DNA of 64,000 bases from Echinarachnius parma. Taxonomy: Eukaryota; Echinodermata; Echinoidea; Clypeasteroida; Echinarachniidae. Positions 1-64,000 of this stretch are shown piece by piece. The notes beneath the pieces were generated by a model that was not told where the DNA came from, ran no database searches, and saw only the letters and a list, made by a program, of their open reading frames with translations. A program made the position numbers and the translations under genes. Where the stretch lies: assembly GCA_037951105.1 (NCBI GenBank), contig JBAMJV010010094.1, forward strand, positions 1 to 64,000. The letters are read 5' to 3'. Within the stretch, counting starts at the first letter, position 1. Every line of letters starts with the position of its first letter.

Positions 1-938
1 CCTCAGGGATCTAACCTGGGACCTCTTTTGTTTCTGCTTTATGTTAATGATTTGCAATATGTAAGTGATGTTTTATCTGTACTTTTGTTTGCTGATGATA
101 CTAGCCTATAGGCCTATGTGTCGGGTAAAGATTTAGAACATTTAAATGATGTAATTAATGTAGAAATGGGTAAAGTGCAATCATGGTTTATAGCTACATG
201 TAATAGACTCCAAATTAATTACAGTAAAACATGTTATATAATATTTAGACCACATCATTTAGATATTAATGAAGATTTGATAAATATTCAATTAAATGGG
301 GTTGTAATAAAGCAAGTAAAATGTACTAAATTTATTGGTGTATTTATAGATGAAAAATTAAGTTGGAATGAGCATATTAGTTATATTTCTTTAAAGATTT
401 CGAGAATAGTTGGAGTATTAAATAATTTGAAATATATTTTGCCTTTGCGAATGTTAGTGAATATATATAATAGTATGGTTTTATCACATTTAAGTTATTG
501 TAATATTGTATGGGGCAATTGCTCATTTTATTTATTGAATAGATTGTTTTTATTACAGAAAAGGGCTGTCCGTGCGATTACTAAATCACATTATTTAGCA
601 CATACACATGATTTATTTTTGAAATTGAAAATATTAAATGTATATGACATAAATAAATTGCAGACTGCATGTTTTATGTATTCATATTTCAAAAAATTAT
701 TACCTCCCCTTTTTGATGGATATTTTAAATATAATAGGGATGTAAATGTGTATAAAACAAGGAACTCACATATAAAATATATACTCCGTTCTGTAAATAT
801 AAATTTTCTAGATCAATTATTAGTTATCAAGGTGCGATAGTGTGGAATGATTTGCCTGATGAACTCGAACAGTGTCCAACTCTAGGTAATTTTAAAAGGA
901 AGTATAAAGGATTATTGAATTATACGTTATTACAATAG
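1..938 (+). mobile_element. Non-LTR retrotransposon, 3' part of reverse transcriptase ORF, broken
   Basis: The frame from base 1 reads the conserved reverse transcriptase blocks PQGSNLGPLLFLLYVNDL and LLFADDTSL (the YADD/FADD catalytic box) of jockey/CR1-type LINEs. An in-frame TAG (109-111) follows directly, apparently from a six-base insertion after the catalytic box. The frame then runs through the thumb and C-terminal region (blocks such as KFIGVFIDEKLSW and LLQKRAVRAI) to 840. Near 805 the frame shifts, and a second frame carries the family's usual end (YQGAIVWNDLPDEL) to the stop at 936-938. The 5' part of the element lies outside the window. At least one stop and one frameshift make this copy dead. 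The exact clade is not resolved. Confidence 0.92.
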
Positions 939-1267
939 ATCCATAATTTAAACGTCTGCTTTTTACGTGTGTTTTTGTAATTAATTTTGATATTTATTTC
1001 AATAAGTTGTAGTTTAAAAAAGGGAAAAGGCCTTGACAGGCCAATGTTCAAGGCCAATGGCCTTTGCCTTTCCCTCACATCCTCTACGGCTTATTATTAT
1101 GATTTTATCATGTCCTTGTATAGCTGTGTGTAGATGTTTTAGATGTTTGTTTATACTCTTGAATACTGTTTTCTATACTGTTCCCTATGTATATATATTT
1201 TGATGTATATTTTGATGTATTTTTAATGTGATGTGAAATAAACTGAACTTGAACAGTTGAACTTGAG
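939..1267 (+). mobile_element. 3' untranslated tail of the LINE
   Basis: Non-coding sequence after the reverse transcriptase stop. It ends with AATAAA (about 1239) and short repeats of the type 'gaacttgaacagttgaacttg', a common LINE 3' terminus. The boundary at about 1267 is where the 48-bp minisatellite begins. Confidence 0.6.
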
Positions 1268-1275
1268 AATAATTT

Positions 1276-1660
1276 CATATTTCCCCTCTTAGTGAAAAGT
1301 GACCATAAGGGGAATAATAAGTTCATATTTCCCCTCTTAGTGAAAAGTGACCATAATGCCCGGCGCAGACAGAGCCGACTCGACTGGTTGTCATTCCGAT
1401 CGGCTCAGTTTTCAGTGCCTCGCGACACATATTTTGCCAGTCGAGAGACAGTCGGATGCCAGTTGGGGCCGATTCAACACGATAAATCTGCTCCGACCGA
1501 CCGGGCCCAACTCTAGCCTGATTAAAACCAGTCGGATCGGGTCGAGTCGGCTCTGTCTGCGCCAGGCTTAAGGGGAATAATAAGTTCATATTTCCCCTCT
1601 TAGTGAAAAGTGACAAAGGGGAATTATAAGTTCATATTTCCCCTCTTAGTGACAATAATG
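1276..1660. repeat. 48-bp minisatellite, interrupted
   Basis: Copies of a unit containing 'catatttcccctcttagtg' begin at 1276, 1324, 1587 and 1633 (periods 48 and 46 bp). A degenerate relic is near 1800-1850. The second copy is split by the 212-bp MITE at 1357-1568. Confidence 0.85.
1357..1568. mobile_element. MITE, PIF/Harbinger-like, in a minisatellite unit
   Basis: The terminal inverted repeat contains GGCGCAGACAGAGCCGACTC at both ends. The flanks are TAA (1354-1356) and TAA (1569-1571). Removing 1357-1571 restores an intact minisatellite unit, so the insertion and its 3-bp TAA duplication are directly visible. A TAA/TTA target is typical of PIF/Harbinger; the family call is inference from that. 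The GC content is far higher than the surroundings. No coding capacity. Confidence 0.8.
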
Positions 1661-1689
1661 CATGTTTATATTTCAATTATATTGTATTA

Positions 1690-1800
1690 TTTATAGTATG
1701 TATGTTTTGAAGTTCAATGTACACTGATCCTTTCAGCACTGCTGCTGATCAGTTTGAAATGTATACCAAAATAAATAAATAAATAAATAAATAAATAAAT
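1690..1800 (+). mobile_element. LINE 3' tail ending in (AAAT)n
   Basis: The stretch 'gatcagtttgaaatgtatac' followed by seven or more AAAT units (about 1768-1800) looks like the terminal microsatellite of a truncated LINE. No coding part remains. Confidence 0.5.
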
Positions 1801-1879
1801 ATTTCCCTCTATAGTGACAATGCATCTCATATTTCCCCTTCGATCATGACAGGGAGAACAATAAGTAGGCCTACACTTG

Positions 1880-2256
1880 GCATTTAGTTCAAGTTCAATA
1901 CAACATTTATTTCCAAATATTTTCAATAACAAACATTAACAAAACAATATAATTGGAGGTGAACATCTCTAAAAGCACAGCTTGAATAGAGAGCACCTAA
2001 TTAAAAAACATCAAGAACCTTATAGGTTTTTAAAATCATCACTTTATTAGTCAAATTTCGTCAACAAAATAAAAAGAAATACATAACCCAGGACACTGGC
2101 ATATAATTGCCAGCGCAGGGCAGTAAAATAGTATAATGAACAACATTAAAATTAAATTATTGAGAATCATATTTCAACATAGTATATAATTTGGATAAAT
2201 AATTCAGCGTAATAGTAAGTAAGTGTAATGGAAAGTAAAATATAATATAATATATA
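1880..2256 (-). other. A/T-rich gene-less stretch, possible antisense LINE tail
   Basis: No exon is seen. The start (about 1885) reads on the minus strand as 'aaatgttgtattgaacttga', similar to the LINE 3' end above. An imperfect direct duplication links about 2165-2250 with 2360-2447. Confidence 0.35.
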
Positions 2257-3764
2257 TATCTAATAATAGCTCCAGATAATAGTAATAATAATTTAAGTGC
2301 GATATCAAGTACATTGTAATCTGCCAGTTCCTAGGTGACATTAGAATGCAATTATTTAAATTCATATTTCAATAGTAACATAGTATATAATTTGAATAAA
2401 TAATTCAGCGTAATAGTAAGAAAGTGTAATAGAAAATCAAATATAATAACTTTTTAGAGAATATCAAAATAGAATAATTCAGAGTAATGTATCAAATAAT
2501 CAATAAGTCAAGATAATAATAAAGATAATTTAAGTGCACTAGCAAGTATACTGTGGCTAACAATGTGATCTGGACCTTTACAAGCTAGCATATACCAGAA
2601 CCCTACCGCGGAAAGAGACGCAGCCAATTATAATCCACAGATCTCGCGTTCAAAAATGTGCAAATCTAATTGGACAGAACGCGCACAACTGGGTAACTGA
2701 CAAAAACATCACAAAAGGGTTCTGAATTATGTACCAAAAGAAAGAGAAAAGTATACTGCAAAATATGAGCCCTCATTTGTCACAGTTAAATGTTGCGACG
2801 GCTCATACATTGTAGGAATTATTTTAGGCAAAATAATCTGAGAATTCTCAAATTGGCAACATAAACAGATTGAAGATCATTATTTTAGGTGCAAATTGGC
2901 AACGTTTTAGATTGGAAAGGATTGCCAAATGTGCATATTTTATTTTGTCTACACAAAACATCAAGTTTCTTCTATTGCCAATTTGATGATACAATAGAGA
3001 TTTATTTCCTTTTAGGAATAAATATAATGTGGTCTTCGTTCTCAATGGGTTAAAGGAGAATCCATCGCTGAGTACAAATGTACCTATTATGAAAGTCGTT
3101 TTCTAATTTGTTGGTCTGTAAGATTTCACTCAGAAATGTTCGAGAAAAGGAATAAATCCCCTTTTTCCCAAAGTCTAAGTTAGAAAATCAAGACATAAAG
3201 AGTTTTTATCTTAACCAAAATTTACTTGATTTATTTGGTTATTAAGTGGGATTATTTTGTATGATTGCCTGCACTCTCTCATATTAAAACTACATGTACT
3301 TGCAAAACTCCCAGCTTCCTTCACCAACAAAATGCTTTAAATATCTCAACGCAAAAGACTAATAATCGACTTCTTTACTTATAGACAAGTGGCTATCTAA
3401 AATTAATGTAATACATGTATTACAGAGTGTATTAATACATGTATTACAGAATGTATCAATACATGTATTACAGACTGTTTCAGTAAGTATACCACACAAC
3501 TGAAATGTAAATGAACAAGTAATAATCACATGTTCCCGATTTAAATCAGAAATTGGTGAGCAATGCTCTTTAACAAACATGGTATATCAAAATGTTGTGG
3601 TTCTTTTAACTTGTAGAAAGAGATCAAATCGTTCATCAGAACGTTCTCCAGCATTTTCAATGAAATTATGCCTCATAACTGCTTTCCAGTTTAGGGGTAT
3701 TGCAGAAATTAATGAGTAGTATTGAATATAGGGAACTTATCCGAACCTGTTCATCATAACTTAA
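2257..3764. repeat. Long interspersed repeat, copy A
   Basis: Nearly the same sequence recurs in the same orientation at 26469-27989 (copy B), with small indels. Landmarks shared by both are 'accctaccgcggaaagagac' and 'caccaatttctgatttaaat' (the latter on the minus strand). Matching minus-strand open frames of 60-70 codons occur in both copies (about 2848-3045 and 27074-27283), but they match no family I know and probably just reflect copying. Copy A continues into the LINE relic below. Confidence 0.85.
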
Positions 3765-3918
3765 GAACGAGCCATTAGCATTGTATATATCTCTCAAAAC
3801 AATTACACCATTTTCAAACAAATTTCTCATGAAGATATAGAGGAAAATTTAGATGGGCAAATCACTTGGAACACTCGGTTTTCATTGATTTACAAATCAT
3901 CCATTGATAACAGCTTAA

Positions 3919-4511
3919 AGGGGACCACCAGGCAAAGAACAACACATTATTATATGTTTTGGTACCGTTTTGTGATATCAAATAGAAACCCAACATTTTG
4001 CAAGGGGTTGTGTAATTCATAAACAAAGCAATTAATTTCCACCACTTACGGAACCACTGCTATTTACTGGTTCCATACGGGCCAACCATTTGCGAGTGCG
4101 CTAATGCAGCTATTCATTATATGTTTTGGTACCGTTTTGTGATATCAAATAGATACCCAACATTTTGCAAGGGGTTGTGTAATTCATAAACAAAGCAATT
4201 AATTTCCACCACTTACAGAACCACTGCTATTTACTGGTTCCATACGGGCCAACCATTTGCGAGTGCGCTAATGCAGCTATTCACGCGCACGTTTGTAAAC
4301 AATAGATTCCCGGGCGATTCATTCGCTCCGCACACATAGCAGTCTGCGTAATTCAGACCGCATGAACGCATGCTTTAGAATGGTGATGCGTTTCCAAGTA
4401 TTTTTTCTTTTTCTGGAAACATATTTTTGTGAACTTGTTGATGTAATGGAATACTCCAGATGTTACCTATAAATCTTTAATAAGAATATGATTTTTGGGT
4501 GGTGGTACCCT
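3919..4511 (+). mobile_element. TTAA-2 family element, copy 1
   Basis: Starts AGGGGACCACC directly after TTAA (3915-3918) and ends GGTGGTGGTACCCT. The right-hand TTAA is missing, so the 3' junction has lost a few bases. It contains a 167-bp tandem duplication. No coding capacity. Confidence 0.8.
3949..4282. repeat. 167-bp tandem duplication inside TTAA-2 copy 1
   Basis: The block starting 'atatgttttggtaccgtttt' at 3952 recurs at 4119 with few differences. Copy 2 of the element (4783-5181) has only one such block, so the duplication is specific to this copy. Confidence 0.85.
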
Positions 4512-4782
4512 GAACTTTCAATACAAATTTCTTCATAGGATAATCTCAACAAACAAATTTTTATTTAAGATAGGAGTAAAATCGTCCCCAATGTGTAACT
4601 GTTGCAACATTCATATTTACAAACAATTACTCATCTTTTTCTTAAATGTGTACCGTAACAGTGATCTCTTTTTGGAAAGACCTGAATGAATGGTTGATAG
4701 TTAATAGGATAATGAATGAATATTTCACTCACTCTGATCTATGTTTTGGAGTAGTAATTTCAAAAGACATTTCTCTTATTAA

Positions 4783-5181
4783 AGGGTACCACCACCCAAA
4801 ACTAATATTTGTATAATAGAAAGGTAACATCTTTAGTATTCCATTCCATCAACAAGTTCACAAAAATATGTTTGCAGAAAAAGAAAAAAAATTGGAAACC
4901 GCATCACCATTCTAAAGCATGCGTTTATGCGGTCTGAATTGTGTAGACTACCGCGGGTGCAGCAAGCGAATCGCTCAGAATTATATTGCCTACAAACGTA
5001 CGCGTGAGTAGAATTGGCGCACTCGCAAACCAGGAAATAGTAGTGGTTCCATAAGTGGTGGAAATTAATTGCTTTTTTTATGAATTACTCAACCCTTTGC
5101 AAAATGTTAGGTATCTATTTGATATCACAAAACGGTACCAAAACATGTAGTAATGTGTTGTTATTTGCCCGGTGGTCCCCT
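4783..5181 (-). mobile_element. TTAA-2 family element, copy 2 (inverted)
   Basis: Starts AGGGTACCACCACCC and ends GGTGGTCCCCT, the reverse orientation of copy 1. It is flanked by perfect TTAA duplications (4779-4782 and 5182-5185). Removing it with one TTAA restores the LINE reading frame (DISLI joined to NIILLRAKK), which shows the target site directly. Confidence 0.85.
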
Positions 5182-5215
5182 TTAATATAATTTTACTCCG
5201 TGCGAAGAAATATAT

Positions 5216-5501
5216 ATACAGAATGTATCAATACATGTATTACAGAATGTTTCAGAAAGTATACCACACAACTGAAATGTAAATGAACAAGTAATAATCA
5301 CATGTTGCTGATTTAAATCAGAAATTGGTGAGCAATGCTCTTTAACAAACATGGTATATCAAAATGTTGTGGTTCTTTTAACTTGTAGAAAGAGATCAAA
5401 TCGTTCATCAGAACGTTCTCCAGCATTTTCAATGAAATTATGCCTCATAACTGCTTTCCTGCTTTCCAGTTAAGGGGTATTGCAGAAATTAATGAGTAGT
5501 A
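5216..5501. repeat. Third, partial copy of the copy A/B repeat
   Basis: The sequence from 'gaatgtatcaatacatgtat' to 'aattaatgagtagta' repeats 3440-3720 almost exactly, apart from a small tandem insertion near 5458-5470. Confidence 0.85.
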
Positions 5502-5649
5502 TCTGTTCGTGATACAAAATCAAGCATAGGATTTAATTCAAGGGTTCCATATTTCTTTCTTGGTACTTTTGTACATAAGCACTTATCATTAGCATTGTAT
5601 CACATTACTCACTTTTGTGAGCAAAATAAAGTCCATTTTATGGCCTTAC

Positions 5650-5933
5650 CATATGGAGGCTTGACCAGCACAGACTCGGTCGACTCGCTGGGCTGTCCAA
5701 ATATACCCTGAACTCGTACTCAGACTTCTCCATGAGTCCGGTGACCGTGAAGATGGCCTCGGTGGTCGGAGTGGAGTTCACCGGCGTCCAACGAAGGGCA
5801 AGTCGCTCCTTCTTCTGGACGACGTAGCCAGTGATCGGAGAGCCACCGTCTTCTGTTGGTGGTCGCCACTTGAGGGTCACTGAGGTTGCGTTAACGGCAG
5901 TGACTTGTGGCTTGCTTGGAGCATGCGGCACAT
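5650..5933 (-). CDS. Fibronectin type III exon of a titin/twitchin-like gene, with frameshift
   Basis: On the minus strand the exon opens after a good acceptor (ttactttacag, AG at 5935-5934) in phase 1 and encodes a fibronectin type III module of the giant muscle-protein kind: DVPHAPSKPQVTAVN, SVTLKWRPPTEDGGSPITGY, VVQKKE and EYEFRV, with the conserved core Trp and Tyr. Such modules serve in sarcomeric titin, twitchin or myosin-binding proteins. After EYEFRV the frame is lost: the rest of the domain (FGQPSESTESVLVKPPY) continues in another frame to a strong donor (TATG/gtaagg, GT at 5649-5648). The exon is 284 nt, which does not fit its phase 1-1 ends; a deletion of about 19 nt, removing the usual AEN..G turn, would explain it. 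A weaker donor (AGG/gtatat, exon end 5707) could bypass the break. It is either a decaying exon or a sequence error. Confidence 0.85.
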
Positions 5934-6025
5934 CTGTAAAGTAATTAATTTGTCAAAGTAAAATTAAAATCAGATGTAAATTTGCACAATTACAATGTAA
6001 ATGAGCCTATAAAAAGCATATAATA

Positions 6026-6125
6026 ATACTAATAATAACTATAAATTTATAGCGCGAGCACATCTGTCATTAGACACTTGTGGCGCACAGTAGAGTCTAC
6101 TAGGGGCACCCTGATGATGTTAACC
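6026..6125 (-). mobile_element. SINE tail fragment
   Basis: The piece 'aatttatagcgcgagcacat' with the following 'gcgcacag' resembles the degenerate SINE-like piece at 31815-31965. It lies in the intron between two fibronectin-III exons. Confidence 0.4.
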
Positions 6126-6445
6126 GCTCATATAGAATTAATGATGACAAAGCAATGATCAGTGATAATATATTTATCTGTTCGTGATACAAAATCAAGC
6201 ATAGGATTTAATTCAAGGGTTCCATATTTCTTTTTCAAGAACTCTTTCTAACCTTACACAAGACTGATCCATCAATAATTGATGCTTAAATTATACTTTT
6301 TCCAACGTGTTCAAGACTTTTTTGGTATACATCTAGCAGGCATAGACCCCAGCCAAAATGTTTTCCGAACCAATGCTGAATGAATAGAACAGTATAAACC
6401 AAAATACTGATAAAGTAAATTCACAAAATATGTGGAGAAGCTTAC

Positions 6446-6484
6446 CGTAAGCAGGCTTGGCCATGTTGGTCGGCAGATTCTCCC
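6446..6484 (-). CDS. 39-nt exon encoding the tail of a fibronectin-III domain
   Basis: Minus-strand exon between an acceptor (cctgtaatag) and a donor (TTACG/gtaagc). It is 39 nt, phase 1 at both ends, and reads GENLPTNMAKPAY. Its final G plus the first two bases of the next exon (AT, 5933-5932) make Asp, giving PAYDVPHAPSKP. That is exactly how consecutive fibronectin-III modules join in titin-like proteins (last strand, then D-V-P linker). The perfect phase match and protein logic support the splice. A second exon of identical length and phases (10183-10221) encodes the same part of a domain, so the two may be alternatives. Confidence 0.7.
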
Positions 6485-6845
6485 CTATTACAGGTGTGTG
6501 AGTGAGGCATGGATTGTAGCCCTGTTTACAATCCATGGTTGTCGATGCCCATGTGAGTCAGATGGTAACTGCACATGGCGATGTCAAAGAGGAGGTAGAA
6601 GGCGAAGGTGTTCTTTGGATGAGAGGTAGAAAGAGAGTAGTGATGTTTTGCCAAAAGTCAATGTACCTGACATGAAGAGAGCTTGGAACAAAGAGACAGT
6701 TATCTGGGCGAAAGTAAACGCTAGGCCAGAGTAAGGAAGTGGTTCCAAGTTGTTTTGTTAACATCGGTCTAGCTTTTCCTCTGAAGTGGATGAGTTACCA
6801 AGCTGGTATCGATGGTTTGTTGTACATGCATGGCTAGTCTGATGT

Positions 6846-6920
6846 TCAGACTGTGAAGCGAGTCCCTACAAGCTCATCCCATCCAGTTATGTCCTGAGGT
6901 TGCACAGCAGTGGCCAGTAT
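6846..6920 (-). CDS. Possible alternative terminal exon (weak)
   Basis: After a strong acceptor on the minus strand (ttttttcttcatctgcag, AG at 6922-6921) there are 24 open codons to a TGA (6848-6846). They include GWDELVGTRFTV, faintly like the middle of a fibronectin-III domain. It lies in the intron between the two 39-nt exons. Its required phase (0) does not match the phase-1 exons around it, so it may be chance. Confidence 0.2.
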   Translation of the reverse strand: MLATAVQPQDITGWDELVGTRFTV

Positions 6921-6929
6921 CTGCAGATG

Positions 6930-7519
6930 AAGAAAAAATAAACAAAATAGTGCCCATTAAATGCAATCAGCAGACAAAGGAAAGAGCGAGCTCAAAATTT
7001 TGCATGTTAACTATGCAATTCATAAAGATATCACCCTGCCGCTTTATTAATTTTAGTCTAGCATATCTTGGAAGACTGTATGGAATGATCAAGTAAACTG
7101 CTAATGACCTTGGATATTATCCAAGAAATTGCTCATTATCATAATCTCCTACAGTTCACAATATTTTTTTTATAGAATAAATAATTTGTGGACACTTGTC
7201 AATGATTGGTTTAACTAAAAATAATTATTATTAAACAAAATAACAAACAAGCTACAAAATAAAAAATTTAACAACAGAAAAAGCAAATAAGGAACAGGGT
7301 TGTATAAAGTGAATGATAATCTTTGTTAAATTCAACTAAATTCAACTAGGACTTTCAAATTTACCTCATTATAAACGGCCAAATTAATAACAAACATTTA
7401 AATGAACGTCTGGGACTAGGCAATAGAGAACATGTATTTGTACATGTTCAGCATAGCATTTTAATCCTGTTATCTGACACAAATTCTGAGCTTATAGAAT
7501 AAAATCGTGTATTGTATTA
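6930..7519. other. Intronic, no feature seen
   Basis: A/T-rich sequence between the possible exon at 6846-6920 and the CG-1 element. No exon or clear repeat. Confidence 0.5.
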
Positions 7520-9543
7520 GGGCAATTCCAAGCAAACATTGACATAACCACTGAATTTTCAAATTCGTTGTACCATAACAAATTTGGTATCAAATGAAAG
7601 CTAAAAGATTGAACTTTCCAAAAATGCATTTTGTTTTTGAAAAAAAAAATTGTAAACTATCATTTTATTGTTAATATATAGCATAAATTAATTTTCAGTT
7701 ATTTTCACAAAACATTCCATTAAATAGTAAGCATAAAAGAACTGCGAAAAGGAGTTTTCATAAAATTTTATTTCAGTGTTGATAGGATCATTGCTTCAGT
7801 TTTTCAGATAAATATCAATTTCGTCATTTTCGCTCTTCGTTCTGCTTCAGTGACTGTCTCATTTACAGTCATCAATATGTCACGGCGTTACACTAAAAAC
7901 AGATATTTTTAATATTTCTGGAAAAATATGAATGGGAATGAAATAATTTTTTGTTTTCTCTGTATTAGCCCATAGGGCTATAATATGCATGCTGAATAGC
8001 AGCATTATCTTTTACCACTTATTAATATAATCAATATCAATTTGGTCACGGCGTTACGTTTTGTGTAACGCCGTGACGCTACCTACTGGATTCCCATTGA
8101 CATAACACAGTAGACATAATCAAATAGTGTAAGATATTTATTGGAGGTATGCTTGGGCATTGCTCATGCTATAATTATATGAATAGGGTCAGTTGATAAT
8201 GTTTCCATCTCAAAGTTACCCGAGTCATGTATGTGTATGGGTTGTACGTCCGTCTGTCTGTATGTGCATCTGTACATCAGTGTTCTTTTTTTTGCAATAT
8301 CTCAAGAATCGTTGGATGGATTTCGTTCAAACTTTGTACAATCCATGTATTTAGAGGTACGGATTATTGGATATGATTTTGGTCCATGAGGTCAAAGGTC
8401 AAAGGTCACATAGCTAACAAATATGCAAAAATTATATTATTATCAAGATAGTTTGAGAATCCTTGAAGGATAACATGATAATAATACTGGTATGCATCCA
8501 GTGAAGTATATGACCTGATTAGGGAATGGGATCATGGGAGGTCATAGGTCAACAGGTCAAAATATTGTTGTTTTTTGTTCTCACAATTAAGTTCCAGAAT
8601 CAATGTTAGAAAGAGTACTGTAGGTAAAAGACAATTTTCTGAAACTGTTTGGGGCACAGGTCAAAGGTCACTCGGATAATTACCAATTCAAAAACGAACA
8701 TTTACTAACTCTGAAATCATGTTACATGAAACAAATCACTTGCAAATATGCACTGTGCAGACCAAAAATTAAACATTTGTATGTTATTTTGAGAAACAAG
8801 GTCAAAGGTCAGATGTCAAAGGTCTCATATTTCATTGTTACATTTAAGTATGTATGTTGGTTTTAATATTTGATGGTTCCATTAACTAACTTCTGAAATA
8901 GATAAGAATTTCAATTATGTCCTAAAAGATTTTTTGATCAATAGAGGGCGCTGTGCTGCAAATTTGTGTCATGCGGATGATCATTTAATAGCATCTTGGT
9001 TATATCACCCATTCATCTAGTTCTTTATTGATTCTGGATCACTACATTAAAATTATATCATATTATTCATCTCTTTAATATCTCCCATATATATAACATG
9101 TACAATTCAGAGGTCACGGCGTTACAGTCACGGCGTTACAGTCACGGCGTTACAGTGCATAGATACATTTATGATATCATATTTACTATTAACTTTGGAT
9201 TTTTTCTACATTTTTATTTGGATGTTCTAGCTTGATGTCTAGTACAAAGAATCAATGTGACAAAAGTGCAAAATGTTCAGGTAGTTCACAGAGTTTACTT
9301 AGTTTCTTAGCATGTAAGAAACCCATGTCTTTTTGCCATCACGGTGTTACGGCAGATATTGATATTCATAATTCATAATTTATTGGGAATTTTGGTTTTC
9401 TTTCCTATTGTAAATTATTGGTAGGATAGTGGTAACAGATGCATATCAAAAGTTGGTTCTAGATATTTAGATTTTATGAGTTATTTGGACTTTCATTGTG
9501 AGAAACACCCTCTGACCGTCACGGCGTTTGCTTGGAATTGCCC
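7520..9543. mobile_element. CG-1: 2-kb inverted-repeat element with repeated GTCACGGCGTTAC
   Basis: Both ends carry the 18-bp inverted repeat GGGCAATTCCAAGCAAAC, flanked by the 4-bp duplication ATTA (7516-7519 and 9544-9547). Inside, the 13-mer GTCACGGCGTTAC occurs at about 7879, 8045, inverted at 8065, three times in tandem at 14-bp steps (9113, 9127, 9141), as a variant at 9339 and as a truncated copy abutting the right terminus (9517). No ORF is credible, so it is non-autonomous. The middle (8150-8830) holds AGGTCA-rich repeat sequence. It resembles CG-2 in its termini (GGGCA--TCCAAGC). I cannot assign a superfamily. Confidence 0.8.
8389..8408 (+). promoter_or_regulatory. Three AGGTCA half-sites in DR1 spacing, probably repeat-borne
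   Basis: AGGTCA-A-AGGTCA-A-AGGTCA matches the direct-repeat-1 element bound by RXR/HNF4-type nuclear receptors. Further AGGTCA pairs are scattered over 8400-8830. Related 'gacctttgacc' runs occur near 20950 and 28385 in other repeats, so this is more likely repeat sequence than a selected enhancer. Confidence 0.3.
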
Positions 9544-9547
9544 ATTA

Positions 9548-10182
9548 ACTAAAATACAAAAGTTTAGAATAACAAAAGTGTCAAATGTCTCTCTAATAAT
9601 TAAGCTTACTAATAATGTACCTCTACACCTTTTCGAAGACTGTCCTTCTGAAGTTCAACATACATGCGTGCCTGGATGGATGGACCTGCAAGTTGCGATG
9701 ACTGGTCTTTATGACAGATCAACGTGATGTGCCCAGAATCTCAGCATTTCTAATTTTAAAAAGAAATTTAAAAAGGAGATATTCTATTTAAATCAAAAGC
9801 CAATGCGGTATCATAATTATATTCAATATGCATAATGCAGGAAGAAATATGGGAGAGGAGAGGGGAACAAAGGGCTCTTTAGCTCCCCCAAATACCAAAA
9901 AGAGCCCTTATAAATTTACATAATTTTGAAAAACAATTCTAGCATGCTCTCTTCATGAAGGCTTGCTTGCAAAGTAACCCTTGGCAAATAAATGTAAATG
10001 GTCTGACTTGATACATATAACACAACAATGAATTATGAAATATCCAACAATGACTGTTCACAGGTAATCTCTGCTGTCTGTACCATCATCTAATATATGG
10101 AAATATCCATGTATGTTATAAATACAACATTTAAATGTATGACTGTGATGTAAATGTAAAACATTTAATTTGTAATTCTTAC
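9548..10182. other. Intronic, no feature seen
   Basis: Unique A/T-rich sequence between CG-1 and the upstream 39-nt exon. A short open frame starting inside CG-1 (9476-9727) has no recognisable content. Confidence 0.5.
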
Positions 10183-10221
10183 CAAAGATTGGGGCCAAGA
10201 AAGTGGGCTGGGAAGTTGGGC
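10183..10221 (-). CDS. Second 39-nt fibronectin-III tail exon
   Basis: Minus-strand exon after a very good acceptor (cctctctgttcatcag, AG at 10223-10222) and before a donor (CTTTG/gtaaga). It reads GPTSQPTFLAPIF, phase 1 at both ends. It has exactly the length and phases of the exon at 6446-6484 and covers the same end-of-domain strand before the Asp-initiated linker. Using both in one mRNA would give two tails in a row, so mutually exclusive use is the simplest reading; one could also be a leftover of a domain duplication. It is the first exon of this gene in transcription order within the window. The short length keeps confidence moderate. Confidence 0.55.
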
Positions 10222-10428
10222 CTGATGAACAGAGAGGTACATGATGTATGATCTTGGATCAGAACTTCCAATAGGCCAGCAATTCAGCCACTATCAAGCT
10301 TGTATTTCTGTCAAGAAAAATATACAAATGTTACACTTACAATGTTAACATTAATAAAAAATGAAATTCAAACATAGAGGAAACTGACTAGAAATATTTG
10401 AGTGATTAAAAGTGAGCAAAGAAAAATA

Positions 10429-10500
10429 GGCTTCGCCGGGAATCGAACCCGAGACCGCCGGATTGCTAGACCGGTGCTCAAACCATCAAGCCACGAAGAC
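10429..10500 (-). tRNA. tRNA-like gene, anticodon loop CTAGCAA (AGC, Ala-type), left arm
   Basis: The cloverleaf can be drawn: acceptor GTCTTCG/CGAAGCC, D-arm GCTT/GAGC, anticodon loop CTAGCAA, T-arm loop TTCGATT. The B box GGTTCGATTCC is perfect, and a T5 terminator follows (10426-10422). Oddities are a T-C mismatch at the second acceptor pair, a T-T mismatch closing the anticodon loop, G at position 14 where A is expected, and C3-G70 in place of the G3-U70 alanine identity pair. It is therefore probably a tRNA-derived mobile sequence, not a working alanine tRNA. Confidence 0.65.
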
Positions 10501-10665
10501 TTTGTATGGTGGGCGTTCCCATGAAACCCTTTTCAATGCTCGATTAGTCAGAAGCTATATAAACTGGGCCAATCCCAAGGATAATTAAATCAATTGGCCC
10601 AGTTTATATAGCTTCTGACTAATCGAGCATTGAAAAGGGTTTCATGGGAACGCCCACCATACAAA

Positions 10666-10737
10666 GTCTTCGTGGCTTGATGGTTTGAGCACCGGTCTAG
10701 CAATCCGGCGGTCTCGGGTTCGATTCCCGGCGAAGCC
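10666..10737 (+). tRNA. tRNA-like gene, anticodon loop CTAGCAA, right arm
   Basis: Same 72-nt sequence as the left-arm copy, in the opposite direction, with its T5 run at 10740-10744. The two genes diverge from the palindrome centre with their 3' ends pointing outward. It shares all the irregular positions of the left copy, so both arose from one already atypical copy. Confidence 0.65.
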
Positions 10738-10763
10738 TATTTTTCTTTGCTCACTTTTAATCA

Positions 10764-11121
10764 TTAATAAAAATGGGCAGTTATGTAGTTAAAATGTTTA
10801 TTTTCAGTCAATATCAATATCTGTAATACATAAATAGATAAATCTATACACAATCAGATGAATCAAACAAAATACAAGTTATGTTCTGCATGTCAAGTGC
10901 AATGATTAATGTTATAATTTGATTTAGTTCCAAGTAGCATAGTTCTGTAACTAAGAATGGATGGACAGATCTACAAAGAAAAAGTTAAACAAGTTAAATA
11001 TCTAATGTCCAATGTACAGATGTTGTAGAAGACATTCCATGCCCAATAAACTTCCTTTAACTTAAATCAATTTTTGTGCAGGCATGGCTTAAAAAGTAGT
11101 CCCTGATAAAGTGATATATGT
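10764..11121. other. No feature seen
   Basis: A/T-rich sequence between the tRNA palindrome and the left end of CG-3. Confidence 0.5.
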
Positions 11122-14100
11122 GGGTCAGATTTTTGAAATATGCACTTTTGGCCATTTCCAGACCTTGAGCGCTTCTATAATTTGCTGTGTCTCGCCATTA
11201 ACTCCGATATACCTGTTTTTGGTCTCATATTAAATAGTATTATTAAGGCTTTCAGAAAATATATAGTTGTATATCATTTTAAACATTCGGTTTCATGCCA
11301 CAGGACCTCAAAGGTGGAAAAATAGCATAAATTGTAATTTTCCACAAAATAATGAATTTTTAAACCTGATAAAAAAAAAAATTAATCAACTTTAAAGGCA
11401 TTAATGTCTATATTCTCTATCTTACATTTCTGGAGCATGTATCACATAAGAATTGGCGGAAGAGCGGCATTGATATGATCTCAGGGTACATTTCAATAGG
11501 AAAGGCCATGATAAGTGAACGTCCGTGAACATACATTAAAATACATTAAAATCCATACAACCAAAATTCTACTTAGTTGTCAAAACAAAAACTATTTCCA
11601 AAACTAAGGGTTGAACCCACTGAACACATTCTACAACAATTGTTGGCTAACTACTCCTGCTCGCGGAGTAACATTTTTTTGTATGAAATTATACTGGATT
11701 TCGTCACGGACGTTCTGTCGTCTGTTATCATCACTGCTATAAGCGAATTGCATCCTAGTCATCAATTGCTGGGTCAGTCTGATGGACTCATAGTAGGGCC
11801 ACAATATTTTGCCTATTTGAATACTATCTATCAAATGCAATGTTTGGTTTGGGCCAAAAATTGATCTTCGTGAACGTCCGTGATGAAAACGAACGTCCGG
11901 CAAGAGTAGACCCAATTACGAATCTGAGGCTGCTTATCTGCACGTAGACACTGGTACAGCAATTTTATCGGGCAAGCAGCTAACCAAGAAGCTATATCAA
12001 GCATTTTCGAAGCCTTTTGACAACTATTTATAATACGGACGTTCGCTCGGACGTTCGCTCATGAACATTGTTCTAATAATGTTACCATGTTAAACGCTCA
12101 CGGCAAGTTGATACCGTTTGATGTTGTTAGTACATTGTTATGTCTCTCATATCCCAGATAGATTTATTTCCTGCAAGTCATTTAACTGTAACAAACTTAT
12201 GAAATGTTGTGCTCACGGACGTTCGTTCGTCATTTATTGCCCCAAAAATCTTAGTAAAAGTTCAAGTACTGGTACAATTTTTTGACAGCAGGTGCCCCTT
12301 GTGTGTGCCTTTCGACCCAGGTCATTGCCAACCACACATGAATATATGTTGATTTTTAGTCACCATCACGGAGGTTCGTTTTACATTTGATCAACTTGCT
12401 TAGATATTATATTTACTTCCACCTGTGCAGCGTGGACATTGTATTATAGGAAGTCAAACCCCAAGATTATGATTATGCACAGTCGCAGGCCTACAAGCGA
12501 AAGAAAGCTGTTCAAAACATAAAAAAGGGGGTATATGGCGCAGTAACAAGTAACAACATTGCAACCGAAGGTCTGTGTGGAAACTTTTGCCCCACCCTCT
12601 GCAAAACTTGAGACTGTTGGCCCCTCCTCTGCTGCAGGCTTTGAGACTGTTTTCTCATCTGCCTGTCGGATTTAAGTCCAACTAAATGGCTGTATGGCGC
12701 AAGATTGGTGTAATATTTATGCATTATTTTGATGACTTCATCGTAATAATACTTATAATATTGTCTGTTTTGTTATTTCTTGATATATCAAACATATTGT
12801 TTTTGCTAGAATCATTATAATATTGTACAACTAAATTTTAGCTCGCGCAATATTTATAATAAACCATTCAAGGTTAGCCTTGTTCTTAATTATAATTGAA
12901 ACATTGAAACTGGTTGGAGGTTAACAATTAGGAAACAAGATGTGGGTCAGGAAACATCGGAAACTATCAACATGATTATTTGCAAGATTTAACTTTGAAA
13001 TATGTTATAAAACAATTTATAATCTCTGCAAATTAGATTTAAATGTTAAACACGTTTAGTTACTTTAGTTAGCCCTTAAAATGATTGAATTTATTATATA
13101 TGCGATTGTTATTACATTTTATTAAGATATTCTTTCTAAATAAAATGCAATAACAAACATGTATAATATGTTTAGCGTATAATATTTAGCGTAATGGTTT
13201 CTATGTCTAATATTTCTTTATGGGCAGGTCCAAGCTAATGTCCCCCTTGATGGTGAAAATTCATCTTCATTTTAGCTTTACAAATTTGGTATCATTTCAA
13301 AGCTAAAAGTCTGAAGTTTAGATTTTTAGTACAGAAATTTGCATAATATGCATATTTAACGAGTAGTGAGCATCTAATTTGCATATTTCAAATATTAGCG
13401 TGACGTACGGGACATTGTATTTCTATTTTTAATTTTATCAATCAAGCTTTAATTTCATATATGGGGACTAGTAAAACTAATCACTAGCAATAGTTGACCA
13501 AATTTTTAAGTGTCAAAATTAATTAATTATGCTAATAAGGGCGTGTCCAAACTACAATGTCCCGTACGTCACAAAAATGAACACCTTTTTTTATATTTCA
13601 GTATGAAACACTGAATTTTTTTCTTTCATATTTTGTGAAGTTCTAATTTATCATACTCTTGACTGGCTAGCTAAGTTTTATGAAAACAGCATTTTTCGTT
13701 TTGATTTTATTAGCTAATTAAGACATGTGACGTACGGGACAAAAGTGTGACGTACGGGAAATTTTCAGTGTTAAAGCAATGGCAAGCCAGGTGAAAATTA
13801 TTTGTTTTGTGTTTTACCACTGATTATCATAATAATTCTTGCTTAGATACTCTTAAAATTTCAGAATAAATAGGTCTTACCTTTAGGAGTTACCTCTAAA
13901 AGTAATTACATAATTACCACATCATACTTCGCGTTATAGCTACATACTGATGAAAATGTGTCTGGAAGGGGAAATTTGAAATACCTCATAATTACCTTTA
14001 AATAATTATCTAAAATACTAGACAGTCAATTTGAGTAGGGAAACTGCATGTCAATGAAGGAAATATAGTATTACATTGGTTCAGTACAACGAGACCTTCC

Positions 14101-16696
14101 AAACAGGTTCAAAAACTGCAAGAAAGCGCTAAAAAGGCACAAAATAGTTTTAGTTTTTCTTCTAAATAGTCCCATGTGTAGGATTTCATGTAAGTTGCCA
14201 AATTTATGATGATTCTGTTTAATTTTCTCATATTCAAATCTTTTTTGTCAATATTGAAAGTAATTTACATCAGATAGATGTATCCCACATCTTTTGAAGC
14301 CAAATCAAATATCAATTCTTAATTAGTAATTAGCATAATTAATGCAAATTATCGGATTTCAGAGCTTCAATTTGTTAAAGTCTTATTATAATGTATTGCG
14401 GAAGCTGTTTTTGAGTTTTAAATCATCACAATATTGAATAAATACAATAAGAACAAATATATTGCAAAATGGACCCAAAGATTTAAAAATAAAAGCAGGA
14501 AAATGACAAATAAAACATGAGGGAAAAATGTCCCGTACGTCACATGTCCCGTACGTCACGCGCATACCTATTTTCTTTCATTAATTATCATGGGATAAAA
14601 GGTCATAATTTTTTTTTTTTTTTGCAGTGCGTATATTAATGGTTACTAAATGCATATATCAGGAATAAGTTGTTATCTGCCATGTAGATTCAGAGAGTTT
14701 TCAAAATACACATTTTTTTTTTAAAGTCATAATTTCTCTGGTCCCGTACGTCACGCTGCATATTTACTAGCATAATTAAATTTTAACTAGCATTTTGAAT
14801 ATTTTTTTTTGCATTTTGGGAAGGGACTACAAGTAGCTTTCCAAAGCATCAAAAAGATTCCAGATCATAGCTCCTTCCTTTGAATAATATTCAATTGAAA
14901 GCTGTGAATGTCCCGTACGTCACAAGTCAAATAGCTTGGACCTGCCCTTATACAAAACATAATATACATGTATGATCTAAAAAGGCATTCTTTATGTATT
15001 TATTTAAGAAATAAGTTTTACGTGTATATTATTTACTTTGCTCATGGCTTTTGGTACCCTCAGTTTATTTCATGTTTTGTGAAAATTTATGGCTAGAAAC
15101 GATAAATATATATGTATTTTCAATTAATAAACCATCTATACGAATTGAATCGAAATACAACATACACAATCCAAAATAACTTTTATATATGGGTCTCCCA
15201 AAGTCAAAATACATCTCAAATATATATGGCAAGGTTTTGCACATATAAAAACGTGTGATATGCATATATTAACAAATTATGTTGGCACTTACATTTATTT
15301 CTGTAAGGAATTGACTCGAGATTGGACACTTGGGTACCACTATAGGCAATTCGAGAACGTCCGTGAAATTAATACGAACGTCCGTGACATTAAGACTCAT
15401 GTGAGAAACTGTATTCTGGTGACAGGAAAATGGCCTTTATTTTGATTAAACATGTTATTTATGATTGCGGAAATGTTGTAAAATCATTTATTTACAGAAG
15501 TATGGTGGCATTTCTGTTATAGAGTGCCCAACCGAGGAAAGCCGGTGTAAAATTAGGGGTTACGATTTCCACAGGTCCACTAAGAGTGATAGTTAAGTAG
15601 CAGACATTTCATTATAATCAATTCAGATAGCTAAAATCATATCAACTGATAAATTTATGTTTTATATTGGTCTGGAGCCTAGAGGAGATTCAAATAAATG
15701 TTGTCATCAATTTCTGTAAGACTGTTCAGGCAGAGAACGTCTGTGAAATGTATGCGAACGTCCGTGAAATTGCAATTAAAAACAATAATAGTAAGAAAGA
15801 GGGACCAGGCGACTTGGAAAATGCTACTTTTATATCTGACTAGGATGTATGCATAGTCTATGGCTTAAATATAATAGGAATAGATAAAGTATTATCATCA
15901 TATTGTTCTATAAGCATTAAGTCAATTCCAACCAATAATAGGACTCATTATAACGACCAGGTCCATGTAAAAACCAAACTATTTAAACAGATTTATTGCA
16001 ATTTTCAAGTTTGTTTGTATAATAACCCCGTTTTAAAGCCATTTGCGAAGAATAGAAACTCTTTTGGATGAGATCAGATCATTCTGCCAACATTCTTGTT
16101 TCTAGCGAACGTCCGTGAGCGATATGGGAACGTCCGTGATGAAAACTATACTCTCTTTGGTCATGTAATTATGCAATATTATGATCTAGACAGCAATTTA
16201 TCCTATTAACATGCACATTGAAGTGTGTGGTACGGGAATACGAGCGTATATAGATGCGTTTCTAAAAAATGCGGCTAAAGTAAAGCAAAGGCTCTGAATA
16301 ACACATTAATTTTAAACAAACATAACAATTCAGTAAAAGTTTGGATGTTTGTATTTTCTATTTGGCAAATAAAACACAATCCTCGTTTGGCATACAGAGA
16401 GAAGCAAGTCTTAGAGGTAAATTGTCAAAATATAAGCTGTATATGACAGAAAATAAATTAGATATATGGGTTCTAAATCTATATCTACATAATCCCTCAC
16501 GGACGTTCGCCTTTTGGAGATGGGTTACTTCAACAGTGAATAAAAACGGAACCACATGGAGTTTCCCAGTATAATGGGGTACGCCTGGAAGCTACGATTC
16601 CATGCTTTCACATTAGATTGATGTCTTTAAATTTAAAAAATAAATTGAATATTACCCTGTTGGGGTCGAAAAGTGCACTTTTCAAAATTCTGACCC
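11122..16696. mobile_element. CG-3: 5.6-kb element with paired GAACGTCCGTGA motifs
   Basis: The ends form an imperfect inverted repeat of about 32 bp starting GGGTCAGA(T/A)TTTTGAAA and including TGCACTTTT. The 4-bp flanks are ATGT (11118-11121) and ATAT (16697-16700), a target duplication with one change. GAACGTCCGTGA or its complement occurs about 15 times: near 11518, 11704, 11872, 11891, 12035, 12047, 12213, 12366 (variant), 15355, 15376, 15735, 15756, 16107, 16128 and 16497. Three pairs are exactly 21 bp apart. CG-2 is nested inside (13222-14947); without it CG-3 is about 3.8 kb. Short open frames inside carry no recognisable transposase. Confidence 0.75.
13222..14947. mobile_element. CG-2: 1.7-kb element with repeated GTGACGTACGGGAC
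   Basis: The termini are GGGCAGGTCCAAGCTA inverted, with a TTAT duplication (13218-13221 and 14948-14951). The 14-mer GTGACGTACGGGAC or its complement is at 13400, 13559, 13727, 13747, 14530, 14546, 14741 and 14910, the last just inside the right terminus. Element CG-3 resumes on both sides, so CG-2 inserted later. No coding capacity. Confidence 0.82.
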
Positions 16697-16723
16697 ATAT
16701 ATTTCATTGTTTTCCCTGCTTAC

Positions 16724-16828
16724 CTGTGGCCGATCTGCTCTCCCAAATATGTCATCATAATTTTCGCTGACAAAATTAGCAAGAATCTTGATATCTTCTG
16801 TAGAAAGATTTGATTTTCGGCTTGATTC
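16724..16828 (-). CDS. Internal exon of a Myb/SANT-like (zeste/NAIF1-type) DNA-binding protein
   Basis: A clean 105-nt minus-strand exon (35 codons, phase 0 at both ends) between acceptor ttcaatttacag and donor CACAG/gtaagc. The peptide has ESSRKSNLSTEDIKILANF followed by VSENYDDIFG. The pattern 'basic-x-FT/LS-x-E-E-hhh-L-hh-hV-x-E-N-Y-x-h-hFG' is typical of the first helix of the Myb/SANT-like domain in zeste-, NAIF1- and MSANTD-type proteins, which bind DNA in the nucleus; related domains are carried by Harbinger transposons. Neighbouring exons were not found. Its donor lies only 27 bp from the right end of CG-3, so that element occupies the following intron. Host gene versus transposon origin is open. 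Confidence 0.65.
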
Positions 16829-17154
16829 CTGTAAATTGAATGAGATAATAGAACAATAAAAATACACATCAGAATTTCAATACTTTATGACTGAAATAAC
16901 ACTAGCATAGAATGTTGTCTAATGATCATATCTGTTAAAATTCTCAAATAGGAATTAAATGTGTACTAGTACTTCTGTCTACTAGTAGTACTACTTCAAC
17001 TTGTACGACTGTACGTTATTTTAGGATTTAGTATATTGAATTAGTTTTGTTCGCTTACTTCAGTCAACGCATCAAGCTAGTTGTGAAGTATGAGTATCCT
17101 GCATGGGAGTGCAGACGCACTCGCCGTTTTTTTAAAGTGACACACTGTCACTGG
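16829..17154. other. No feature seen
   Basis: A/T-rich upstream flank of the exon. 'actagtagtactact' short repeats near 16980; nothing coding. Confidence 0.4.
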
Positions 17155-17330
17155 TATTTAATCTCAACTACCTGGGGAGCATACTAGCCGTGCTGCCACT
17201 GATATGATAGTGCAAAGGCTAATTAACACAACGTCACAAGTCGCGATACGACTCGGAGAGAAGTCGAGGTGGTGCAGAAATCACGTATTTTGTTTTGGAA
17301 TGGAGCGAAAAATTGTCAATTTTATCTAGC
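17155..17330 (-). mobile_element. SINE fragment
   Basis: The piece 'acctggggagcatactagcc' and the following 60 bp are the reverse of 53640-53705. The next part ('aatggagcgaaaaat') recurs at 32095-32115. Both are dispersed repeats. Confidence 0.55.
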
Positions 17331-17771
17331 GCCAAGTTAATCAATTACACTTTACATCACCTAACAATTAACATTGTGTATTACTAGGCCCAACTGCATA
17401 CTATACCATTATAACATATAAACCTAACCCTTGTTTAGTGGCTATACTCGTGGCATATAAATTTATAATAATATTAAAATTATTAATTATTATTATATTC
17501 CACATACTAAGAATCTTGCTCTACGATTGGTCAAAAGTTAATCACGTGATGAAATATAGTTTCGCCCATCGTTACACTCTGTAGATATCTTGGGTGAAAG
17601 TGCGTTGCACTCACTAGATAAAAAGTACTATCTTCACTCCGCGGTTGCATTGAATTGAATACCAATAAGTGGCGCGATAACTCTATGCGCGCGAATTACA
17701 AATTTAATTGTATTCGTTGTGCATACGGTATACGTGTAGTACACTGCATACACTATGCACTGTACATCAGA
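17331..17771. other. No feature seen
   Basis: A/T-rich, then a short CpG-containing stretch (17640-17700) ahead of the pseudogene. No clear promoter element. Confidence 0.4.
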
Positions 17772-17865
17772 GGCGTCGATCAGCTGTTCGGAAAACACAA
17801 TGCATTGGCCGGGGCGAGCATTGTTTGTGAACAATTGCATTGTGTTTTCCGAACAGATCGACGCC
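17772..17865. repeat. Strong hairpin upstream of the Crypton-derived ORF
   Basis: About 30-bp arms containing TTCGGAAAACACAATGCA and its complement are separated by about 31 bp. The only differences are small indels (AGC in the left arm, one base in the right). It ends 57 bp before the ATG at 17923. It may be a short inserted element or the end of the transposon. Confidence 0.8.
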
Positions 17866-17922
17866 CCTGTTGTAGTATCGTACATACACTGTTTGCATGC
17901 TCGTTCTGTGTACTCTACTAAA

Positions 17923-18512
17923 ATGGCGGCCACAAACATAAGGTTTGAGCTTTTGGATGAGGATGAAATGGACACGTTTTTACTGGAGAGTGAAAGTAAA
18001 AATACAAAGCGACAACTTAAGTTCAGCCTGAAAGTGTTCCAAGATTATTGCGATGCGGGAATCATACATTTTGACAAACTGTCTGACATGGACTTGAAAT
18101 CGCTAGACCAAGTGTTGGGGAGATTGTATGCTGGTGTGAAATCGCGAAATGGTGAGTCATACAGTAAGAAATCTCTACAAGCTTTGAGGTATGTGGTCTG
18201 CAGAGACATTTTTTGAATTTGCGAGACATAGACATTATCAAGGATACCAACTTTGCGAAACCTGGTCGAGTGTTCAAAACTGTTCTTCGGAAACTCAAGG
18301 AAGAGGGGAAAGCCAATGTAAAACGGCCTGTCAGTGAAACCGGCATGAACACGATTCAAGACAGTCTAGTCTATAGACCAGGTCCAGGACTCTCCTTGTG
18401 GACTACAACGTAAAGTTTTCAATTTCATCGACATTATGACCAATTGTGCGATCAGGGGTGAAAAGAATTTGCATGTTGAACTGTTATGGAATTGTCATGG
18501 AATAACATATTG
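17923..18512 (+). pseudogene. Crypton-derived (KIAA1958/ZMYM/QRICH1-like) domain gene, frameshifted
   Basis: From ATG 17923 (context aaaATGG) the frame gives LLDEDEMDTFLLESESKNTK, then LKFSLKVFQDY, LDQVLGRLYAGVKSRNGESY and SLQALRY. This is the N-terminal core-binding region shared by KIAA1958, ZMYM2-4 and QRICH1, genes derived from Crypton tyrosine-recombinase transposons. Near 18191 a 2-bp insertion shifts the frame; the next frame continues with LQRHFLNLRDIDIIKDTNFA and VLRKLKEEGKAN. A second shift near 18365-18388 leads to DSPCGLQRKVFNFIDI and CAIRGEKNLHVELLW, ending at a consensus donor (TATTG/gtaagt, GT at 18513). Two frameshifts make it a pseudogene as read. The catalytic recombinase part is not seen. 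Confidence 0.75.
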
Positions 18513-18615
18513 GTAAGTAGATCAAACCTAGTAACACAGTAACAGTAGACTAGTACTAGATCTAGAAGATCTAGAAGATGAGGAATATAAAGCAAATAAT
18601 CACCTTTTGGTTTCA

Positions 18616-18735
18616 GGCGATGGCAAACTATCACTTCCTCGGCGATCTGAATGTATACGCTATCTTTCCTCAGCTTCGCTTCGGAAAGATAGCTACATCC
18701 AGATCGCCTCGGACGTGATAGTTTGTCCCATCACC
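18616..18735. repeat. Hairpin with loop CCTCAGCTTCGCTTCGG
   Basis: Imperfect inverted arms of about 52 bp around the 17-bp centre at 18668-18684. A similar loop but different arms is found at 19317-19464. Confidence 0.8.
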
Positions 18736-18739
18736 TTCA

Positions 18740-19316
18740 CCAACGGTAATTATTTGCTTATTATATCCCTCATAAGATCGTTTTACCATTGTATTTGACA
18801 AATGATAGTTTTGGACAACACGCGCAATCCCCGCGCAATCATGTGACCGGGCTGTTAGCAAAAAATTAACACTAAAAGTTCGTTACGCGTTCGTCCCATA
18901 GATCATGTGTTTAAGCAAAATGCACACGCGATCAAATTTGTGCAGTACTCTATGGAGCACACGTTCTATTCACGTGATTGACATTGCTGGTAAAAACTAA
19001 CACCCTGGGAAGAAGAACGCCAAGACAGCCAATAAGCACATCCGTGGGAGCGCTAGCACGCATTCATCGCGTATGTGTGCAACTGCCAGCGCGTTGGTGC
19101 GCACTCAGTTTTGCGTCTTTGTGATTGTGTGCGCAAAATAACAATGACTTTAAGCGTATTAGATGCGCCGTGGTTCTGGAGGCTCATACTGGCTTCATTA
19201 ATGTTGATTGATTTTTATATCAAAATTTACAAGCGATTTTATGAAATATTCAGAGATTATCACTTATTTTGCTATAAGCTGAACACAATCACTGATATTG
19301 ATGAGTGATATAAAAC
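18740..19316. other. No gene seen
   Basis: Unique sequence. A 77-codon open frame at 19075-19308 has a hydrophobic stretch (FWRLILASLMLIDFYI) but no family resemblance, no splice signals of note and no second copy; I do not call it a gene. Confidence 0.35.
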
Positions 19317-19464
19317 AACTAACGAATGTGCTTGATTGTGATAGGCAATCTATAGCTCGGTGGGCTCAAAATGACTATTACCCTCAGCTACGCTTCGGGT
19401 AATAATCATTTTGAGCCCACCTCGGTAATAGATTTGACTATCACAAGAAGCCCATTCGTTAGTT
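19317..19464. repeat. Hairpin with loop CCTCAGCTACGCTTCGG
   Basis: Imperfect arms of about 65 bp (outer part AACTAACGAATG) around the loop at 19382-19398. The loop differs from the hairpin at 18616 by one base while the arms are unrelated apart from short words (gtgatag, ctcgg). Confidence 0.8.
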
Positions 19465-20109
19465 GTATACTATTAGTATTACTATAAAGTATTAGCACAA
19501 TTTATTAGGCTGGCGTTCTGCAAACTCACGACACAAAGGTCAAAGTCTTTGACAAGGTCAAGGGCAATTACAATGCTCTTTGTAATTGTAGACCAGAGAC
19601 AGTCTACCATATCATGGCTGCAAGTTATGACAAAGAAAGGTGTTAAATTTTAGAGTTTAGTCTTACTCGAGTAAGATCAAGGGCAAGGACAAGGTCAAGG
19701 AGTGAAGGAGGTTTAATGTTATTTCGCGTTTATAGCCAGGGAGACGGGTTTTTGGACATAGTAGCCACCGCAGAGTTTCGGCGGGGTGCGATCTCGATAA
19801 CCGCTCTAGTGCAATATCGAAGGGTTTCATTGAAATATAACGATTTTCTACATAGTTTGTCAACAAATAATATGTAAGGTCGATAACAATGACATATAAT
19901 AGCTGAATGACATAGCATGCAAACTCACAATCACACATTAAACACAAAATAAGATAAAAACTTACGGCCATCATTTGGTTCTTGCTGGCTTCAGTTCTTG
20001 TTGTATTGGCAGATTATACATTCAGGCTCGTCCATAAAAGATTAAAACAATTTGTTTCGATGACAAGTTGTCATGAGCTTCGTGAAACGCATTTATATAA
20101 TCCCAAATA
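19465..20109. other. No gene seen
   Basis: Contains 'caaggtcaagg' runs (19540-19700) and a small palindrome at about 19565-19590 (aattacaatgctctttgtaatt, split by a short loop). Nothing coding. Confidence 0.4.
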
Positions 20110-20409
20110 ATCCCAAATTAAGAAAATAACATCGAAAAACCGTGTTTCCCCCTAAGGCGCAGTTTTATAGCATTCAACATATAAGAGCATCATTTTGTCA
20201 TGTGAATATCTCGCTCTGTTGACATATAGATATAGGGGTATAGTATAATCGACTCATATTACGCCCTCAGGGTGTTGTTTTGGTGCAATCAAAGTAGCAC
20301 ATGATAACGTTAGGGGGAAAGGTATGTTTCCCCCAAGTTAACGACAAATTCCCCTTAACGTGCTGTTTTATAGCACGCATATTCGCCTTAAGGCTACTTC
20401 TAAGCTTAT
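20110..20409 (+). mobile_element. R4 repeat family, copy 1
   Basis: A block with landmarks 'gtgtttccccctaaggcgca', 'gtatagtataatcgactcat' and 'attcgcc...taagctta'. Copies: 20110-20409 (+), 21441-21821 (-) and 34281-34658 (+). This one lacks the outermost 80 bp seen in the others. Confidence 0.85.
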
Positions 20410-21440
20410 TATATATTTTTTACGTTATAGTAGACTGAACGAATTATATAATTGTATAATCTGTATTACAAATCGGACACGGCTAATAGTACTGATACTA
20501 AATAATTATAATCAGTAACCGCGCTCTTAAAGTATATTACACAATATACTCGAGATTACTAATAATCAGTAACCGCGCGCTTAAAGTATATTACACAATA
20601 TACTCGAGATTACTAATTCCGACGTTTTTTTTACTGTGACTATTACAAAACAATTGCTGGAACCTTGGACAATTATTCGGTATGCCTTTATAAGCCCCCA
20701 GTGTGAATTTCAGGTGAATTAAAGAATTTTTCGCGAAAATATTTAACATTTAAAAAAACCTGTCTCGGCCTTTACATTTTTTTTTTTTTGAGAATGCAGA
20801 AGTCACTAAATGAGACATATAGAAATGATTAGCAACTCATGTTTAACGGAAATATATATAATTTATTGCATAATACAAGTAATTGGCTGAGAAAATAACT
20901 TATCTTATAACACATACATTTGCCAGATATAAAATCACGCAAATGGAAACCTGTGACATGTGACCTTTGATCTTTGACCAAATGACCTTAAAATCACAAC
21001 CCTTCATCTATCCCCCTAGATACATGAATATACCGAGTTTGGTGTCAATTGGTCATTTGGTTCTTGAGATATGGCAAAAAGAAGATTTTCCAGCCAATTT
21101 TAACGATTTTCTCAAGTGGATAATACAGAAAACGGCCATAACTTTTTTTTAAATGATTGGAATTGGCTCAAATTCACAGAGGATGTTTACTATGATGTAC
21201 TCTTAATTTTAAATTTTTTTTCTTTCAAAATCGGACTTTCCCATAATTGTTTTATGTTGCAGCAAACTAAATAGGAGTATGTCTTCCTAGCACGTTACCA
21301 GCCACTTGCATTTTCTTGAAAATTCGATGTCCAGATTTCCAAAAATGACCATTTTGACCAGGGTCAATCAGGGTTCGGGAGGGATGCTTACGTGCATCAT
21401 ATTTCACTAACCTGACAAAAAAAAATTTAATATATAGGTT
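20410..21440. other. Spacer between inverted R4 copies; 68-bp tandem duplication
   Basis: At about 20505-20620 a unit with 'agtatattacacaatatact' (itself palindromic) is present twice. At 20940-21120 there is dispersed-repeat text with 'gacctttgatctttgacc'. No exon. Confidence 0.6.
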
Positions 21441-21894
21441 ATAAGCTTAGAAGACGCCTTAGGGCGAATATGCGTGCTATAAAACAGCACGTTAGGGGGA
21501 ATGTGTCGTTAAGGGGAAACATACCTTTCGCCCTAACGAATTGACCACTGTTTTATAGCCCTTCCTGCTAGTTTTATCATGTGCTACTTTGTTTGCATCA
21601 AAACAACACCATAAGGCGTAATATGAGTCGATTATACTATACCCCATGTCAACAGAAGGAGATATCCACATGAAAAAAATGATGCTCTTATATGTTGAAT
21701 GCTATAAAACTGCGCCTTAGGGGGAAACAGGGTTTTTCGATGTTATTTTCTTAATTTGGGATTATGTCTAGATTATCTGACTTGAAACATCATTTTGAAA
21801 CCAAAATACTCCTTACTGCACAATACAAAAAAGGGTAATGCTGACTTATTGGCAGTCATGGAGAAATCCCCTTAACTTACACTTATCTTTTTCA
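21441..21894 (-). mobile_element. R4 repeat family, copy 2, flanked by an 18-bp direct repeat
   Basis: Inverted relative to copies 1 and 3. The 18-mer TTAATATATAGGTTATAA stands at 21427-21444 and again at 21895-21912, which looks like a long target-site duplication bounding a unit of about 450 bp. The inner 21441-21821 matches copy 3. Confidence 0.75.
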
Positions 21895-21912
21895 TTAATA
21901 TATAGGTTATAA

Positions 21913-22810
21913 CTTAATAATCAATTATCTTCGGCGGGGATGAGGATTTATCATAAAATTACTTCAGTAAACTAAGGCTGATTCTACAGATTATCACCTG
22001 ATGAAATACTATGATATTATAATTCAGTACATACAAAATTACCTACATTATAATACGTATTGAACAATATAAATCAAGGTGTGTGTGCAAGCCAGTTAAG
22101 GAATTATAAAAGTTCACACTAACGAACTGAGATAAAAAAATAAATAATAATAATCCTTTAGCAAGATACATGGTACGACGACACTGGATTACAGTATGTC
22201 ACGTTTCATAACCGTTCCCATTGTAATATCAAATTAAATTATATTCTGTCAGTATATGTAACTGTGACGTATTTGTAATACAGATTACGAAATTAGTAAT
22301 ATGCTCTGTAATATGCTGTGCCATGAAAGTAATTGATCTCAGTATCATACTGTGGCGATATGTTAATGGGTGCAGTTTGCTCCCTTGAATGTTGGTAAAA
22401 TATTGATATTAAACTTGTAATACGTACATAATTATAATTTGTTTAATTAAGCTTATTAATTTCAATTCGCTTGCTCTCATATAATAATGATTTCACAAAA
22501 GGTGATAGGTTATTATAGTCAGGTGGCTTAGTGAAATTATCGTTACCTGCCGGACAAAAGCGCCATTCTTGGCACAGAGCTAAATACTAAACCTACTAAA
22601 CAATATTACTAATTCAGTAGAGGGGTAGCCCAGGCCAAAAATTACGTTTAGGGGCGTTGGGGGCGGGGGCGCTGTACCGGAGCCCCCAATTGATATTTAA
22701 TTTAAATTACTTCATTGCCTAATGACATTTACTCAAGATGTATTTCAATTATTTTTTGTTATGCTTTGATTATTTACCATATCAATTACTGTTATGTTAA
22801 GTTTATGTTA
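21913..22810. other. A/T-rich, no gene seen
   Basis: Only low-complexity 'aat' runs and a G-rich patch (22650-22690). Confidence 0.4.
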
Positions 22811-22949
22811 ACTTCAGAAAAGGGCAGTTCAGATTATATTTAATGCATCGTATTTTTATGCCCAGACTACCCCAATATTTAAAGGGTTAAAACTCCTTAT
22901 TGATTATGAAATAAGTAATTTTAACATTGAAATATTTATTTTTATGTGA
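22811..22949 (+). mobile_element. LINE reverse-transcriptase C-terminal fragment
   Basis: One frame reads LQKRAVQIIFNASYFYAQTT then IFKGLKLLIDYEISNFNIE before a stop. It matches the corresponding part of the LINE at 1-938 (LLQKRAVRAI ... LKLKILNVYDINK) in spacing and key residues. It is a short dead fragment. Confidence 0.75.
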
Positions 22950-23089
22950 TTAAGGGGTTTAGTTCATACAATATCATAGATGTTATCCTAAATGAATATG
23001 AAATATTAAATCTTATACGAGTGTACAGTTTCTATTTTGGTGGAGCATTTTATCTTTTGAATTTATATTGATATTACCGTAAAACTCCG

Positions 23090-23730
23090 TGAATAAGACG
23101 CACCCGTGTATAAAACGCACCCCCAACTTTCACAGCCTTTTTTTTGGGACACCCTGTATTTTTTTAAAAAGACCCTGAAGTGCTGTTGGAATGCTTATAC
23201 CACTGGTCTAGGGCATGACAATAGCTTATTGTTGAATGTAGCATTCATCAACATCATTTTCTCACATAAAAATAGTGGTTAGTACACAAATTGCACATTA
23301 ATTTTATTGAGCAGTAACACTGGTGCTCATAAATATTCATATTCATATTCATGAATATTCATGAGCACCAATACTCACTAAATATAATGCAATTTTCTAA
23401 ATTTACTAACAACTATTTCTAATTATGAGCAAAACTTATAACCACTGGTTAGAAAATTGCATACTTAATTAGTACTGCTGCTCACAAATGTATGAATATT
23501 CATGACATTAGCAGCAGTATTACTGCTCAATAAACTTGCAATTTTTACATCTGTAACCAATATTTTTTGTGTGAGAAAAGGGTATATCTTGCTGAATGCT
23601 TCAACTGACAACAAGCTCTTGTCATGCCCTAAACCATGTGTATACACATTCACCATGACTACAGGTTTTTTTTTTGCTATACCTGTGTATAAGACGCACC
23701 CCCCACTTTGAAATTTTTCCGACGGATAAT
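23090..23730. mobile_element. Foldback element with 'ataagacgcacccc' ends
   Basis: Both ends contain GTATAA(G/A)ACGCACCCCC followed by CAACTTT or CACTTT. The interior folds into long imperfect arms: 'ctagggcatgacaatagctt' near 23210 pairs with the complement near 23625, and a 'gaatattcatgagcac' hairpin lies near 23350. Non-coding. Confidence 0.65.
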
Positions 23731-24001
23731 GACGGGTAATGAAAATGTTATTTATATATACTGTATAATACTGTTCAAGAATGGAATAAATTGAATTTAA
23801 AATTAAATTATTGTCATTGTAAATGTAATTTCAAGATGTTGTAGCTAAGGGATCTATTTACATTGTCCAAATCCTAAAAAACTTACATAAAACGAATGCG
23901 TATCTCTCATAGCAATCAACGCATGAGATATAGATAATAACAGGAGAGGGTAGTTCAGGGGGTAGGCCTAGTTCTCTTAGATGGAAATTGTCTCGGAATA
24001 C
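23731..24001. other. No feature seen
   Basis: A/T-rich unique sequence. Confidence 0.4.
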
Positions 24002-24042
24002 TATATTTTTTCCTCAGCGCTAGGCGCTACGGAAAAATATAA
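24002..24042. repeat. Short hairpin, loop-related to those at 18616 and 19317
   Basis: TATATTTTTTCC - TCAGCGCTAGGCGCTAC - GGAAAAATATA. The centre again begins CCTCAGCG and ends CTACGG. Confidence 0.55.
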
Positions 24043-24139
24043 TGTCCCTCGACAAAAATATAACTTCCCTCGAGGATCTCAAATGCTATATTGCCCCTCT
24101 AGACAGTCAATATCTGTATAATATTATTATAGCCCAATC

Positions 24140-24320
24140 ATCAATATCATCATCATCATCAACAACAACCATTATCGTGATCATCATAGTCATCAATATC
24201 ATTAAAACCATCTTATGATCATCATCATCATAATAGCCATGTTAATCATATCATATCCCAACATAACTATCATCAATATCATCATCACCATCATGCTCAT
24301 TATTATCATCTTCATCAGCT
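24140..24320. repeat. Degenerate (CAT)n microsatellite
   Basis: Repeated cat/atc trinucleotides with many substitutions. Confidence 0.8.
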
Positions 24321-24876
24321 AAGGATGGATCACTCATATATATGTAAATACACACCAAAGTAGTTAATATTTCTTTTTTTTAAAATTCAATGCAAGATGT
24401 CATGATGTGATACATCATTTTGTTAAATGTTGGAATAACAAGACACACAACCAGTATCAACATGATTCATTTCAGAACTATAAACTATCTTAATATTCTG
24501 GGACCAAAAAAAATAATGATAATATATCATTGAATAATAGATGACACAGTTTTCTTCCAGAGTGGACAAAATTAATACAATTCAAATTTTAAAAGAAAAT
24601 TCAGTCTGAAAGTACTCTGGTATGGACAAGATACATTGTAACAATCAAACAAAATGTGCTACATGTACTATAAATGCATTGATAATTTATGAAATAACAA
24701 AGATAAACCCAAAATCTTCACATTCATTCCTCAATCAATTTACAGAGACAAAAGTTCATGTGACTCATCTTTAAAGGCAGCAACCTGTTTCTTGATATGA
24801 AATTAATGTCTTTGGTTACACAATAATCTGAAAACAACTACTTGTCATTTCACACAAAGTAGCCTGCAAACTTTAT
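24321..24876. other. No gene seen
   Basis: A/T-rich sequence without exon signals. Confidence 0.4.
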
Positions 24877-25032
24877 TAATAATTATAATAATAATGTTTC
24901 GATTTATATAGCGCCTAATATGATTGATAATCATCTCTAAGCGCTTTACAATGATAATATTACCCCCGGTCATAGGATACAATGCAAACCAGCACACATT
25001 GTGTGTACCATCTCCACTCCCTGGGGAGCATA
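24877..25032 (-). mobile_element. SINE, 3' part
   Basis: On the minus strand: 'ctccccagggagtgg', 'ttgtaaagcgcttagag', 'ggcgctatataaatc' and an AAT-rich tail. Matches 30896-31255 without the tRNA head. Confidence 0.85.
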
Positions 25033-25365
25033 TATTACAATGATTTACCCCAACTTGTGCAAGAGAGTAATTGAATATTGTACTTTCATATGCATTGATG
25101 TTCAACTGTCACTCTTCTGAATAAGCAGTGTTGGAATATGGTCAATGTAATCAGTAGCTAATCCATACTTGAACTTTACATTTGAGTAAAATTGTATTTA
25201 CATTTACATATTTACATGTACACTGCCAAGTGGTAAAATATCACACATTACCTCTGGTAATATAATAAGATTTGAACATATGGGCAATTCCACCATAACG
25301 GAATTACATTCAGAGACGTTTTTTGCTCATTATTTCATTCCCTGCGCAATATTCTCATGACTTAA

Positions 25366-25920
25366 AGGGATAGTTGAGTTCTGGTAAGGAGAGTACAGTT
25401 TTAGTGAAACTGAATTTTAGTAACCAAAACCTGCATCATTACATTACAAACTAATAGTTATAACTAGAAAGGAACACAAAATTACAAATGACGTAGTAAA
25501 GATCATGTTATCATTCAAAAAGAGCCGTTAAAACGTAAGAGGGCGCTCTCTAAACACTCATCGGTTTCAACCATTTTGAGTAAAATATTGTGCATGTGAT
25601 GCTTTGTTGAAATAGTGATTAGATAGAGAAATAACCAACAACTAATTAAATACCTATTTTGTAACTTTTTTGAAAAGAGGAAGCATTTTTTTGAATTTTT
25701 AACGGCTGGTTCAAAATTCTCTAATAAACCCGGGCCCCGGGTTTATTACAAATTGTTATATTTATGGATATTTCAGCCGTTTCTGAACCGATTTTGATCA
25801 AACAAAGATGATTTTATTGTTTAAATATTATGCTCTTTCAAATTTTACACTCAGTTTTTCATTACCTCACAAACCAATTAAGTAGTCTAGCGCCCTCTCT
25901 ACCAAAACTCAACTTTCCCT
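25366..25920 (-). mobile_element. TTAA-1 family element, full length
   Basis: Starts AGGGATAGTTGAGTTCTGG and ends CAACTTTCCCT, with TTAA on both sides (25362-25365 and 25921-25924). It is inverted relative to the copy at 34769-35309, sharing 'ccgtttctgaaccgattttg' and 'gggccccgg/ggggcccc' core words. 555 bp, non-coding. Confidence 0.88.
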
Positions 25921-25924
25921 TTAA

Positions 25925-26468
25925 GTAAATTTTGATACTTATCATGTTGTAGCCTGGCTGCCCGTGCAACTTATATAAGGAAATTATTTTATATCTTCCA
26001 TGTGTTGTTGCACACTAGACCAATATAATATACTTGAAATGGTGCAATCTGCACGTCACACAAGCAGCCAGAGCAATGCCAGCCTACACTGGAACTACGT
26101 GGCCCGGTATACAGAAAAAAATACTCACCCAAGACCATACGCAAGTTACACAACAAACTGAGATACTGGCTATTATGGTGAAGTTATGAGATAATCTGTT
26201 CGCGCGCAAAGCGCGCAGCGAAAATTGAAAATGGATGTATAAATGACTGTTAACGTTAGAATTAACAAGTCTTAGCTCATACAACTAATGTTTTCTTTCC
26301 CACTCGTATACAGATACATACAGAAAAATATATATCCTTCCCTAAAACCGGGGGGGGGGGGGGGGGGTGATTGTACACGTCATTTGATAGTCCTGACTAC
26401 CTCGTTATAACGGGGTTTCCCTGTAGCTTCTTGAAATAATTAATATCAAAATGAAATAATTCAAAGTA
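25925..26468. other. No gene seen; poly-G run
   Basis: Contains a G19 tract (26349-26367) and a small palindrome 'cgcgcaaagcgcgc' (about 26203). No exon signals. Confidence 0.5.
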
Positions 26469-27989
26469 GTATATCTAATAATAGCTCCAGATAATAGTAA
26501 TATAAATTTAAGTGCGATATCAAGTACATTGTAATCTGCCAGTTCCTAGGAGACATTAGAATGCAATTATTTAAATTCATATTTCAATAGTAACATAGTA
26601 TATAATTTGAATAAATAATTCAGCGTAATAGTAAGAAAGTGTAATAGAAAATCAAATATAATAACTTTTTAGAGAATATCAAAATAGAATAATTCAGAGA
26701 AATGTATCAACCCTATATCAAATAATCAATAAGTCAAGATAATAATAAAGATAATTTAAGTGCACTTGCAAGTATAGTGTGGCTAAAAATGTGATCTGGA
26801 CCTTCACAAGCTAGCATATATACCGGAACCCTACCGCGGAAAGAGACGCAGCCAATTATAATCCACAGATCTCGCGTTCAAAAATGTGCAAATCTAATTG
26901 GACAGAACGCGCACAACTGGGTAACTGACAAAACATCACGAAAGGGTTCTGAATTATGTACCAAAAGAAAAAGAAAGTGTATTGCAAAATATGAGCCCTC
27001 ATTTGTCACAGTTAAATGTTGCGACGGCTCATACATTGTAGGAATTATTTTAGGCAAAATAATCTGAGAATTGTCAAATTGGCAACATAAACAGATTGAA
27101 GATCACTATTTTAGGTGCAAATTGGCAACGTTTAAGATTGGACAGGATTGCCAAATGTGCATATTTTATTTTGTCTACACAAAACATCAAGTTTCCTCTA
27201 TTGCCAATTTGTTGATACAATAGAGATTTATTTCCTCTTAGGAATAAATATGTGGTCTTCGTTCTCAATGGGTTAACGGGCAATCTAGCGCTGAGTTAAT
27301 GTACCTATTATGACAGTCGTTGTTTGCTAATTAATTGGTCTGTAAGATTTCACTCAGAAATGTTCGAGAAAGGAATAAATCCTCTTTTTCCCAAAGTCTA
27401 AGTTACAAATCAAGACATAAAGAGTTTTTATCTTAACCAAAATCTACTTGATTTTTTGTTTTAAGTGGGATTATTTTGTATGATTGCCTGCACTCTCTCA
27501 TATTAAAACTACATGTACATTTACTTGCAAAACTCCCAGCTTCCTTCACCAACCAAATGCTTTAAATATCTGAACGCAAAAGACTAATAATCAACTTCTT
27601 TACATATAGACAAATATAGACATATAGACAAATTAATGTAATACATGTATTACAGAGTGTATTAATACATGTATTACAGAATGTATCAATACATGTACAT
27701 GTATTATAGAATGTTTCAGTAAGTATACCAATGTAAATGAACAAGTAATAATCACATGTTGCTGATTTAAATCAGAAATTGGTGAGCAATGCTCTTTAAC
27801 AAACATGGTATATTAACATTTTGTGGTTCTTTTAACTTGTAGAAAGAGATCAAATCATTCATCAAAAGGTTCTCCAGCATTTTCAATGAAATTATGCCTT
27901 ATAACTGCTTTCCAGTTTAGGGGTATTGCAGAGATTAATGAGTAGTGTTGAATATAGGGAACATATCCAAACCTGTTCATCGTCATTAC
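26469..27989. repeat. Long interspersed repeat, copy B
   Basis: Direct copy of 2257-3764 (see there). It continues across the TTAA-1 insertion into the LINE relic at 28906. In copy A the same junction (3761-3764) is uninterrupted. Confidence 0.88.
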
Positions 27990-27993
27990 TTAA

Positions 27994-28905
27994 AGGGATA
28001 GTTGAGTTTTGGTAGAGAGGGCGCTACATACAATTATTTTTTGTGAGATAATGAAAAACTGAGTGTAAAATTTGAAAGAGCATAATATTTTAATGCAGAA
28101 TAAACTTTATTTGATCAGAATCGGTTCAGAAATGGCTGAAATATCCATAAACATGACCATTTATAATAAATGTGGGGCCCCACACTCATACGATAATTTT
28201 GAACCAGCCGTAAAAAAAAAAAACTAGATGGATCTTCGACTGCGTGCAGTCGAAAATGATGCCTCCGCCATTACGCAATTTATCAAGCCCAAATCAACAT
28301 GTACATTGAATTCTGTCAACTCAATTTTGATGGTACTCTGTCTTTTAGATCTTGACGTATCACAATTATGAGCTATTAGTGACCTTGACCTTTGACCTCA
28401 TGACCCCCAAAATCTAATCAGTTTATTGTCCCCCCAAGATACATACATATACCAAGTTTGGTCAGAATCTGTCAATCCGTTCTTGAGATAACGCGATTAC
28501 GAGAACGGGACGTACAGACGGACATACGTACGGACGGACGGACAGACAACCCAAAAACATAATGCATCCGGCAACTTCGTTACGGAGGCATAAAAATGCT
28601 TCCTCTTTTAAACAAGTTACAAAATAGCTATTTAAAGGGTGGTTGATTACCTCGCTATCTAATCACTATTTCATCGAAACATCACATGCACAATAATTGA
28701 GTCAAAATGGTTCAAACCGATGGGTGTTTAGAGAGCGCCCTCTTGAGTTTTAACGGCTCTTTTGAATGATAACAGGATCTTTACTAAGTCATTTGTAATG
28801 TTGTATTCCTTTCGAGTTATATTAGTTTGTAATGTAACTATGCAGGTTTTGGTTACTAAAATTCAGTTTGACCAAAACTGTACTCTCCTTACCAGAACTC
28901 AACTA
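27994..28905 (+). mobile_element. TTAA-1 family element with a nested insertion; empty site known
   Basis: Starts AGGGATAGTTGAGTTTTGG after TTAA (27990-27993) and ends GAACTCAACTA; the last bases TCCCT and the right TTAA are lost. The flanks align with the uninterrupted sequence 'cttaagaacgagcc' of copy A (3760-3773), so copy A is the pre-insertion site. Confidence 0.88.
28224..28590. mobile_element. Element nested in TTAA-1 (GCCTCCG termini)
   Basis: Inner ends are ATGCCTCCGCCATTACG and CGTTACGGAGGCAT. It opens with the perfect hairpin TTCGACTGC-GT-GCAGTCGAA (28235-28254). It includes 'ccttgacctttgacctc' and a GGAC/GGAC(A/C)GAC patch (28500-28545). The TTAA-1 copy at 34769 lacks this block, confirming it as an insertion. 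Related text is at 20940-21120 and 8240-8410. Confidence 0.75.
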
Positions 28906-29062
28906 GAACGAGCCATTAGCATTGTATATATCTCTATAAAAAAAAAATACACCAGTTTCAAACAAATTTTTCATGAAGATATAGAGGAAAATTTAGATGG
29001 GCAAATTACTTGGAACACTTGGTTTTCATTGATTTACAAATCATCCATTGATAACAGCTTAA
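28906..29062 (+). mobile_element. LINE ORF2 relic, copy B
   Basis: Reads ERAISIVYISI then EDIEENLDGQITWNTWFSLI, the same L1-like stretch as 3765-3918. It is cut at TTAA by a TTAA-1 fragment. Confidence 0.75.
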
Positions 29063-29180
29063 AGGGATAGTTGAGTTCTGGTAAGGAGAGTACAGTTTTG
29101 GTCAAACTGAATTTCAGTAACCAAAACCTAATTTATTTTTACGGCTGGTTCAAAATTATGGAATAAGTGTGGGGCCCCAC
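29063..29180. mobile_element. TTAA-1 fragment, internally deleted
   Basis: AGGGATAGTTGAGTTCTGG after TTAA (29059-29062), then a jump to the 'gtggggccccaca' core; no right end. It uses the same TTAA of the LINE relic in which TTAA-2 copy 1 sits in copy A. Confidence 0.8.
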
Positions 29181-29320
29181 ATAGCTTGGGGATTTTGCTA
29201 CTCATCTTCAATGCTTGAGGTATTTTTTTACAACCATGTTCTTCCTTATTATCTATCCCCAGCAGCTTTAGAGTCCTACTGAAGATAGGTTGGTCTGATG
29301 CCACAAGCTCAATAATAATA
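29181..29320 (-). pseudogene. Degenerate duplicate of exon sequence at 29613-29760
   Basis: On the minus strand the frame reads ELVASDQPIFSRTLKLLGID and on to KIPQALKMSSKIPK. It parallels VELTAPDPPIFSRTLKLLGM in the larger exon region upstream (29613-29834). DNA and protein similarity stop at the ends, and no good splice sites flank it. It looks like a tandem duplicate of part of an exon, or a repeat-borne copy. The (AAT)n run at 29310-29338 marks its upstream edge. Confidence 0.5.
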
Positions 29321-29612
29321 ATAATAATAATAATTGTCATTTAAAGTATGCTATTCATGCAGGTATCATAGCGCTAATATAACAAATACAATTATACAAT
29401 CAAATACTTAATGCATAATGTTCACTTAACAATTAATTACAGAGGGAAATAGTGGGTCTTCAAGTGCGATTTGAATACACTCATAGATTCGAGTTCTCGT
29501 ATCTCTTGTGGCCTAATATTGCAGATCTTTTACCAACTTATTTCCCTCCCTTTATAGTCAACGATGGTGATGATGAAGTAAGATGGAGGAAAAGCAGATG
29601 GGTTTTACTACT

Positions 29613-29834
29613 TCATCCCCCATGCCCCAGATATTTTATAGGATCACGCTCTTCCTCCATACCCAGCAGCTTAAGAGTCCTACTGAATATAGGGGGGTCT
29701 GGTGCTGTGAGCTCAACATCTTTCTCTCCCCTCCAGTTAGGGATGATGATGCTGTGAAGATGCAGGAAGTGGGGTAGGAGCGACACCTGTCAATTGGTCA
29801 GCGATAACGTCTTCCTCATGTCTGCCTTCAGGAC
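29613..29834 (-). CDS. Exon of an unidentified minus-strand gene, with in-frame TGA
   Basis: Follows an excellent acceptor (ccttttctctttag, AG at 29836-29835). In phase 0, which matches the donor phase of the exon at 30575-30720, it reads VLKADMRKTLSLTN and then TGA (29792-29790). If the TGA is the true end, this is a terminal exon. The same frame, however, stays open for 58 more codons (SLLPHFLHLHSIIIPNWRG, TAPDPPIFSRTLKLLG) to a TGA at 29615-29613, and part of that stretch exists as a duplicate at 29181-29320. This suggests the first TGA is a mutation (CGA to TGA would fit) or a readthrough site. Another frame from the same acceptor gives GPEGRHEEDVIADQL and stops at TAA. I do not recognise the protein. 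Confidence 0.5.
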
Positions 29835-29877
29835 CTAAAGAGAAAAGGGATAAACAAATAAAACTGAATAGTTATAC

Positions 29878-30030
29878 ATAATAATAATAATACACTTGAT
29901 TTATATAGCGCCTAATATGATTGATAATCATCTCTAAGCGCTTTGCAATGATATCATTACCCCGGTCATAGGATACAATGTAAACCAGCACACATTGTGT
30001 GCACCATCTGCACTCCCTGGGGAGTATTCC
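29878..30030 (-). mobile_element. SINE, 3' part
   Basis: Same family as 24877-25032 and 30896-31255; AAT-rich tail at the left, 'ctccctggggag' at the right. Lies in an intron of the unidentified gene. Confidence 0.85.
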
Positions 30031-30574
30031 TTCCATACATGGCCTTGTACAAATCCAAATTGCAAATCCTTTTAACCCATTGACTACGGGAACCGGGTGG
30101 GTTGATTTCAGAATCTCGAAGGGAACAGGTTAATTAAGTTTTGGAATTGTTTTTTTTCTGTTCAATTACAAATTGCAAAAAACAGTATGAATTCAAACAA
30201 CATGACTACAAATGACTTTCAAATAGATATAACTCCTGTGTTTCTTGTCAGATTTTGATCAAATTTTCACCAATTATTCCTCAGTCTTGTTCTGCTAATT
30301 CAAATAACGAATGGTTTTATCAGGCCCGGAATACCCCTTTAACATTACAAGTTACAACTAAAGAACAAATTTGCATATTTACTGTTGATAATGAAATTGA
30401 CTATTTTAATAACTATTTAGGGAAATACATGTTTAATTAAATTGTATTCCGACATGACTTGTTGAACATGTCACGTTAAATGTTGGAACAAATTGAAAAG
30501 TTTTATTTTTTAATCCAACACACAAGTACATAAATTGCGTTACATTCTCCTGGACTACATAATATAATACTAAC
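30031..30574. other. Intronic, no feature seen
   Basis: A/T-rich, between two exons of the minus-strand gene. Starts with 'aacccattgactacggg', also seen in degenerate form near 3040 and 27270. Confidence 0.4.
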
Positions 30575-30720
30575 CTGGATTGTCTGACTTGGAGGCACTT
30601 TAAAGGGGTCCATGAGCATGGGCACACCTAGGATTGACTGTACTTGATGTGAGTAGACATGATCACCCAGGATGGGACATAGCAGGTTGGTCAGGTGGAC
30701 TTGCAGTTGATGTCTTCTCA
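30575..30720 (-). CDS. Internal exon of the unidentified minus-strand gene
   Basis: A 146-nt exon between acceptor ctatatcactctcacag (AG at 30722-30721) and donor ATCCAG/gttagt. Phase 1 start, phase 0 end. It is open throughout and reads RRHQLQVHLTNLLCPILGDH, then YSHQVQSILGVPMLMDPF and KVPPSQTIQ. The previous exon candidate (32325-32413) ends in phase 1 and the next (29834 downward) starts in phase 0, so all three fit one transcript. The content looks like a helical, non-membrane segment; no domain is recognised. A degenerate duplicate lies 75 bp upstream (30795-30880). Confidence 0.6.
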
Positions 30721-30794
30721 CTGTGAGAGTGATATAGAGTGAGAAACAAAAATGTATAAAGAGGAAAATATGGAAGGCCAAAATACAACACTGA

Positions 30795-30880
30795 ATGGTC
30801 GTGATTGAAGGCAATTGTATGTGTCTGTACTGGATGTGAGTAGAGATGGTCACTGGGACGGGACACAGAAGGTCTCCTTA
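30795..30880 (-). pseudogene. Degenerate duplicate of the exon at 30575-30720
   Basis: After an acceptor-like 'attacccctgcag' the minus strand reads VRRPSVSRPSDHLYSHPVQT, parallel to VRRHQ...GDHVYSHQVQS. About 30 bp are deleted internally and no donor follows. It is a relic of a tandem exon duplication. Confidence 0.65.
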
Positions 30881-30895
30881 CTGCAGGGGTAATAT

Positions 30896-31255
30896 ACAAT
30901 AATAAATAATAAATAATGTTTTGATTTATATAGCGCCTAATATGATTGATAATCATCTCTAAAGCGCTTTACAATTATAATATTAATTACCCCCAGTCAT
31001 AGGATACAATGCAAAACAGTAAACATTGTGTGCACCATCTCCACTCCCTGGGGAGCATTCCTTCCAAGTGCTCATGGGCTCAAGAAGATCGTTCACATAA
31101 AGGCTTTCACCTCCTACCGGGTCCCCATTTATACACCTGGGTAGAGAGCAGCAATCGTGGATAAATTGTCTTGCTGAAGGACAAACGCAGTGGGCAGGGT
31201 TTGAACTCGGGATCTCATGATCGAAAAGCGCGCACTCTACCAATATTGCCACGCC
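30896..31255 (-). mobile_element. Full-length tRNA-derived SINE
   Basis: On the minus strand: tRNA-like head (GGCGTGGCAATATTGG ... B box GAGTTCAAACC), then the body with 'ccttcagcaagacaattt' and 'cccaggtgtataaatgggga', then 'ctccccagggagtgg', then the tail 'gtaaagcgctt ... ggcgctatataaatc' and a TAAT-rich end. Head, body and tail in the right order identify a SINE of the type common in marine invertebrate deuterostomes. Confidence 0.9.
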
Positions 31256-31330
31256 ACATCCACATAATTTTAATCTGTATGCATACCTAAGGATATCATG
31301 TGCACATGGTACTGTTCATTCAACATGATA

Positions 31331-31756
31331 TGTGACCTTACACCACAAAACGACCAATAAGTCGGGAAAACTGATTTTGCTGATTTTCATATAACATTAA
31401 AATAGAAGCAATTACCTTTAAAATGTTATACAATTTGTCATATTTGGACTAAGCAAACCCTTTCAACATGAATGCCAAGGATTTGGAATATGGCTGGTGC
31501 ATTTTTGAAATAAGGGAGATACAGGCCATTTAAAAGATCAGTTTCCATTAAAGCGCTATAATAAGATCACATTTATTAGATGGAAACATAATATTTAAAC
31601 ATGATTTCCGACACTCAAAATGTTACAGAAGCTAAATTAAAATATGCCTATTCAGAAAATACCAAAATCCTAAATTTCATATTTTGAACAATTTTAGCTA
31701 ATAAAAAGATAAACTATCACAGCGACATAACAGTCGTTTTGTGGTGTAAGGTCACA
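31331..31756. mobile_element. MITE with TGTGACCTTACACCACAAAA termini
   Basis: The 24-bp inverted termini begin TGTGACCTTACACCACAAAA and are perfect on both ends. TA dinucleotides flank it (31329-31330 and 31757-31758). 426 bp, non-coding. The superfamily is uncertain. Confidence 0.85.
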
Positions 31757-31814
31757 TATAGGACAGCAGGTTTAAATTAAAATATTATACAAAAAATAAC
31801 TGTGGCTTCTTATA

Positions 31815-32130
31815 TAGAGCACGTTCCTCCTTTCGACACTTGCAGCGCATCAACATTTTTACCCCGGACATCTGATACATACTGCACTCAATACAGTGCA
31901 CAAAGTGCACATTGTCCACTCCCTGGGGAACATTCCAGCTAGGCAACCTCGTAGGTGTGCACAGTGCTAAGTATGACTATGACCACACATGCGCATCAAA
32001 TCTGCCATCTATTCGGCGTGCGTGGTACTTGAACTCTGCTTGAATGGAGACAGAAGTCGAGGAGGTGCATACATGTAAATCACTCATTTTGATGCGGAAT
32101 GGAGCGAAAAATCATCATTTTTATCTACCC
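31815..32130 (-). mobile_element. Degenerate SINE and repeat shared with 17220-17330
   Basis: 'cactccctggggaacattcc' (31914) belongs to the SINE body. The block around 'aatggagcgaaaaatcatca' (32098) recurs at 17290-17330. Confidence 0.6.
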
Positions 32131-32324
32131 CAAAGTTGTATCACATATTTATGCGCTCATCGGTGGTACGTACTGTATCATACGTATTATTTTACGCACA
32201 ATTATCGTGCACATAAAATGTGTAATTCGGGGGCAGTATTAGCTGGACCTAGAACGCTGGCGTTCTCTAGAGTTACTAGTTATGGAAAAAATATGTTGCA
32301 ATCATCACAAATTAAACAAATTAC

Positions 32325-32413
32325 CTTGGGTCTTGGTCTCTTGGAGCTCTATATAGCCTTGCAGCACTTGCAGTTTCAACACTTGTTGTAACACTTGAAA
32401 GCTTGAGCACTTC
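32325..32413 (-). CDS. Probable exon of the unidentified minus-strand gene
   Basis: Between an acceptor (tatccttttttggtgtgccaag, AG at 32415-32414) and a donor (CCCAAG/gtaatt, GT at 32324-32323). It is 89 nt, open, ends in phase 1, and reads FQVLQQVLKLQVLQGYIELQ then ETKTQ. This is a Leu/Gln-rich, probably helical peptide. The phase fits the next exon (30720 downward) exactly, joining ETKTQ to VRRHQLQ. Alternative acceptors a few bases further on are possible. No family is recognised. Confidence 0.45.
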
Positions 32414-32494
32414 CTTGGCACACCAAAAAGGATACAAATTATAACAAACATATGTTATTGAAGAATTGAATTGAAGCATTATAATTGATTGAAC

Positions 32495-32573
32495 GTGAGC
32501 AAAGCAAAATAGGCTTTGACGGGAATTGAACTCAAAACCTCAGGATTGCTATACCGGTGCAAAACCATTTAGC
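32495..32573 (-). mobile_element. Degenerate copy of the tRNA-bearing palindrome arm
   Basis: 'gtgagcaaagcaaaataggc' and the following decayed tRNA-like part ('gggaattgaactcaaaacct', 'gattgctataccggtgc') match one arm of 10403-10763 including its 3' flank. It shows the unit moves. Confidence 0.75.
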
Positions 32574-32697
32574 AAAAAAAAGATGCTTGAATGGGAGACA
32601 CTCCTGCAAAACATTGCTCAATATCTCGCTCTCACTCTCCCCGACACTGTAAAAAACTGCAACAAGTAATTATGAAAATCAATGTTAAAGTTTTCTA

Positions 32698-32926
32698 CTC
32701 TCTTTACTTACTCGTGAATGAATGCTCCGCCCTGTACAACTCTATGGAAGGCGATCCATAGGTTTGTACAGGGCGGAGCCTAATTTCACGAGCAAGTAAA
32801 GAGAGTTGGCGAAGTTCAACTCTATACTAACTCTCGAATATAGGCTCCGCCATGTACAACTCTATGGAAGGCGATCCATAGGTTTGTACAGGATGGAGCC
32901 TAATTTAACGAGTAAGTAAAGGGAGT
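32698..32926. repeat. Tandem pair of hairpins, 120-bp period
   Basis: Each unit is a hairpin with 'ctccgcc(c/a)tgtacaac' paired to 'gtttgtacag ... ggag' around the loop 'tctatggaaggcgatccata'. Units at 32698-32805 and 32820-32926 align at exactly 120 bp. Confidence 0.88.
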
Positions 32927-32929
32927 CGA

Positions 32930-34280
32930 GTTATAAATCTGTCTAAATATTATAGTTTATGGTTTTACTAAGTACTGATTTAGTGATCTTGATATTGCGA
33001 TTAAGAAATTGGCAAAGCTCTATATGTCATCATGATACTTGTCCATATCCGTGATTATTGTTTCTATGGGAAAACGCGTGCCATTGGAAAGAAAACCCAA
33101 GAAATCCCTGCTTTCAAATCGAGTTTCGCATCGTAAACAAAGGAAATCTATTCAAGATTAGTAGACCGAGAAATCCATCGAAATTGCCGTAAGTTTGGTG
33201 CTGTGAAAATTGGAGTCCCCCGGGGGCGGGGGACTAAACCCACCTCTACAACTACAAGACAAGGGGTTAACAGCATGCTGCATTAATGGACTAAACCAAA
33301 CCACGATATAGCCAAATGTTTTACCTAAAAAATAGACTGCACAATAAAAAATAAAAAAGCCACATAATCCACATTCACATCTCCAAAGTAAATGGTCCAT
33401 AAATATATGCCACATTCTTCGATTTCAAAAGACAAAAGGCATTTCATTTTCAAATCAAATTTGTTGTTCACTATTCACAATTTATCGAGAAACAGTGCTC
33501 TTGTAATCATGGTTATATAAAGTTATGAAAGAAAATGAAGTATAATAACAAACAGTCCATGACCATGAGGCATGAGTGACCATGTCCATGTCAAATCAAT
33601 TGTTAGGATTGGCGATTTGCCACTGGTATCACGTAAACCGAAATCAGTAAGTAACGCGTTACCGAATTCCTCTGTTTCACTTTCAAGGGGCCGTTCTTAC
33701 TTCTTAGATAAAAAAAAAACAATTCTTCTCTCTAGCGTGGTCATCTGATCGGCAATCTTAAAAGAATCTCCACCATTTCATTAGTAAAATGAACATGCTA
33801 GTTTACTAGAGGGATACCGTAATAGTTAAAAGGATGGTTTCTCTATCGAATTGAGCAGACGGATTTCTTTGTTAAACAGAACATAAAAATACATGCATGG
33901 GACTGGGATTTTTAAACATGGTGCGACGGTTTCGGATTTCCGAGGTTCGGATTAAATTAAGATGATAAAAACACACAAACATAACAAAACCCACAACTGA
34001 ACGTAAAATACATGAACTAAATGTTATGAATAAACAAACATACTTACGATTTATGCTGGAATGATTCCAGAAATCATCTTCTTATTCTAAAGACTTTGCC
34101 TCATTTTCGGACGAGTTCGTGAAAACGGTCGGCCGAATGTCGTATCTTACTGCGCATGCGCGAATAGCGATTATTATTTTTTGGAAAGTATTATTTTGGA
34201 AAGATGACAGAAATAGAGGGGTCATTTTGGTACAAACTAAGCTTAAAAATTAAGTAAATACTCTCATATCACCAGATTTG
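32930..34280. other. No gene seen
   Basis: Unique A/T-rich sequence with a G/C patch at 33215-33232. Short open frames only. Confidence 0.4.
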
Positions 34281-34656
34281 GCAGTAAGGAGTATTTTGGT
34301 TTCAAAATGATGTTTCAAGTCAGATAATCTAGACATAATCCCAAATTAAGAAAATAACATCGAAAAACCGTGTTTCCCCCTAAGGCGCAGTTTTATAGCA
34401 TTCAACATATAAGAGCATCATTTTATCATGTGGATATCTCCTTCTGTTGACATGGGGGTATAGTATAATCGACTCATATTACGCCCTCAGGGTGTTGTTT
34501 TGGTGCAAACAAAGTAGCACATGATAAAACTAGCAGGAAGGGCTATAAAACAGTGGGTGAAACGTTAGGGCGAAGGTATGTTTCCCCTTAACGTCACATT
34601 CCCCCTAACGTCCTGTTTTATAGCACGCATATTCGCCCTAAGGCGACTTCTAAGCT

Positions 34657-34658
<2 letters not shown>
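34281..34658 (+). mobile_element. R4 repeat family, copy 3
   Basis: Matches 21441-21821 in reverse and 20110-20409 directly. It ends 'gacttctaagcttataat' next to an (AAT)n run (34661-34700). Confidence 0.87.
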
Positions 34659-34696
<38 letters not shown>

Positions 34697-34768
34697 TAAT
34701 ATAATAATTGTCATTAAAATAGAGATATCATCAACAAACTATTTAGAAACCTCTTTTGACATTTTTAA

Positions 34769-35309
34769 AGGGATAGTTGAGTTTTGGTAGAGAGGGCGCT
34801 ACACAAAATAAATTTTTGTGAGATAATAAGAGCATACATTGTAATGGCAGAATAAACTTTATTTGATCAAAATCGGTTCAGAAACGGCTGAAATATCCAT
34901 AAACATAACCATTTGTAATAAATGTGGGGCCCCACAAGTATTTCATAATTTTGAACCAGCCGTTAAAATTCGTTTTAAAATGCTTCCTCTTTTCAAAAAT
35001 TTTCAAAAGAGGTTTTTAGATAGTTGTTGATTATCTCTCTATCTAATCACTATTTCAACAAAACATCACATGCACAATATTTTATTTAAAATGGTTTAAA
35101 CAAATTCGTTTTTTGAAAGCGCCCTCTTTCGGTAAACAACTCTTTTTGAATGATAACAGGCTTTTTACTTAGTCGTTTGTAATGTTTTTATTCCTTTTGA
35201 GCATGGTGGAGTTATAACTATTAGTTTGTAATGTAATGGTGCAGGTTTTGGTTACTAAAATTCAGTTTGACCAAAACTGTACTCTCTTTACCAGAACTCA
35301 ACTATCCCT
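34769..35309 (+). mobile_element. TTAA-1 family element, full length reference copy
   Basis: AGGGATAGTTGAGTTTTGG ... CCAGAACTCAACTATCCCT with TTAA on both sides (34765-34768 and 35310-35313). 541 bp with the central 'gtggggccccac' word. Non-coding. Confidence 0.9.
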
Positions 35310-35313
35310 TTAA

Positions 35314-36250
35314 ATGAAGTGTATTAATAAGCATTTTATGTTTTTGTTTTTTTTAGATTTTTTAAAATCAAGATATCGCCTGGCCAGACGATATATACAT
35401 AACATATTTTGCAATCAAATTGTACAACTATGAGAGCATTCGAAAGGAATTGATTCTCATTTCACATGTTTTATTCAATGAACTTTCAAATGGAATTAAA
35501 ACCAACCATTTAGTGTCAAGGGGCATTCGGAAGTACCAATAGTCAAGTGTACTTTTAAGTCCCCAGACTGATTTGATACTGAACACTTTTTTCTTTTACT
35601 TTGCAATCTTGCTATTTTCCCTAAGCGCCTTTTTAACCAGAACTTTACTATCCTTTAACCATAACTCGTCTGTCCCCTTTAAAGAAAACTCTTTCGCGAT
35701 AAGAGAGGAAGCCAAACCCCCCATTGGAATCTCTCGGCGGAGTCACGGTTCGTTTAATAGCGCATTACATCGGTTTAATGGCAAGAAGCTGCGCGGAGTA
35801 CAATAGGAAGACAACGTATAAGTCGATAACAATGCTAAGGCTTCGTAAAGAAGTCGTTAGAAAAACTATCACTGATTCAGAGCAGGATTTAGCCTTTTCT
35901 GTTCTTTTTTTATTCACTCGGGTGATATGCGTTTCTTGATCATAGAAAGAGGGGTACAGCAGACTGAACTGTGGTTTTGCTGGGCCAGGGATGGATCAAA
36001 ATAGGGGGGGGGGGGGGCATTTTTGCGCGAGGGGGCAGTCTTAAAGCTATAAAATTGGTACACAATAAAGTTGCTATGAGGAGAAGTGGTGTTAATAATG
36101 TATAAGGGGCATACTAACAATGACAAGTGCTTATAATAATATATAGAATTTAAAGGTAAAATTTGGTTTGAAAGAAATAAAGTAACCAAATATACCTTAT
36201 CCCGATTATATTAGTTAGAGGTCTTTCATAAAGGGTGGTCGCTTCTCGCT
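35314..36250. other. No gene seen
   Basis: A/T-rich, with a G14 run near 36006-36019. Open frames of about 70 codons around 35573-35939 show no family resemblance. Confidence 0.4.
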
Positions 36251-37296
36251 GTACCAAGTTTGACCGATGTGACAACATCATGCATTCACCCTATAGTTAT
36301 ACGTGATTCAGAAATAGGGGCAATATTGCCCCCCTTCAGTGCGTTGGGGTGCGAGGTGGGGGTGCAACACAGAAACACGCCGCGGTTTGCATGCAGTTTA
36401 GACAAACGCCACACCGCAGAAATAGCGAGCAAGATCGGTTGTGTTTGTACAAGTATTGCATGGGCTTCTGTTAAATAATTTTGTGATCTTTTATGGAGTT
36501 TTTGTTAAGAAACTGGGATGCATTTGGAAGTTTTCGAACATATTTGGCGTTTGGAAATTGATGATTTCTTCTTACGATTTCTTTAATTAGCTAAAGTGGA
36601 ACTTTGAAGTAAGTGGGGCATGGACTGAAGAATTACATGAAATGAGAACTGATGATCAATCAAGCGGAAAGAAACCTACAAAGGTACTTATCAAAGGTTA
36701 TTGTTGGGGGAAAAAATTGTTGGGGTTTGTGGGGTGCTCATTGGAGCGTGCATGGAGTTGGTTTGATGCCCGAGGCCATGCAAAGGGAACGAAACGGTTG
36801 GAAAGTGTAAGCTTGAACAATTTTCAGTCAACACTGTAACCCGGTAGCGTGCCAAGCTGGGGGTGTACGCTAATCCGCAAACTATTATCGAATTTTATAC
36901 CGCGAACTTTACGCGAACTGCGTGTGAAGTTCACGGAATCAAACTCATTCGTCAACGAACGGGGCTTTCTGTGCGACGACAGCTTTCTCAATCACATCTC
37001 TGCGTGCGCTGAGTTCTGGGAGGCAACCACCGTTGTTCGCCGCTGAGTAATTTTTATTTCGCCGCTGCTGAGACCCATAACAAAATAATGGAATCATAGT
37101 TTAGAAAGCTCACAAAATTCTTGGATTACATATTTACTGCATCGCAGCTTAGACCCGCCGAAAAGCCGGAATCATAGTTTTAAAACTCTTCACTGTTAAG
37201 ACAACGTCAGGATAAAACAAGGAAATATTTAATCTGCAAACATCGCCGGATTAATTTTAAGCCAATACTTTGGATTACCCGAGGATATATCTAAAC
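36251..37296 (+). promoter_or_regulatory. 5' flank and untranslated region of the BMP gene
   Basis: The 1 kb before the BMP start codon has more CpG than its surroundings and no repeat-family hits. No TATA box or start site can be fixed. Near the ATG an imperfect duplication (37070-37113 and 37150-37193, shared core GGAATCATAGTTT) lies in the presumed leader. Several short upstream reading frames exist (for example 36849-37046) and could be upstream ORFs if transcribed. Confidence 0.45.
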
Positions 37297-37804
37297 ATGG
37301 ATCTTACGCGCCCGAAGACGACGGTGGACATGATGAAGGTTGTGTTTGTATTGAGCGTTCTTCTTTTGCCCGCCGTACTGGCGTGGGATGTGTTTTACTC
37401 TGGGGACGAGGACCACCTCGAGCTGGCCCGCTCCCGTCGGGCTGCCGATCGCTCGGGGTCCGGTAGAGTCAACTCGTGGGGGCATAACGAGCTCCAGACG
37501 GAAATTCTCAACATACTCGGCCTGCAGCACCGGCCCAGGCCTCCCGCGCTGCGAGGGGGGCACAACCACTCCGCTCCACAATTTATGATGGAGCTTTACC
37601 GTACGTTTAGCGCCGATTCCGCTGAGCCTGAGCACCATGCAGCTGCCGACTCTCTACCCGAGAGTTTCCCCATCAACGCCATCTACAACTCGCCCGATTC
37701 GCTGAGCAGCGGACTGGGGCATACCATGTCAGGAACCGTGTTTAATTACACTAGGAACGAGGTGGAGGCGGTCAGCAGAGCGGATACCATCATGAGTTTA
37801 CCAG
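37297..37804 (+). CDS. BMP5/6/7/8-type TGF-beta ligand, first coding exon
   Basis: Encodes the start of a secreted bone morphogenetic protein precursor that would signal through type I/II receptor kinases and Smad1/5. ATG 37297 (aaacATGG) is chosen for its context; M12 and M13 are alternatives. Residues 14-29 (KVVFVLSVLLLPAVLA) form a signal peptide. The prodomain hallmark follows at 65-104: LQTEILNILGLQHRPRP, a gap, then SAPQFMMELYRTF, matching the 'EILSILGLPHRPRP...SAPMFMLDLYNAM' pattern known from BMP7 relatives. Sequons NHS (90) and NYT (150) are present. VSRADTIMSLP at the end corresponds to the ADMVMSF region where the first intron of BMP7-type genes begins. The donor is CCAG/gtaggc (GT at 37805), leaving one base over. 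The rest of the prodomain, the furin site and the cystine-knot domain are not found by 64000, implying a first intron over 26 kb. Orthology to one paralogue cannot be decided. Confidence 0.9.
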
Positions 37805-38093
37805 GTAGGCTACACCCCAACACCAATTTTCCTTTGCCCTTGAGCCGCCCCCCCCCCCCCCCCCGATTAGTTCATCCCCAAAGTGAACAGTTATGTTTTG
37901 TTTCATTTGTGCATGAATTATTAACACTGTCTTAATCATTATTGCATGTATCGTGATGACGACGATGACGTCGATGTTAATAATGAAGTCGACGATGACT
38001 AGGAAATAATAGGATGACAAAAAAACATCATTTTAAGAAAATAGGCAATACAAAAAAGACAAACAATGAAAATGCTGTTGTCGATAGTAATGA

Positions 38094-38097
<4 letters not shown>
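37805..38097. other. Start of BMP intron 1, C tract
   Basis: Reading on past the donor leads into a C run (37849-37864), which gives a proline-rich artefact. Nothing else is seen. Confidence 0.6.
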
Positions 38098-38157
<60 letters not shown>

Positions 38158-38256
38158 GTAATGATGGTGATGGTGATGATTATGATGAGGTGGAGGAGGA
38201 GGAGGAGGAGGAGGAGGCGGAGGAGGAGGAGGAGGAGGAGGAGGAGGAGGAGGATG
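38098..38256. repeat. (GAT)n and (GAG)n microsatellites
   Basis: About 20 GAT units (38098-38157) then an impure stretch and over 20 GGA units (38188-38254). Homopolymeric His, Met, Pro and Arg reading frames here are artefacts. Confidence 0.95.
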
Positions 38257-39301
38257 GTAATGATGAGTTAGATGATGGAGATGATGGTTAATAGTGATGA
38301 TTATAATGTAATGAAGATGCATGATGATGATGACAAATGAAAAAGAAACATAAAATCATTCTTCTTAAAAATTCTCATATTCGAAGTAAACGGGACTGGT
38401 ATTGTTAAAGAACAATTAATCATATTACACATTAGTTCATTAGTTCAATTTGAACAACACACAACGTACCCTAACAAACCCTAAATCCCAGTCCCATCCT
38501 CCACAGAAATTCACTTTGTAGGTAAGGGCACTTGGAACATTACTCTTGCCAACTATTATGACGAAACCACTGCATGTATCGAAAAAAGGGAAAGAAAAAG
38601 ATGACCAAACCGTTCAGACAGAACATTACATTTGTTGTTATGCTGTAACCATGGCAAAAACGGAAAAGGAAGATTACTGTGCAACAGTAATTGTTGACGA
38701 ACATAGGCAAGCGAGACATTAATCAGGGATATTAATGTTTTACCCTTCATACACAAAGAACAAATATTCTCATCATGTAGGCTATAATGTATTATTAATA
38801 AGACATAGTGACGATGCGTTGTACATTGTATTTCTTACCAACTCGTTTAATCGTACATAATAAACACAATAATTTTCACTGCTGACGAGTTTTAGATATT
38901 CTAATAACTTAGTCATCCTTTTCAATAATGTAAAGAATAATATATCTATATCGTATTCGTTATCTCCTTTACTATCAAATTCTCATTACAATTCTATTTA
39001 GATGCACAAATACAATTATGATGTATTAGAGATCTATTCTAGTGATAAGTAATAATCATAACCCGATATCTAAAATACCCAAAATAGTATAACTGAATCG
39101 CTCTGTAATTGTTGGAAATCGACATTTCATTTTAATCTTCGCGTTTATCTCACCAGGGTAGCATGATCATAGGCACACCTGCATTTCACGTTTTGTTATT
39201 TTCCTGTCCATCCTCCTTTCAGTGGTTTATATCAGCGAATAGAGAATTGAGGGTATGCGCGTACAAGAGAAGGGGGTGGGGTTATATGGATTAGGGTATA
39301 T
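38257..39301. other. Intronic, no feature seen
   Basis: A/T-rich. A mini-exon-like arrangement near 38500-38523 was rejected. Confidence 0.45.
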
Positions 39302-39305
39302 TTAA

Positions 39306-39789
39306 AGGTACCGTTGAGTATTGGTATTTCCCGAAGTGCCCCCGATATTATTTTGTGAGATAATGAAAAACTGACCGTCAAATTTGAAAGAACATACAAT
39401 TTTAATGCCAGAATAAACTTTATTTGATCAAAATCGGTTCAGAAACGGCTGAAATATCCATAAGTATATTTTTATTCAAAAGATTCTTCACCGGCAATCA
39501 CCGGGGGATACTTAGACTTTTTAGAAGAAAAAAATAAAAATGCTTAAAGACTACTTGGAAAAAAATCTGAATAGGTTTATAAAAAGTCGTTGATGATATC
39601 TCTATTGAATCATTATTTTAACAAAACATTAAGTGCACAATTTTGTATGATAACAGGGGTTTTACTTAGTCGTTTGTAATTGTGCATACTTTTCGAGCAT
39701 GGTGAAGTTATAACTATTACTTTGTACCGTATATAATGGTGCAGGTTTTGGTTACTAAAGTTAAGTTTGACCAATACTCAACGATCCCT
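39306..39789 (+). mobile_element. TTAA-1 family element, diverged
   Basis: AGGTACCGTTGAGTATTGG ... CAATACTCAACGATCCCT between TTAA sites (39302-39305, 39790-39793). The core 'cggttcagaaacggctgaaa' is shared with other copies. Confidence 0.82.
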
Positions 39790-39974
39790 TTAATACACAT
39801 CTAAAGGGGATAAATACATGTTCACGTATTCAGGCAAAGACCTTAAAAAATAAAGCAATAACAGTTACAAAATTGATTTCGTAATACACAATTCAACATG
39901 TTAGATAAAAGTGTTTTTTATCATTAAATCTATCATATTTCATTTTAGCAATTGGATTTCGAAAACAACCTACT

Positions 39975-40115
39975 GTTATCACATTATACAAATATATTAC
40001 TCTAATATACAAATATCTAAATATCTAAATAAATCTAAATATCTAATATACAAATATACAAATATCTAATATACAAATATCTAATATACAAATATCTAAT
40101 ATACAAATATATTAC
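39975..40115. repeat. Tandem 'aatatctaatatacaa' repeat
   Basis: Irregular 8-16 bp units such as 'tatacaaatatctaa' repeated over about 130 bp. Confidence 0.85.
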
Positions 40116-40379
40116 TCTAGAACATAAGAGTCTCAAAGGCAGTTTTTGAAGACACAAATAAATGTACAGAGAATGTTTGTAATGTGAAGGGCAGGCAGAA
40201 ATGAGAGAAGTGTTTTTTCCCTTTCGACGAAATCGAATTGAGACGAGTAATACAGGGATGGATGTATTCCTTGGTGTAATGTTGGGTCCATGGTAGAACT
40301 ATTCATCTCCAGACAGACTGGTAATGGTAAATGTTAATACACACAGGCGTACGAGGTGGGGGGTGGGGGAGCTAGGGTC

Positions 40380-41310
40380 TGGAAATTCTCCACAAAGTTT
40401 AGAAAACGGCAATATTTTAGCAAAAATTTACCTTTAAAAGAATCGGGCAAAACATGTCATATTTGGGCAAGATGTAGGCTACCTCACAGTATGATTATGG
40501 GCAAAGAGTGTCATGTCGGGCAAAAGGTATCTCGGGCTAAATTTCGGCAAAAATCGTCACGATCATGTGTTATTTCTTCAGTTATTTTTTGTTTATGCTA
40601 TATAACAGTTAGGTAAAATTAGGAAGGGTCATGTTCTGGCAATTTACCTTAGCCCCAAGGCAAAAATGTGCCCGTATACGCCCGAGGTAATAAAGTTGGT
40701 AATGTGTCAATGTGTATTTCACCTGTTTTCGAGGTGAGTTGTTTATGAATGGAACGTCCTCTTCCAAACTTCGGTCGGGGCCCGGGTCAAATCGTTTGCT
40801 CATTATTTTGTGTACGATATACTTTTCATCATGATATTTCGATTGCCGCGGTGTGCATGGTGTGGATGGGCAGTTGTTTACTCGTTTAGAGGGGTGGGAT
40901 GACGGAATAATACCAAACTCTTTTACCGATCATTATTGTATAGATGAAATAAAAACTATACTCTCAGAGTAGTGAATATTCAAGATTGTTTCAAAAACTT
41001 ATTTAGTATTTTGATAGAGAAACGTCCAAGATATCGAGTTACAGAAAACAAAAATAAAAACACAGGGAGCTTTAAAAAATACTTCGATTTACTTGCAATA
41101 TCGCCCATGTCAAGTGAAAGTTTGATATATTCGGGCAAGCAATTTGGAGAAAACAAGAAAATTAGTTGCCCAATCAGTCAATGCTAAATAAGACCATTTT
41201 GGTATGATGTATAATATACTATTTGGACAAGTGAAAATTTCCGTCGGGTAAGTGTACGTTTTACAACTTTTTGAGAAATTAACTTGCTCGAACGGGCTAG
41301 TTCTTGAAAT
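40380..41310. repeat. Degenerate 'tcgggcaaaa' tandem motif, two patches
   Basis: 'tcgggcaaaa', 'ttgggcaag', 'tgtcgggcaaaaggt' and similar recur irregularly at 40440-40560 and 41130-41260. The complement array is at 61345-61560. Confidence 0.5.
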
Positions 41311-42032
41311 TTCATTGCACTGCAACAACAAATAATCAAGGAGGTATTATAGAAAGCATAGCACACTGTGTTGCCTATCTCCTTCCATGTATATTGTTTC
41401 CTCCAACTTTGTGTAAAATATATACCAAAGTTTCAATGACCCTGGTTCTCCGTCTACAATTTATTTATTCTTGAAGGTTTCTCAAAAAAAACAAAAAAAA
41501 ATGTTTCTCCAAAACAACTTTTTCTCCTATATACCACTTCCTGTGCCTACTAAATGAGGCGTGAGAAAGAAGAAAAGAGCTCGACCCGGGCCATTATGCA
41601 CCACCACAATGCCGCCCTTTGTACGAGCGGGCTCTACACCCTATTGGGTGTAACACCAGAGGAGCGGTGTCATCAATCAACCATTAGTGTTACCATGGGA
41701 ACGGGTGTACTGCCGTTCGATTGACGGGATATCGATGACGGATCGGTATCGTTGTCTGCGTGACACCAAAGGCTAGTCGCCTGTTGCTGGTTCACTGTTA
41801 TGATTATTGTGTGTGCGTCCCTATTCGAATCTAATTCAATTTCGCAATTTTGGTTAAATTTTCTATTTAACCATTGAACGTATTAAACAGTCATAGAGCT
41901 GACCACGTTTGTGTATATTTGAAAGAAACGCCGATCGCCTGTTTCGGGTTTATTGTGATTATTAAGAGTTCGTTCCCTATGGGATCCAAGTTTAATTTTC
42001 TTTAAAGTTTGGTCCATAATTTACATCTTCAC
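41311..42032. other. Intronic, no gene seen
   Basis: Unique sequence of moderate GC (41560-41780); no exon signals with coding sense. Confidence 0.4.
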
Positions 42033-42210
42033 TAGCCTATCCGATATGCGTCGGGCTTTCTAGCAAGTACTAATCGCGTTATATGTGGACGGAACAACCG
42101 GGATGCTTCGCGCTCGGGTCCGGGCTCGCCGGTTGTTCGGACTCGCCGGTTGTCCGTCTCCATAACGCGATTAGTACTTGCCAAAAAGCCCGACGCCTAT
42201 CGGATAGGCT
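42033..42210. repeat. Long hairpin with GC-rich centre
   Basis: Arms of about 75 bp (outer AGCCTATCCGATA, inner ACGCGATTAGTACTTG on the right) around a centre with 'gatgcttcgcgctcgg' and two 'ccggttgt' words. Confidence 0.85.
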
Positions 42211-42552
42211 ACCTCTTCACTGGACCATCTGAATGTTTTTTGTACCATCTAACCTCGGAAACAGGAACCTTTTGAAAAGACGAGTAAATTATTGAGTTTC
42301 TGTAAATTATGAAAAAATGTTCAGACCTACTTCATTTCACATCCTAACAGTGACTATACTGCATAGCAAATGAAGTTACCAACTCGATAGTTTCATATTT
42401 GATATATATATTTTTTTGTGGGCGCTTTGTTAGATGAAAGCAACCAATTCCTTCAAAATAATACATTTCATGCATTTTAAACGAATAATGATCTAATAAA
42501 CATCTCACAAAATAAATGGGCGATTCTGCTGGTGCAGTGCTATACATTGCAA

Positions 42553-42665
42553 ACACTAGGGTGTTAAATTAACACCACTGGTATCTATATTGGTCTACAC
42601 CAGCCTGGTGAAGACCAGTGGTGTTAATTTAACACCAATTTAACACCCTCGTTTTTGTAGTGTAC
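42553..42665. mobile_element. Short MITE, 'gggtgttaaatt' termini
   Basis: CACTAGGGTGTTAAATTAAC at the left pairs with the complement near 42625-42660, the right end being longer (...CCTCGTTTTTGTAGTG). The middle 'ctacaccagcctggtgaaga' is also palindromic. Confidence 0.65.
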
Positions 42666-44376
42666 TTGTTAAGGGTGGACTTTTTGATCAATTGCGTTCA
42701 CGCTGAACTTATAGCGATATAATATACTAGCGATAACGCGTCATAACTGTTAGTAAGCCTTCCTGATCGACCAAAATGAATAATTACAAAAATATGTAAA
42801 CCGTATAATCCTATTAGCTACACTTACAGACCTAGCGCCCCACTATTGTGTGGTAGAGTGCTATAAATGTATTATTGAACTGTTACAACCTTATAAATGC
42901 TTGTAACCGCTTATACCTCTATTGTATGTCGCTTGAATAGCGGTGCATTTTTTTTTTTTTTTGAGAGAGAATTATGGAATTATGATTTTGTAGAGAAATT
43001 ATTGTATGTCGGTTTGAATTGTCGTCCTTTCTATAAGTTCATAATAACGTTGTGGAAATATTGTAGTTGGGAATATTGAATGAGAAATGTCTGATTGTAT
43101 TTGTCAAGGGCTACCGCGCACACTGCGCTGTGCATTGTAAGAGTAACGATTGGATAGTATTGATTCAATGATTTAGTGATAAAAATCAAATTCCGTCATT
43201 CATTATTGTTATCTCGCCACCTTTTTAAGATTGATCTACGATCTTTTCCCTCCGGAATTGCGGGTTTGGTATTTTTCATTCGCCCAGAATGCGGAAAAGA
43301 GAAGAATGGTTTAAATATCTGCCGATTCATCATACATGCCAACCTATTTTTTAAAAGATTGTTCACTGATAATTACTATTCTACTTATCCTATCAACCCA
43401 CAATCGATCTTATCTAAAAATACATACTATTAAAATCGTTTCAATTATTCGACAAATGAATTGTAACTTAAACGTTAAAGGGATAACCAACCCTCCTGCT
43501 AGAATTTGTGTCACTTCACCCCCCCCCCCCCCCGACATGCCTGGGCCGTGGGAAAATAAAGGAACATAATACATTAAAAAATTGTCACTTTAGTTTTTTT
43601 AAAGACCACCCCACCCTCAAGAAAGAAAGACAATACAAAAGAAGGAGCAACAAACAAACAAAATCTTTTTGAGCATACATGTTTTGTTTTTAAGAATGAG
43701 TAGCCCCCACTCACAAACAAATCAACAAACCCCCAAACAAAATTTGTATTGTTTTATGTAGACTGGTACGGTTATCCCTACCCCAAACGAAAAGCAACAA
43801 ACACAAAACACACGGACACAACACTTAGTGTTTTAAGGACTAGTTAGTTACCCGAATCTAAACAATCAATCAGAAAAAAGCGAAATAAACAAACAAACAA
43901 ATAAACGGCAAACAAACACATACAAAATAAACACAAGTAAACAAACAAACACAAACATACAAACAACAAACACACGAAACACCACCACCAGAACCACAAT
44001 ACAAATCAACATGGTCATTGTGCAATTGCACAATTCGTACCCCCCCCCCCCCCCCCCCTCTTCGTTAATGCCCGTGGCTAACCCTATAGTTATACCACTA
44101 TTTACATTCATTTCTATTTTAATAACAATACAATAACGACACAATAACAACACCTGGTAGCGCGGCTCTATAATGGCCTTGTAGATATCAAATCATCTTC
44201 TTTAGAAAATTACAAAGCCGAACCTTTGGGCTTTAGCGAACATCGTATTGTAAACATGGTATAAAGGTGAATGACTTGATCAATGTTTTTTGTTGTGAAA
44301 ATAGATACAGAATGACAGAATAGAAGATGGATGTGGGTCGTGGGATTAGGCCTGGGTGCGTAACGGTGTTTCATTA
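42666..44376. other. Intronic, low-complexity patches only
   Basis: T run at 42949, C runs at 43519-43534 and 44041-44058, and A/C-rich 'aaacaaacaa' sequence at 43860-43980. No exon. Confidence 0.5.
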
Positions 44377-44380
44377 TTAA

Positions 44381-44802
44381 AGGGATATATCTAGTAACTT
44401 TGTTGACATGACTTGTGCAAAAAACTGACGAAGGGTTGGTTACATGACTGTGTATTTGAATGATCTGATACATGTCCACTGAGCATGCTGTAAGGGATGT
44501 GTGAAAATTCCATGGTACAGGACTGTCTATAATGACTGAGAAATGAGCGAAAGTGCAAAGCGACATTTGTTAACTCCTTACACTGACTCTGTACACAGTT
44601 TGAAATTCTCCACTAGAGAATTTCCAATCCGAACACTTCAATCATAAATATCTATAACGGACGAGAAATTCGAAATACTACATCAACTCCATGGTTATGG
44701 TTATATCGGTAATTCGAATACAAAATAATATACTTTAATGAGAACCGCTCGAGTTCTTAAAGAAAATTGTGATGATTTTGACATGTTGGTGACCAGATCC
44801 CT
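44381..44802 (+). mobile_element. TTAA-3 family element, copy 1
   Basis: AGGGATATATCTAGTAAC ... CAGATCCCT between TTAA sites (44377-44380, 44803-44806). Family landmarks are 'gtaactttgttgac', 'gatctgat(a)...tgtccac', 'atgagcgaaa.tgcaaag' and 'cttcaat(c)...aaatatct'. Other copies: 44900, 47831, 60325, 62145 and 63791. Confidence 0.87.
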
Positions 44803-44899
44803 TTAACGTGCTTTCCAAATATCAATGATCACGAACGACATACGAAACGACAGAATAGATGGAAGGGGATTAAGGTGTGTACCATTGTTTCATTTTTAA

Positions 44900-45513
44900 A
44901 GGGATCTAGTTACTTTGTTGTGCATTAAATGACGAAGGGTTTATAATGTGTATTTTCTGTGATCTGATGTACAGGGTGGCCCAGAAATAACGGAACGGGG
45001 TACTTGCCATACTAAAGACTCATGATGCCCGCCATACTGCATCGAGTAACGATCAACCGTGCGCCATTGTGAGTGTGCGTTCAGCCGTGTATAGAGAAGA
45101 AGGGGTACTAACAATGGTGCACGCATTGTACGTTACAAGTTGCTATGACGGGCATCATGTGTCTTCATTATAGCAAGCACCCCGTTCCGTTATTTCTGGG
45201 CCACCCTGTATATGTCCACTGTGTGATGCGTGGAAATTCCATGGTAAATTTATGTCATTATGACCGAGTAATGAGCGAAAGTGCAAAGTGGTATTCACTA
45301 ACTCATTGCGCTGACTTTGTACACAGTTTGAAATTCTCCGCCAGAGAATTTCAAATCCGAATACTTCAATCACACATAATAATAAATATGCAAATGTCTT
45401 TCTCATACAGCGAAGAAGATATTTGAAAACACCGAAACCTGTTCCATGCTTCTATTGGTAATACGAATATAGCGAGTAAAATTTGTTGATTTGGACAATG
45501 TTACTAGATCCCT
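44900..45513 (+). mobile_element. TTAA-3 family element, copy 2
   Basis: AGGGATCTAGTTACTTTG ... GTTACTAGATCCCT between TTAA sites (44896-44899, 45514-45517). It is interrupted by the MITE at 44972-45208. The flanking 85 bp ('tatcaatgatca.gaacgaca') are shared before and after, so copies 1 and 2 lie in a tandem duplication. Confidence 0.87.
44972..45208. mobile_element. Tc1/mariner-like MITE
   Basis: Terminal inverted repeat CAGGGTGGCCCAGAAATAAC at both ends, extending on to CGGAACGGGG. TA on each side (44970-44971 and 45209-45210). The 'CAGGGTG.CCCA' start and TA target are typical of the Tc1/mariner group. The inner arms also pair ('atgatgcccg'/'cgggcatcat'). 237 bp, non-coding. Confidence 0.85.
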
Positions 45514-45765
45514 TTAAATGTTTTCCATTATCAATGATCATGAACGACATACGAAACGGCATCAAAGATGGATGGGGGATTAGGGTACTATGTAACAGTG
45601 TTTTCTATTATTAAGGTAGGAATTGAATGTAGGTACACCTCATCCCCTTTCTGAGATACCGACAAAGGTAAACTTCATAGCAGGATATCCAATAACACTG
45701 ATACACCAAGTACACTCAGAGAGTTATCTGATATTATTGTATTTGCAATCTATACATCAGTGTAC

Positions 45766-45879
45766 ATTGGGTGATTTCAAGTATGGTGTTTAAGGCTGGT
45801 GTTAGTGTTTATTACACACAAACACCAGTTTGATACACACTAACACCAGCCCTAAACACCATACTTGAAATCACCCATT
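45766..45879. mobile_element. Palindromic MITE, TGGGTGATTTCAAG termini
   Basis: Near-perfect arms of about 45 bp (TGGGTGATTTCAAGTATGGT ... complement) around 'ttattacacacaaacaccag'. Non-coding. Confidence 0.8.
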
Positions 45880-45889
45880 GTAGTAGGTA

Positions 45890-46439
45890 ATAAAGAGGAT
45901 TTTAAAATATGTGCTGTTTTCTATAAATAAAAATGAATAAATAAATACATTTTAAAAATAATTTTAAAAAAGGATCGGACATAAATGGATAAAGTGTATA
46001 CACATCAACAACTTAGCTTGCTCTGTTAACCAAGCTAAAGTAAATTAATGTTTAAATAATATTTAAATCTGTATTTCATATTATACTTTGGATTTTACCA
46101 ACTCTCGCGCACTTGTCCAATATCATGAATATTATGAGATCGACGTTATTAACACAAGGGATATACAAATTATAAATCAACAAACAAATACGCCATGATA
46201 ACCATAATAGTGGATTGTCGTATAACAAGGAGCCCTGAGAAAAATAACTGTAACAAATAATCTAGGTACTAATATTATACCCACGTAGAATGTATGTGTA
46301 TTATAGTTCACAATTTGTGTCCATCGTTTTTGCATCCTTTTTATACCAATACCAAACCTTCGATCATAACAGTGTGAAACTACATACTCCTAATGATTGT
46401 TTTAATAATAATTTTGATCCGAATCATACTCTAACTGAC
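45890..46439. other. Intronic, no feature seen
   Basis: A/T-rich unique sequence. Confidence 0.4.
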
Positions 46440-46890
46440 ACGTATGCTATATGCTACGGAATCCAGTATATTCCTATATAAAGTGAGGCTAGCCTATGCA
46501 CTTGTGAGGTATATGTTTTTCATATCTAAAAATAAATTTGGGTTGGCTTCGTGTATGGACGTGGGACCTAATCATGATTTGTTTATATGATCAGAATCAC
46601 TTTACTCGATACGTATTTGATATAGTGCTACGACATCCATTATATTCCTATATAAAGTGAGGCTATAGCCTATGAAAATTGTGAGGTATATGTTTTTTCA
46701 TCTCTAAAAGAAATTTGGTTTGGCTTCGTGTTTGGACGTGGCACCTAATCATATACGTATATATGCTACAGAATCCAGTATATTCCTAAAGTATATAAAG
46801 TGAGGCTAGTCTATAATATTGTGAGGTATATGTTTTTCATCTCGAACAAAAATTTGGGTCGGCTTCGTGTTTTGGACTTGGGGACCTAAT
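46440..46890. repeat. Three tandem units of about 150-170 bp
   Basis: Each has 'atattcctatataaagtgag' (the third 'atattcctaaagtatataaa'), then 'gtgaggtatatgttttt' and 'ggcttcgtgttttggac'. Units start near 46440, 46610 and 46755. Confidence 0.85.
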
Positions 46891-47826
46891 CACCTAATCC
46901 CATGTGGCTGCCAGCTGGTCGGTTCTCGTCACATTAGACGCGAATTAATGACAACTGCTGCTGGCCCAACCAAGTTCATAATAATCATAATATCCTCATC
47001 GCGAGGATGGAAAACTGGGGCTGATGTTTGTATATTTAAAGGTAAGTTAAGGGTTTAGCATCTCTAACTTACAGTAAGGCTGATGATTGTATATTAAAGA
47101 TGAGTTTAGCCTATTGAGGGTATTGCATCTTTATTCTCTACCATATTTAAAGACAATTATTGTATTAGTAAGTTTAGGCAATGTGTTTGAATCTTTAGCA
47201 GGGACTTAGTAACATTGTCAAAAATCAACAAAACTTAAATTCATAAAAGTGTTTATTTAAATTATTGAGATAAGGAGAAATATACACAATTTCCCTCGAT
47301 AGTATACGTATAACCTTACGTACAATGAAGAAGAAAAAAAAACAGATAAAGAACAACGTAGTGACAAAAGTTAAATACCTAGTTTTCGATTTACACTATG
47401 AGATTACACCAACGCAGACCAACGTCTGTAACTCCAAAGAACAAAATAAACGCACAGGTACTATTTGTTTGCAACCGCCTTGGTCATCTTGTAGTTCGTT
47501 TTTTTTTTTTTGTTATGGGGTGGGGATATGAGTTGTTCGCTGTTTAGACTTGGAACCGATTTATTTACGATTCGGGGGCCGTCTTTATTTCCCCATTTCA
47601 AAGCGGAAGACTCTTTTAGCTACAAATGTTCGTCGTATATCTGTCATTCTGAGAATGCAAGAATGCGCGGATGACCCCATGCGAACAAACGTGTGTGATT
47701 TTGTCGGCATAATATACAATGTACATGTATAGTAGATCCATATTTGCAACATTTACTAATAATTGAAGAGTTCATACACATGTATAGGAAAACCGATCAA
47801 AACATTGTGTGTTCATCAATTCGAGC
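46891..47826. other. Intronic, no gene seen
   Basis: Unique sequence with a T run near 47500. Open frames of 60-70 codons lack any family resemblance. Confidence 0.4.
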
Positions 47827-47830
47827 TTAA

Positions 47831-48194
47831 AGGGATCTAGTAACTTTGTTGACAAGTGCAAAAAGTGATGCATTGTTAATAACAAATTTATATTGGTGTG
47901 ATCTGATATGTCCAGAAAGTAATGTGAGAAAATTTCAAGTTAATTGAATATTTGGCCGAGAAATTAGCAAAAATGCAAAGAGATATTCACTTACTCATTG
48001 CACTTACTTTTTACATGGCTGAAAAGGTCCCGTATATAGATAATTTCATACCTGAACACTTCAATCGTAAATATCTTTTGAACAAAATGGAAATTTGAAA
48101 AACCGAAACCTGTCCCGTGCTTTTATTGCTAATATGAATATGATATAGGTATGAGAGAACCACTAGAGTTCCAAGTAAGTTTACTAAGTCCCTC
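47831..48194 (+). mobile_element. TTAA-3 family element, copy 3
   Basis: AGGGATCTAGTAACTTTGTT after TTAA (47827-47830), ending 'tttactaagtccct'; the right TTAA has changed to CTAA. Confidence 0.82.
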
Positions 48195-48204
48195 TAAAGG
48201 ATAC

Positions 48205-48345
48205 AATGTCGTTGAGTTTTGGTAAAGAGACTAAAGTTTTGGTCAAACTGAATTTTAGTAACCAAATCCTGCACCATTGCATTACAAACTAATACATTTT
48301 GTAGTTATAACTTCACCATGCTCGAAAGGAATAAAGAATATATTA
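48205..48345 (-). mobile_element. TTAA-1 fragment
   Basis: 'gttgagttttggtaaagaga' through 'cttcaccatgctcgaaagga' matches one end of the family. Confidence 0.8.
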
Positions 48346-48399
48346 TAGCCATTTATGCTACTCTTCAGAAATGTATGAGTTTACATTATTTTCTTGAAT

Positions 48400-48725
48400 G
48401 ATGTGCATATTTTGTATATTATGTGAACATATCCTGTACATGCCTCCTCCCTTCCGCCTGTCTAATTAGTGACAACCTTTATTCGCTAATTAACGAGCAC
48501 TATCTAGTCATTTTACTCTACGTTTTCCAAAAAATGAAGCCCTTTTTGTTATTAAACTCCTCTTTAAAATATCATGAGTTAACATTTCTTGAATTTGATG
48601 TACATATTTTGTATTATGTGAACATATCCTGTACATGCCTCCTCCCTTCCGTGGTTCCGCCTATTAAAAAAGTCTGTCTAATTAGTGACAACCCATATTC
48701 GCTAATTAACGAGCCCTATCTGACA
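48400..48725. repeat. Tandem duplication, about 195 bp
   Basis: 'gaacatatcctgtacatgcc' at 48425 and 48620, with shared 'tctaattagtgacaacc' and 'ctaattaacgagc' following. The second copy has an extra 20 bp. Confidence 0.88.
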
Positions 48726-48815
48726 GTCACAATGCTTCCGTACTGATTGACAGTTGAAGAGGCCCGCCCTGTTATACACAAAGAAGAATTAAGAGAGGGA
48801 AAGGGAAGAGAAAAG

Positions 48816-49152
<337 letters not shown>

Positions 49153-49199
49153 TGAAGGAGGGATGGAGGGAGAGGGGTATGATATAAATACTAAAAAGG

Positions 49200-50257
49200 G
49201 CCACTGGGAGTGGGAAGGAGAGAGAGAGAGAGTACCGTTAAGAAAAGTCTAACAATATAATGATACTTATCATTGCTAAGTTATAGCATGCAGGAAGAAT
49301 ATTGTTTGTCGGCTCTATAGCAGAAAGAAGGAGAGAGCGAGGCCGAGAGACAAAAATAACAGAGGAAACAAAAGTAATTTTATAAGGAAATAATAGCGCA
49401 TGACAGAAATCAAGTCTTTCATGTACTAATTAGTGGCGTAGCTAGGATTTTCCAGTTGGGGGCACCGTACCAGGGGGGCCTCGTATTTTCATGAGGGGTC
49501 TCAGGTTTTTCCTTGACAGCAAGGCCAAGAAGAAGAAAAAAAGGGTCTTAACTTTTGTAGGTGCATCAAAATGATAATGTTTGATATTTACCTTATCATC
49601 TGACAAGAAGGATAAATGGTCTCCGCCACTAGCAAACAAAACTACTTCACCATTTTGTTTGTAATACTATAGAAGTGCCCGATGATTTAGTTTGCCATTC
49701 AAAACGGAACCATCTTTGTATCACGTCTTACAGGTTCGATAGGCATGATAAGGGGTATCATCATATGCTATACCTCACCCTTCCCCAGTGCCTGTAGCAT
49801 GTTAAATTGTACCTATTACATTTAAAAATTAAAACATATATTTTCGTGACCCCATATCTACCCAACCTGTCTCCTCGCCCTCTTTTGACCTTCCGGAAGT
49901 CGAGGTCAAGTCGTTTTATTACTCTTGATTTCTTTTCTTTCAAAAAATGGGATGGATTCCTGATTTGTTGTTGACGGTTTCCCGTAATAATTCTGTCACT
50001 TTCTGTCGGCGCCTGTTCACAAAATGTCACATAAAGTGACAAAGAAAACGCGTACCTTGGAATTTGGAAAATACATGTACTTTGGTCATGGAGTTCTCAA
50101 TTTGCACTCCGTATAAACAATTATCTTTTGTTCACCTTATACCGTTTGGGTTGTTAATTTGATATGATATTAATTATATAGTATGGAATTATGTTACCCT
50201 CGCTTGATTATAAGTCATTGAATTTCATGTTTCGTATTTTGGTGACAATATCAACCC
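49200..50257. other. Intronic, no gene seen
   Basis: Includes 'agtggcgtagctaggatttt' at 49432, a phrase that recurs in degenerate form near 51565, 62955 and 63357 next to G/C runs, probably repeat ends. Confidence 0.45.
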
Positions 50258-50759
50258 TCAAAACTCTCGTAGTAGTTTTGGTAAGGCTGAGCTTTAGTAA
50301 CCAAAGTCTGCACAATAACATAACAAACTAATAGTCATAACTCCACCATGCTCGAGAGGTATAGCAAATTACAAATGACTAAGTAAAAAGCCTGTTATCA
50401 TTCAAAAAGATCCATTAAAACACAAGAGGGCGCTCTCTGAAAAAGCATTGGTTTCAACAATTTTTCATACAAAATTATGCATGTGATGTTTTGTTGAAAT
50501 AATGAATAAATAGAGAGATCATCAACAACTATTTAAACACCTCTTTTGAAAATGTTTGAAATAGTGTAAAGCATTTTGTTATTTTTTTTAAATCATCGAA
50601 TAAATCTTGGCCCCAGATTTATTCCGATTGGATATATATTTATTGCCATTTCAGCCGTTTCTGAACCGATTTTGATCAATAAAGTTTATTCTGCCATTAA
50701 AATTGTATAAAACAAAATATTTCGTGCAGCGCCCTCTATACCATAACTGAACTACCCCT
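50258..50759 (-). mobile_element. TTAA-1 family element, left end decayed
   Basis: 'gtagttttggtaaggctgag' to 'aactgaactacccct' with TTAA at 50760-50763. It contains the family words 'gaccgatttt/aaaatcggttcag' in inverted orientation. Confidence 0.8.
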
Positions 50760-50904
50760 TTAAATATTATATTGGCTTACAAATTCATACCGTAAAATAG
50801 ACTGCAGCTGTATGGCGTTAATCTCAACAGCAATACACAATGTTATGTCAGTAATATGTAGTTGTATTAACACAAAACATGTCTTTTAAATTTAATAATT
50901 CAAA

Positions 50905-51060
50905 TAATGTTGTGATTGATATATCGCCTAATAAGCGCTTAACAAATATACTCCGGTCATCGGACATACTCTCGCAATCAATCTGCATGTGACGTGCACT
51001 TTCTGCTCCCTTAGGAGCAATGCATTATGGCAGCCATGCAGGTGAGGCGCGCTCAACGGT
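50905..51060 (-). mobile_element. SINE fragment, degenerate
   Basis: 'atatcgcctaataagcgctt' and 'ctcccttaggagcaatgc' correspond to the tail and body of the SINE at 30896-31255. Confidence 0.65.
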
Positions 51061-53564
51061 GTAGTATACACGTATAATTGCGATGATACACGTACCACGC
51101 CTACCTGAGTAATCTCAAAATACACATAACTCCAGTCTGCATACGGACGATATACTGTATAATTGGTGGTAATATCCGAATTAAGATGAGTTCATTAAAA
51201 GTGATTGATACGCACCCCGGCGATGATTGAACTTGACAAATTGCTCGATCTTCATTTCCATCGATGGTCCTAGACTAGGGTACTGGTACCGGTAGGTGGG
51301 CCGTTACCCCCGGGGTGTTTAGGTGACCCGTTCACCCCAATCCCAGCTCGTTCACCGCAGGTTCATGCCCCGCGCGCTTCTGTTTATTTTGCGATTCCCG
51401 TCAGATTTGTATATATACATCCGCGAAGATGATAACCCCTCCGCATGTTGATTTTGCAATTTTAGTCGGATTTGTTCGCGATCGTGATCATTATCCGCTA
51501 TTTATTTAGGCTAAATTATGATTTATGGTATTATCTCGCGGAGTGATGGATATGGATTGAGATAGTGGCGTAGATAAGTGAGGTGAGCAAGGGTGAGAGC
51601 TAGGAACATCCCTGTACGAGTTTGTTTCCTCCTCATTGCCGCTATTCTCTTCCGTGGAATACAACACTTGATGCATCCCCTAGTACCCCACCCAAAAGTG
51701 TATGCCACTGCGTGCCCCACGAAATAATTATACCCCAAAATGGTTAAAAGGGGTAAAAATGATTAACCCTAGATAAACAAAGAAACATAACAACATATAT
51801 ATATATATATATATATAATTCATCCAGTAATCGTCGTGCCCTCCCCGACCGACCTCTTCCAAACAGTATACCAGTTACCATGGTTACCACCACCTTACCG
51901 AAATCTCTGTCCCATGTCTTAGGGATTGCGTCTCTCGGATTGTGATGATATAAAGAGCGGTCCCAGGGACCCAGACGAAACATAATTGATTGAACGCGTC
52001 TGATAAAAAACAACATGTAACCAACACTTCTTAGCTCAGCATCTATGTTAGATTTTGCTACTTGGCTACACCCATATCAGTACCCCCAAGCCCCCTCCCC
52101 CTCCCCCTCCCCCTCCCCTCCCCCACTCCTGAATCAAATGAAGATACTTGTATACAAGAAAATCATAGAATTATGTTGCGAGGCAAGAACGATGATGGTA
52201 TCAGGATGTGTTGTAGTCGATCGAAAATCAATATTAGTTGCACTATAAGGGACCTGCCTAACAATGTTAACGTCATTGAAAGAATTTTCTGAATGTATTT
52301 AAAGAGATTTCAATGAGATTGACTATAGTGATTATGATTTACATTTGATTCACTTTGCCATATTATTATATCATATAATATCAGGGGTCTAGCTGCCTTT
52401 GCCTGTATACCGTATAGACTGAAATAATTGTGATATTATACAGGACTGGTAGGGAAGTATGACTCTGTGAAACCGCCGAATTATCAGGATACTAAGTTTT
52501 CAGGCCTATTCCTGCACACCCTCTCATTATTATATACGTGAAGGTTAACCATCTCAAACCATCTCATAGCTATGAGGGTAGGGGCGGGGGTAACGCCGGG
52601 GTTTAATTGGCCCACCCCGTCCCCACCCCCATCACCTCTGTGGAAATTCCCACCCTGTCCCCATGAACACCTCAGGATGCTCCCATTCTCTTATTACGTT
52701 AACCATTACAACAACAAAAACCTGTTCTTGGCTTAGGGTGTGTGTGGGGGTGGGGGAGGCCTGGGGAGTGGGTATAATAAAGGGGGTTATGGCCACTTAC
52801 CCCCACCCGCAATGATGAAATTCTCATCCCCATCCCCTTGTGTCCGTGTCATTATCAACTGAAGAGGGAGGTGAGGGGGTAGACAGGGGCAGTTTTCCAA
52901 GAAGGGGGGGGGGGGGGGGGCAGCTAGTGGCAAAACAAATATTAAATCCCCACCCCATCCCCACCCCTCACACCCACACACAAACACACACACACAAAGA
53001 AGCAGAAGCCGTACAGTTATAGGGATATTATTCCCACATATTTATAGTGAGTTGGGAAAAGGGTGCCAGAATGTACGCGTATGGGGGTTACCCGCCCCCC
53101 CCCCCCCCCTTCCACATTTCTTAGCTAGGCCTATACAGTATATATGCTTCCGAAAATAATGATTGCAGTCAAGACGAATTTCCAACCAGATCTGTATTCG
53201 TGGCAGACATGCATCGGGGGTCAATATGAGGGACACGTGTACTAGTTGAGTATCAATTTACAAAACCGTTTGTAATACGGGATATCCAATGGCCGGGTAA
53301 TTTATTTTCATACCGTAATTCCCTAAACAAAATAATCTTGATTATTAATTTCTTTAAAAGTCTCATGCCATATTTTACACTTAACTTCATAGGAAGACCA
53401 TCCTATAATGTTACGGTTGCAGAAAATAAATGTTGGCTTGTTCAGGTACATCTCTTTACTGTTCTAGTAGATATCCAACGACTAGGCTATTATAGATTCT
53501 ATATCGTAATTCGCAACATGCGAACACGGGCAAAAGGTTGATATGCTGTGTATGCCTACTACGT
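51061..53564. other. Intronic, low-complexity patches only
   Basis: (AT)n at 51797-51818, (CCCCCT)n at 52088-52125, C/G-rich 'ccccacccc' text at 52570-52980, a G17 run at 52905 and a C run at 53094-53109. No exon with coding sense. Confidence 0.5.
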
Positions 53565-53850
53565 TTGTCCTTCAGCAAGACAATTAATCCACAACAATTG
53601 CTGCTCTTTACCCAGGTGTATAAATGGGTACCGTCCATGGTCTGGTGTTAATTAGCATTTGCGCCATCATCAGTGGCAGCACGGCTAGTATGCTCCCCGG
53701 GGAGTTGAGAAAGTATGCAATATCATTGTGTGGGTTTGAAATGTACCTGATGACCATGGGTAATAAATAATAATAATTATGCGCCTCGGAATAGGTTACT
53801 AGTACCTAGATAGATGGCGCTTTATAAATGCTTGATATTATTATTATTAG
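53565..53850 (+). mobile_element. SINE, headless
   Basis: Body 'gtccttcagcaagacaatta', 'cccaggtgtataaatgggta', 'gctccccggggagt', then a 3' part 'gatggcgctttataaatgct' and an ATT-rich end. A related tail variant to 30896-31255. Confidence 0.82.
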
Positions 53851-53884
53851 TATTTTTGATAAAATTCGGATTTATAACGGTATA

Positions 53885-54060
53885 GTATTTTGTCCACTGA
53901 TTGATGTGTGAAAGTTTTTATGACGAATGAGTTTCACATCACCGAGGATTGGGCGAGAATGCAAAGTGCTATTTTCTGATTGATATACTGTATAATATAC
54001 CATAGGTTTGTAAACAGTTGAAATAGTCCTCACTTTTTTTCAAATTTAAATTACATTCTA
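53885..54060 (+). mobile_element. TTAA-3 fragment, degenerate
   Basis: 'ttgtccactgattgatgtgt', 'gggcgagaatgcaaagtgct' and 'gtaaacagttgaaatagtcc' follow the family order. Confidence 0.55.
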
Positions 54061-54646
54061 TATGTAATGTTGCATGATACACATACACACAGTTGTACGT
54101 ATGTAGAATCAGGAATCAGGAAAAACTTCCATCATGTTCATATACCGTTTGTTCATAAATATAATGAATATTACCCCGGTTGCTCATTTTTGTTTCATCC
54201 CGTAACAATTGGGTACACGTGTGCTAGAGAGTAGCATCTTTCAAAACCTTATGACTTATGTTGTAGAGGATATCCAATGACTGAATTGAATTATTCAGTT
54301 TCATACCGTAAATCCCCACTCGTGATTCGTGCAGTTATGTTACGTTTAGTATCGTTTATGACCATGATAACTAGTACACGTACATGCAACATTTTAACAG
54401 ACCGATTCGTGATGTTACAACCATTCATTGCCATGAGTAAAGGGACTATGTCAGGTAAGCATGTTGGTCTAGCGGTTGCTAAGAACGCAATCGCCTTGCT
54501 AGGCACTAGCAATAGGTAGCAAAAACCAAACGCAAGGCCTTGTTTGAATTGTTGTATACCAGCAGCATTGAATGTACAACTCCCGACGCATTGCCGGTGA
54601 ACAAACAACTGTATTAACATAAGTTCGACAAGGGTCTAGACTAGAC
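54061..54646. other. Intronic, no gene seen
   Basis: Shares 'atatccaatg' and 'tttcataccgtaa' with 53280-53320, a faint repeat. No exon. Confidence 0.4.
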
Positions 54647-55025
54647 TAGTTGGTTGGTCGGTTGGTTGGTTGGTTGATTGGTTGATCATGTTGGTTGGTT
54701 GGTGGGTTGGTCGGTCGGTCGGTTGGTCGGTTGGTCGGTTGGTCGGTTGGTCGGTTGGTCGGTCGGTTGGTTGGTCGGTCGGTTGGTTGGTTGGTCGGTT
54801 GGTTGGTTGGTTGGTTGATTGGTCGATTGGTCGATTGGTTGATTGGTCGATTGGTTGGTTGGTTGGTCGGTCGGTTGGTTGGTTGGTTTGTCATGTTGGT
54901 TGGTTGGTTGGTTGGTTGGTTGGTTGGTTGGTTGGTTGGTCGGTCGGTGGGTCGGTCGGTCGGTCGGTCGGTCGGTCGGTCGGTCGGTCGGTCGGTCGGT
55001 CGGTCGGTCGGTCGGTCGGTCGGTT
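54647..55025. repeat. (GGTT)n/(GGTC)n microsatellite
   Basis: About 95 tetranucleotides alternating GGTT and GGTC, with a pure GGTC block at the right (about 54950-55023). The Pro/Thr-Asn and Val-Gly-Trp/Arg frames are artefacts. Confidence 0.97.
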
Positions 55026-55126
55026 GCTTGTTTTTGGTGTTTTTTTCTTCAAACATGACATGCGCGTTCAAACAATGTTGATTGTTTACGTCAGTGACCG
55101 CCCTTTATCGTGACCATCCGATAGAC

Positions 55127-55195
55127 GCAGCATTGCTTTGAACTCGGTCCGATTAGTGCGAAGAGCAGAGCTCTGACCACTAGACCTGGTAACCT
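55127..55195 (-). mobile_element. tRNA-derived SINE head, decayed
   Basis: The minus strand reads 'tctagtggtcagagctctgc' (A-box-like) and later 'ccgagttcaaagc' (B-box-like) at about tRNA spacing. No body follows. Confidence 0.45.
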
Positions 55196-55254
55196 CTTCG
55201 CATATTATATCCTGCCTACATTTTCTTTTACGAGCTGTACACCATTCTTTATGT

Positions 55255-55380
55255 TCGTCAGTCGTTTCTGGCAGTCAGACCAAGGAGGTATTACCTTGGT
55301 CAGACACAAGTCACCTAGCTTTTTAAAAAGCTATACATGCTAGACGGCTACCAGCTACTGACTTGACTGACTCTTTACTC
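55255..55380. repeat. Short inverted repeats
   Basis: 'gtcagaccaagg' ... 'ccttggtcagac' (55276-55306) and 'tagctttttaaaaagcta' (55317-55334). Confidence 0.7.
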
Positions 55381-55711
55381 ATGATGCACGCAGATAACAG
55401 CCTACAGAGTAAGCAGCGGGATACTTGTAATTGGTCATCGGGTTCGGCTAAATTTAGTTTACGCCCTTATTTCCGGTAAAATCGCCAGATTTTGTCCTCA
55501 AAATGCACCTTCTGTCATGTCAGTCGCTGCATGCAGCTGATTGAGCAAAGTGTCATGTCTGAGAAGGAATATAACTTTGGCAGGGAAATCAAAATTTCTG
55601 ATAGACTGATACAGTATTGAAAAGAGGAGGAATGTGCACGTTGAAACTGTGTATCTGCATGTGAATCAGAAATGTTCAACCAGAATTGCATCGTAGTCAT
55701 GGTTCAACAGT

Positions 55712-56010
55712 TTGGAGGTGTTGTGGCACGATTGGATAGGCGCTTGACTACCAAGCCAGGGAGCCGGGTTCGAACCCAGATCGATGCCGCCAATACAGCA
55801 CTAGTGTCCTTCAGCAAGGTACTTTATCCACATTGCTGCTCCCCGCCCAGGTGTAATATGGGTACTTGGCATGAATGAGGGTGTGTATAAAGCATGAGTG
55901 CACTATAAAGTAGCACCTGCTGGAATGCTCTCCAGGGAGTGGAGAGAGTGCACAATATAGTGCGGAAGTGTATAATTGGCCGAGTTATAAATATTAGAGG
56001 CAGGTCCCTC
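55712..56010 (+). mobile_element. tRNA-derived SINE, second subfamily
   Basis: Head GTGGCACGATTGGATAGGCG (A box), anticodon-loop-like CTACCAA, B box GGTTCGAACCC; body 'ccttcagcaaggtactttat', 'cccaggtgtaatatgggtac' and 'ctccagggagtggag'. The tail differs from 30896-31255. Confidence 0.85.
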
Positions 56011-57509
56011 TGGGAGAACAGAGTAAACAGAGCACTGAAGAGGCTAACCTGGATAAATAAGACTTCAAATAAAAACAATAAAAAAACAGTTTACTTTATG
56101 TGTTTACTGTATTATGCACATGTACCCTTCTTATCGATATTGTTGTTTTGTTTTTTGCTTTTTACATTCGATAAATTGAGGAGTCTCCCGTAGCTATATA
56201 AGGCACTACCCTCCTTGTGCATGCTGTGTGAGCGACACGGTGGTCGACCAACTCTGGTGCAATGCGCCCTGTCGATTTCTCTGTAATGCCCCAATAATTA
56301 GCCCAATTTACTTTCAATTTTGTTCTTCTTTTGTTATATTGTTGTCCACATCACGGGCCGAATATGCAGTCTGCATCATAATTCAGCCTTGCTTCAAGGC
56401 TCGAGTGAAACCGTGCCCTTCAAAAGACGGTTTCGTTGATTTTATCATAGACTTTAGTCAGTAAATTATGTAATTATTATGATTAATTTTAGATACCGTA
56501 TAAATTACCAGTATACAATTAATGCTTCACTATTTAAAACGATGCTTTTCGATGCACTAAATGAAATAGTTGTAAAACACATAAAAGTTCAGAGCAAATT
56601 ACGAAAAAGTGAATGAATTTGGGACTACATGTATGTATGGAGCGCCACGCGTATAATTGGGGCGTATTCTCAACTAGTTGTAAAAGCACACGCTGGCTTT
56701 CCATAGCACATGTTTATGTGGGCAGTTTAGTACTCTGGAGGAAGTCTTTCGATTTTCTTTGTCATAATTCTGATTAATCCCAGATGACTTTCATTATACG
56801 AGCGGTGGGCTATTATCGCCCTTTTGTCAAATATTATTACGTTGTGACTGAAGACGTGAGGATATGAGAATAATTGAAGTGACGACGACATTTTACGAGT
56901 TGACGGTGGAAATTCAATTTCTGTCTCGGTGCCTTCGTGTCGGTCCCACTCGTGCGAAATCGTGTGAAGCTGCTTTGATATAACTCAGGGCATTGACCCC
57001 ATGCATCGATCATACTACAAAGAACAATATGATCTTAGGATTATTATGACTAAATGATATTTTGGTTAAAATAATAAGAAGTGATTGTTTCTACGGCATG
57101 CTTTTCTATCAAAATTACCACCTGCAATGATTAGGTATTGTAAAGTAATAAAACGATTGCCATAGGTTTTGCTCATGCATAAATTACACTATTGATATAA
57201 AATTAAATAATGAATTAATTATCACACCTTCATAACGTTTGTATCATAGAAACAAGATAAAAGACATTGACTATATGTTATTTAGAAGTAAGTAACATTA
57301 TATTTTACGAGTTTGACATTTCATGTTCGCAAATTACTATTTTAGTAGATTAGAATTACATTTTAAATCCTATGTAAGTATAAACTTGCAGGTCCTTTTT
57401 ATATTGTGCTCATTGCAACCTCCGAAAATTTGAAGGAAATTTGTTTTGTCATAATATCTTCATAGCAATATCGACATCATCCGTTAATTTGACGGATATC
57501 AATAATAGG
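56011..57509. other. Intronic, no gene seen
   Basis: Largely unique sequence without repeat-family hits (56600-57000 is the most complex part). Regulatory function is possible but nothing supports it directly. Confidence 0.4.
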
Positions 57510-57860
57510 GTGATTGATCTTTTCTTGGAGGCATTTTCCGGTCAAATTTAAGAGCGCCACTTTTATCGGAAGGAGTAGGAAGTTAGATGTGATTAGGACT
57601 AAGCAACAATTGGTTTAGGCCTAGTCTAGCTGATCTTCCCTCTGGCTACGTTACACTCACAAGTCACAAATCCCTCTTGCACTGTATCCTACTTGATAAA
57701 GACGCTAGCCTTTCCCTAATGCATACCCATTGATCTTTTCTTGGAGGCATTTTCCGGTCAATTTTAGAACGGCTCATATCGTTTTGAAGTGAGATTTCAC
57801 AAAGTAATATTTGGCCTTGTTTAGGCATAGTCTATCTTCACTCTGGCTAACTCAGACCCA
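57510..57860. repeat. Tandem duplication, about 218 bp
   Basis: 'gatcttttcttggaggcatt' followed by 'ttccggtcaa' occurs at 57514 and 57732, with similar sequence after each. Confidence 0.88.
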
Positions 57861-59559
57861 ACCATGCCAACTCTAAAATCCATATTAAATGGATAGAATG
57901 TAATGTAATACATGTGATAAAATGCATATCAGGGTAACCATTTTGATAGGAGGAGAAATTCATATCCAAACAAGACTTAGTGTGCCACTTTGTTTAAAAA
58001 GCACTACATAACTGCATCCAGCCTATTGAGATGTACATCCGGGCCTGTACGTCTCTATTTTGTATTATGTTGCAATATGAAATTAATAAACTAGCGGTAT
58101 TCCAACATATTATATTATGGTACAAATAAACTTGGGCGGTCTATACACGTATATTATTTCGGCCTAGATCTACCTTCGTAAATTACGTCGCATCTGCATG
58201 CCACATGTGCGGGAAAGCAAGGTCTCGCCTCCCCGATACTTCCCGCGTGATTCACGACTGAATCACCGTCGCTTCTGCTTAGGGCATGTTTTGTTGTTCA
58301 CTTTTTAAAAGAAACATTTTAACGTAAGTTTCGGTTTTAATTCCCTGCCATAATATTATATTTTCCGGCTAGTTATATGATATTATTTTCCGTTATGAAA
58401 ACAGTGACCTTGTAACACCCTTTGGGCCTTTAGCGTTACGATGCTTCATAAATCAACATTCATTTGCATGACTCATTTAACTTTTAAGACGAAACAACAT
58501 ACTGCAACTGTTTAGTAGTCGATAATGTGTTTGCGCTGAGAGGACTCGTCCTTTTTTAGGCCTTGAACTTGAAGTGCATAATCTTGCCCTCTTTGGCTCA
58601 TCATGTGAACCTTTGTGAAAAGATAGTCATTTTCAAAAGAGATGCATGGATCAACGCTTTGGGACTTTGCTTGCTGCATCGCGGGTCGTCATTTTGAATT
58701 AGGTTATTCATATTGTGCGCACTGCATAACACTGACATGACTGAGCCAATGTGTATTATTCCGCACCATGCGCAAGGCGTTCGCAAGATGGTGCCGCGCG
58801 TGTGATTTGCGACGTACTGCCCTCACACGAACCCGACTTACTACCTTTAAGTTTAAAGATAAAGAACAGTTATGGGATACCCCTCAAACAAACAAAAACA
58901 CATAAAATAGTTATACGCATTTAGCCTCGACAACGTAAAAGATTGTATCCTAACTCATAGATCTGTAAATGGAAAAAAGTTGACAAAACTGACTTGAAAG
59001 GGACGATCTCATTAATAAATAATAAATTGTTCGAAATAATTAACTTTGTCGGAAGGTATAAGCACGAAAAATGCATCCGTACATAGGAAGCACGTGGAAA
59101 AGTGATGCGCAGTGATCTAAGCGTGCAGTTATGAATAAAACATGTTTTATATCTGTTTTCTATGCGTTATCCCTGAAGAGAATGTTGAAGGTGGCTTCAG
59201 AATCTAGGCTTGTGTATGATGGTGACGCTTTCTCTCAAAGCTAAATTTAGTCTGAATATTTTATAACCCTAACTCTGCAGATGAACGTATCCATTACATG
59301 GTTGGTATAGCATGGATTCCCCCTAGTACAATCCATGATATAAGAAACTTTCTCATTGCTGTAATGTCAATTGAATAATGTGTTTTCCGAACACTACACT
59401 TCTCTGTCTACTAAAAATAGTCCAATAATTTCAGTGCTACCCGGTCCACACTCTACAGTACAGCATGAGTACAATTACGAATGGGAAGTCTTCCACTAAA
59501 TTCCTGTTTACTCACGCAGCGAGGAACCCCAAATCTAATTTTCACCCCGAAACGGTTTA
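57861..59559. other. Intronic, no gene seen
   Basis: Unique sequence. No repeat family or exon recognised. Confidence 0.4.
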
Positions 59560-60260
59560 CCAGAACAAGTACGCTCGCTGCTAAGATGCTGTGATCGTCA
59601 AATCATGTTGGTTTGAACAGCCAGCTACTGTGAAGAAAACAAACTGAAACTGCTGGAGGAAACGGAGAAATCATTGCCAAAACCCGTGAATGTAGTTTTA
59701 AAGTGACACGGTCGTTGAAAATCCCCTTGGTTGAAATATTTGCATGCACTCCTTGAAACTGTTTGCCAAAAATACGTTAGTATCGTAATTATGCTATTAT
59801 GACTAGCTGCTGTGAGGAAAACAAATGGAAACTGCTTGAGGAAATTATTGCCAAACCCGTGAACGTAGATTTAAAGGTACACGGTCGTTGACAAATCCCC
59901 TTGGTTAAAATATTACCTTTGCATGGACCACCTTGAAAACGATTCACAGTCACATGCTATGATCGTAATTATGTTGTTATGAACAGCCAGCTACTGTGAA
60001 GATAACACATTGAAGCCCCTTGAGGAAACAGAGACAGAGACTATTGCCAAACCCGTGAACGTATGTTTAAAGGTACGCGGTCGTTGAAAAACCCATCGGT
60101 TGAAGTTTGTGCATCCTCCTATGAAACGGTTTACCATAAAATGCGCTGACTGGTTATGTCGTTATGAACAACTAGGTATTGTGAAGACTACAATATCGAA
60201 ATCGCCAACCCGTGAACGTAGATGTTAAAGATAGATGGTTGTTGAAAATCTCCTTGGTTT
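59560..60260. repeat. Four tandem units of about 165-190 bp
   Basis: 'cacggtcgttgaaaatcccc' at about 59707 recurs as variants near 59880, 60078 and 60235, each preceded by 'cccgtgaacgta' and followed by 'ttggttgaaatat'. The units also share 'gctactgtgaagaaaac'. Confidence 0.85.
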
Positions 60261-60324
60261 AGGTATTAGTTAGCACCTCTTGGAAGAAATGGAAATATAA
60301 TATTTTTTTTGAAATAACGATTAA

Positions 60325-60676
60325 AGGGATCTAGACATGTGCAAAAAGCGATGAGTGGTTGATAAAATGTATATTGTTGTTATCTGATATGTCAACTGGG
60401 TGTTGTGTGAAAATTTCAAGTTAGCCGAGTAATGAGCAAAAATGCAAAGTGACACTCACTAACTCATTGCACTCACTTTGTACACGGTTCTGACGATCCA
60501 TTGGATAATTTGACATCTGAATACTTCAATCGTAAATATCTTTTTAACGAAAGGAAAATTTGAAAAACCGAAACCTGTCCCATGCCTTTTTTGTTAATAA
60601 GAATACAACAAGGTATGAGGGAACAGCTAGAATTTCAATTGGATTTTGAGGATTTGGACAATGTTACTAAGTTTCT
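60325..60676 (+). mobile_element. TTAA-3 family element, copy 4
   Basis: AGGGATCTAGACATGTGC ... GTTACTAAGTTTCT between TTAA sites (60321-60324, 60677-60680). Confidence 0.83.
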
Positions 60677-60935
60677 TTAACGCTATATAGTGGCTGTTGA
60701 TTGGCAACGCATGTAGTATGATAGCCAATTAAAGGTACGTCAGACATAATGGTGTGGATGTTGTTTCAGTTTAATAATGTGAAGGAAATGATTGGCACTC
60801 TATGATTGGCACAACCAATGACTGGCACTATGGGCGAAGGGGAACGTTTTCTCAGGGGGGGGGGGGGCTGGGCTGAGGTCTTTTGCCCGAAGAATGATAC
60901 CTCCCGCCTATAGAGTGGTGAAGTGTGATGTCATA

Positions 60936-61279
60936 ATGATGTCATCAATATTCTTTTAAGAATTTTCATATTTGGACTTCATTTTCCGAAAGAGCATAAC
61001 AAATACTGTCCAAATACCAAAAATCAAAGGAATAGGTTACATATTGGCTGAGATATGTCCATCCGAATGATTTTGTTTGTCAATGGGCAATCAGTGTTAT
61101 AGTGCACTGGTTCCTAAATTTAGGAACCAGTGCACTATAACACTGATTGCTCATTGAAGTAAAATTCATTCGGATGGGCATATCTCAGCCAATACGTAAC
61201 CTATTCCTTTGATTTTCGGCTCTTTCTGAAAATGAAGTCCAAATTTGAAAATTCTAAAAAAGTGTTTTTATGACGTCAT
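60936..61279. mobile_element. 344-bp foldback element
   Basis: Palindrome centred near 61118 (CCTAAATTTAGG). The inner 33 bp of each arm (61086-61151) are almost perfect, and the outer arms match with small indels to ATGA(T/C)GTCAT at both ends. Confidence 0.87.
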
Positions 61280-61344
61280 GGCTTCTGTACTCTATTCACC
61301 TGATAAGCAAAATAAAAGGCGGCCTTGCCTCTCTGATGCCTGAA

Positions 61345-61560
61345 AATGAAATTTTGTGATGGCTTAGTCCGAAAATAACACGATTTTGTCCGAATATGAG
61401 ACGGTTTTGCCCGAAAATAACATGACTTTGTCCGCATGTATACATGGTGTTTGCCCGAATATGATATTATGATTTTCCCGAATAGGACATGTTTGTGTCC
61501 AAATAATATGACACGATTTGCCCGGATTTCATGTGCTTTTTGCCCGATTATAGCCTTTGT
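61345..61560. repeat. Divergent tandem 'ttttgcccgaa' array
   Basis: Units of about 22-30 bp such as 'cgattttgtccgaatatgag' and 'cggttttgcccgaaaataac' occur about eight times. The minus-strand repeat peptide (FR-KPSHIRTKSC-like) is a by-product. Confidence 0.85.
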
Positions 61561-62140
61561 TTTTAACTCCAGGGGGTGCAGCCCCCTGAGTACCACACCC
61601 CCTCCCCCCCCCCCCCCCCTCCCTACCTCTATGCCTATGACTGGCACTCCGTAGTCGTAGATTAAATTGGGTCGTTGAGAGTGAGACCTATGTTGAGATC
61701 GCAGGTCTTGAAAATGGGCTGTGACCGAGTGTTCACATGTTTCACGCTGCGACGTCAACCATTAGCGGTGGTAGCCCGGGTCGCTTTAGGATGAAAACCT
61801 CCGGTCTCGCCGTTTGAAAAAAAAAGAGAATCCTGCCAATACTATTTCATGGAAGCCGTCTATTTAAAGGGTGTTGCGGCTAATATTGTTCAGATAGCAG
61901 TGGATTGCCACGTTTTGGGGTTTTAGTGAAAGCTACTATAAAAGAGTTAAGGAGGCCTTAGAAATATGAAAACATGTGTTCTTTGTTCATACCCGCCCAC
62001 CATAGCTCACGTTTGACCACGTTCTGTTACTTTGGTCATATGACTTTGACTTCGTTTTAAAATGCTTTGTTACCTAATATGTATGGGAACCTATGGGAAC
62101 CCCTCCTTCAGGAACAATAAAGCAAATAATATTAAAATAA
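61561..62140. other. Intronic, no gene seen
   Basis: C run at 61600-61618; otherwise unique. Confidence 0.45.
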
Positions 62141-62144
62141 TTAA

Positions 62145-62400
62145 AGGGATCTAGTAATGTTGCCCAAATCTTCAAAACGTACAGACATTTACGATTAAAG
62201 TGTTTAGGTTTTGAACCATCCACTGGATAGCTAACCGTGTACGAAGTGAGTGAATATCACTGCATTTTCGGTCATCACTCAGCCATAAAACATCCATTTA
62301 TGTTGAAATTTTCACACATTCTTCAGTAGACATATCAGATCACAACACTTCACATTTTATCAAACATTCATCACTTTTTGCACATGTCAACAAAGGAAGA
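62145..62400 (-). mobile_element. TTAA-3 family element, copy 5, truncated
   Basis: AGGGATCTAGTAATGTTGCC after TTAA (62141-62144), in the reverse orientation (complements of 'tgcacaaaaagtgat' near 62380). It breaks off at 'caacaaagg' without the last bases. Confidence 0.82.
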
Positions 62401-63786
62401 AAAAAAGACGGGGGACAAGTGACCCCAAAATAATGGATCACACATATTATTCTAAAACCAGTATAGAGTGAAAGGGGGTGTCCAGGGTCATCACAGACTT
62501 TTGCAAGTGATGGAGGGGGGCGGGGGCGGGGGGGGGCTATGATTCACATAAGGGACACATTTAACAAACACACAACTTATCAATATTTGTATAACCTAAG
62601 TATAATAACGTGACAAACCCTTTGTTATAACTTGGCAACGATTCATATACCATGTTGTCCATTGATTTGGGTTTGTGATAGTGGGTTGGAGCTGGCCGAT
62701 TACCTTCTTTTCATAGCAACCGATAGACCCTAAAATAATTTAAACTTGCCTGACATGTTAACAACCACGCAGTTACCCATACATACCAATTAATAGCTGT
62801 GATATTACACCCAAGTATTACATGTTTGAGTAATCATTATGTTTGCTTGTGATTGAGTGAGAATACCCACATAATATGAAAGCAAGCGGTGGTAATAACA
62901 TAAAGGGCTAGCCCCATACCACCCCCCCCCCCCCCCCCCCCCCCCAGCCGTACACGCTACGCCACTGGCGGGGAAATGGAACCAGCGAAAGTTCCTAGTA
63001 CTCACTATTCCGGGCATGCATGTGTGTGTCGTTAGAACTGTTTTTCCACGTCTCTACGGACCGATATATCATGGCAGTATAAAGTTCAGTGTCGGTGACA
63101 CAAACCCCGTTAATAAATGTCATTCTTATTTCTGCCCCTCTGATGCTCTATTATTTTTTTTATTCCATATGAAACGATTCTCTAATGAACGGTTTCCGCC
63201 TCGGGGATGATTTACAATGCCTGAGGCGAGAGGCCGGTAACCCCCCCCCCCCCCCCCCCCCCCCCCTCCCCCCTACCTCCTTGTTGGCATTATATTAAGA
63301 CCCCGGGAATTGTTGGCCTGAGGCTATCAACACACCGTTTGAAGGAATACAACAGTTGCGTAGCCAGGTTCAACCTGAAGGGTATAACCGAGGGATTGGG
63401 TCCTATACACATATAACAAAATAATACAGGTTCAAATTTGCAAAACGCTGCTTCCATAACATCACCTTTGAGTTTGCAGATTTGCACCCCAAAATGACGT
63501 CCGCATCCTATTGGGTGCACATAGGCATCCTTGGGGTGCACGTATGCACCAAATAGGTTGCAGGCGCAGGCCCCACTTTATAGGAAGGGGGTTGGGGATA
63601 CATCATGGAAATGATTCTATGTATTTTTTCCCCAGGGGGTGGAGGCATGGTGGGGTGCTAAAATTCATACAAGGGAGAGCCTTTCCCCCTCGTCCATATT
63701 GCATACAACAAAGGATGACAAGTATTACCATGAAATTAGGGGTAGGGGTACACTAGCTGGTGTTCTATATATCTTTTTTCTATTCT
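62401..63786. other. Intronic, homopolymer runs
   Basis: G-rich tract at 62515-62537, C runs at 62921-62945 and 63241-63266, and the 'tacgccactggcgg' repeat phrase at 62957. A patch with 'ggggtgca' words lies at 63480-63560. No exon. Confidence 0.5.
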
Positions 63787-63790
63787 TTAA

Positions 63791-64000
63791 AGGGATCTAG
63801 TAACTTTGTTGATATGTGCAAAAAGTGATAAATGGTTGGTACAATGTATGTTGTTGTTATCTGATATGTCCACATGGTATTGTGTGGAAATTTCAAGTCA
63901 AATGGACGTGATATGGCCGAGTAATGAGCAAAAATTCAAAGTGATATTCACACACTCATTGCACTCACTTTGTAACACGGTTTTCGCGATCCGTTGGATT
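63791..64000 (+). mobile_element. TTAA-3 family element, copy 6, runs off the window
   Basis: AGGGATCTAGTAACTTTGTT after TTAA (63787-63790). The right end is not in the window. Confidence 0.85.

What the first reader, a model, noticed from the sequence alone, without database searches (positions are those of the whole stretch)
7520..16696. A trio of large non-coding elements, each carrying its own repeated CpG word
Seen: CG-1 (7520-9543), CG-2 (13222-14947) and CG-3 (11122-16696) all have GGG...CCC inverted termini, 4-bp A/T-rich flanking duplications (ATTA; TTAT; ATGT/ATAT) and no ORF. Each is studded with a private 12-14-mer: GTCACGGCGTTAC, GTGACGTACGGGAC and GAACGTCCGTGA. On one strand the three words fit T(C/G)ACG(G/T)(A)CG, so they look like related, diverged binding sites. 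CG-1 and CG-2 also share termini GGGCA--TCCAAGC. Inference: one transposon superfamily in which a transposase or silencing factor and its sites have co-diverged. CpG inside every word also invites a methylation-sensitive binding model.
Basis: partly seen in the sequence, partly recalled or inferred. Interest (0 to 1): 0.75.

Follow-up and report, generated by a model that had tools for sequence, protein, structure and literature searches.

The report
Jumping genes with private address words
Three gene-less jumping DNA elements in what is probably an animal genome each carry many copies of their own short CpG-rich word, and related families keep the places of the words but change the word throughout, as expected if each family has its own DNA-binding protein.

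Summary
CG-1, CG-2 and CG-3 are ORF-less DNA transposons with GGG…CCC inverted ends and 4-bp target duplications; CG-2 sits inside CG-3. The unnamed host assembly (1.2 Gb) holds many copies. Four-bp duplications are exact in 10 of 11 independent CG-1 copies and 16 of 17 two-ended CG-2 copies. Empty sites were read for CG-2 and CG-3. Each word is private to its element in the window and in great excess genome-wide: 3121, 2020 and 3582 exact copies against 7, 13 and 39 for the reversed control.

A search on the shared ends alone, excluding CG-1 and CG-2, found a fourth family (CG-4; one copy read) with a fourth word, GTAACGCGCGGGAC. In CG-1, CG-2 and CG-4 four sites lie at nearly the same coordinates from one end (14–27, 194, 389–391, 405–406), each holding that family's own word, partly decayed. 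The words align as GT(A/G)ACG-N1–2-CG(G/T)GAC.

Best reading: binding sites for a family-specific DNA-binding protein, probably from an unseen autonomous partner, changing in concert with it. No partner, protein or binding datum was found. CG-3's kinship is weaker. CpG decay argues against the words being shielded from methylation.

The parts
7520..9543 (+). CG-1, non-autonomous DNA transposon, 2024 bp
   Evidence: ends and duplication; independent genomic copies 10 of 11 with exact 4-bp duplication:
7516..7519 (.). CG-1 left target duplication ATTA
9544..9547 (.). CG-1 right target duplication ATTA
7520..7537 (+). CG-1 left inverted end, 18 bp perfect (GGGCAATTCCAAGCAAAC)
9526..9543 (-). CG-1 right inverted end
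7520..7617 (+). 98-bp left end shared with CG-2 (69%, E 1e-10)
7879..7891 (+). CG-1 word GTCACGGCGTTAC
8045..8057 (+). CG-1 word
8065..8077 (-). CG-1 word
9113..9125 (+). CG-1 word (14-bp tandem array)
9127..9139 (+). CG-1 word (14-bp tandem array)
9141..9153 (+). CG-1 word (14-bp tandem array)
9338..9350 (+). CG-1 word, 2 mismatches (right-end site 194)
9518..9530 (+). CG-1 word, 2 mismatches, running into the right inverted end
13222..14947 (+). CG-2, non-autonomous DNA transposon, 1726 bp, nested in CG-3
   Evidence: 16 of 17 two-ended copies (20 fetched) with exact 4-bp duplication; empty site:
13218..13221 (.). CG-2 left target duplication TTAT
14948..14951 (.). CG-2 right target duplication TTAT
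13222..13237 (+). CG-2 left inverted end, 16 bp perfect (GGGCAGGTCCAAGCTA)
14932..14947 (-). CG-2 right inverted end
13400..13413 (+). CG-2 word GTGACGTACGGGAC
13559..13572 (-). CG-2 word
13727..13740 (+). CG-2 word
13747..13760 (+). CG-2 word, 1 mismatch (perfect in the majority of 16 copies)
14530..14543 (-). CG-2 word
14546..14559 (-). CG-2 word
14741..14754 (-). CG-2 word (right-end site 194)
14910..14923 (-). CG-2 word (right-end site 25)
11122..16696 (+). CG-3, non-autonomous DNA transposon, about 3.85 kb plus the nested CG-2
   Evidence: empty site in 18 of 20 unit copies; complete copy L095 with ATAT/ATAT:
11118..11121 (.). CG-3 left target duplication ATGT (ATAT in the empty site)
16697..16700 (.). 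CG-3 right target duplication ATAT
11122..11149 (+). CG-3 left inverted end (28 bp, 89%)
16669..16696 (-). CG-3 right inverted end
11517..11528 (+). CG-3 word GAACGTCCGTGA
11704..11715 (-). CG-3 word
11872..11883 (+). CG-3 word
11891..11902 (+). CG-3 word, 2 mismatches
12033..12044 (-). CG-3 word, 2 mismatches
12045..12056 (-). CG-3 word, 2 mismatches
12213..12224 (-). CG-3 word
12366..12377 (-). CG-3 word, 1 mismatch
15355..15366 (+). CG-3 word, pair 21 bp apart
15376..15387 (+). CG-3 word, pair
15735..15746 (+). CG-3 word, 1 mismatch (CpG transition; perfect in L095)
15756..15767 (+). CG-3 word, pair
16107..16118 (+). CG-3 word, pair
16128..16139 (+). CG-3 word, pair
16497..16508 (-). CG-3 word

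Best explanation
CG-1, CG-2, CG-3 and CG-4 (found here elsewhere in the genome) are families of non-autonomous cut-and-paste DNA transposons that make 4-bp target duplications. Shown: they are mobile, multi-copy, without detectable genes in the copies read, and carry a private CpG word at many places. CG-1, CG-2 and CG-4 have related ends and share the coordinates of four word sites, each family with its own word there (some sites decayed). Inferred: the words are binding sites for a sequence-specific protein made by a still unseen autonomous partner (the transposase's own DNA-binding domain or a helper like TNPA). Many sites at both ends let the protein tell its own elements from the rest of the genome and assemble the ends. 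Because one protein reads all sites, a change of its preference forces all sites to change together, so each lineage ends up with its own key. Each word can be read as two half-sites (GT(A/G)ACG and CG(G/T)GAC) around a 1-2 bp spacer that varies between families; the dyad symmetry itself is only weakly supported.
For: Mobility: exact 4-bp duplications in 10 of 11 independent CG-1 and 16 of 17 two-ended CG-2 copies; empty sites; an independent CG-2 insertion in another CG-3. Privacy. Genome-wide excess over reversed control: 3121/7, 2020/13, 3582/39, 248/2. All 8 words perfect in the majority of 16 CG-2 copies. CG-4, found by ends alone (377 ends against 13 control), has its own word, and 62 of 72 listed words lie inside a listed CG-4 end, mostly at recurring offsets. 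Shared coordinates from one end: CG-1 14,194,391,405; CG-2 25,194,390,406; CG-4 27,194,389,405. The exact CG-4 word, three changes from CG-2's (G3A, T7C, A8G), is listed 14, 11 and 3 times in the offset bins of sites 27, 194 and 389; site 405 was seen only in a decayed form in the one copy read. Outside words CG-2 and CG-4 are 52% identical there. Word similarity beats shuffles that keep CG units: 0 of 3000 for all four summed, P 0.004 for the original three. CpG is depleted outside words (o/e 0.34, 0.36, 0.65) and concentrated in them.
Against: No autonomous copy, transposase or DNA-binding protein was found: three long candidates (L082, L097, L098) were ordinary copies with other inserts. 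No binding data. CG-3's ends do not align with the others above chance. Taken singly, three of six word pairs are no closer than CG-preserving shuffles (CG-1/CG-2 P 0.23, CG-2/CG-3 0.12, CG-3/CG-4 0.45). Only one CG-4 copy was read; in it three of six clear word sites are decayed, as are two of seven in the CG-1 majority. The CG-1 copy L082 lacks an exact 4-bp duplication (CGGT/GGTA), as does the CG-2 copy L069. A generalised paired-site pattern found nothing, though it did not match CG-4 either.
Confidence: 0.7

Rival explanations
1. The words are targets of an element-encoded anti-silencing factor, as YAGTATTAY is for VANC21 in Arabidopsis VANDAL transposons, and not of the transposase. The factor strips methylation from its own family and co-diverges with its motif.
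For: Many short motifs in non-coding DNA, motif spread partly by tandem duplication (14-bp array in CG-1; pairs about 371 bp apart in CG-3), family-specific motifs, a host that seems to methylate the elements (CpG transitions). The VANDAL precedent was read in passages of PMC5735166.
Against: VANDAL21 carries its VANC gene and its motifs sit in introns and upstream regions; here no gene was found. Word CpGs decay by transitions at about the rate of other CpGs (CG-1 0.032 inside vs 0.034 outside; CG-2 0.016 vs 0.028, P 0.26), so no lasting demethylation at the words is visible.
Confidence: 0.15
2. The words are binding sites of a host transcription factor (for instance a bZIP, whose sites contain ACGT-type half-sites; recalled) that the elements exploit as promoters or enhancers.
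For: Half-site, quasi-palindromic look of the words (palindrome P 0.035-0.054 for the first three together); sites at both ends.
Against: A host factor would favour one shared word; each family has a different 12-14-bp word, and related families carry different words at the same sites. The words' concentration in elements (62 of 72 listed CG-4 words inside a listed end) gives no sign of wide host use.
Confidence: 0.08
3. The repeated words are only leftovers of tandem duplication and gene conversion inside the elements, with no bound protein.
For: Some words sit in tandem arrays and spacing in CG-3 is regular, about 171 and 187 bp.
Against: CG-1, CG-2 and CG-4 keep word sites at the same coordinates across flanks only 45-52% identical; 8 of 8 are perfect in the CG-2 majority; CpGs are kept inside words and depleted outside.
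Confidence: 0.05

Closest known systems
CACTA transposons En/Spm and soybean Tgm (passages of PMC2613891)
   Same: Short inverted ends plus many subterminal copies of a short motif; two subfamilies in one species with diverged motifs, suggested to be paralleled by diverged TNPA-like binding proteins; GC-rich, possibly methylation-sensitive motif.
   Different: Here ends are GGG...CCC, not CACTA; 4-bp duplication, not 3; no binding protein gene known; word sites keep their coordinates across families; probably an animal host (inferred).
Arabidopsis VANDAL transposons with VANC proteins (passages of PMC5735166; abstract of PMC10398659)
   Same: Family-specific short motifs, repeated in non-coding DNA, held to co-evolve with an element-encoded binding protein.
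   Different: Plant elements (MULE type, recalled); motifs largely in tandem repeats rather than at fixed sites; anti-silencing shown there, nothing shown here.
Galileo (P superfamily), THAP sites in long ends (passages of PMC3688188); Hermes (hAT) subterminal repeats read by BED domains (passages of PMC10368747)
   Same: Several internal binding sites away from the cut ends are held to give the transposase its specificity; two Hermes sites form a quasi-palindrome.
   Different: Hermes has an 8-bp target site; three THAP sites were described in Galileo; I saw no set of families with switched words in the passages read.
Sola2 elements (passages of PMC3627910)
   Same: 4-bp duplications, 12-21-bp inverted ends.
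   Different: Sola2 duplications there are A/T-only (AWWT, ATAT, AAAT, ATTT); here mixed; no Sola transposase was sought or found.

Membership tests
Cut-and-paste DNA transposon (non-autonomous) | Terminal inverted repeats and target duplication of fixed length in independent copies | tested here: met
   CG-1 10 of 11 (L082 has CGGT/GGTA); CG-2 16 of 17 two-ended, of 20 fetched, and L097; CG-3 1 complete copy of 4 fetched plus empty site in 18 of 20 unit copies; CG-4 1 of 1
One superfamily by the Repbase rule (same duplication length, first 11 bases alike with at most 1 mismatch; PMC4455052) | CG-1, CG-2, CG-4 joined | tested here: met
   CG-4 differs from CG-1 and from CG-2 by 1 of 11 bases each; CG-1 and CG-2 differ directly by 2, so they are joined only through CG-4 (sequences)
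One superfamily by the Repbase rule | CG-3 joined to the others | tested here: not met
   GGGTCAGATTT against GGGCAATTCCA has 7 mismatches of 11; ends not alignable above chance
Sola2 | 4-bp A/T-rich (AWWT-type) duplication | tested here: not met
   4 bp is met, A/T-only is not: AAGG, ACTG, CGCT, CCAA, TGGT and others
Sola2 | Sola2 transposase in the autonomous partner | not tested
   no partner found and no Sola2 query at hand
piggyBac / Kolobok / Sola3 | TTAA duplication (TTAA for Kolobok and piggyBac: PMC9587614; Sola3 recalled) | tested here: not met
   duplications vary in sequence
CACTA/EnSpm | CACTA ends | tested here: not met
   ends are GGGCA or GGGTC
CACTA/EnSpm | element-encoded binding protein for the subterminal motif | not testable with these tools
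   no autonomous element found
VANDAL/VANC anti-silencing | VANC-type gene whose product binds the motif and removes methylation | not testable with these tools
   no gene found; CpG decay at words gives no hint of protection

The most novel reading that the evidence does not exclude
A lock-and-key transposon system, probably in an animal: families descended from one ancestor keep a constellation of about eight protein-binding sites at fixed coordinates for so long that the DNA between them is nearly randomised, yet change the 13-14-letter word at all sites together, so that sibling families living in the same genome (and nested in other elements of the kind) stop sharing their binding protein. 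Word divergence would then be a speciation mechanism for transposons.
Probability: 0.5. Interest if true: 0.75.

Novelty: new variant of a known kind. Interest (0 to 1): 0.6.

Why it matters
Co-divergence of transposon proteins and their internal sites has been proposed for plant CACTA and VANDAL elements (passages of PMC2613891 and PMC5735166), but the VANDAL sites are largely in fast-changing tandem repeats, hard to compare place by place. Here families in one genome can be aligned site by site, with positions kept and words different, in CG-1 and CG-2 copies about 0.5-2% from their majority sequence. That gives a natural series of keys (GTAACG-C-CGTGAC, GTGACG-TA-CGGGAC, GTAACG-CG-CGGGAC, and less surely GAACG-TC-CGTGA) for asking how a DNA-binding protein and all its sites change together. 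For annotation it yields four families and a rule (ends plus constellation) for finding more.

Tried and rejected
Autonomous partner: three long copies picked from end or word spacing (C1212 = L082, C122 = L097, C228 = L098) were ordinary copies with other inserts, one holding a Crypton-like gene. Four copies without a right end in reach (L046, L075, L078, L081) showed no ORF above 126 aa in the fetched 3.7 kb; two more CG-1 copies without a right end by my criterion (L049, L051) were not checked for ORFs.

Outside relatives: phages and three viral-contig scans gave no match. One scan each of prokaryote genomes and viral contigs gave 4 and 9 short pattern matches. Comparing the elements with these loci found only 22- and 24-bp matches at the pattern itself, which I take for chance; the one looked at (L010) resembles coding DNA by eye. 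The papers held contain none of six strings (both orientations of the CG-1 word, the CG-2 and CG-3 words, the CG-1 end, an internal motif) except one unrelated hit to the CG-3 word, seen as a listing.

A subterminal motif TTTGGTNTCANATNAAA seemed to join CG-3 to the others, but it was defined after the fact and independent tests did not support it (P 0.2 for the sum); dropped. A further family by a paired-site pattern: 0 matches, but the pattern did not match CG-4 either, so it says little. Sola2 and TTAA superfamilies: rejected on duplications.

Nucleosome-length spacing: CG-3 sites recur at about 171 bp (left, P 0.001) and 187 bp (right, P 0.007), but tandem duplication explains this as well, so no claim is made.

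Stronger conservation of words after insertion: not shown (pooled P 0.09 non-CpG, 0.29 CpG; CG-2 non-CpG alone P 0.05).

Not done: a test for hybrid or other words (GTHACGNHCGGGAC) did not complete.


Full report
WHAT IS THERE. The window is one stretch (contig C10073) of a 1.2-Gb assembly in 14,790 contigs. It is a eukaryotic genome, probably an invertebrate animal; that is my inference from its intron-bearing style and repeats, no call names it. CG-1 (7520-9543) has 18-bp perfect inverted ends and an ATTA duplication. CG-2 (13222-14947) has 16-bp perfect ends and TTAT. CG-3 (11122-16696) has 28-bp ends at 89%. CG-2 is nested in CG-3. The largest stop-to-stop frames wholly inside an element are under 100 aa. 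Six of the 20 of 60 aa or more were scanned against Pfam, none from CG-2, and none passed a cut-off.

THE WORDS. At up to 2 mismatches the CG-1, CG-2 and CG-3 words occur 8, 8 and 15 times in their own element and never in the other two. Shuffles of the window expect 0.52, 0.03 and 1.85 for the whole window (CG-3's sixteenth hit, with 2 mismatches, lies outside). Among locally repeated non-simple 9-mers, parts of the CG-3, CG-1 and CG-2 words rank 1st, 2nd and 10th. CpG outside the words is depleted: observed/expected 0.34 (CG-1), 0.36 (CG-2), 0.65 (CG-3), against 0.80 for the window. Of the CpGs, 19 of 34 (CG-1) and 19 of 30 (CG-2) sit in or at the edge of words that make up about 5-6.5% of the element.

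THEY ARE MOBILE. In the host assembly the left 161 bp of CG-1 had 894 first-look candidates and of CG-2 335; the right 177 bp of CG-3 had 336. Only the best 40 of each were scored, at 97-100% identity. Of 20 CG-2 copies fetched, 17 had both ends in reach and 16 of these have exact duplications of at least 4 bp, on different contigs; L069 has none. The 20 CG-1 copies fetched first were misleading: all 17 with both ends share the same flanks, because CG-1 lies in a larger repeated unit. From a pattern that excluded the unit's left flank (684 matches against 0 control, 100 listed) I picked ten pairs of ends about 1.6-2.05 kb apart; 10 of 10 have exact 4-bp duplications. An eleventh, longer pair (L082) has CGGT/GGTA, not an exact 4-bp match, so 10 of 11. 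For CG-3 the unit gives the empty site: 18 of 20 fetched unit copies read GTGATATATATATTTCA where the window has CG-3, so 4 bp were duplicated if the element is exactly GGG to CCC. One of four CG-3 copies fetched was complete (L095, 3850 bp, ATAT on both sides, 16 words); the other three have inserts and their left ends were out of reach. Three of those four show the empty site of CG-2 at the join (in the fourth the 21-base key did not match, but the alignment runs through), and another CG-3 (L094) has CG-2 inserted elsewhere. Next to CG-2 duplications the following base is A in 14 of 17 sites and the base two before is G in 10 of 17 (P 3e-5 and 3e-4), a mild TGT-NNNN-ACA preference; CG-1 shows A there in only 5 of 11.

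THE WORDS BELONG TO THE ELEMENTS. Exact copies in the genome against the reversed pattern: CG-1 3121 to 7, CG-2 2020 to 13, CG-3 3582 to 39. In the first 100 places listed, 94 of the CG-1 words and 95 of the CG-2 words have a neighbour within 2.2 kb (my count; whether each cluster is a bounded element was not checked).

A PREDICTION TESTED. I searched for the shared end with the two variable letters set so that CG-1 and CG-2 could not match: 377 matches against 13 control, 91 of the 100 listed reading GGGCAAGTCCAAGC. One element with both ends (L099, 1548 bp, AACA/AACA, 19-bp perfect ends) was read. It has a fourth repeated word, GTAACGCGCGGGAC, three times exactly, plus copies at 27, 405 and 1182 whose 1-2 changes are all C>T or G>A at CpGs. 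That word occurs 248 times in the genome against 2 for the control. Of 72 listed words on the contigs covered by the end list, 62 lie inside a listed CG-4 end, 48 of them in the five offset bins 20-29 (14), 190-199 (11), 1010-1019 (10), 1030-1039 (6) and 1200-1209 (7); the other 10 of 72 had no listed end in reach.

SAME PLACES, DIFFERENT WORDS. Read from one end, the sites lie at 14, 194, 391, 405 (CG-1), 25, 194, 390, 406 (CG-2) and 27, 194, 389, 405 (CG-4). In the CG-1 majority the sites at 14 (cut short by the inverted end) and 194 are 2 and 1 letters off the word. Random placement gives the CG-1/CG-2 coincidence with P about 0.001, at a tolerance set to include the observed 11-bp difference. 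Aligned, CG-2 and CG-4 are 52% identical outside words in the gap-free columns of the first 430 bp, and all four sites fall in the same columns. There CG-4 reads its own word (194, 389) or that word with CpG decay (27, 405); in other copies the exact word is listed 14 times in the bin of site 27, 11 at 194, 3 at 389, and never at 405. At site 194 CG-1 shows its (one-letter-off) word in the same columns; at the other three sites it is offset in that alignment. Read this way the words are GTAACG-C-CGTGAC, GTGACG-TA-CGGGAC and GTAACG-CG-CGGGAC, and CG-3's is GAACG-TC-CGTGA. As a set of four they are more alike than CG-preserving shuffles (0 of 3000). Single pairs: CG-1/CG-4 P 0.0005, CG-1/CG-3 0.004, CG-2/CG-4 0.018, CG-2/CG-3 0.12, CG-1/CG-2 0.23, CG-3/CG-4 0.45.

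KINSHIP. CG-1 and CG-2 left ends align from base 1 over 98 bp (69%, E 1e-10). By Repbase's rule of 11 terminal bases with at most one mismatch (passage of PMC4455052) CG-4 joins both, while CG-1 and CG-2 differ by two. CG-3 fails the rule and its end does not align above chance, so its place in the family rests on GGG, 4 bp and the word.

METHYLATION. Copies differ from their majority sequence by about 0.5-2%. At CpGs outside words 13 of 13 (CG-1, ten copies plus the window) and 9 of 11 (CG-2, 16 copies) substitutions are the methylation type; inside words 10 of 11 and 8 of 9. CpG rates inside and outside do not differ significantly; at other bases CG-2 words change slightly less (P 0.05), not confirmed when pooled (P 0.09). 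The elements are thus probably methylated in the germline and the words are not spared after insertion. That CpGs nevertheless fill the words of the source elements points to selection on the mobile lineage (inference). Whether methylation helps or blocks binding is open; CpG methylation enhances Sleeping Beauty and transposons of its end structure and lowers others (passage of PMC7827188).

HOW IT LIKELY WORKS. A protein made by a complete relative binds the many internal sites and brings the ends together, as subterminal repeats do for Spm TNPA (passages of PMC2613891), and as proposed for Hermes BED domains (PMC10368747) and Galileo THAP domains (PMC3688188). Shown: sites, positions, privacy, different words at the same places. 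Inferred: the protein, its origin, the concerted change as a process, and the role in transposition. The main rival is an anti-silencing factor of the VANC kind (PMC5735166). I found no autonomous copy.

VERDICT. Mechanistically this is a new variant of a known kind (subterminal binding sites that co-diverge with a protein), notable for the place-by-place comparison it allows.

Noticed in passing
window 10403-10763: Two head-to-head tRNA-Ala (AGC) genes in a palindrome with 171-nt arms, 100% complementary, 19 nt apart; similar inverted matches recur in unit copies.
   Followed up: partly
window about 6020 to about 16,800 (without CG-3): Large repeated unit containing CG-1 and the tRNA palindrome, matched in 20 other contigs at about 97-99.9% identity; its outer bounds were not found. 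Two contigs (C1047, C5) also carry CG-1, CG-2 and CG-3 ends in the window's order.
   Followed up: partly
window 17740-18216; L082 6454-7683: Frames that look like Crypton-type tyrosine recombinase genes (label from my own reading; Pfam gave only a weak Phage_int_SAM_1 match, E 0.06, for the first; the second was not scanned). The L082 one sits inside a CG-1 copy.
   Followed up: no
window 8213-8415, 20958-21085, 28371-28577: A separate repeat with AGGTCAAAGGTCA-like motifs, inside the window's CG-1 and elsewhere in the window, and several times in L082.
   Followed up: no
window 34770-35308 and 44901-45512: Short elements with GGGATAGTTGAG / GGGATCTAGT inverted ends flanked by TTTAAA, so possibly TTAA-duplicating MITEs.
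   Followed up: no
window 20120-21752: Set of long inverted matches spanning about 1.6 kb with CCCTAAGGCG-type words.
   Followed up: no
window 59681-60220: Four diverged units roughly 160-200 bp apart sharing AACCCGTGAA(C/T)GTA, another local CpG-bearing word; no bounding ends were sought beyond.
   Followed up: no
window 112-840: Frame resembling the C-terminal part of a non-LTR reverse transcriptase (my reading; no Pfam hit).
   Followed up: no
window 5638-5952: Fibronectin type III domain frame, E 3e-15, probably part of a host-like gene beside the repeated unit.
   Followed up: no
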